A stretch of DNA of 28,810 nucleotides, from positions 1-28,810 of the IMG/VR virus record IMGVR_UViG_3300046524_000428; one strand, given 5' to 3'. Source of the DNA: a virus. Numbering within the stretch: position 1 is the first letter of the stretch; each line of letters opens with the position of its first letter. The notes under the pieces were generated by a model. That model did no database searches, was not told the origin of the DNA, and was given only the letters and a program-made list of their open reading frames with translations. Of the stretch, positions 1 to 28,810 are shown in pieces. The translations under genes were made by a program, and so were the position numbers.

Positions 1-2
1 CC

Positions 3-455
3 GAGCAGGTGTGCGCACTGCTGATGCGGTACCGCGACGGTCAGTACACCCGCGGCTACGACGGCCAGTTCCTGTTCCCGGCGCGCAACGGCAAGGCCCT
101 GAGCGAAGGCCAGGCCAGCGCCGTGTTCGCCCGGTTGGGGCAGGGCGAGTGGACCAGCCATGACCTACGCAAGGTGGCCCGTACCGGTTGGGCTGACCTC
201 GGCATCGACCATCTAATCGGCGAGCTGCTGATCAACCACGCCATGGGTCACAACGTGAAGGTGTACATCCAGTCGGACGTGATGCGGCGCAAGCGTGATG
301 CCTTGCAACAGTGGCACGCCCATCTAGACCAGAAGGGTTTTGCCCTGATTCACGGATTGACCGGCTTTAGAACGGGAGATTCCGGTAATGCGCCGGAAGC
401 CACGGAACACAAGGCCTGTGAGGCCCTTCAAGAATCAACCATAGGCGAGGTTTAA
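3..455 (+). CDS. Tyrosine recombinase / phage integrase, C-terminal part (5' end outside window)
   Basis: The reading frame is open to the left edge, so only the C-terminal catalytic part is visible. It shows the signature of tyrosine recombinases: an HDLRK box (the H-x-x-R motif), then LINHAMG (the LxxH-x-x-G box), then VYIQSD, which supplies the nucleophilic tyrosine. These enzymes cut and rejoin DNA through a 3'-phosphotyrosine during prophage integration and excision. The gene reads in the same direction as the late genes and stops three bases before the next start. It could be the element's own integrase, or a second recombinase of the kind some Pseudomonas phages carry in the region before the late regulator; the missing left flank prevents a decision. 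About 45 poorly conserved residues follow the catalytic tyrosine region. Confidence 0.85.
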   Translation, partial: EQVCALLMRYRDGQYTRGYDGQFLFPARNGKALSEGQASAVFARLGQGEWTSHDLRKVARTGWADLGIDHLIGELLINHAMGHNVKVYIQSDVMRRKRDALQQWHAHLDQKGFALIHGLTGFRTGDSGNAPEATEHKACEALQESTIGEV

Positions 456-457
456 AA

Positions 458-775
458 ATGATGAAAAAGCAGCATGGCCCCGCCTTCCGCCGGGAGTTGA
501 AGTTCATCGTTGAGTGCAACATCTGTCGAGGCACCGGTACTTTCACCGGTGTCTTCCACCAGATGACCTGCGAAAACTGTCACGCCTCGGGCTGGGTGTG
601 TGGCCATACCCTGAAGACCTTGCCGCTTATCGATGTCGTGCAGGTGCTCAACGCAAGGCTGCGAGATGCACTGGGGGAGATCGCCAGGGCGCGCAAGGTC
701 ATCGGTGGTGCCCATGAACAATACGAACAGAACAACCGTCGCGGTGCCGGCGGATCGAACTTCACAGGGGACTGA
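458..775 (+). CDS. Small DnaJ-type zinc-finger phage protein
   Basis: A 105-residue protein starting two bases after the recombinase stop; GGCGAGG lies upstream as ribosome binding site. Cys20-x-x-Cys23 followed by RGTG, and Cys38-x-x-Cys41 followed by HASG, form the paired CxxC(x)GxG pattern of a DnaJ-type zinc ribbon. The C-terminal half is helical and ends in a Gly/Asn-rich tail. Small proteins with this zinc motif are common just before the late regulator in lambdoid-type Pseudomonas prophages; their function is not established. The tight spacing on both sides indicates co-transcription with the recombinase and with the gene at 779. Confidence 0.7.
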   Translation: MMKKQHGPAFRRELKFIVECNICRGTGTFTGVFHQMTCENCHASGWVCGHTLKTLPLIDVVQVLNARLRDALGEIARARKVIGGAHEQYEQNNRRGAGGSNFTGD

Positions 776-778
776 ACG

Positions 779-1474
779 ATGATTTATCCAGGCATTCTTA
801 ACGCAGTTGTTTCAGCCCTTGCCGCTGAAGCCATCGACAACACCAGCAAGCAGGCATGGCAGAAGCTGTACAACTCTGCCGACGAGGAAGAAGGCGGGGA
901 TATGGCTGCATTGGTCCGCTCCCGCGGCGCCGAGTCCATCGACCGTACCCAGGTGGACTGCTGGGTTTCGGCCAGACTGCACCATGGCCTGGAGCCGAAG
1001 CACTGGGATGCTCTTGTTGCTAAATACAGCACGCACAAGGGCCGCAAAGTGCAGGCGCTGGCAGCGCTGCAAACCATCATCACCACACCGGCGCCGAAGT
1101 TGTTCCTCTATAAGGCGGTCACTGCTTGGGCGATTCCCCAGTTGAAGGGAGCACGGCCAAAGGTCGTGAATTCGGTATCTGTTGAGATCCCGCTGGATGC
1201 TCCGGAATGGCGTCGTGAATCGATGGTGAAAGCAGCTTTGGCTGCCGGGAAGTCCAAGGCCAAGAAGGATGAAGCGCGATCGGCTGACATGATCGTATTG
1301 AAGGACAGCTTCTACGACATGAACACCTGGGATAAAGATGGCACGGCAGAGTCAACGCGGCGCCGCTGGCGCCAGTCGATTAATCAGGCAGCAGATGACT
1401 TGGTCAATGAAGCGCTAGCACATGCCGGCGATATTTTGGAGGCGGAAGGATTGATCATCCAAAAGGCTGCGTGA
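779..1474 (+). CDS. Conserved phage protein, positional candidate for a Q-like late antiterminator
   Basis: A 231-residue protein starting three bases after the preceding stop, with an AGGGGA-type ribosome binding site. It looks like a conserved Pseudomonas-phage family with a basic helical middle (Lys/Ala-rich, about residues 155-170) and a segment with three consecutive arginines near residue 200. I see no zinc finger or clear helix-turn-helix. Its place, directly before a run of three rho-independent terminators and the holin gene, is where lambdoid phages carry the late antiterminator Q. The regulator role is inferred from position, not from a recognised motif. It could instead be a structural or replication accessory protein. 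Confidence 0.6.
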   Translation: MIYPGILNAVVSALAAEAIDNTSKQAWQKLYNSADEEEGGDMAALVRSRGAESIDRTQVDCWVSARLHHGLEPKHWDALVAKYSTHKGRKVQALAALQTIITTPAPKLFLYKAVTAWAIPQLKGARPKVVNSVSVEIPLDAPEWRRESMVKAALAAGKSKAKKDEARSADMIVLKDSFYDMNTWDKDGTAESTRRRWRQSINQAADDLVNEALAHAGDILEAEGLIIQKAA

Positions 1475-1481
1475 TTGCTTG

Positions 1482-1511
1482 TTGACATCAGTGAGCGAAT
1501 GAGCGAAATTA
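1482..1511 (+). promoter_or_regulatory. Possible sigma-70 late promoter
   Basis: A perfect -35 hexamer TTGACA lies at 1482-1487, just after the stop of the Q-like gene. The only candidate -10 at a suitable distance is AAATTA (1506-1511, 18 bp spacer), which is weak. The position fits a late promoter upstream of the first terminator, as in lambda pR', but the call rests mainly on the -35 box. Confidence 0.3.
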
Positions 1512-1554
1512 ATCCCATCATGTCGATCTTGCGCGTTATGATAAGCGACACATT

Positions 1555-1584
1555 AAGCCCAGCCGTAGAGCCGGGCTTTTTATT
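1555..1584 (+). terminator. Rho-independent terminator
   Basis: AAGCCC (1555-1560) pairs with GGGCTT (1573-1578) and is followed by a T-run. It is the first of three terminators before the holin gene. Confidence 0.65.
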
Positions 1585-1639
1585 GGGTTTTTCCTTTGTA
1601 GATGGCAAGCTGGCATCACACACAAAGGAGATGTTCTGT

Positions 1640-2107
1640 ATGACAAGGTTTGAAGCTCTTAAATCGCAATTTGTAGAACTGAAGAGAAAGGAGGATGCCT
1701 ATTGGGACGACCTCTTCTCCGCAGCGAGCATCTTGGCTCACGAATTTGCCACATACATTCAAGTACCGTTGAAGGATCCCCAAGACGAATCCACCAAGCG
1801 CTCGCCACTCGTTTTTGGTAAAGTTGTTAATTATGATTTTTTCGAGTGCGAGCTATCAGATATCGAAAGGGGTCTTGATCAGATTGATTTCGCGCTGTCC
1901 CTATTTCTCGATGCTGAACCCTGTACGAAGCCGCCTAGCCGGCTAAACGTCAAATTGTCTCTTTGCAAAGTTGGCGATGATTACGTGGTGTCTGTTGATC
2001 ACAGGCTGAACAAGGTCAGAGTTATCGATGGAGACTTCGGCGATGTGAGCGCTGCAATTTATGAGCACTTCAAGAGCGCATTCGTTCCGAAAATTGATAT
2101 CGTATAG
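1640..2107 (+). CDS. Hypothetical protein, 155 residues
   Basis: I do not recognise this gene. The ATG at 1640 is preferred because AAGGAG (1625-1630) lies nine bases upstream of it; an in-frame ATG at 1631 directly abuts that Shine-Dalgarno and would be too close. The product is acidic and soluble, with a helical N-terminal part (residues 1-40) followed by a likely beta-rich C-terminal part. There is no signal peptide, membrane segment or metal motif. Base composition is a little AT-richer than the late genes. It sits between the first terminator and two more, so it is expressed apart from the genes on either side unless transcription is antiterminated. It is probably a phage accessory gene. 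Confidence 0.6.
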   Translation: MTRFEALKSQFVELKRKEDAYWDDLFSAASILAHEFATYIQVPLKDPQDESTKRSPLVFGKVVNYDFFECELSDIERGLDQIDFALSLFLDAEPCTKPPSRLNVKLSLCKVGDDYVVSVDHRLNKVRVIDGDFGDVSAAIYEHFKSAFVPKIDIV

Positions 2108-2125
2108 GCATTGATTTCGATTCTG

Positions 2126-2151
2126 AGCCTCACCATTGCGCGAGGCTTTTT
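2126..2151 (+). terminator. Rho-independent terminator
   Basis: AGCCTC (2126-2131) pairs with GAGGCT (2142-2147), followed by a T-run. It closes the gene at 1640-2107. Confidence 0.7.
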
Positions 2152-2163
2152 GCTATCTCCCCC

Positions 2164-2191
2164 AAAGCCCCGCCATCGTGCGGGGCTTTTT
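2164..2191 (+). terminator. Strong rho-independent terminator
   Basis: AAAGCCCCGC pairs with GTGCGGGGCTTT across a tiny loop, followed by a T-run ending at 2191. It starts only 13 bases after the previous terminator, giving a double stop just before the holin. Confidence 0.8.
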
Positions 2192-2279
2192 CGTTCTCGG
2201 CTCCACCACACCCATTGCTCCAAGCTGGGAGTGCTGTTGGGGCCGAACCTATCACGCTCCCCGCAAGGGAGGATTCCGG

Positions 2280-2612
2280 ATGTCACATATGCCAGAGAAG
2301 AACCCAGAGACCTGGCTCATTGTCATGGCCTGGCTAAGCCAGCATTCGCCGACTATCTATGCAGCGGCGGCATCTGCTGCGATGGCTGTGCTGCGGATCA
2401 TCTATGGCGGTGGAACACGACGACAGGCACTGCTTGAGGCGACGATTTGTATGTTGCTCACAACCAGCCTGATCTCGGTACTGGAATACTTCGGCCTGCC
2501 CTCTAGCCTCGCGACACCAGCGGGAATTTGGACCGGTTTCTTGGGCGTGAAGAAGATTGCCGATATCGCCGACCGATTCACCGACTTCAAATTGCCCAAG
2601 CGGCAGGAGTGA
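2280..2612 (+). CDS. Phage holin, lambda family-like
   Basis: A 110-residue protein; the ATG at 2280 follows AGGGAGG (2266-2272) at good spacing. The N-terminus carries the KNPETW(L) motif typical of lambda-family holins. It is followed by a hydrophobic segment around residues 13-42, a GGGTRRQ turn, a second hydrophobic segment around residues 50-66 (LEATICMLLTT) and a third containing GIWTGFLG. The C-terminal tail is charged. Holins accumulate in the inner membrane and open it at a set time so that the endolysin reaches the cell wall. The matching endolysin lies far away at 21697, after the tail genes, as is usual in Pseudomonas prophages of this type. A 50-residue companion gene follows. 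Confidence 0.85.
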   Translation: MSHMPEKNPETWLIVMAWLSQHSPTIYAAAASAAMAVLRIIYGGGTRRQALLEATICMLLTTSLISVLEYFGLPSSLATPAGIWTGFLGVKKIADIADRFTDFKLPKRQE

Positions 2613-2615
2613 CCC

Positions 2616-2768
2616 ATGCAACTTATCGACAACTGGAAACAAGCGCTGAGCATGACCAGCGTTCGGGCGGGTGGCGCCATTGCTGCTCTGGGTATCGCTG
2701 AGCAGCTGATGCCGCAACTGCAAGCCGTGCTGCCTCCTGTGAAAAGCTGGCTCGGCCATAAGGAGTAA
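2616..2768 (+). CDS. Small holin-associated protein, 50 residues
   Basis: ATG at 2616 to TAA at 2768, preceded by GGCAGGAG at 2602-2609 within the end of the holin gene, so the two are translationally linked. The product begins MQLIDNWKQA, has one amphipathic or weakly hydrophobic stretch (about residues 15-45) and ends in a charged GHKE. It resembles the short DUF7940-type proteins that follow holins in Pseudomonas phages; whether it acts in lysis is unknown. The gene is short and easily missed by automatic gene finders. The protease gene starts two bases after its stop, where terminase and portal genes would normally be found. Confidence 0.65.
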   Translation: MQLIDNWKQALSMTSVRAGGAIAALGIAEQLMPQLQAVLPPVKSWLGHKE

Positions 2769-2770
2769 CC

Positions 2771-3634
2771 ATGGCACTGAATATCAATGCTCGCAGTTTC
2801 AACTGCGAGCTGAGCCCGCGCGCGCTCGATCTATGGAACCCGGATCTGCGCGCGGCCCTGGAGGCCGGTACAGACACCATTACCATGTACGGCATTATTG
2901 GTGAGGACTGGTACGGCGAGGGCGTCACCCTCAAGCGCGTCGACGCAGCGCTGCGGGCCATTGGTGATAAGCCGGTCACCGTTTACATCAACTCGCCAGG
3001 TGGCGACATGTTCGAAGGCATCGCTATTTACAACCGCCTGATCGAGCATTCGCAAGAGGTCACCATCAAGGTGCTAGGCCTGGCTGCTTCGGCAGCATCC
3101 GTTATCGCCATGGCAGGCGCCAAGCGCGAAGTTGCCAAGACCGCATTCCTGATGATCCACAACTGCTGGACTTACTTTGCCGGGAATCGACACGCGATCC
3201 GTGAGTTGGCCGACACCATGGAGGAGTTCGATCGCGCCATGATCAGCTTGTACGCCGACACCAGCGGGCAAAAGGAAGCTACGGTAGAGAAAATGCTCGA
3301 CGCCGAGACCTACATGAACGGATCGAACGCCGTCGAGAAGGGATTCGCTACCGGTCTTATTTCCGCAACCGAGGTTGAGCAAGCGCCGAGCGAAGAGGGG
3401 GCGCAGGCTCATTCAGCGCGCAAGCTCGACGCGGCACTGGCGAAGTCCGGCATGCCTCGCAGCGAAAGGCGAAAACTCATTTCTGAAATCAAGACCAGCA
3501 CGTCTAGCACTGCTGGCGGCGACACGCTTCGCGCTGTCGTGCCGGGCATGCCCAGCGCTGCCCTTGATGTATCCGCGTTTGAAGAAACCGCAAACCAGGC
3601 GTCAGCGCTTCGAAGTTTGTTCCCGAGCCGCTGA
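2771..3634 (+). CDS. ClpP-type prohead (head maturation) protease
   Basis: A 287-residue S14-family serine protease of the kind that trims the HK97-type prohead. The fold is visible as VYINSPGGDMFEGIAIY (about residues 71-87), which is the strand and oxyanion region of ClpP. The catalytic Ser107 lies in GLAASAAS and His130 in LMIHNCW. The C-terminal 90 residues are a poorly conserved Ser/Ala/Lys-rich extension, perhaps a scaffold-like region. The ribosome binding site AAGGAG overlaps the end of the preceding 50-residue gene. The gene looks complete and is followed by a terminator and the capsid gene, the standard HK97 order, but the portal gene that should precede it is missing. Confidence 0.92.
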   Translation: MALNINARSFNCELSPRALDLWNPDLRAALEAGTDTITMYGIIGEDWYGEGVTLKRVDAALRAIGDKPVTVYINSPGGDMFEGIAIYNRLIEHSQEVTIKVLGLAASAASVIAMAGAKREVAKTAFLMIHNCWTYFAGNRHAIRELADTMEEFDRAMISLYADTSGQKEATVEKMLDAETYMNGSNAVEKGFATGLISATEVEQAPSEEGAQAHSARKLDAALAKSGMPRSERRKLISEIKTSTSSTAGGDTLRAVVPGMPSAALDVSAFEETANQASALRSLFPSR

Positions 3635-3660
3635 GCGGCTGTAACCGCACCCGATTACCT

Positions 3661-3683
3661 ACCGCCCCCGTGGCGGTTTTTTC
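3661..3683 (+). terminator. Rho-independent terminator between protease and capsid
   Basis: ACCGCC (3661-3666) pairs with GGCGGT (3672-3677), followed by a T-run. It lies 27 bases after the protease stop and 21 bases before the capsid start. Confidence 0.75.
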
Positions 3684-3703
3684 ATTTCTGAAAGGACCAA
3701 AAA

Positions 3704-4678
3704 ATGCCAGCTCCGGATTATGCTCAAATCGAAGCTTCCCAGAAGCAAACCCAGGCCGACCTAAAAGCGGTTGGCGATCAAATCAAAACCTATGCCGAGC
3801 GCACCGAGAAGGAAATCAAAGCTTCCGGTGAGATGCAGGCGGAAACCCGCGGCAAAGTGGATGAGCTGCTGCTCAAGCAAGGCGAGCTGCAAGCCCGTGT
3901 GCAGGAGGCCGAGCAGAAGCTGGTCAATGCTGGCAAGCTGCACGAGCCAGAAGTGCAGCAGTCTGCTGGTCACTTGGTGGCCGCCAAGATGGCTGAAGAG
4001 GGCGTGACCAGTTCGTTTCGCGGCTCGCGTCGAGTCGAGGTTCCGCGCGCCGCCATCACCACCGCCACCGGCGGCGCCCTGGTCGCCCCTGACCGCGTCG
4101 GCGTGATTATTGCCCCTCAGCGCCGCCTGACTATTCGCGACTTGGTCGCGCCGGGTACCACTGGCAGCAACGCTGTTGAATACGTCCGAGAGACCGGCTT
4201 TACCAACAACGCCGCGATCGTCGGCGAAGGCTTGGCCAAGCCATACAGCGATCTGACTTTCGCGCTGGATAACGCCAACGTTCGCACCATTGCTCACCTG
4301 TTCAAAGGTAGCCGCCAGATTCTGGATGATGCCGCCGCACTGCAAAGCTACATTGACGCACGTGCGCGTTACGGGCTGCTGCTGGCCGAAGAAGCCCAGC
4401 TGCTGTATGGCAACGGTACCGGCAACAACCTCAAAGGCATCATTCCTCAAGCTCAAACGTACGCTGCACCGGCCGGAATCACCGTGGCCGCCGAGCAGCG
4501 CATCGACCGCATTCGCCTGGCACTACTGCAGGCGACCTTGGCTGAGTTCCCATCGACCGGCGTGGTCCTTAACCCTATCGACTGGGCAGCGATCGAGCTC
4601 CTGAAGGACGGCGAGGGTCGTTACATCACGGTCGGGCGGCGCAGGGTGACTTCCAGCACTTCCTGGTCATGCGCCTGA
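3704..4678 (+). CDS. HK97-family major capsid protein, C-terminally truncated
   Basis: The start has an AAAGGA ribosome binding site. Residues 1-90 are a charged coiled coil (the delta or scaffolding domain removed by the protease). The HK97 fold then begins around residue 115 with ITTATGGALVAPDR and continues through VEYVRETGFTNNAA, GSRQILDDA and VLNPIDWAAIELLKDGEGRYI (about residues 288-308). Homology stops abruptly at that point, near 4628. The last 16 residues are frame noise read from the antisense strand of the tail-chaperone fragment. Family members usually run to about 400 residues, so roughly the last 90-100 residues (the end of the A and P domains) are missing. The product is unlikely to form capsids. 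The break coincides with the left edge of the inverted block. Confidence 0.9.
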   Translation: MPAPDYAQIEASQKQTQADLKAVGDQIKTYAERTEKEIKASGEMQAETRGKVDELLLKQGELQARVQEAEQKLVNAGKLHEPEVQQSAGHLVAAKMAEEGVTSSFRGSRRVEVPRAAITTATGGALVAPDRVGVIIAPQRRLTIRDLVAPGTTGSNAVEYVRETGFTNNAAIVGEGLAKPYSDLTFALDNANVRTIAHLFKGSRQILDDAAALQSYIDARARYGLLLAEEAQLLYGNGTGNNLKGIIPQAQTYAAPAGITVAAEQRIDRIRLALLQATLAEFPSTGVVLNPIDWAAIELLKDGEGRYITVGRRRVTSSTSWSCA

Positions 4679-4740
4679 ATCGGTGCGGCCAGTTGGTAGG
4701 GCTTCGCTTCCTTCACTTGGCCTTCATCCAATTCGCTCAT
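4621..4740 (-). pseudogene. Tail assembly chaperone (Mu gp41 / P2 gpE-like), N-terminal fragment
   Basis: On the - strand, ATG at 4740 overlaps the stop of the tail tube gene (ATGA). The product begins MSELDEGQVKEAK and reaches VTLRRPTV before a stop created by the junction at 4621. The pattern of a short acidic start, a PIQAHDQEV turn and a TLRRPT segment fits the N-terminus of the small tail-assembly chaperones that sit between tube and tape measure genes. Only 39 codons remain; the rest, including any programmed frameshift product, is gone. Its end meets the truncated capsid gene head-on. Confidence 0.65.
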
Positions 4741-5084
4741 TGGAAACCTCCTTTCGTGCCGTCCCATTGAATATCGATGGTGCCGTCATCACCCTTGGCG
4801 GTCGGCTCGTCCACCACGTAGGCGCCCGACAACACGTAGACGCGACCGTTCTTGAACTCGACGGTGATCGTCGCATCGGTGTCGGCCATGATTTCTTTGA
4901 TCGGTAGGTCCGGCGCATCGACAATGGTGGCCTTCACAAACGGCACCAGGTCTTCTTCCTTGAAAAAGCCCGGCGCCACCGACTCGCGCTTTCTGTCACC
5001 CAGTAGCACTTCCACGCCACCGGTGACGGTGAACTGAACCCCGTTTGCCTTGATGTAAACGGTGCCCGCAACTTTCTGGCCCAT
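4737..5084 (-). CDS. Phage tail tube protein, Mu gpM-like
   Basis: A complete 115-residue protein of the Mu tail tube family, the inner tube through which DNA or a bactericidal signal passes when the sheath contracts. Visible family features are the start MGQKVAGTVYIKANG, the central LGDRKRESVAP and FKEEDLVPFVKATI segments, and the late ITVEFKNGRVYVLSGAYVV strand pair. The ribosome binding site GGAGAG lies upstream on the - strand. A terminator separates it from the sheath gene, as in related phages, which may help the tube be made at a different level. It overlaps the chaperone fragment by four bases. The gene lies inside the inverted block and faces against the late operon. Confidence 0.88.
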   Translation of the reverse strand: MGQKVAGTVYIKANGVQFTVTGGVEVLLGDRKRESVAPGFFKEEDLVPFVKATIVDAPDLPIKEIMADTDATITVEFKNGRVYVLSGAYVVDEPTAKGDDGTIDIQWDGTKGGFQ

Positions 5085-5098
5085 GGCCTCTCTCCTAC

Positions 5099-5122
5099 AA
5101 AAAAGCCCGCACGCGGCGGGCT
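5099..5122 (-). terminator. Terminator between sheath and tube genes (- strand)
   Basis: AGCCCGC (5104-5110) pairs with GCGGGCT (5116-5122). The A-run at 5099-5104 is the T-run on the - strand. It lies 16 bases after the sheath stop. Confidence 0.75.
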
Positions 5123-5138
5123 ATAAACCTTGGTTGGA

Positions 5139-6527
5139 TCAGACCGCGTACTGCAGGCGGAACTGGTACTGCAGCGCGAAGATCCGCAGCTGATTGACCA
5201 GGTCCGGCGGATACAACACGTTGAGCCGGTTCGGGTTGGTGGCCGAGCGCTCCACGATCAAGTTGGCCGCGAAGGCCTCGGCGTTCTCAACAATGCCCAG
5301 CTGCTCCAGCGCGTAGTAGCCGGCGATCATTTCCGCGCGAATCACGTTCGGCGTGACGATGGCCTGGCCGGCGCCGAAGCGCGTGCCGTCATTGGCCAAC
5401 TTGTGTCGGCCGTATTTGCTGGTCACTCGCGACTTCAGGTAACCGATGACATACGCCGACTGGTGCAGCGTCTCGCTGTCCAGGTAGGAATCATCGGCTT
5501 GGCCGAAGGCGTTGAACTGGTAGCTGGTGATCGCCCGCTCGATGCGCTGCGAACCTCCTCCGAAGTAGGCCGTGGCAATGCCGCGGTTCAACAACGACTG
5601 ACGTTCGGTCAAGGTGAAGCGCGCACCGGCCGGGGCCGGGGTGAGGCCCGCCAGTTCGCCGGTTTGCGTCGGACGCGCCGGGTCGGCCGAAATGAACACC
5701 GCGGTGCGCGCCGCATAGGCCGCCGCCACGTTCCACACCGGATCGGGGCAGGCCACCTCAAAGCCGTGAATCGTCGCGTGCTGATCGTTGCGCGCCGCGC
5801 TCAACGCGACCAATTCGCCGAGGGTGCCGCGCTGGGCGGTGTAGACATGCCCATAAAGCTGCTTGGCCCAGCTCCAGCGTCCGCTGGAATCGTCCATGAA
5901 GGCTTTCCAGGCGTCGAGCGAGGTGGCATCGGCCCACGGCGCACAGATGAACTCGAACGGCTCATCGCCGAGACTGGCCAAGGCCAGTGCGACGTCAGGC
6001 GTGCCCACACCACCGGTCATCGGCGCCACCACCGCGGTCAGGCCGTCCGGCGTGGCTTCGCCGTTGTTGCGGCCCAGGCGATTGAGCTGCAGCGCCAGGT
6101 CGTTACCGCTCAGACCCGACCACTTGCAGGTCAGCGTTACCACTCCAAGCGCGGCCAGCGCCGTCACTGCCAGCCCGGCGGCATTCACCGCCGCCGCCAA
6201 GGCCAACGCGGCCGCGGTCGGGGTAGCGCCCTTGACCACGGGCGCGCGCACCCGGCTGCCGCCGATGTACAGGTTCAGCTCGCCACCGGCGGTGGCCGTG
6301 CCGGTGATCGTCACACTGCCCGCCGCCTTGGTGCCGGTGGCTTTGATCGGCAGGCACCAGACCTCACCGGCCGGATCGTTGCGGCGCCAGGTGTCATACA
6401 TCTGCGCGAGCATCGAGCCCGCACCGCCGATGCTCTTGGCCAGGCCCAGGCTCGACACCAGGGTCAGGCGGCCAATTTCCGCGGCGGTGGCATCGTCGTT
6501 GACCTGCGCCACGATCAGCCGCGGCAT
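5139..6527 (-). CDS. Contractile tail sheath protein, N-terminally truncated
   Basis: This is the sheath of a Mu-like contractile tail. The family core starts at MPRLIVAQVNDDATAAEIG (ATG at 6527) and continues through GSMLAQMYDTWRR, EVWCLPIK, the SGLSGNDLALQLN turn, FEFICAPWAD, RTAVFISADPARPTQTGEL and the conserved C-terminal run from LLNRGIATAYF to TSKYGRHKLANDGTRFG. The C-terminus is complete. Sheath proteins of this type normally carry about 30-35 more residues, including the N-terminal arm that links subunits. Here the frame instead runs upstream into the antisense-free end of the gp10-like gene without a family match. No Shine-Dalgarno precedes the ATG at 6527; the frame is open to 6650. 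The function is probably lost. Confidence 0.88.
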   Translation of the reverse strand: MPRLIVAQVNDDATAAEIGRLTLVSSLGLAKSIGGAGSMLAQMYDTWRRNDPAGEVWCLPIKATGTKAAGSVTITGTATAGGELNLYIGGSRVRAPVVKGATPTAAALALAAAVNAAGLAVTALAALGVVTLTCKWSGLSGNDLALQLNRLGRNNGEATPDGLTAVVAPMTGGVGTPDVALALASLGDEPFEFICAPWADATSLDAWKAFMDDSSGRWSWAKQLYGHVYTAQRGTLGELVALSAARNDQHATIHGFEVACPDPVWNVAAAYAARTAVFISADPARPTQTGELAGLTPAPAGARFTLTERQSLLNRGIATAYFGGGSQRIERAITSYQFNAFGQADDSYLDSETLHQSAYVIGYLKSRVTSKYGRHKLANDGTRFGAGQAIVTPNVIRAEMIAGYYALEQLGIVENAEAFAANLIVERSATNPNRLNVLYPPDLVNQLRIFALQYQFRLQYAV

Positions 6528-6544
6528 GCTCGAGGGGTCAGCGA

Positions 6545-7066
6545 TCAACGCAGGGCAGCGGCAAACGCAGCAGAAAGAATCGATTGAACTTGTGATGATG
6601 AATCCTGCAAAGCATCGGCCATGTAGTTGTCGCGAGGCTTGATTCGCCATGCGCCGGCGGCACGCTCAGCAAGCGCGGCAGCCCTTGCGCCAATGGCGCG
6701 GCGGTTCGATTTGCCCTTCCCCTTACCAGGTGCGAGCTTTCCGAGTTTTCGACCCTTCTTCACCCCATAGTGAAGGTAAGCCGGGTAAAACTCTTCCATC
6801 GCCGAGGTCTTGGTCGGGGAGATACGGACAAGGAAACCCGAGCGGGAAACCTTAAAACTTACCGATTCAACCGTGGCGCCCGTTCGATTTACCGGATAGC
6901 CGTCCTGGCCTTTGCCCAGCGCAAGATTCATCTGTGCTCGCTGGGTGATCAGAAGACCAACTTTGCGCATCCCGGCGCGAATCATTCGCTTGTCGAAGGC
7001 GTCTCGTTCAAAGCTGTCGAAACCCTCAACGTGTAGATAACCGGCAATCGAAGCGGAGTTAGACAT
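6545..7066 (-). CDS. HK97 gp10-like / minor tail completion protein
   Basis: A 173-residue basic protein on the - strand, overlapping the head-closure gene by eight bases. The MIRAGMRKVGLLITQRAQ helix near the start, the NRTGATVESVSFKV segment, YPAYLHYGVKKGRKLG and the final DNYMADALQDS helix match the layout of HK97-gp10-like proteins, which act at the tail end of the head-tail joint. The protein looks complete and stops at 6545. Immediately after it the sheath fragment begins, with no room for the one to three small genes (tail completion, DUF2635-type) that usually lie between. A deletion must have joined the two genes at about 6528-6547. Confidence 0.75.
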   Translation of the reverse strand: MSNSASIAGYLHVEGFDSFERDAFDKRMIRAGMRKVGLLITQRAQMNLALGKGQDGYPVNRTGATVESVSFKVSRSGFLVRISPTKTSAMEEFYPAYLHYGVKKGRKLGKLAPGKGKGKSNRRAIGARAAALAERAAGAWRIKPRDNYMADALQDSSSQVQSILSAAFAAALR

Positions 7067-7436
7067 AGATGTCGCCTCCGCTCTTGAGTTGGCCTAACTC
7101 CTCAACTTCAAGGACTGTAAATCTGTGCGCCCCATTCAAGTCGGCGATGCGTTTCACTCGGTACAATGTCTCACCGTGAACGATTTCATGAGCATCGGTG
7201 AGACCAGGGTGGTAGCGCAGCGTGATGCGATGAGTGAGCTTGTTGTCTGTCTGAACTCCATGGGCGTATATCGCGGTCCCGACAGGCTCTATCTTCGCCC
7301 AGCGTTTTCTAGGCTCAGAAAACACCGGTTCCAGGCCCATATCCGAAGCTGGGACATCGGATCTGAGTCGAAGGGTGATACGCCTGTTGAGCTCGCCGGT
7401 ATGCGGTTCACGAAGCTGGTTTGCGCCACGAGCCAT
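7059..7436 (-). CDS. Head closure (head-tail joining) protein, SPP1 gp16-like
   Basis: A 125-residue protein starting at the ATG at 7436 (MARGANQLREPHTGELNRR), preceded by a GGTGGGGGA ribosome binding site. The frame is open further upstream, but that part is read in another frame by the connector fragment. The pattern LRxPHTGELNRRITLR, VFSEPRKRWAKIEPVG, ITLRYHPGLTDAHEIVHGETLYRVKRI and the final FTVLEVEEL is that of Phage_H_T_join / gp16-type stopper proteins, which seal the filled head before tail attachment. It overlaps the upstream connector stop (TAATG) and the downstream gp10-like start, as in an intact operon. The protein seems whole although its operon is inverted. Confidence 0.8.
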   Translation of the reverse strand: MARGANQLREPHTGELNRRITLRLRSDVPASDMGLEPVFSEPRKRWAKIEPVGTAIYAHGVQTDNKLTHRITLRYHPGLTDAHEIVHGETLYRVKRIADLNGAHRFTVLEVEELGQLKSGGDIYV

Positions 7437-7552
7437 TAGATCCCCCACCCTATCCGATACGGCGTCAGCAGTGACCGCGAACCGGCAGGCATGCTGCTGA
7501 ACTCGTCCCCCACCAACTCGTCTTGCCGAGTCGTTGGCAAACGCCCAGCGCA
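7436..7552 (-). pseudogene. gp6-like head-tail connector, C-terminal fragment
   Basis: In the third - strand frame, 38 codons run to a TAA that overlaps the ATG of the head-closure gene. The translated end (GDEFSSMPAGSRSLLTPYRI) has the shape of the C-terminus of gp6-like connectors, in which a Leu-rich helix ends in PYR. The start of the gene is lost at the junction in front of the tape measure gene. The call rests on this short motif and on gene order. Confidence 0.5.
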
Positions 7553-7578
7553 TTAATCAAATTCCGCAGGGGTAGGGT

Positions 7579-9651
7579 ATGGCCGACAAGTTTCAACTCA
7601 AGGCCCTGATCACCGGTGTCGACAAGCTGTCGCCGACCTTGGCCGGTATCCGCAAAAACGTCGCCGGCTTTCGCAAGGGGCTGGAACGTACGGGGCTTGG
7701 CAAGATTGGCTTTAGCGACATCGTGACCGGGGGGGCTTTGGCCGCTCCGTTCATTGCCGGCGCAGCGGCCGCGATTCAGTTCGAGACGGCCATGGCGGAC
7801 GTGAAGAAGGTGGTTAACTTCGACACCCCGGTGCAGTTCAAGCAGATGGGTGACGACATTGGCAAGCTGTCCGAACGCCTGCCGATGGCCGCCAATGACA
7901 TTGCCAAGATCGTCGCGGCTGGCGGGCAGTCGGGCATTGCCCGTGAGGAACTGTTGGGCTTCGCCGAGGCCGCGGTAAAGATGGGCATTGCCTTCGACCA
8001 GACCGCCGATGAGTCGGGCGACATGATGGCGAAGTGGCGGACCTCGTTCAAATTGACCCAGGGCGACGTGGAAACGCTCGCCGATAAGATCAACTACCTG
8101 GGCAACACCGGCCCGGCCAACACCAAGCAGATCTCCGACATCGTCACCCGCATCGGTCCGCTCGGCGAGATTGCCGGTCTGGCCTCCGGGCAGATCGCGG
8201 CCCTGGGCGCGACGATGGCGGGCGTCGGCGTGGAGCAGGACGTAGCGGCCACCGGCATCAAGAACTTCATGCTGGCCATGACCAAGGGCTCGGCGGCGAC
8301 CAAGGACCAGGCGCTGGCCTTCAAGGCCTTGCGCCTGGACTCCAAGACGCTGGCCAAGGCCATGCAGACCGATGCGCAGGGGGCGGTGCTGGACATTCTC
8401 GACCGCATCAAGCGTGTGGACAAGGACAAACAGGCGGGGTTGCTCTCGGAGCTGTTCGGCACTGAGTCGATCACCGCGATTGCACCGCTGTTGACCAACC
8501 TGGACCTGCTCAAAGGCAACCTGCAAAAGGTCGCGGATGCGCAGAAATACAGCGGCTCGATGGAGAACGAGTACGCTTCGCGGGCGGCCACCACAGCGAA
8601 CAACCTGCAGCTATTGCGCAATGCCGTGGCCAGTGTGGCGCGGGCCGTCGGCAGTGCCCTGCTACCGGGAATCAATTCGGTGGTCGAAGGCCTGCGGCCG
8701 ATGATTTCCGGGGTCGCGGATTTGATTCAGCACAACCCGCAGTTGGTCAAAGGCATCGCCATGGCGGCCGGGGCATTCACCGCGCTGCGCATTGCCGTGT
8801 TTGCGGCCACCGTGGCCACCCGGGTCCTGGGTGTCGCATTTGCCGCCACCCCGGTGGGCATCATCGCCGTGGGCATTGCCGCTGCGGCCGGGCTGATCGT
8901 GGCCAATTGGGAAACGGTCGGGCCGTTTTTCACCGCGTTGTGGGAGCTGATCAAGGCGCTGGCCACGCCGTTTATGGAGTTTATGAAGGCTGTGTTTGAT
9001 TGGACCCCCATGGGTCTGATCATTAAACACTGGTCTCCGATCACTGCCTTTTTCAAAGGCTTGTGGGAGGGCGTCAAACCGTACCTGCAACCAATCCTGA
9101 GCATGTTTGGGATGGAAGACGGTGGGGGCGGCCTGACCTCAAAAGTCGCCAGTTATGCCGACGAGCAACGTCAGCGCAATGCCGGTGCCGGGGGCGGGAC
9201 CGGTGCGTTTCTGCAGGCCAATGCGGTGAGCCTGGCGAACATTCAGCAGAACGAACGCAATCTGACCCAAGCCGGATTCGCGCCGGGGCAACTGTTGCGC
9301 CCGCCGGGAATGCCGGCGGGCGCGCTCCTGCAAGCCAAGGTGGCGAGTATGGCGAGCAATCCGCCCATCGAACGCAATCTGACCCAGCCGAGCCTCGCGC
9401 CAGGGCAGCTGTTGCGTCCGCCGGGGCTGCCGGCGCCGGGTACTTTGCTACAGCCGCGGCTGCCGGCGCCGGGCGCCTTGCTCCAGCCGGGTCTGGCGAA
9501 CAACCGCACGCAGCTTGACGGGGCGTTGGTGGTGCGCTTTGAAGGTGCACCGCCCGGTGTCCGGGTCGATCCGGGCACGAGCAATCAACCGGGGCTGTCG
9601 ATCACGCCGCAAGTGGGCTACCGCTCACTCTCAGGGAGTAAGCCGCAATGA
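7579..9651 (+). CDS. Tail tape measure protein, TP901 family
   Basis: A 690-residue protein that sets tail length and fills the tube. After a short start, residues 55-360 form the TP901 core: a hydrophobic GGALAAPFIAG segment, IQFETAMADVKKVV, LPMAANDIAKIVAAGGQSG and FMLAMTKGSAATKDQ. Residues about 395-440 are two strongly hydrophobic helices (AAGAFTALRIAVFAATVATRV, AATPVGIIAVGIAAAAGLI). A WxxxxxFFxxLWExxK region follows, and then a low-complexity Pro/Gly/Leu tail with a 39-residue repeat. The ribosome binding site is AGGGGTAGG. Its immediate upstream neighbour should be the tail chaperone; here it is the inverted connector fragment. It overlaps the next gene by four bases. It is the first gene of the intact-looking tail operon. 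Confidence 0.92.
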   Translation: MADKFQLKALITGVDKLSPTLAGIRKNVAGFRKGLERTGLGKIGFSDIVTGGALAAPFIAGAAAAIQFETAMADVKKVVNFDTPVQFKQMGDDIGKLSERLPMAANDIAKIVAAGGQSGIAREELLGFAEAAVKMGIAFDQTADESGDMMAKWRTSFKLTQGDVETLADKINYLGNTGPANTKQISDIVTRIGPLGEIAGLASGQIAALGATMAGVGVEQDVAATGIKNFMLAMTKGSAATKDQALAFKALRLDSKTLAKAMQTDAQGAVLDILDRIKRVDKDKQAGLLSELFGTESITAIAPLLTNLDLLKGNLQKVADAQKYSGSMENEYASRAATTANNLQLLRNAVASVARAVGSALLPGINSVVEGLRPMISGVADLIQHNPQLVKGIAMAAGAFTALRIAVFAATVATRVLGVAFAATPVGIIAVGIAAAAGLIVANWETVGPFFTALWELIKALATPFMEFMKAVFDWTPMGLIIKHWSPITAFFKGLWEGVKPYLQPILSMFGMEDGGGGLTSKVASYADEQRQRNAGAGGGTGAFLQANAVSLANIQQNERNLTQAGFAPGQLLRPPGMPAGALLQAKVASMASNPPIERNLTQPSLAPGQLLRPPGLPAPGTLLQPRLPAPGALLQPGLANNRTQLDGALVVRFEGAPPGVRVDPGTSNQPGLSITPQVGYRSLSGSKPQ
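9253..9485 (+). repeat. Two-copy 117-bp imperfect repeat in the tape measure gene
   Basis: The motif ERNLTQ...APGQLLRPPG occurs twice with the same 16-base start (GAACGCAATCTGACCC at 9253 and 9370), 117 bases or 39 codons apart. A further PAPGxLLQP doublet follows. The repeat keeps frame and lies in the C-terminal tail of the protein. Confidence 0.8.
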
Positions 9652-11006
9652 GTGAATGGCGCGACCGTAAACAAGGCGCCTCCTTTCGCGGGGTGCCGTT
9701 CCTGGTGGACACCGACAGCGTGCCTGTCGGTCGGCGCACGCAGTTGCATGAGTTCCCGCAGCGCGATCAACCCTTTGTCGAAGACCTGGGGCGGCGCACC
9801 CGCCACTACAAGTTCACCGGTTTTGTCGCCGGGGATGATTGCCTGGCGCAGCGTGATCGTCTGCTGACCGCGCTGGACAAGCCCGGTCCGGGCGAGTTGG
9901 TGCATCCGTGGTTCGGCCGTCTGACCGTCACCGCCGGCGAGTGTGAGGTGTCGCATGCGCGTAATGAGCTGGGCCTAGTGCGCTTCAGCCTGGAATTTAT
10001 CGACGGCATGCTGGCCTTCCCGGTGCAGTCGCCGAACACCCGCCGGCAACTTACGGCCCAGGCGCCGAGCCTGCTGAACTCAACGAAGGATCGCTTCAAC
10101 GCGGCGATGGCGTCGGTGGATCTAGCGCGGCAACGGATCAGCAAGGTGCGTTCGGCGCTGTCGGGGGCCTTGGGCTTCGCCTTGAAGTTCCTGAACCCGG
10201 CTTCGGCCTTGGGTACCGACCTCAACGGCCTGGTGTCCTCGCTGCTGAAAGGGCCGGGGCCATTTGCGGACAGTCTGCTGGCACAGATCACCGGCCTGGC
10301 GCGCTCGTTCGGCGGCTACGGCGCCGGCGGCTCCAGCGAATCTTCCAGTGACTCCGGCTCTAGCGAATATACCAGTGACTCTGGCTCTAGCAGCTCCGGT
10401 AGCTCCAGCGGCGGCTCCGCCTCCAGTGGCTCATTCCAAGGCAGCAGTGCCAAGGCGGCGGAGGCGGCGGCGTTATCGGCCTCGGCGCCGGCCACCGAGG
10501 ACGCGGAGGTGGCGATGATTCAAGCCGCAGTGATTGCCCTGGTGCAGGATGCGGCGCTACTGGATGTTCTGCTGGACATGGCCGAGGTGCCGGTGGCGAT
10601 TCTCCCGAGTGCCAACGCGCCGGCGGCCTTGGACGTGCAACTGGCGCAACAAGGGGCGACGGTGGTGGCCGGTACCGCGGTCGAGACGGCGGTACCGGTT
10701 GCCGAGGACGTGCTGGCCGTGCGTGACAAGATCAGCGAGGCGATCTGGTCGGTGGCGGGCGAGAGTCAGCCGGATCACTTCGGTGTGCTGAGCCAAGTCC
10801 GCCAAGCGCTGGACCGGCACTTGACTGAGGTGGCGCGCAGCGGGGTGGGCCTGCGCACCTATGCCCCGGCCGAAACCGTCTCGGCCCTGGTGCTGGCCCA
10901 TGCGCTGTATGGCGATGCCTTGCGTAGCGGGGAAATTGTCGCGCGTAACCGGGTGCAGCATCCGGGCTTTGTCCCGGCCACCGATCTCCAAGTAGCGAAG
11001 GCCTGA
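9648..11006 (+). CDS. Mu gpN-like DNA circularisation / tail-baseplate protein
   Basis: A 452-residue protein overlapping the tape measure stop by four bases. The N-terminal 130 residues carry the DNA_circ_N pattern: WRDRKQGASFRGVPFLVD, GRRTQLHEFPQRDQPFVEDLGRR, YKFTGFVAGDDCLAQRDRL, LVHPWFGRLTV and a VRFSLEFID end. In Mu this protein (gpN) belongs to the baseplate side of the tail; the circularisation name is historic. Residues about 226-267 are an almost pure Ser/Gly linker (SSSDSGSS-type), followed by an Ala-rich helical region and a C-terminal domain with LALVLAHALYGD. The linker divides the two halves. It is followed two bases later by the gpP gene. Confidence 0.88.
   Translation: MSEWRDRKQGASFRGVPFLVDTDSVPVGRRTQLHEFPQRDQPFVEDLGRRTRHYKFTGFVAGDDCLAQRDRLLTALDKPGPGELVHPWFGRLTVTAGECEVSHARNELGLVRFSLEFIDGMLAFPVQSPNTRRQLTAQAPSLLNSTKDRFNAAMASVDLARQRISKVRSALSGALGFALKFLNPASALGTDLNGLVSSLLKGPGPFADSLLAQITGLARSFGGYGAGGSSESSSDSGSSEYTSDSGSSSSGSSSGGSASSGSFQGSSAKAAEAAALSASAPATEDAEVAMIQAAVIALVQDAALLDVLLDMAEVPVAILPSANAPAALDVQLAQQGATVVAGTAVETAVPVAEDVLAVRDKISEAIWSVAGESQPDHFGVLSQVRQALDRHLTEVARSGVGLRTYAPAETVSALVLAHALYGDALRSGEIVARNRVQHPGFVPATDLQVAKA
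10322..10449 (+). repeat. Serine-codon low-complexity tract
   Basis: A run of AGC/TCC/GGC-type triplets encodes a Ser/Gly linker with two near copies of a (T/S)SDSGSS unit. It looks like a slippage-prone, flexible hinge inside the gpN-like gene. Confidence 0.65.
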
Positions 11007-11008
11007 CC

Positions 11009-12118
11009 ATGGATCAGCTGAATAACGTCACCCTGGGTGTGGGCGGGCACGACTACGGCGGCTGGAAAAGCGTCAGCATCGGCGCCGGCCTGGAACGCCA
11101 GGCGCGCGACTTTACCCTGGGCATCACCTGGCGCTGGCCGGGTGGCGGTGAAGTGCCGGTGCGGATTCGCCAGGGTGAGGCGGTGGAGGTGCGCATTGGC
11201 CAGGAGCTGCTGTTGACCGGCTATGTGTTCAGCACGCCGATTCGCTACGACAGCGAGTCGGTCACGCTGAGCATCACCGGGCGCTCGCGCACCGCGGATC
11301 TGGTCGATTGCGCCGCGATCAATCAGCCGGGGCAGTGGCGCGGGCAAAACGTGCAACAGATCATCGCCGCGATTGCCGGCGAATACGGGATCGCGGTGGT
11401 CAATGAGGCGGCGCTGACCCTGGGCGTGGACGACCACAGCATCGAGCCGGGCGAGACCGCGTTTGAAAGCATCGACCGGCTGTTGACCCTGTCGCGTTTG
11501 TTCAGCACCGACGACGGCCTCGGCCGCCTGGTGATTGCCCAGCCGGGCAGCGCCGGGCGCGCGGTCGATACCCTGGAGCTGGGCAAAAACCTGTTGTCGG
11601 GTGACACCAATCTGGATTTTTCCGGGGTGTTTTCCGAGTACGTCAGCAAGGGCCAGCGCAGCGGTAGCGATGACAGTTTTGGCGCGTCAGCCAGCGAGGT
11701 CGAGGGGCGGATCAGCGATGCGCGGGTTGACCGGCGGCGGGTCAAGGTCATCCAGCAATCCGGGCAGTTGACCACCAAGCTGGCCCGGGAGCGGGTCGAG
11801 TGGGAGCGGGCCAACGCGGTCGGCAAGGCCTTGACGGTCAACTACGTGGTGCAGGGCTGGCGGCAAAGCAACGGCGCGCTGTGGCGGCACAACATGCTGG
11901 TGCGGGTGATTGATCCGCTGATCGGCCTGGATCGCGACATGTTGATCAGTGAAATCAGCTACGAGCTGAGCGAACAGGGCACCACGGCCAAGATCAGCGT
12001 GGCCCCGCCCGAAGCCTTTCTGCCGGAGCCGAACGACGCCTACGAGAAGCGCAAGGCGAAGAAGGGCAAGAAGACCGACAACTTTGAATACCTCATTCCA
12101 GCGGACTACAAACCATGA
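11009..12118 (+). CDS. Mu gpP-like baseplate hub protein
   Basis: A 369-residue protein of the Mu gpP / T4 gp27-like hub family that connects tube and spike. It opens with a strand-rich domain (VTLGVGGHDYGGWKSVSI, RIRQGEAVEVRIGQELLLTGYV), then TITGRSRTADLVDC-type sequence (here SITGRSRTADLVDC) typical of the family. Next comes the FESIDRLLTLSRL helix, a VFSEYVSKGQRSGSD region, and late RVIDPLIGLDRDMLISE. The C-terminus is a lysine-rich tail. It starts two bases after the gpN-like stop and overlaps the spike gene by four bases, so the three are translationally coupled. It appears complete. Confidence 0.9.
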   Translation: MDQLNNVTLGVGGHDYGGWKSVSIGAGLERQARDFTLGITWRWPGGGEVPVRIRQGEAVEVRIGQELLLTGYVFSTPIRYDSESVTLSITGRSRTADLVDCAAINQPGQWRGQNVQQIIAAIAGEYGIAVVNEAALTLGVDDHSIEPGETAFESIDRLLTLSRLFSTDDGLGRLVIAQPGSAGRAVDTLELGKNLLSGDTNLDFSGVFSEYVSKGQRSGSDDSFGASASEVEGRISDARVDRRRVKVIQQSGQLTTKLARERVEWERANAVGKALTVNYVVQGWRQSNGALWRHNMLVRVIDPLIGLDRDMLISEISYELSEQGTTAKISVAPPEAFLPEPNDAYEKRKAKKGKKTDNFEYLIPADYKP

Positions 12119-12633
12119 AAAACGGCATCGCGAACATGCTGGCCCGCGGGGCGGTGGCCTTGGGCAATTCGGCCAGCAAGCTGCAAAGCCTGCAGCTGCG
12201 GCTGTTGGCCGGCGAGATCAAAGACAACATGGAGCACCTGGAGCCCTACGGTTTCACCGCCTGTCCCCAGGCGGGGGCCGAGGCTCTGGCGGCGTTCATC
12301 GGGGGCGACCGAAGCCACGGCGTGGTGATCGTGGTGGCGGACCGGCGCTTTCGCCTGCAGGGGCTGAAGCCGGGCGAGGTGTCCCTGTACACCGACGAAG
12401 GCGATTTTATTCATTTCAAGCGGGGTCGGGTGATCGAGATGGAAACCCTGACGCTCAAGGTCAAGGCGGCGACGGCGGTGGAATTCGACACGCCGGAGAT
12501 CCGCACCACCGGCCGGATCATCTCGCAGGGCGATCAGGTCGCCGCCGGGGTCAGCCAGATCGATCACCCGCACGGCGGTGTGCAACATGGCAACGATCAA
12601 AGCGGGCCGCCGCTACCCGGGGGTGGCGCATGA
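12115..12633 (+). CDS. Mu gp45-like baseplate spike protein
   Basis: A 172-residue protein of the Mu gp45 (baseplate assembly V) family, the trimeric membrane-piercing spike. Family features are the early LQLRLLAGEIKDNMEHLEPYGFTACPQAGAEALA block, HGVVIVVADRRFRL, LKPGEVSLYTDEGDFIHFKRG and the repeated beta-prism strands of the C-terminal half. The C-terminus has HPHGGV followed by a Gly/Pro-rich tail with a second His (VQHGND), consistent with an HxH-type metal site at the spike tip. Overlaps of four bases with both neighbours (ATGA) mark it as part of one operon. It is of full family length. Confidence 0.9.
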   Translation: MKNGIANMLARGAVALGNSASKLQSLQLRLLAGEIKDNMEHLEPYGFTACPQAGAEALAAFIGGDRSHGVVIVVADRRFRLQGLKPGEVSLYTDEGDFIHFKRGRVIEMETLTLKVKAATAVEFDTPEIRTTGRIISQGDQVAAGVSQIDHPHGGVQHGNDQSGPPLPGGGA

Positions 12634-13016
12634 GCCGTGAGGCGCTGTTGCGCCGCGCCGTGACCATCAGCCTGTTTACCTGGCGCCGCGCCGGCCCGGA
12701 TGACGCGGTGGGCGACAGCGACCGCAAGGGCTGGTGGGGCGATTGTGTACCGTCGGTGGCCGGCGACCAGATCGGCTCACGCCTGTGGCTGTTGTCGCGC
12801 CGGTCCTTGGTCGCGCAGACCCTGCAGGATGCCCAGGCCTACGCCGAGGAAGCGCTGGCCTGGCTGCTCGATGACCAGATTGTCACGGCCGTGAGCGTCA
12901 CGGTGGCGCGCCAGGGCAATGATCGAATGAATTTACGCGTCACGCTGACCGAGCAGAGCGGCGAAACGCTGGAACTGGATTTTGCAGACACCTGGGAGCT
13001 GATCAATGCCGTATGA
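12630..13016 (+). CDS. Mu gp46-like baseplate wedge protein
   Basis: A 128-residue protein starting at the ATG at 12630 that overlaps the gp45 stop. The GP46 family signature is present: DRKGWWGDCVPSVAGDQIGSRLWLLSR (about residues 31-57), followed by a helix and the alternating strands ending in DFADTWELINAV. This family corresponds to gp25-like wedge proteins that nucleate the sheath. An in-frame extension upstream to 12084 overlaps the gp45 gene and was not used. It overlaps the gp47 gene by 11 bases. Confidence 0.88.
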   Translation: MSREALLRRAVTISLFTWRRAGPDDAVGDSDRKGWWGDCVPSVAGDQIGSRLWLLSRRSLVAQTLQDAQAYAEEALAWLLDDQIVTAVSVTVARQGNDRMNLRVTLTEQSGETLELDFADTWELINAV

Positions 13017-14049
13017 GATTCCGACGCTGCCGGCGCTGATCCAGCGCACTGAGGCCGATTTTGAGCGCAACGCCCCGGATGCCTTGCGCCGCGCTGATGG
13101 CAAGGTGGCGGCGCGCGCGCTGAGCGGCACCGCCTTCGAGCTGTACGGTTATCAAGACTGGATTGCGCTCCAGTCCAATCCGGCGACCTGTGACGAAGCC
13201 ATGCTGTTGCGTTGGGCCGATTGGCGCCTAGAAGATGGCCGCACGCCGGCCGTCGCGGCCAAGGGCTGGGCGGCGGTGAACGGCTCCAGCGGCGCCTTGG
13301 TCGACGTTGATCAGGTTTACCAATTGCCGGACGGTCGCCGCTACCGCGTCACCGCGGCGGCCACCCTGGTGAACGGCGCGGCCAACCTGGCGTTAGAGGC
13401 CGAGGACGTCGGCGCCCTGGGCAATGTCGCGGCCGGTACCTTGACCGCGGTGACGCCGGTGCTGGGGGTCAACTCCAGCGCGGTGATTGGCTTCGATGGT
13501 CTGGTCGGCGGCACTGAGCAGGAAACGATTGAGGCGCTGCGCGCGCGGGTGCAGGCGGCGTTCAAAAACCCGAGCAAGGTCGGCAGCGGTGCGGATTTTG
13601 TCGAGTGGGCCTTGGAGGTGCCGGGCGTCACCCGCGCCTGGGCGCTGCCGCGCTGGATGGGGCCGGGCACCTTTGGCCTGGTGTTCGTGCGCGACGGTGA
13701 TCCCGACATTATCCCCACGGCGGAGCAGGTCGCCGAGGTTCAGGCCTACCTGGACAAAAAGCGCCCGGTGACCGCCGAGGTTTACGCCTTGGCCGCGGTG
13801 CCGCGGGTAATCAATTTCAGTATCCATCTGGTGCCGGACAGCACTGCCCTGCGCGCTGCGGTAGAGCAGGCGTTGCGCGGCCTGATCGTCGACGAGGGTG
13901 GCGCCGGAGAAACCCTGCGGCTGACCCATGTGCGCGCGGTGATCAGCAATACCCCGGGGGAAACCGACCACACCTTGAGTGTACCGGCGGTTGATGTGGC
14001 GATGACGGCCAGTCAGGTCGCCGTGCCGGGAGTGTTCACATGGCTTTAA
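13006..14049 (+). CDS. Baseplate J-like protein, Mu gp47
   Basis: A 347-residue baseplate wedge protein. It begins MPYEIPTLPALIQRTEADFE, typical of gp47/gpJ, continues with LYGYQDWIALQSNPATCDEAMLLRWADWR, the GxxVYQLPDGRRYRV domain, LEAEDVGALGNVAAGTLT, then GLVGGTEQETIEALRARV and EVPGVTRAWALPRW. It closes with the C-terminal domain around INFSIHLVPDS. Baseplate J-like proteins form the arms that link the hub to the fibres. It overlaps gp46 and gp48 by 11 and 10 bases and is complete. Confidence 0.92.
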   Translation: MPYEIPTLPALIQRTEADFERNAPDALRRADGKVAARALSGTAFELYGYQDWIALQSNPATCDEAMLLRWADWRLEDGRTPAVAAKGWAAVNGSSGALVDVDQVYQLPDGRRYRVTAAATLVNGAANLALEAEDVGALGNVAAGTLTAVTPVLGVNSSAVIGFDGLVGGTEQETIEALRARVQAAFKNPSKVGSGADFVEWALEVPGVTRAWALPRWMGPGTFGLVFVRDGDPDIIPTAEQVAEVQAYLDKKRPVTAEVYALAAVPRVINFSIHLVPDSTALRAAVEQALRGLIVDEGGAGETLRLTHVRAVISNTPGETDHTLSVPAVDVAMTASQVAVPGVFTWL

Positions 14050-14684
14050 CCGAGGCGGATTACCTGCAGCAGCTGCGCCAGTTGCTACCGCCGGGGCCGG
14101 CGTTTGATCTGGAGTTACAACCGGACTGGGCGCAGCTGGTGGCGGCTCTGGTGCCGGAGCTGGCCCGGGTCGACGGCAACGGCGAGGCGCTGTTGCTGGA
14201 GTTGAACCCGGCCACGGCCACGGTGCTGCTGCCGCGCTGGGAAGGCTACTTGGGCTTGCCGGATGTGTGCACGGTGCCCGGCTCACAAACCCTGGAAGAA
14301 CGCCGCCAGGCGGTGATCGACAGGCTGACCGCGACCGGGGCGCCGCAGCTGAGTTACTACCGCAAGCTCGGCACGCAGGTCGGCCTCGCCGTCGAGATTG
14401 AGGAATTTCGCCCGGCCCGGGTGGGCCAGGTCAGCGTCGGCGATTTCTTGTATGGCGCGGACTGTTCATGGAGCTGGGTCGCGGCGGTGCCAGTGGCGGC
14501 GTTCGGCACCGAGGCCGCCGCGAGCCTGGATTGTCGACTGCAACGGGACGCGCCGGAATACACCGAGGTGGTCTTGGGTTTTGGTCAGGAGGTGGTGGCC
14601 GCGATTGCCCTGCAGGTGGATCAACAGTTTAACGCCATTCACTACGTGGCCCCGGCCGCGCTGGCCGGTTTCGAGGATTTATAA
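14040..14684 (+). CDS. Mu gp48-like tail protein (YmfQ/DUF2313 family)
   Basis: A 214-residue protein with the family opening YLQQLRQLLPPGPAFD, then LARVDGNGEALLLELNPATATVLLPRWEGYLGLPDVC, TLEERRQAVIDRL, QLSYYRKLGTQVG and a WVAAVP segment in the second half. Proteins of this family lie between gp47 and the tail fibres and help attach the fibre to the baseplate. It overlaps gp47 by 10 bases and ends one base before the fibre start. Both positional and sequence evidence agree. Confidence 0.88.
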   Translation: MALTEADYLQQLRQLLPPGPAFDLELQPDWAQLVAALVPELARVDGNGEALLLELNPATATVLLPRWEGYLGLPDVCTVPGSQTLEERRQAVIDRLTATGAPQLSYYRKLGTQVGLAVEIEEFRPARVGQVSVGDFLYGADCSWSWVAAVPVAAFGTEAAASLDCRLQRDAPEYTEVVLGFGQEVVAAIALQVDQQFNAIHYVAPAALAGFEDL

Positions 14685-14685
14685 C

Positions 14686-15591
14686 ATGCAGAGAATTTCC
14701 AGCTGGACCGAACTGGTCACGGCCCTCGGCCTCTTTCGTTACGGCAGCGTAACGGCCGGCGTCCCCCCCACCCCCGTCAAAGCCGAGTGGCTGAACATGG
14801 TCCAGGAGGAATTGGCGCATGTCATCCTGGCCTACCTGCCGGCCCTAGACAAGGACGACAACACGCAGCTGCTGAAGGCCATTCAGAAGTTCGGTTTGGC
14901 CTATGCCGTGAAAGCCACCACCTTGGCCGGCTACGGCATTCTCGATGCCTACACCAAAGCGCAGACGGACACGATGGTGTCGGCCAAGGCCAATTGGGGC
15001 ATCACCCTGGCAGCGTATGGCATCGGCGATGCCTACACCAAAACCGCCACCGACACGCTGCTGGCGGGTAAAGCCAACAACGCCACCACGCTGGGTGGCT
15101 ACGGCATCAGCGATGCCTACATCAAGACGGAGATCGATTGGCTGCTGTCGCAGAAAGCCAACAACGCCATCACCTTGGGCGGCTACGGCATCGGCGATGC
15201 CTACACCAAAACCGCCACCGACGCGCTGCTGGCGGGTAAAGCCAACAACGCCACCACGCTGGGTGGCTACGGCATCAATGATGCCTATACCATGGCGACG
15301 ATTGATGCGGCCTTGGCGGGTCTTTGGAACGATGGTAATGCCACGCCCAAAGCCATCCTTGCCCAAGCCTCGGCCGCGGTCGGTGGGGTCGGCACCTATG
15401 CGCTGATGACCAACCGCAGCGGCGGGGCGCTCAGTGCTGGTCAGGTCGTCGCTGGCGGCAGTCTGACTTACGCCAACACCGAAGACGTCGTGCAAAACGG
15501 CGGCGCGGCGTCGGGCACCTGGCGTTGCATGGGGTACGCGGCGGCGAACCCGAACGACCAAGGCACCACCCTTTTCTTAAGGATCTCTTAA
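14686..15591 (+). CDS. Tail fibre protein with 28-residue repeats
   Basis: A 301-residue fibre; the ATG at 14686 lies one base after the gp48 stop with GAGGA nine bases upstream. Residues 1-75 hold a conserved N-terminal attachment part (LVTALGLFRYGSV, KAEWLNMVQEELAHVI). Residues 76-212 are five units of about 28 residues built on KANNATTLGGYGIxDAYTKTATD, the Phage_fiber_2-type repeat. The C-terminal part (about 213-301) is a compact Gly/Ala-rich head ending in WRCMGYAAANPNDQGTTLFLRI, which probably trimerises or binds the receptor. It is short for a fibre. Loss or gain of repeat units by recombination is likely. A chaperone-like gene follows directly. Confidence 0.85.
   Translation: MQRISSWTELVTALGLFRYGSVTAGVPPTPVKAEWLNMVQEELAHVILAYLPALDKDDNTQLLKAIQKFGLAYAVKATTLAGYGILDAYTKAQTDTMVSAKANWGITLAAYGIGDAYTKTATDTLLAGKANNATTLGGYGISDAYIKTEIDWLLSQKANNAITLGGYGIGDAYTKTATDALLAGKANNATTLGGYGINDAYTMATIDAALAGLWNDGNATPKAILAQASAAVGGVGTYALMTNRSGGALSAGQVVAGGSLTYANTEDVVQNGGAASGTWRCMGYAAANPNDQGTTLFLRIS
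14911..15321 (+). repeat. Five in-frame 84-bp repeats in the tail fibre gene
   Basis: The first unit is three codons short; the other four are exactly 28 codons. Units 2 and 4 and units 3 and 5 are most alike at the DNA level (for example GCGGGTAAAGCCAACAACGC recurs). This suggests duplication of a two-unit block. The encoded units share GGYGIxDAY. Confidence 0.85.
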
Positions 15592-16089
15592 ATGCTGACT
15601 GTGGAATCTGCCCGCGAGCCGTGCTGGAACGTCGAGCGCAACGCCATCACCCTGCAGGTGATCTTCGAGGAGCACGCCGCCACCTTGGGCGCCATTCCGT
15701 TCACCGCCTCGCCCGAGGATAACGAAGGCTATGGCCGCGAGCTGTTTGCGCGCGCCGTAGCCCTGGAGTTCGGGCCGATTGAAGCGCCGTCGACGGCGAC
15801 CCTGACGCAGGCCGCCACGCTGACCCGCTCGCGTTTGAGCGCTGTGGCCACGGCGACGATCAGCCCGCTGCAGACCGCGCTCGAGACGCTGCAGGATGCC
15901 GTGCGGTTGAGCCTGGCCACGGCTGACGAGGCGGCTTCGCTGCCGCTCAAACAAGCCGAGCTGGACGCCTGGCGCAGCTACCGGGTGTACCTGTCGCGGA
16001 TCGAAACACAGGCCGGTTATCCAGCCAGTATTGAGTGGCCGCTGGCCCCGGCGGTGCCGTTTGAAGGCGGCGTTCCCATCACGGGTTAA
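15592..16089 (+). CDS. Tail fibre assembly-like protein
   Basis: A 165-residue protein starting directly after the fibre stop. The N-terminus (WNVERNAITLQVIFEEH) is followed by a helical middle rich in Ala, Thr and Leu. The C-terminal part has DAWRSYRVYLSRIETQAGYPASIEWPLAP, the W-x-x-YR...Q.GYP..I.WP ending shared by tail fibre assembly proteins. Such proteins act as chaperones for trimerisation of the fibre and in some cases remain on it. It is the last gene before a terminator, so it closes the baseplate-fibre operon. Confidence 0.72.
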   Translation: MLTVESAREPCWNVERNAITLQVIFEEHAATLGAIPFTASPEDNEGYGRELFARAVALEFGPIEAPSTATLTQAATLTRSRLSAVATATISPLQTALETLQDAVRLSLATADEAASLPLKQAELDAWRSYRVYLSRIETQAGYPASIEWPLAPAVPFEGGVPITG

Positions 16090-16118
16090 CCGGCTGCGGC
16101 CTGTATGGATTTCCCCTG

Positions 16119-16139
16119 ACCCGCTGCGGCGGGTTTTTT
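16119..16139 (+). terminator. Rho-independent terminator after the first fibre operon
   Basis: ACCCGC pairs with GCGGGT across a TGCG loop and is followed by six T. The sequence CCTGGAGAAA follows closely as ribosome binding site of the next gene. Confidence 0.8.
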
Positions 16140-16157
16140 GTTGCCTGGAGAAAAGTA

Positions 16158-18353
16158 GTGACGGATATTTCAGCCTTGGAAGCTTCCGCCGGCATGTTGT
16201 CGGAGGCGGCGCAGTTGTCCCGCGCCGCCGCGGAAAAGCAGCGCGACTATGTGGAGTCGGACAGTTCCACGGTCATTCAAACGGAAGGTGGGCCGGTGCC
16301 TTCGCTCGCGCGGCAGGCGTTGCTGGCTGATCAAAAAATCGACCTGGCGCTGCAGGATGTGGCCGCGCAAATGGCCGGAGCCATGACCTACGCCAGCGTG
16401 GCGGCGGGCTTGGCGGCGGTGCCGGTCGATGGCTTTTTTAGTGTGCCGAGTGCCGACTCTAACGAGTATGTGATTCTGTACAAGAATAACGCTGGCGTGG
16501 CGCAGCCGATCAAAAGCTACCCCTCGACGCAGAAGGTTGACGCGGTGTCGTCGGCGGTCACTGTCGCCGCGTCGCTGACCTGGTCCAAGCAGCCCATTGC
16601 CCGGGCGCTGCTGTCCAGTTTTGATGATGCGGGTGGGGTGATCGAGCTGGATGCCGCGCTTAGCTTGGTCGGTGGAGCCGAGGTGATTGCGCAGCTGGCC
16701 AAGGAAGCCAGATCCGGCCTTGCGGCCTATGAGCATTCCTCCCGGCGCGCGTTGCTCGGCAGCTATGACGATGTGCCCATTGATTATGTGTTGGACTCGG
16801 CCGGTAACCTGATCGACGGCCCGGGGGTGACCGCGGCGCTGCTCGACATTCTGGACGAGCTTTCGTCGCCGGCGGTCAAGGGCGCTGGCGGTCGCGAGCC
16901 GGTGTACCTCGACGCGGGGCTGTTGAAGTCCATCGCGGTCGCGGGGGCGGGCACCCTGGCCGATATCTCGCCGCAGCAGTTTGTGGGCTGTGCGCAGTGG
17001 CGCGGGCCGGCCATCATCGCCGGCACGAATCGCCCCAGTGTGGGGGCGAGCACCGCCGTGGCCGTGGCGCAGCCCAGTGACGGTTACCCGGCCGTGGTGC
17101 CCTCGGCCGAGAAGCTGCTGATCGTGATTCCCAGCTATGGCCAGAGCAATTCGGTGGGGGCGCAGGCCTATGCACCGCCCGCGTCGATGACGGCCAACCC
17201 GTGGCCGGACAACCTGCTGATGTTTGACCTGGCCGTCGGGGTACCCGACATCCGTATGGGCTTGCCGGCCGGTGGCGCTGCGATTGGCGCCGAGGAGGTG
17301 TTGTCGGGGGCCAACCTGACCGGCTTCAAGCCGCTGGTGTCCGTGCAAAGCGTGGCGCAGGCCAATCGCGGGGCGACCGCGCTGGAGGGGATCGGTTTCA
17401 CGGTGCAGACGCTGGCCGCCGAATACCTGGGCTTTCAGCCCAGCGTGCTGATGTTCGCCGCTGGCTACGGCTCGCGGCCCTACCGCGACCTGAAGAAGGG
17501 CACCATCCCCTACGCCAATTTTGTCACCGCCCTGGGGCGGGCCAAGGCGCTGGCCGATCAGCTGGGTTACGTGATGTATGTGCCGTTTATCGCCCTGGTG
17601 CATGGCGAAGGGGACAGCACCAACGTCGGCTACGCGGCCGACCTGGTGCAGCTGCAGCTCGACCTGCAGGCCGATGTCTTGGCCGTCACCGGCCAGCAAG
17701 GAGCGGTGCCCATGGTGTGCAGTCAGGCCTCGACCTTCTTCAGCACCGAGGTGAATGGGGTGCTGGACACCTACACCGTCAGCAAAACCTCGGCCCTGCA
17801 CGCGCTCTCGGCGCCGTACTACCCGTATGAAATGTACGCCGGCGATGAGCTGCACCTGGGCAATCGCGGCCTGTACCTGGGCGAGAAGATGGCCCGCAGC
17901 ATCCTGCGCGATTCCAAGCTGTGGGGGGCCAAAGGCAAGGGCGCCCTCAAGCCGCTCAGCGTCACCTTTAACGGCACCAATACGATTGATCTGGCGCTCG
18001 ACGTGCCGTTCCCGCCCCTGGTGCGGGATCAGGTGAACCCCATCGTCAACACGCCGGCCCCGGCCAACTGGGGGTTTGAGGTGCAGGACGGGAGCGGGGC
18101 GGCCGTCGCCATCAGCAGCATTCAAATCATCGGTAACTCGATTCGGATCGTCACCGCGACCACCCCGGCCGCCGGTGCGAGTCGCGTCCTGCGCTACGCC
18201 ATGACCGGTTATGCCGGCACGCAGAACGGTGGCGGTGTGCGGGTCAAGGGCTACCAAGCCCGCGGCCAGGTGCGTGACAGCGAGACCACCCCTTCCCTGG
18301 TTGACGGCACGGCGCTGCACAACTGGCTGGTTCATTTTTCGGAGAATTTTTAA
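16158..18353 (+). CDS. Tailspike with SGNH / sialate O-acetylesterase-like domain
   Basis: A 731-residue protein with a GTG start; CTGGAG lies seven bases upstream. The N-terminal 300 residues are a fibre-like region without an enzyme motif. From about residue 318 a carbohydrate esterase domain of the SASA/SGNH type appears. GQS330N carries the nucleophile, HGEGD (residues 482-486) is the family block, and D563-E-L-H566 supplies the acid and base. The C-terminal 140 residues are a beta-rich module with GNSIRIVTATTPAAG. Such spikes remove acetyl groups from O-antigen or capsule while the phage binds. The triad looks intact, so the enzyme may be active. The gene forms a new unit after the terminator and ends overlapping the start of the next gene. 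Confidence 0.85.
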   Translation: MTDISALEASAGMLSEAAQLSRAAAEKQRDYVESDSSTVIQTEGGPVPSLARQALLADQKIDLALQDVAAQMAGAMTYASVAAGLAAVPVDGFFSVPSADSNEYVILYKNNAGVAQPIKSYPSTQKVDAVSSAVTVAASLTWSKQPIARALLSSFDDAGGVIELDAALSLVGGAEVIAQLAKEARSGLAAYEHSSRRALLGSYDDVPIDYVLDSAGNLIDGPGVTAALLDILDELSSPAVKGAGGREPVYLDAGLLKSIAVAGAGTLADISPQQFVGCAQWRGPAIIAGTNRPSVGASTAVAVAQPSDGYPAVVPSAEKLLIVIPSYGQSNSVGAQAYAPPASMTANPWPDNLLMFDLAVGVPDIRMGLPAGGAAIGAEEVLSGANLTGFKPLVSVQSVAQANRGATALEGIGFTVQTLAAEYLGFQPSVLMFAAGYGSRPYRDLKKGTIPYANFVTALGRAKALADQLGYVMYVPFIALVHGEGDSTNVGYAADLVQLQLDLQADVLAVTGQQGAVPMVCSQASTFFSTEVNGVLDTYTVSKTSALHALSAPYYPYEMYAGDELHLGNRGLYLGEKMARSILRDSKLWGAKGKGALKPLSVTFNGTNTIDLALDVPFPPLVRDQVNPIVNTPAPANWGFEVQDGSGAAVAISSIQIIGNSIRIVTATTPAAGASRVLRYAMTGYAGTQNGGGVRVKGYQARGQVRDSETTPSLVDGTALHNWLVHFSENF

Positions 18354-19165
18354 TGCGTACTGTGCGTGTGCTTGATCGTCAATACCCGGACCTGGCGGGG
18401 CGTTTTTCCAGTGTCGCGATCCCGGTACCGAGCGCTGTGGATTACACCTGGGGCGCGCTCTCCAAGGCCGATGGCAGTCCCGCGCTGCGTTACGTGTTCG
18501 ACCCGGACCCGAAGTTTATTCGCGCGGGGGCGGGCATTATCGGCCCGGATGCCTGGCGCGACAGCGCCTCGGGCAGCAAGTGGTCGACCAACGCAGGCAA
18601 GTCGCTGGTGAAGGCGACGGCGATCAATGGCGCCCCGACCGTGACGCTGGATGCCGCCACGGCCCTGCTGGCCGGTGCGGACAGCGGCACCTTTAACGCC
18701 ACTGAGTTCTCGTTCTTTGCCGTGTTCAACAGCCCGGTGGCGGCGACGGTGAGGACGTTGCTCGGGCCAACGGAAGTGGTCGGTACCACCCCGCTGCAAG
18801 GCTCGTGCAACATTCTTTTGAGCACGGCCGGGGCCTTGAACGTGTACTGGGGCAGCTTGGGGGCGCCGCTGATGGAGGCCACGAAAACCTACCAAGGGGT
18901 GAACGTGCTGCTGTTGATCACCTTCTCCACGGCCCGAGGCGTGTCGATTCGGCGCAACGGGGTGGAGGTGGTCAAGGATGCCAGCCGGGTCACGCCCATC
19001 GCCGGCAGCAAACTGAACCTGTTCAGTGCCAGCGGTTCAGGTTCCAGGTTCTCCGGCTCCGTCGGTAAGGTGGGGGTGCTGGACGTGGATTTGTCGCGCC
19101 CGGAATACGCGGGGGGACTTGCATCGATCGAGAGCCATTTGATGAGTCTTTATGGGTTGAGCTGA
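18353..19165 (+). CDS. Tail protein with probable concanavalin A/LamG-like lectin domain
   Basis: A 270-residue protein whose ATG shares one base with the stop of the tailspike; GGAG lies seven bases upstream. The pattern FSFFAVFNSPVAATVRTLLGP, the NGVEV turn, KLNLFSASGSGSRFSGSVGKVGVLDVDLS and the final IESHLMSLYGLS resembles LamG/concanavalin-A-like domains found at fibre ends, in which a residue pattern of strands ends with a short helix. It may bind sugar on the host surface alongside the esterase spike. No catalytic residues were recognised. The domain call rests on strand pattern and context. Confidence 0.6.
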   Translation: MRTVRVLDRQYPDLAGRFSSVAIPVPSAVDYTWGALSKADGSPALRYVFDPDPKFIRAGAGIIGPDAWRDSASGSKWSTNAGKSLVKATAINGAPTVTLDAATALLAGADSGTFNATEFSFFAVFNSPVAATVRTLLGPTEVVGTTPLQGSCNILLSTAGALNVYWGSLGAPLMEATKTYQGVNVLLLITFSTARGVSIRRNGVEVVKDASRVTPIAGSKLNLFSASGSGSRFSGSVGKVGVLDVDLSRPEYAGGLASIESHLMSLYGLS

Positions 19166-19189
19166 ATAATCACCTAAAGAAGGGGCACC

Positions 19190-19345
19190 ATGCCCGAGCA
19201 GCAGTTGCTGCAGATCCTCCCCAATGCCCGTCAAACGCGGGCCTTGTTTTGGCCTGGAGAAAAGTATCCCGAAAAGTGGAACCCACAAAAAAGGCCGCCA
19301 GAAGGCGGCCTTGCTCTCGAAGCATGGTTCCTTTCTATTGATTAG
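19190..19345 (+). pseudogene. Broken duplicate of the endolysin start
   Basis: ATG at 19190 with an AAGAAGGGG ribosome binding site encodes MPEQQLLQILPNA, nearly the same as the start of the endolysin at 21697 (MPISQQQLLQILPNA). After about 13 codons (near 19230) the similarity ends in a small hairpin (GCCCG/CGGGC, 19226-19242) followed by CCTGGAGAAAAGTA. The frame then runs through unrelated sequence to TAG at 19345. It looks like a recombination scar left when the two - strand genes to the right were inserted. Confidence 0.7.
19286..19312 (-). terminator. Terminator of the - strand accessory gene
   Basis: AAGGCCGCC (19291-19299) and GGCGGCCTT (19304-19312) form a nine-base stem with a four-base loop. 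The A-run at 19287-19292 is the T-run on the - strand, 22 bases after the stop at 19335. Confidence 0.85.
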
Positions 19346-19982
19346 CTGCGGCGGGCAGTTCGGCCGCCGTGGCATGGCGTTCCACCTCATCGTTGCGGGC
19401 TATCCGCCAGTGAGTGATGCCACTAATCACCCGCGCCGTTCGCTTGCTTGACCATTGCCCTCCCACACAATGAGCGAGCTGCAGCAAGTCACCGGTAGCG
19501 GGCGAATAGACCATGTAATACAGCCGGCCATCCCGGTCCTCGTGCGGCAGGCGATCGGCCGCGGCCACCCAATCCTGGCCAACGGCGAGCAGAACGGACA
19601 GAACAGGACAGTCGGTCGCATCTTCTGGTGGCCGAGTTAGACCGCCGCGAACCCGAGCGCGCGGGTTCAAGGGCGGCAACTCCGGCGACAACTCTGGCGG
19701 CGGGGCCGACGGGGCCGGCGGTTCCAGGCGATTTACGCGCGCCTCGGCGGCGGCTGCGGCCGCGGCCTGGTCGGCCATTTGGTCAAGGTGATCGAGCAAA
19801 TGGCGCGCCGCCGCCAACCTGACCTGCTGCCGCTCCGGCGCGTCGGGGCTGGCCAGACCACCAGCCGGGGCGTGCTGGCGGAAGTCGTTCAAGGCCGCCA
19901 GCGCCTCGCCATCCAGGGTGAGGGTCAACGGCTGGGTCAGCAGCGCCGGCGCGGGGTTTGCGGTGGTGGGTTCAGTTGACAT
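19335..19982 (-). CDS. DUF551-like phage accessory protein
   Basis: A 215-residue protein on the - strand, ATG at 19982 with AAAGGA upstream. Residues 1-125 are Ala/Pro/Glu-rich: a helix (LTLTLDGEALAALNDFRQHA, QVRLAAARHLLDHLDQMAD) and a proline-rich linker. The C-terminal 85 residues show DWVAAADRLPHEDRDGRLYYMVY, then GGQWSSKRTARVISGITHW. This WV...DRLP ... GxW ... THW pattern resembles DUF551, found in many small phage proteins of unknown function. It faces against the late operon and has its own strong terminator, so it is probably expressed in the lysogen. It could belong to a lysogenic-conversion cassette with the neighbouring acetyltransferase gene. Confidence 0.6.
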   Translation of the reverse strand: MSTEPTTANPAPALLTQPLTLTLDGEALAALNDFRQHAPAGGLASPDAPERQQVRLAAARHLLDHLDQMADQAAAAAAAEARVNRLEPPAPSAPPPELSPELPPLNPRARVRGGLTRPPEDATDCPVLSVLLAVGQDWVAAADRLPHEDRDGRLYYMVYSPATGDLLQLAHCVGGQWSSKRTARVISGITHWRIARNDEVERHATAAELPAAANQ

Positions 19983-20032
19983 AAAAGCGGGTTCCTTTCC
20001 AGTTTGCGCGTATTGTCGACAGGTTGCGGGCC

Positions 20033-20055
20033 GGGGGCAAGCACTGCATGCCCCC
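20033..20055. promoter_or_regulatory. Inverted repeat upstream of the DUF551-like gene
   Basis: GGGGGCA (20033-20039) and TGCCCCC (20049-20055) are perfect inverted copies around a nine-base centre. The site lies about 50 bases upstream of the - strand ATG at 19982, in the 190-base gap between two - strand genes. No T-run follows in either direction, so an operator is as likely as a terminator. Confidence 0.35.
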
Positions 20056-20172
20056 GAGAAGTTCGGGCTACGCCTGGACGCTGAAGAAGACTCAAGAATT
20101 TATGGGCTTCTGGGGTTCTATTTTCTTCAGGCGACAGACGCGCTTATCAGCTCGTAGTTCGAGTGCTCTTTC

Positions 20173-21483
20173 CTACACGAGTTGTGGAGCAATATCTTTG
20201 AGAGCGTCACGACATGCGGCCACATGATAGTTGCCTTCTGAAGGTGGTTGGGTTTTCAAAAATTCCACATGGCTGTCAAGTGTAGCGGCATCCATTGATG
20301 CGTATTTTCTCCTGATTTCATCAGAGACATAAAATCCGCTGCTTGGCGGCCTGATCAGGAATCTTGATGTCAGCTCTATCAATACATGGTCAGGGCGTTC
20401 GGCATTCACAGCGTTCCAATCTATATCAGCTCCTGAAAAGATTCTTATTACTTTGGAAAAAGAATAAGAAAGGCAGTTTGCTAGGGATGTGGAGAAAGAA
20501 TCGCCGAATATCATTAGGCTTTTTTTATTAACAGCCTCAGGGTTCTCGTATATAACGATATTTCCTCTGACGGATATGCCATTGTCAAATATTTTGTGTC
20601 TTGTAAACTTATCGTGATCACTAACAATAAGAGCATTTTCTGTTTTCATAGGGACGAATTTAGATCCCAAATCACCAGAGAACTGCTTCAATACATACTC
20701 AACGTTAGGTGGCGTGGCAACAAATCCAGCCCTGAGACAAAAAGCGGATGCAGCTACGGAAGCACCGTAGTCATTCCAGTGCGAATCGGTTTTAAAATAG
20801 GTGAATTCTCTATCTTTGGTGAGTTCTGTCACCGGATTCAGCAGATTGGCCTTGTTAGAAAAATGTAGCGTAAACTGCTCTATCGGGGTAATGGCGCCTT
20901 TCTTCTCGGGGTAGTACTCCGGATAGATATATTCTTTTGCTGGCGCTAGCAGGAATGTAAATGGTGTACGGTTTCGCTCAGACCAAGAACTTAGGATATC
21001 AAAATACCTATCCCATTGCTCTATTCCTTCTTTTGGAATCAGGTTTTTTCCCAGGAACTGAGCTGCGCTGTCATTGGTGTCGTTAGAAAGAAATAAATGC
21101 CCTTGCTTTCCTACTAGTGCCGCTGCTTTTGACTTTCCTATATTGGCCTGAGCTAGCCAGTATATTTTTCCGCCGTAGCTGGCTCCAATTTTAAATTCGG
21201 TGTTGTAGTCAAGTGGGTATTTAGCGCCGCACTGCAATGGCGCGCCAGGAAATGCCTTTTGCACGTCAGGGCGCTCTCTGTTCGATGTGAAACTAGACTT
21301 TGGCATATGGCTAAATACAAAGCTTACAGGTGTCCCGTCGAGACTGTAGATCCATCCTGAGAAGCCGATATAAATGCTATCAGCAGCACACTGAGAGCCC
21401 GATTTTGGTAAGTCTATAGAGTACTTTATAATGCTCTGTTCGACTTCCAACTTTGTTATGGTTAGGCTCTGTTTTACTTCCAT
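20173..21483 (-). CDS. AlgX/AlgJ-type SGNH acetyltransferase (probable lysogenic-conversion gene)
   Basis: A 436-residue protein on the - strand. An ATG at 21549 would add 22 basic residues but has no ribosome binding site, so 21483 (GGAA upstream) is preferred. Residues 1-115 are an unassigned beta-rich domain (SGWIYSLDG). The second part matches the AlgX/AlgJ SGNH-like domain: GKQGHLFLSND at 125-134, FLLAPAKEYIYPEYYP, then FKTD233SH235WNDYG and MIFGDS329FS. These supply the Asp-His and the serine of the catalytic triad that O-acetylates alginate in AlgX. No signal peptide or membrane segment is obvious, so the site of action is uncertain. The gene is clearly AT-richer than the phage genes around it. 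It probably modifies a surface polysaccharide. Confidence 0.75.
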   Translation of the reverse strand: MEVKQSLTITKLEVEQSIIKYSIDLPKSGSQCAADSIYIGFSGWIYSLDGTPVSFVFSHMPKSSFTSNRERPDVQKAFPGAPLQCGAKYPLDYNTEFKIGASYGGKIYWLAQANIGKSKAAALVGKQGHLFLSNDTNDSAAQFLGKNLIPKEGIEQWDRYFDILSSWSERNRTPFTFLLAPAKEYIYPEYYPEKKGAITPIEQFTLHFSNKANLLNPVTELTKDREFTYFKTDSHWNDYGASVAASAFCLRAGFVATPPNVEYVLKQFSGDLGSKFVPMKTENALIVSDHDKFTRHKIFDNGISVRGNIVIYENPEAVNKKSLMIFGDSFSTSLANCLSYSFSKVIRIFSGADIDWNAVNAERPDHVLIELTSRFLIRPPSSGFYVSDEIRRKYASMDAATLDSHVEFLKTQPPSEGNYHVAACRDALKDIAPQLV

Positions 21484-21658
21484 TTTTTGCGTTCCACTTC
21501 TGATTATTAAACTAGCGACTGTCGCTTTGCTGGATTTTCTTGCGCGCATTCTATCCGAATTTTCGTAGTTCTAGTCAAAGACGATTGCCCGCATATCCTG
21601 ATTGCAATTGACGTCATAAGGCCGATAAGCCTGTCAAAAAACTGTCAACGCAGAACAG

Positions 21659-21679
21659 CCGAATCGCTCGGTTTTTTTT
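21659..21679 (+). terminator. Weak rho-independent terminator before the endolysin
   Basis: CCGA (21659-21662) pairs with TCGG (21668-21671), followed by eight T. It is directly followed by CGCCTGGAGAAA, the ribosome binding site of the endolysin gene. Confidence 0.45.
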
Positions 21680-21696
21680 CGCCTGGAGAAACGTGA

Positions 21697-22332
21697 ATGC
21701 CCATCTCTCAGCAGCAACTGCTGCAAATCCTCCCGAACGCCGGCCCAGTTGCCGGCGTTTTTATGTCCGCGCTGAATGACGCGATGGCACGCTTCAAGAT
21801 TGAAGGCCGACTACGTGTGGCCGCGTTTCTGGCCCAGATCGGTCATGAGTCCGGCCATTTGCGCACCCTGGTCGAGAACCTGAACTACAGCGCCGAGGGC
21901 CTGATCCGCACTTGGCCGAAACAGTTCAATCTGGCGACCGCAACCAGTGTTGCGCGCAAGCCCGAGCAGATCGCGAACATCGTCTACGCCTCGCGCCTGG
22001 GCAACGGGCCCGCCGCCACGGGTGACGGTTGGCGGTACCGGGGCAGGGGACTGATCCAGGTCACGGGATGGGTTAACTATCAGGCGTGCGGCTCGGCCTT
22101 GAGTCTGGACCTGCTGACCAAGCCTGAACTTCTGGAGCAGCCGGTTTACGCTGCGCTCTCTGCCGCCTGGTTTTGGTCGAGCAACGGCTTGAATGAATTG
22201 GCGGATGCTGGCCAGTTCGAAGCGATTACTCGGCGTATCAATGGCGGGCTCAATGGGCAGGCAGAGCGGTTGAAGTTGTGGGCGAAGGCTTCGACAGTGC
22301 TGTCGGGCGGGACGTATGCCGCTATCCTGTAG
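21697..22332 (+). CDS. Endolysin, GH19 chitinase/muramidase-like
   Basis: A 211-residue enzyme with a GGAG ribosome binding site nine bases upstream. The GH19 fold is visible: FLAQIGHESGHL (residues 44-55) with the probable catalytic Glu51, a second acidic residue at ENLNYSAEGL (Glu60), the GDGWRYRGRGLIQVTGWVNY block that lines the cleft (about residues 109-128), and FEAITRRINGGLNG near the end. There is no signal peptide, so release needs the holin at 2280. It cleaves peptidoglycan glycan strands at lysis. It is complete. A broken copy of its first codons occurs at 19190, on the far side of the accessory cassette. Confidence 0.9.
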   Translation: MPISQQQLLQILPNAGPVAGVFMSALNDAMARFKIEGRLRVAAFLAQIGHESGHLRTLVENLNYSAEGLIRTWPKQFNLATATSVARKPEQIANIVYASRLGNGPAATGDGWRYRGRGLIQVTGWVNYQACGSALSLDLLTKPELLEQPVYAALSAAWFWSSNGLNELADAGQFEAITRRINGGLNGQAERLKLWAKASTVLSGGTYAAIL

Positions 22333-22358
22333 CCGATCTTTCAAATAAAGGTGGTGGA

Positions 22359-22589
22359 ATGGAAGGTGTAGAGCTGAGTCCAAAGATTGAACGCGAAGCC
22401 GACAAGCTTCTTGCTCAGATCGCTCAGGCGGATTCGATGATTGTTGCGGCGAAAGCCGGCGCACGCGCTGAGGGGTTTGTGCTTGGCTTGGAATCGGCCC
22501 GCGCGTTGACTGAAGCGACCATTGATCAACTCTACGTTATCTTCGATTCCGCGACTGAAGAGCGGCTGAGATCGCTGGCTGCAACTTAG
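22359..22589 (+). CDS. Small phage protein of unknown function after the endolysin
   Basis: A 76-residue, mostly helical, soluble protein; AAAGGTGG precedes the ATG at 22359. It is rich in Ala, Glu and Leu (KIEREADKLLAQIAQAD, GARAEGFVLGLESARALTEA). It has no membrane segment or signal sequence, so it is not an obvious spanin. It lies 26 bases after the endolysin stop, where Pseudomonas phages often carry short lysis-associated genes. Its stop overlaps the stop of the SRAP gene that comes from the other strand. Confidence 0.6.
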   Translation: MEGVELSPKIEREADKLLAQIAQADSMIVAAKAGARAEGFVLGLESARALTEATIDQLYVIFDSATEERLRSLAAT

Positions 22590-23281
22590 AACAAGCCGTC
22601 TTCCTCGGCTGGCTTAATTAAGTCGGGCCCCTGATTGCGCACGTTGCCGATCGAACGGTCCACCTTGAACCACTCAAACGCCTCAGTTGGCTCGCCCTGG
22701 TGCATTACCATCTGTTCGGCGCGCTCCTTTGGCGTGGCCGGGTCGAGCCATTCGCGGGCCAGTTCAGGCGATAGCGTCACTGGGCGGCGGTCATGGATGT
22801 CCACCATGCCGCCGGCGCTGTCGGCGGTGATGATGACAAAGCCGTCGTGTTCGCTAGGCTCATGCTCGACATTCGGGTATTGGCCGATCGCTGCGCACAA
22901 TATCGGCGCCCGATCTCGGCGGCGGATCAGGTACGGCTGCTTCTTCGTTCCTCCTTCATCCACCCATTCAAACCAGTTGTTGATGGCGATGATTGCCCGG
23001 TGCGGCCAGATTGCCCGAAAGAAGGGGCCGTGGGCGACTTTCTCTACCCTGGCATTGATCGGTGCCGCGCGGTCTTTGGCCCAATGCGGGCGCCATCCCC
23101 AGCGCACCATGTCGGCGTGCAGGTATTCACCTTCCTGATGAAAAATCGCGAGCTGCGTTGTCGGAGCTGCGTTGTACCGCTCGAAAGGCCGGTCACCGGT
23201 GCTGTTAACCAGAGGGTTGGGCATGCTGAGTGCAGCTACGAAATCGTGGATGCCGTCGTATTGGGAAAGTCGTCCGCACAT
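22586..23281 (-). CDS. SRAP-domain abasic-site protein (YedK/HMCES-like)
   Basis: A 231-residue protein on the - strand starting at 23281 with MCGR; after removal of Met, Cys2 becomes the reactive N-terminus. The active-site set of the SOS-response-associated peptidase family is complete: Cys2, Asn37 in YNAAP, Asn76 in INARVE, Glu105 in WFEW and His163 in DIHDRRPV. These proteins form a covalent thiazolidine link with abasic sites in single-stranded DNA and so shield them. The gene begins two bases after the stop of the coiled-coil gene and is probably in one operon with it behind a LexA box. The frame is open further upstream, but that part overlaps the coiled-coil gene. A decayed second copy lies at 24709. 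Confidence 0.93.
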   Translation of the reverse strand: MCGRLSQYDGIHDFVAALSMPNPLVNSTGDRPFERYNAAPTTQLAIFHQEGEYLHADMVRWGWRPHWAKDRAAPINARVEKVAHGPFFRAIWPHRAIIAINNWFEWVDEGGTKKQPYLIRRRDRAPILCAAIGQYPNVEHEPSEHDGFVIITADSAGGMVDIHDRRPVTLSPELAREWLDPATPKERAEQMVMHQGEPTEAFEWFKVDRSIGNVRNQGPDLIKPAEEDGLF

Positions 23282-23283
23282 GT

Positions 23284-23604
23284 TCAGTCCCTCTGATTGC
23301 CCGTTTGCAACTCGCGAATGATCCTTTCTTTTTGATCCAGGACCAGCGTCAAGCTTTGGATCTGGGAAAGCTGGTCGGTGGTTTCCGCCTCCAGGTTCGC
23401 CATCCATGCCCGCTTCTTTTGGAGTTCGGCTGACAGTTGGTCGTTCATTTCGACAAGGGTGGAAATGTTTTCCTTCGCCGCATGCAGTTGCCGCCTCAGC
23501 TCTTCGATGTCCTCCTCGAGCATATGGGCGTAATGCTTGACGGTTTCCAGCCTGGTCGGACTGCCGAGCCAATCGCTGGTGTCTTCAATTTCGTAGGGGT
23601 CCAC
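23284..23604 (-). CDS. Coiled-coil protein cotranscribed with SRAP gene
   Basis: A 106-residue protein with a GTG start at 23604. The first 20 residues are acidic (MDPYEIEDTSDWLG); residues about 20-100 are an unbroken heptad-type coiled coil (VKHYAHMLEEDIEELRRQL, LSAELQKKRAWMANLEAE). It has no known catalytic motif. It ends two bases before the SRAP start, and its start lies about 20-35 bases from the LexA box, so it is the first gene of a damage-induced operon. A structural or partner role for the SRAP protein is possible but only inferred. Confidence 0.75.
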   Translation of the reverse strand: MDPYEIEDTSDWLGSPTRLETVKHYAHMLEEDIEELRRQLHAAKENISTLVEMNDQLSAELQKKRAWMANLEAETTDQLSQIQSLTLVLDQKERIIRELQTGNQRD

Positions 23605-23622
23605 GGTCGCGCCTTACTGATA

Positions 23623-23638
23623 CTGTTTGGATATACAG
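23623..23638. promoter_or_regulatory. LexA (SOS) box
   Basis: CTGTTTGGATATACAG fits the gammaproteobacterial LexA consensus CTG-N10-CAG exactly, with an AT-rich core and flanking TA on both sides. It lies 19 bases upstream of the GTG of the coiled-coil gene (- strand) and upstream of a possible + strand gene, so it could control both directions. Confidence 0.85.
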
Positions 23639-23685
23639 TAATCGAGGGCGGACGCGATGGCGAATGCTGGCGACGGAATGCAACG

Positions 23686-23889
23686 GTGTGCTTACCGGCG
23701 CCCTACGATGCAGGTCCGCTGTCCTGTAGCCGTCATCAGCTATCGGCATCGGCGGCGTGGTTCATGGAGGAGCGCGCACGACTTGACACAGCGCATGCTC
23801 AACGAATTTTCGCGATTACCGACGCCGGTGACAAGGGACTGATGGCACTGGCTGCCTGTCGAGCTTACGTATACGAGATCTCGCACTGA
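23686..23889 (+). CDS. Possible small SOS-linked protein, 67 residues
   Basis: A + strand frame divergent from the LexA-controlled operon. From the GTG at 23686 it encodes VCLPAPYDAGPLSCSRHQLS, then AAWFMEERARLDTAHAQRIFAITDAGDKGLMALAACRAYVYEI. The amino acid make-up looks like a real protein, with a helical middle. The ribosome binding site is poor and the start uncertain; an ATG at 23764 is the next choice, and the frame is open further upstream. If real, it could share the LexA box. Confidence 0.4.
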   Translation: MCLPAPYDAGPLSCSRHQLSASAAWFMEERARLDTAHAQRIFAITDAGDKGLMALAACRAYVYEISH

Positions 23890-23948
23890 GATTCGGAGTC
23901 GACTATGATTTAATAAACCTTCATTGAACTGTATCAATAGGTCAGCAA

Positions 23949-24662
23949 ATGGAAACATATTTTATTCAAGGAATAGTATTGCCCGAAAGGTCGCCAATAA
24001 CGTACGAGTTTTCTTCAAAATTTCAACATGTTGCGACAGGGCAGAGATGTTCGGCAAAAGTTTCAATATTGCTAAATCAAGTTGCAGTTTGGTTAGATAC
24101 TGAGGAGGAGATGTCTTTCGCTGATCTAAAGAATCTTTCGAATTACATGGTTCTTAATTTGCTGTACGTTTTTTCATTTCTGAATGGGTATACATACGAT
24201 TTTCAAGTGACTCGTGCTATAAATAGGGAGCGTAACGCGGATGTAGTTTTCGGAATTGATCATCCAGTTATTGCAGCAAGAAGGCCTGTGATTGATTACC
24301 CGGTCGTTGTCAAAAAAGTACAAGCTCATTTGCTTGGTGATCAAGGGGTATTTATACATAGATGCCTAGGGGATCTATCAGCAGCTATGCGTTTTATAGA
24401 AGACTCAGCGTTCTACTGCTACCGTGCCATAGAGTCACTACGAAAACATTGCGCCGCCATTCATGGTATTACTGATGCCTCGAAAACTGTACAGTGGGAA
24501 AAGTTTCGAGAGGTCTCTGGGTTCTCTAAAGAGAAGATAGGCTGGATAGCCGAAGCTTCTAAGGAGTCGCGCCATGGAGGTACATCGATCCTTAGTATTG
24601 AGGAAAATGAAAAGCTTCTCAATGAAACGTGGGATATTGTCGATTCATATCTAAAGGTTTGA
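23949..24662 (+). CDS. AT-rich accessory protein of unknown function, 237 residues
   Basis: I do not recognise this gene with certainty. It is much AT-richer than the phage genes. The N-terminal half is strand-rich (SILLNQVAVWLDTEEE); a short hydrophobic segment (NYMVLNLLYVFSFLNG) may be a core helix rather than a membrane span. The C-terminal half is helical, with SAFYCYRAIESLRKHCAA, VQWEKFREVSGF and KESRHGG. The YRAIE ... RHG pattern recalls HEPN-like C-terminal domains of accessory proteins, which is a weak hint at an RNase or defence role. It lies between the SOS region and an SRAP pseudogene and converges with the nuclease-ATPase gene. The ribosome binding site is weak (AGG, eight bases upstream). 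Confidence 0.65.
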   Translation: METYFIQGIVLPERSPITYEFSSKFQHVATGQRCSAKVSILLNQVAVWLDTEEEMSFADLKNLSNYMVLNLLYVFSFLNGYTYDFQVTRAINRERNADVVFGIDHPVIAARRPVIDYPVVVKKVQAHLLGDQGVFIHRCLGDLSAAMRFIEDSAFYCYRAIESLRKHCAAIHGITDASKTVQWEKFREVSGFSKEKIGWIAEASKESRHGGTSILSIEENEKLLNETWDIVDSYLKV

Positions 24663-24708
24663 ATCAGCAAGTTATCCAGGTTTTTAAGAATTGGCTCTAT
24701 AAATATGG

Positions 24709-24914
24709 GACCATAATGTCGCGCATTCCCCACAGTGCGATCTACTTGGAACCACTCGAACGCTTCGGTCGTTACGCCTTGGTGCATTACCATCTATTCG
24801 GCGCGCTCCTTTGACGTGGCTGGATGATCCATTCTGGAGCCAGTTCTGACGACAGCGTCACTAGTCGGCGGTCGTGTCCACCATCCCGCCGAGGCTGTCG
24901 GCGGTGATGATTAG
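24709..24914 (-). pseudogene. Decayed fragment of a second SRAP gene
   Basis: On the - strand this stretch matches the C-terminal half of the SRAP gene at 22620-22830. The shared block TGGTGCATTACCATCT and the GGCGCGCTCCTTT segment are nearly identical, and the later HDRRPV region is recognisable at the DNA level. Small deletions (for example near 24822 and 24868) break the frame, and the N-terminal half with Cys2 is missing. The stretch 24663-24951 holds no other gene. It suggests that an SRAP locus once stood here, or that a second copy was cut by insertion of the AT-rich genes. Confidence 0.8.
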
Positions 24915-24951
24915 ACCCTAATTGGAGGCGCTACTATTCTGGTTTTGCTTC

Positions 24952-27426
24952 TTAGACAGGCCTGACAAAAGCTTCAGGTAGAGGACCGTAGTTTCGCTCG
25001 GCTGACTCGAGTGCGTTTCTCATGTTTAGCACCAGAGCTGGATAAATTTCTTTTAGTACATTGACGTGCCATTCTTTGGGTAAAACTCTTCTAACAGCTT
25101 CGTCACACAATACAGAGTATAAATCAGTCATGTAAGCGTGAAATACTTTTACTCGCTCTATGCGATAATATACGCGCATTGTTCTGCTGTTGTAGCTATT
25201 AGAGATTTGTCTGCCAAGTGTGTTTAGTTGTTCCCATACTTTTTCGTCGGCAACGAATGTATCCATCATCAAGTTCTCTACGAACATGAAGTTTGCTATC
25301 AGATCTCTAATAATGTATCCCCCCAGTCGACTCGGATAATAACTCGATTTGAAGTCGGCTGGGCCGTGGCCTCCGGTATAACAAAATCGGAAGCGACATA
25401 GGTCGTTCAAAACTTTTAATGCTACTTCATCTCCAATTCCGACTGAGCGTAAAAATTTGTTGATTTCTATTCCGTCTAAATATTGAAAGGATGCGTCTGA
25501 AGAGTATTGTACTAGCGCTGATAATACAAATAGTCGAGTGAGTTGAAGATTGGTGCGCTCCAGATGAGAGTCGTACGGGTTTCCAATAGGAGAAAAAGCT
25601 TCGTTGTATACCGATTGATTACCCAGCAGGATGGCTCTTAGCGCTTCATGTTTAGGTAGTGTGTATTTTCCGCCAGATTTATGAGTGTTATATGCTTTTC
25701 CGGGGTTTGAGTATCCGTGTTCAATAAATTCGCGTGTCATTCTTAATGCGTTCCGTACATCTCCCGAAGCTAGTACTTCCAGAAGGCTGCCTACATCTGT
25801 TCCGAGTACAGAGCTCTGTATCAACTCAATAAGCACTGCTAGGTCGGTTACCTGAACTTTCATACCATTTTCAGAGATGAAGTCGCCGGATTGACCGGAT
25901 ATTAGGTTAGTAGCAAGGAAGAATCGCTTCGATAGAACTGCCTCGATCTTTGGAGGCTCTATTAGAATCGGATCGAAATCAAATGCATTGAAGGCTGGTG
26001 AGTTGCGGTGTTCTACGTAAGTAGAGCTACGCAGAGCGATAACAAGATTTAAATTGAGTTTTGACGAAAATGCAACAGCTTCAGTGAAAATACTTGACTG
26101 GAGCTTTTCCTCCAGTTGGTCGATGTTATCGATAACTAAAAAAACTGGGGCTTGGGAGGTGGAGTAGCTGAGTAGCTTGTCGACGTATGGTTTGATGTTG
26201 TCGTAATCTTCTGTTAGCTTTTTTGTTATTAATTCATCAAATTTATCTTTGTTCTGGGCAATCAGAAATGCAGGTCCCTTCCTAATTGCTTGAATTTCTT
26301 TATTATAAGCTTTTTCGATGCATAGATGATAGTCTGAAAAGTAGTCATCATCGATGAGGTACTCTTTTATGCCTTCATAAATATAGTCAACTGGAAGTTT
26401 GTCGTTTGTGTACTTTAAAAAGTTTATTGCTATCCAGTGTGGATAGGCCTGTTTTGGCTTTTTCTCAAAGACCGATGCAGCTGTTACATTGCGGGTGTAA
26501 TGCAGGAACGTGGTTTTCCCAGCGCCGACACTACCGAGTATGACTATTGCCAGCGGTTTTGATTTGCTTTGAAGGTTTCGAATCCGTTCTTTTAAGAAGT
26601 TTGCGTCCTTCCTTTGCATAGGTCGGACAGGTTGAGAGCTAAATAAATGCTGGCTTTTCGATATGTGCATATTAATCCGCCTGTCAAATTTAATTTTCTC
26701 AGGTGAGTTAACATAGCATCTTTCGAATAGTTCCGGATCCATCTCGATGATGGTATCCGAGAATGAAGTTGTGATTGCGGTCTCGATAAGTGGATAAATC
26801 GAGTTTCTTGATTCTGATCTAGGGCTTTGGAAGAAGTTCCTAAGGCGCCGACCTTCTACCTGGTCTTCGCTGTAGCCTAAAAGCATGTTTTCTAGGCTTG
26901 AGTTAACGACAGCGTTTCTTGAAAGTAAGTCTGTGAATTCTGAATAATCGCTAACTAGAATTGATTCGAGGGAGTTGAAGACCAGCGCGTAGGAGTTTTG
27001 AAAAGTGACTTGGTCAGTTCGATTTGCTGGAAATACCACCCACTGATTACCATTGGTCACTACCGCAAACTGTATACCCAGCTTGCGACAATAATCACGC
27101 GCTTGTATTACAGCTTCCTCAAGGTCACCGAAAATATTGGTTTTAGTTAGCTTCAAACGCCTGTCTTTAGCTTGTGTTTTAAAAACGACGCCGACCTTTT
27201 TGGCTTCTAGAATAAATGCAGTGCTTGCTGTTCGTATTACATAGTCGGCATACGTCGTACTGCCGTCCTCGGAAACGCGCTCTTCGACTTGTACATCGTT
27301 ATGAGTCCATCCGAGCACCTCGAATAGTACCTTATCGATGAGCTTGAGCCGTGTCTCAGCTTCGTTCACGTTCTCAAAATCAATTTTTTTACCGACCGCA
27401 AGCAGTTCGGATATTGCATTTGGCAT
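24952..27426 (-). CDS. PD-(D/E)XK nuclease-like / P-loop ATPase protein, candidate defence gene
   Basis: An 824-residue - strand protein; the ATG at 27426 with GAGGGA upstream is preferred to a TTG at 27444. Residues 20-160 look like the N-terminal domain of type I restriction subunit R: NEAETR at 21-26, Asp61 in YAD, Glu74-x-Lys76 in ILEAKK, and the QARDYCRKLG helix at 108-117. A P-loop follows (GSVGAGKT, residues 298-305), with Walker B VFLVIDNIDQ (Asp433, Asp436) and a LVIALRSS sensor-like strand. A winged-helix-like region (around residue 640, EINKFLRSVG) and a helical C-terminal part come after it. No methylase or specificity gene is near, so it is not a classical type I system. The architecture resembles STAND/AAA-type abortive defence proteins. 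The gene is AT-rich and probably acquired by transfer. Confidence 0.78.
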   Translation of the reverse strand: MPNAISELLAVGKKIDFENVNEAETRLKLIDKVLFEVLGWTHNDVQVEERVSEDGSTTYADYVIRTASTAFILEAKKVGVVFKTQAKDRRLKLTKTNIFGDLEEAVIQARDYCRKLGIQFAVVTNGNQWVVFPANRTDQVTFQNSYALVFNSLESILVSDYSEFTDLLSRNAVVNSSLENMLLGYSEDQVEGRRLRNFFQSPRSESRNSIYPLIETAITTSFSDTIIEMDPELFERCYVNSPEKIKFDRRINMHISKSQHLFSSQPVRPMQRKDANFLKERIRNLQSKSKPLAIVILGSVGAGKTTFLHYTRNVTAASVFEKKPKQAYPHWIAINFLKYTNDKLPVDYIYEGIKEYLIDDDYFSDYHLCIEKAYNKEIQAIRKGPAFLIAQNKDKFDELITKKLTEDYDNIKPYVDKLLSYSTSQAPVFLVIDNIDQLEEKLQSSIFTEAVAFSSKLNLNLVIALRSSTYVEHRNSPAFNAFDFDPILIEPPKIEAVLSKRFFLATNLISGQSGDFISENGMKVQVTDLAVLIELIQSSVLGTDVGSLLEVLASGDVRNALRMTREFIEHGYSNPGKAYNTHKSGGKYTLPKHEALRAILLGNQSVYNEAFSPIGNPYDSHLERTNLQLTRLFVLSALVQYSSDASFQYLDGIEINKFLRSVGIGDEVALKVLNDLCRFRFCYTGGHGPADFKSSYYPSRLGGYIIRDLIANFMFVENLMMDTFVADEKVWEQLNTLGRQISNSYNSRTMRVYYRIERVKVFHAYMTDLYSVLCDEAVRRVLPKEWHVNVLKEIYPALVLNMRNALESAERNYGPLPEAFVRPV

Positions 27427-27741
27427 AGATCCCTCTACTATCAAGACTTCACTGAAGAAAAACCAAACCTACTGAGGATGCAAGGATGATGAGAGCTTAG
27501 CGGCTTTGATTGTTGCTTCAGATGAGCCCCGCCGATGCGCGTCAAAGGCGGGGTCTTACCTCCACCCATAGAAAACCTCACGGGTAGCCATTCGCCATCA
27601 CCTCTCATGCCATTAGCATACCGGGTTGCTGTGATGAGATGCAAAACCCACCATACCCTTGCTTATGCATTGCAAATACGAGCTGCTCCAGACTGTGACC
27701 GCCACTGTTGGAGGGGTCGTAGAAGCTCTGATCGTGCTTAC
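27427..27741. other. Gap of about 300 bases without a confident gene
   Basis: Several short frames are open, but none has a good start and a protein-like make-up. The only clear structure is a hairpin, CCCCGCC (27527-27533) with GGCGGGG (27547-27553), which has a weak T-rich stretch on the + strand (TCTTA). The promoter of the nuclease-ATPase gene must lie at about 27440-27520; I see no convincing hexamers. Confidence 0.5.
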
Positions 27742-27951
27742 TTACTCCGGCGTCATCAGCACTGCGAGCGTCAGCTTGATGAACTCTTCATTTTTATCGA
27801 TGGTTTCCAAGGCGCCGCGGACGTTATCGGCAACGTCGGCCGCGCCGTGTTGTTCGACCCAATTGGACAGTTCCATGATGGCGGCTTCCAGGGCGAGCTG
27901 GTTTTCGTTGATCTTGTAGAGCAGGGAAGGGAGCAGGTCAGAGTTTGGCAT
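27742..27951 (-). CDS. Short conserved hypothetical protein, 69 residues
   Basis: A - strand gene starting with ATG at 27951 behind a strong GGAGG six to seven bases upstream. The product (MPNSDLLPSLLYKINENQLAL ... WVEQHG ... ETIDKNEEFIKLTLAVL) is fully helical and acidic, with no membrane segment or motif. Small genes of this type are common near Pseudomonas prophage ends; the function is unknown. It lies 100 bases from the integrase-site-like repeats and 210 bases from attR, so it is the last gene of the element or of its cargo. Confidence 0.7.
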   Translation of the reverse strand: MPNSDLLPSLLYKINENQLALEAAIMELSNWVEQHGAADVADNVRGALETIDKNEEFIKLTLAVLMTPE

Positions 27952-28050
27952 CGCGAATCCTCCGGGGAGATTTCAGCGTAGCATTGGGAAATAGTGCATG
28001 GAGGAGGTTTGTGTTCGTCGGCAGGACGCCGGGGAGGGCGCCAAAAAGGC

Positions 28051-28082
28051 GTGCGTGACTTTTGCGTGACTTTCTCACGCAC
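28051..28082. repeat. Direct and inverted repeats close to attR
   Basis: GCGTGACTTT occurs twice in direct order (28053-28062, 28064-28073), and GTGCGTGA (28051-28058) has an inverted copy TCACGCAC (28075-28082). Short repeats at this distance (about 80-110 bases) from an att core are typical of arm-type integrase or excisionase binding sites. Confidence 0.55.
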
Positions 28083-28162
28083 TTATAAGCACTACTGGGC
28101 ATTCGGTTGCAGCGAGCGCCAATGATTACGGCCAAAACAAAGGGTCTTGCATGGGTCCTGCG

Positions 28163-28210
28163 TGCATGGGGTGCTAGGGGTCGAGTGTTCGAATCACTCC
28201 GTCCCGACCA
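28163..28210 (+). other. attR: 3' part of a tRNA-Pro(GGG)-type gene
   Basis: The sequence holds an anticodon-loop-like ATGGGGT (28166-28172), a T-arm GAGTG-TTCGAAT-CACTC (28183-28199), the 3' acceptor strand CGTCCCG, a discriminator A and CCA at 28208-28210. The 5' half of a tRNA is absent: the five bases before the loop do not pair well with those after it, and there is no D-arm. This is the usual trace left by integration into a tRNA gene, whose intact copy would lie at the other end. A partial copy of the core (TGCATGGG) also occurs at 28148-28155. Confidence 0.8.
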
Positions 28211-28218
28211 TATAATTC

Positions 28219-28260
28219 AAGGGGTTGCGAGATTTTATCTCGCGACCCCTTTTTATTTTT
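28219..28260 (+). terminator. Strong terminator behind the tRNA end
   Basis: AGGGGTTGCGAGA (28220-28232) pairs with TCTCGCGACCCCT (28238-28250) with a single G-T or mismatch position, and a T-rich run follows. It is the natural terminator of the tRNA transcription unit and lies on the chromosome side of the attachment site. Confidence 0.9.
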
Positions 28261-28433
28261 CAGCGTGTTCACTTCTATAAAATGACTGGCTCTGGGTGGA
28301 ACCCTCATCTCTTTCGGAGGAGATGGGTCTCTAAGCCGAGTATTACCTTGACGAAAGACAGCAATCGACCTCAAGCCACTCTAATTCGGTCCCGCCGTGG
28401 ATCGACGCGTGGTAAGTGTCAGCGATCGAGAAA

Positions 28434-28810
28434 CTAGACGGTTCTGACTGCCAACGCTTTTTGTCGACGATACAGAATCGTCGTCGCCGTGAACCCGCAC
28501 ACCGCCGCGAACATCAGCCAATAGGCGGGTGATGCCTTGTCGCCCGTGGCCTGTACAAGCAGCGTCGAGATTGCCGGGGTAAAACCGCCAAACACCGCGG
28601 TGGCCAAGCTGAAGGCCAGTGAAAACCCGACTACCCGCACGTTCTGTGGCATGACTTCGGTCAGTGCCGCGACCATGGCGCCGTTGTAAATGCCAAAGAA
28701 GAATGAGAAGTACAGCAGAACAGCGAGCAGTCGTTCAAAACTCGCCGCCTCTGCCAGCCAGTGCATGGCGGGATAGGCGGTGAAGATGCACAGCAACGAT
28801 ATCGCCAGCA
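28434..28810 (-). CDS. MFS transporter, C-terminal part (metabolite:H+ symporter family)
   Basis: The - strand frame is open to the right edge; only about 125 C-terminal residues are visible. They contain four likely membrane segments (around [58 protein letters not shown] and the cut one at the edge). The loop [16 protein letters not shown] is typical of the metabolite:H+ symporter branch of the MFS, which includes citrate and tricarballylate transporters. It sits in the inner membrane and takes up an organic acid with protons. This is host chromosome, outside the prophage. The substrate cannot be read from this part. Confidence 0.85.

Follow-up and report, generated by a model that had tools for sequence, protein, structure and literature searches.

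The RdrA protein of RADAR, an AAA+ ATPase of the ORC/Cdc6 type, acts in defence and assembles into heptamers (PMC9994260). It has no HsdR nuclease and works with a deaminase, RdrB. Two reviews based on comparative genomics describe ORC/Cdc6 ATPases that occur together with restriction endonucleases (REases) and winged helices in conflict systems of several genes; no single chain beginning with an HsdR nuclease was found in either paper (PMC10853773, PMC12839542). BrxC and the other ORC/Cdc6 ATPases of BREX and Dnd/Ssp-type systems, which likewise pair the AAA+ with a winged helix, belong to multi-gene systems. In Avs/AVAST proteins an N-terminal nuclease effector, an NTPase and a long C-terminal repeat (TPR-like) sensor lie in one chain, and many of the KAP P-loop NTPases (PifA, QatA, Tmn) have transmembrane helices within the P-loop domain. 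HsdR of type I restriction has an N-terminal nuclease with D, ExK and QxxxY motifs, an SF2 translocase and the companions HsdM and HsdS.

The window, by which we mean the whole 28,810-nucleotide stretch of viral DNA that was analysed, encodes a protein of 824 residues, P0001, with features of each of these. It has the ORC/Cdc6-type AAA+ of RdrA and BrxC and, like BrxC, a winged helix, but carries its own N-terminal HsdR nuclease in the same polypeptide and has no partner gene. The nuclease is of the HsdR family, but is joined to an AAA+ rather than an SF2 motor (no helicase family was found in Pfam) and is without HsdM or HsdS. The domain order is that of Avs, but with an ORC-type lid, an invariant sensor-2 arginine and a C-terminal part of only about 250 residues. 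P0001 scores above the KAP_NTPase gathering threshold, but has no transmembrane segment (highest 19-residue hydropathy 1.38) and has the nuclease fused in the same chain. The gene and its parts are as follows.

24952 to 27426, minus strand: P0001 coding sequence, 824 aa, intact (ATG at 27426, stop at 24952-24954)
26872 to 27426, minus strand: HsdR-type PD-(D/E)XK nuclease, residues 1-185 (from Pfam, PDB 3h1t, conservation and model)
25717 to 26613, minus strand: AAA+ ATPase core and lid, residues 272-570 (from Pfam KAP_NTPase, VIA-align and invariant columns)
24955 to 25716, minus strand: winged helix (about residues 620-708) followed by a helical bundle, residues 571-824 (from AlphaFold); putative DNA-binding or sensing part

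Domains of P0001

A ribosome-binding-like site, GAGGG, is found at 27431-27435, just upstream of the ATG. An initial annotation made from the sequence did not give the strand, but its catalytic residues D61, E74, K76 and K304 are at exactly these positions in the translation. The closest relative, L021, is 82% identical to P0001 with a dN of 0.12; synonymous sites are saturated between the two, so dN alone is quoted and no dN/dS ratio. Conservation was assessed in an alignment of 82 relatives with 17-82% identity.

Pfam HSDR_N_2 matched residues 25-136 with 26.9 bits (gathering cut-off 25). A PDB sequence search with P0001 alone as the query gave no match, while a profile of the 82 relatives found HsdR (3h1t) at the N-terminus with E=2.4e-7. 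The nuclease residues are E22, D61, E74-x-K76 and Q108-xxx-Y112, and D61, E74 and K76 are kept in all 79 relatives in which they could be assessed, in agreement with the PD-(D/E)XK domain originally proposed. The QxxxY motif of HsdR nucleases had been missed; of 80 assessable relatives, 65 have Q at position 108 and the other 15 have E, while Y112 is present in all of them. Residues E22, D61, Y62, E74, K76, Y112 and R466 are each kept in at least 90% of the aligned relatives.

A nuclease of this type with a QxxxY motif might suggest type IV-like restriction, in which a single modification-dependent enzyme would read a base modification on incoming DNA with its winged helix or helical part and the AAA+ would position or move the nuclease. 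Some homologue records are indeed named 'Predicted type IV restriction endonuclease', but this name stems from the nuclease domain alone. No modified-base reader domain was recognisable in Pfam, and the motor fold is kin to ORC, RdrA and TnsC rather than to McrB, although McrB is not excluded. We regard type IV-like restriction as unlikely.

The ATPase has a Walker A motif (G298-x2-G301-x-G303-K304), a Walker B motif (D433-N434-x-D436), R466, R501 and a sensor-2-like GDVR558. Both Walker motifs and R558 are kept in 82 of 82 relatives, and the invariant positions are G298, G301, G303, K304, F307, D433, N434, D436, Q443, R501, R558 and N616. Pfam KAP_NTPase matched residues 276-448 with 23.5 bits (gathering cut-off 20), a cut-off reached by few of the relatives tested. 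With the nuclease residues and the Walker motifs kept so strictly, the match is no chance hit. The complete Walker A/B ATPase of the initial annotation is thus well supported, and the winged-helix-like region and helical C-terminus that it described are both present in the AlphaFold model.

This model, built on the 82-row alignment, covers full-length P0001 with a pLDDT of 88.1 and a pTM of 0.83. The nuclease (1-185) is followed by a linker (186-270), the AAA+ (272-490), a lid (494-570), the winged helix and a helical end reaching residue 813. VIA-align of the ATPase-to-winged-helix part gave ORC1, ORC4 and Cdc6 (Z 13-14.5), RdrA (Z 13.6, rmsd 5.1, 320 residues over model positions 217-781), TnsC (Z 12.5), CED-4 (Z 12) and BrxC (Z 11.3), with RdrA having the broadest coverage among the low-rmsd matches. 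Foldseek placed Cdc6, Apaf-1, ORC, CED-4, RdrA and TnsC in a similar range. As these matches are close to tied, the safe statement from the model is that the ATPase appears to be an ORC/Cdc6-like AAA+ and to share a wider group with KAP, STAND, TnsC, RdrA and BrxC.

Comparison of a predicted structure with Avs, KAP and other P-loop families had been proposed at the outset, together with a STAND-type layout. The layout holds only loosely, in so far as the ATPase belongs to the wider group that contains STAND; the ATPase itself is ORC/Cdc6-like and the KAP profile is passed. In a STAND or Avs-type sensor the C-terminal part would bind a phage protein, for example terminase or portal, and so bring about oligomerisation and non-specific DNA cleavage. 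Such a sensor would fit the order of N-terminal nuclease, NTPase and C-terminal domain, and Apaf-1 and CED-4 were matched by Foldseek with E values of 7e-6 to 5e-4, alongside matches to ORC/Cdc6 and RdrA that are equally good or better. R558, however, is invariant. The C-terminal part consists of a winged helix and helices, with no repeat array in the AlphaFold model and no repeat family in Pfam where Avs and NLR proteins have a long repeat sensor, and no Avs model of PADLOC 2.0.0 matched P0001 at E <= 1. A sensor of this kind is distinctly unlikely.

Modelled alone, the C-terminal part gave a pLDDT of 95 and a pTM of 0.90. The winged helix has weak matches (Z 6-7) to MarR, MukF and JetA-type proteins. 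No clear relative of the helical bundle was found by Foldseek or VIA-align, which does not in itself show a new fold. Some distant relatives carry an extra C-terminal S1 or cold-shock domain, suggesting that this end of the protein is in contact with nucleic acid; for P0001 itself, the chances that the C-terminal part contacts DNA seem to us evenly balanced. Two such relatives on plasmids, L017 (1827-4754, Acinetobacter baumannii) and L019 (5170-7851, Desulfocapsa), are annotated 'type I restriction endonuclease'.

Searches for a name gave little. PADLOC returned partial nuclease matches only (DrmMI, type IIG) and NCBIfam nothing above cut-off. In PHROGs P0001 matched phrog_14719 (522 bits over residues 4-775), the same family as catalogued in phages and without an assigned function. 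GiPD474, a single-gene defence ATPase from a prophage, is ParA-like and unrelated to P0001 (PMC12724215). The literature searched yielded ORC/Cdc6-REase and KAP themes (PMC10853773, PMC12839542), but not this architecture under a system name. DefensePredictor describes 13 PD-(D/E)XK and 7 P-loop systems validated in E. coli, and these might include a relative of P0001 (PMC13092281). The initial view that the protein belongs to no named system therefore agrees with PADLOC, PHROGs and the literature covered.

The cargo zone of the prophage

The window, which comes from an IMG/VR virus record, is a Pseudomonas-type prophage. Its left edge carries the last part of an integrase gene; tail genes, a lysin gene and a cargo zone come next, then an attachment-like tRNA 3' end and finally host-like sequence. 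Three features of the right-hand part are needed here.

23684 to 27745, no strand assigned: AT-rich cargo block of about 4 kb, missing from the related prophages L118 and L121 (occupied against empty site)
24912 to 27743, no strand assigned: 2.8 kb segment with P0001 as its sole gene, cutting off an older SRAP gene; the module as acquired, from comparison with L218
28179 to 28210, plus strand: presumed attR core, the 3' end of a tRNA gene, present in at least 120 stretches of viral contigs

The initial annotation had placed the gene in AT-rich cargo beside an attachment site. The GC content of the P0001 gene is 0.42 and that of the block about 23684-27745 is 0.43-0.46; the phage body has 0.63, and the zone immediately preceding the block 0.59. 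The tRNA 3' end lies 753 bp from the start of P0001, and homology to prophage L118 stops just past it. In L118 and L121 the counterparts of 23292-23702 and 27744-27988 are joined directly, with about 10 bp between them. Prophage L218 shares 23846-24911 and 27744-27983 and has at this site a counterpart of the ORF at 23949, then an SRAP (SOS response-associated peptidase) gene and another ORF. In the window the SRAP homology ends at 24911-24914, where the P0001 segment begins. A further prophage, L122, has different cargo again at the same site.

The empty sites in L118 and L121, together with the SRAP gene that is broken off at the P0001 segment but not in L218, suggest that P0001 arrived by itself. 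Judged from these alignments, it entered in a segment with no other gene, at a zone between the lysin gene and the attachment site that was variable already, and the description of P0001 as mobile cargo is borne out both by the block and by the segment within it. The reading of P0001 as a phage core gene was dropped because of the empty sites in related prophages.

A third possibility is a Tn7-like transposition ATPase with its nuclease, that is, a TnsC-like and a TnsA-like part serving a mobile element rather than immunity. The TnsC fold match (Z 12.5) would agree with this, and TnsA of Tn7 is a PD-(D/E)XK nuclease too. The P0001 nuclease, however, is in the HsdR family; no inverted repeats were found flanking the P0001 segment, and the segment contains no transposase, including any TnsB-like gene. 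This function is extremely unlikely.

The only other intact gene of the cargo block, ORF 23949-24662 (plus strand, 237 aa, AT-rich), has a counterpart in L218 (6455-7168), at the same site and 91% identical, and no Pfam or PADLOC match; by eye, its C-terminal part looks helical and is perhaps HEPN-like. No RdrB deaminase partner was found. Nor was there any HsdM, HsdS or other restriction-modification partner in the inserted block, as judged by reading the ORFs of the window and scanning ten proteins, eight of them from the window; the absence of such a partner had been noted at the outset.

An intact SRAP gene is present at 22586-23572 (minus strand), and the fragment cut by the P0001 segment is a frameshifted remnant of a second one at 24692-24914 (minus strand). 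SRAP genes recur in the cargo zone of the related prophages L117, L119, L120, L122 and L218. SRAP was considered as a functional partner of P0001 and rejected: across the other loci there is one match, 7 kb away in L012, and one annotated gene near L016, and the SRAP genes here were taken as passenger history. Elsewhere in the prophage, an AT-rich gene for an AlgX-like SGNH acetyltransferase (20173-21549, minus strand) precedes the lysin gene and is a possible surface-modifying lysogenic conversion gene, and a tail-fibre-like ORF has four tandem 84-nt repeats at 14911-15330.

Relatives and their neighbours

Relatives were gathered from viral contigs, from genomes at one per species, from plasmids and from E. 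coli. In E. coli, homologues without any partner gene occur in the Rac prophage of 8 out of 5,426 genomes. The same stand-alone architecture was found in a P2-like remnant of Klebsiella aerogenes, on conjugative plasmids and on an IncFIB plasmid of K. pneumoniae whose phage-type genes led us to regard it as a phage-plasmid. Chromosomal homologues are present in Pseudomonadota, Bacteroidota, Bacillota, Acidobacteriota, Planctomycetota and others. In two samples, each of which includes the reference genome, single copies were found in 8 of 199 genomes (P. daroniae genus) and 4 of 398 (phylum). The neighbours on both sides vary among the Rac, P2-like remnant, phage-plasmid, plasmid and chromosomal loci. 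On the sequences compared, this patchy spread is the pattern of accessory defence cargo and not of a housekeeping ATPase.

These data also bear on whether P0001 serves the prophage's own biology, in replication, recombination, packaging or host take-over. Its location in a prophage and the replication role of ORC/Cdc6-like AAA+ proteins would be in keeping with such a gene. Closely related prophages do without it, however, homologues are found in unrelated prophages, plasmids and chromosomes, and a search of 50,697 phage records gave no match with P0001 or with two distant members as the query. A role of this kind is very unlikely.

The three nearest ORFs on each side of the gene at genome loci matched many PADLOC families (91 in 131 ORFs and 233 in 142 ORFs). 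In a control, 142 ORFs taken from 17 arbitrary stretches gave 11 such families; being small, unmatched for taxon or accessory status and compared through redundant family counts, this control makes the direction of the difference clear but not its size. The flanking matches include Hachiman HamB, Gabija GajA and GajB, PARIS AriA, SoFic, OLD, type I and type IV restriction and DRT reverse transcriptases, some of which are group II intron maturases.

According to PADLOC there is a SoFic gene in the neighbourhood of L021, the closest relative, which also has a NERD-type nuclease gene upstream as read from the sequence. At L046 (4251-7726) two genes that look like SIR2 and HerA, a known type of defence pair, lie directly upstream of the homologue; the second protein was read by eye, and the Pfam matches for that set include SIR2_2.

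Split copies, with a frameshift or stop, were seen at 10 of 114 loci (L010 at 11757-14202, L005, L078, L029, L055, L062, L066, L073, L079 and L092). These copies, about a tenth of the loci, may reflect decay, the cost of carrying the gene or draft errors.

Proposed function of P0001

The patchy distribution, the association with mobile elements, the defence-gene neighbours and the strict conservation of both active sites argue for a role in defence or against mobile genetic elements, which we consider likely. The fold kinship to RdrA of RADAR and BrxC of BREX was also counted in favour of this. Nuclease and ATPase are never lost separately among the relatives, which suggests that the two activities are coupled, and there are fairly good grounds for seeing P0001 as an ATP-gated nuclease. 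Taken as a whole, the reading we favour on balance is that P0001 is a one-protein anti-phage (or anti-mobile-element) factor of a Pseudomonas-type prophage that acts as an ATP-gated nuclease. The initial annotation had called it an undescribed defence protein. The stand-alone nuclease-ATPase fusion, its mobility and its lack of a name all hold, and the defence role is made plausible by indirect evidence. The single-gene family, unnamed and widely spread, is probably anti-phage.

In such a factor the nuclease would be kept inactive in the resting state. During infection the winged helix and C-terminal part would touch DNA or a phage product, and several protomers would then assemble in an ATP-dependent manner, perhaps as a ring on DNA as in ORC, TnsC and RdrA. 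Assembly would bring the nuclease domains together and so switch on cleavage, the target being phage DNA, or all DNA with arrest of the cell. Direct cleavage of phage DNA and suicide (abortive infection) cannot be told apart from the sequence.

A bolder proposal, which we hold to be doubtful, is an unnamed and widespread kind of immunity that needs one protein only: a ring of the origin-recognition AAA+ type would form on invading DNA and bring an HsdR-type nuclease to it. Self would be distinguished from non-self by the structure or state of the DNA (ends, replication forks, absent host proteins), with no part for methylation, guide RNAs or phage proteins. A self-contained nuclease-ATPase of one gene, present in many phyla, would give defence surveys a frequent element that has no name in the annotation libraries searched here. 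It is also carried by prophages, phage-plasmids and conjugative plasmids of clinical Enterobacteriaceae. With switch, nuclease and putative sensor in one chain of 824 residues and a confident model, P0001 offers a clean test case for methylase-free control of a restriction-type nuclease.

Members of the family may have different purposes in different clades. In the tree, 16 viral contigs (L088-L112) form a separate clade of relatives of about 885 aa, drawn from viral contigs alone; of two members that were scanned, one (L100) has an S1 domain at its C-terminus.
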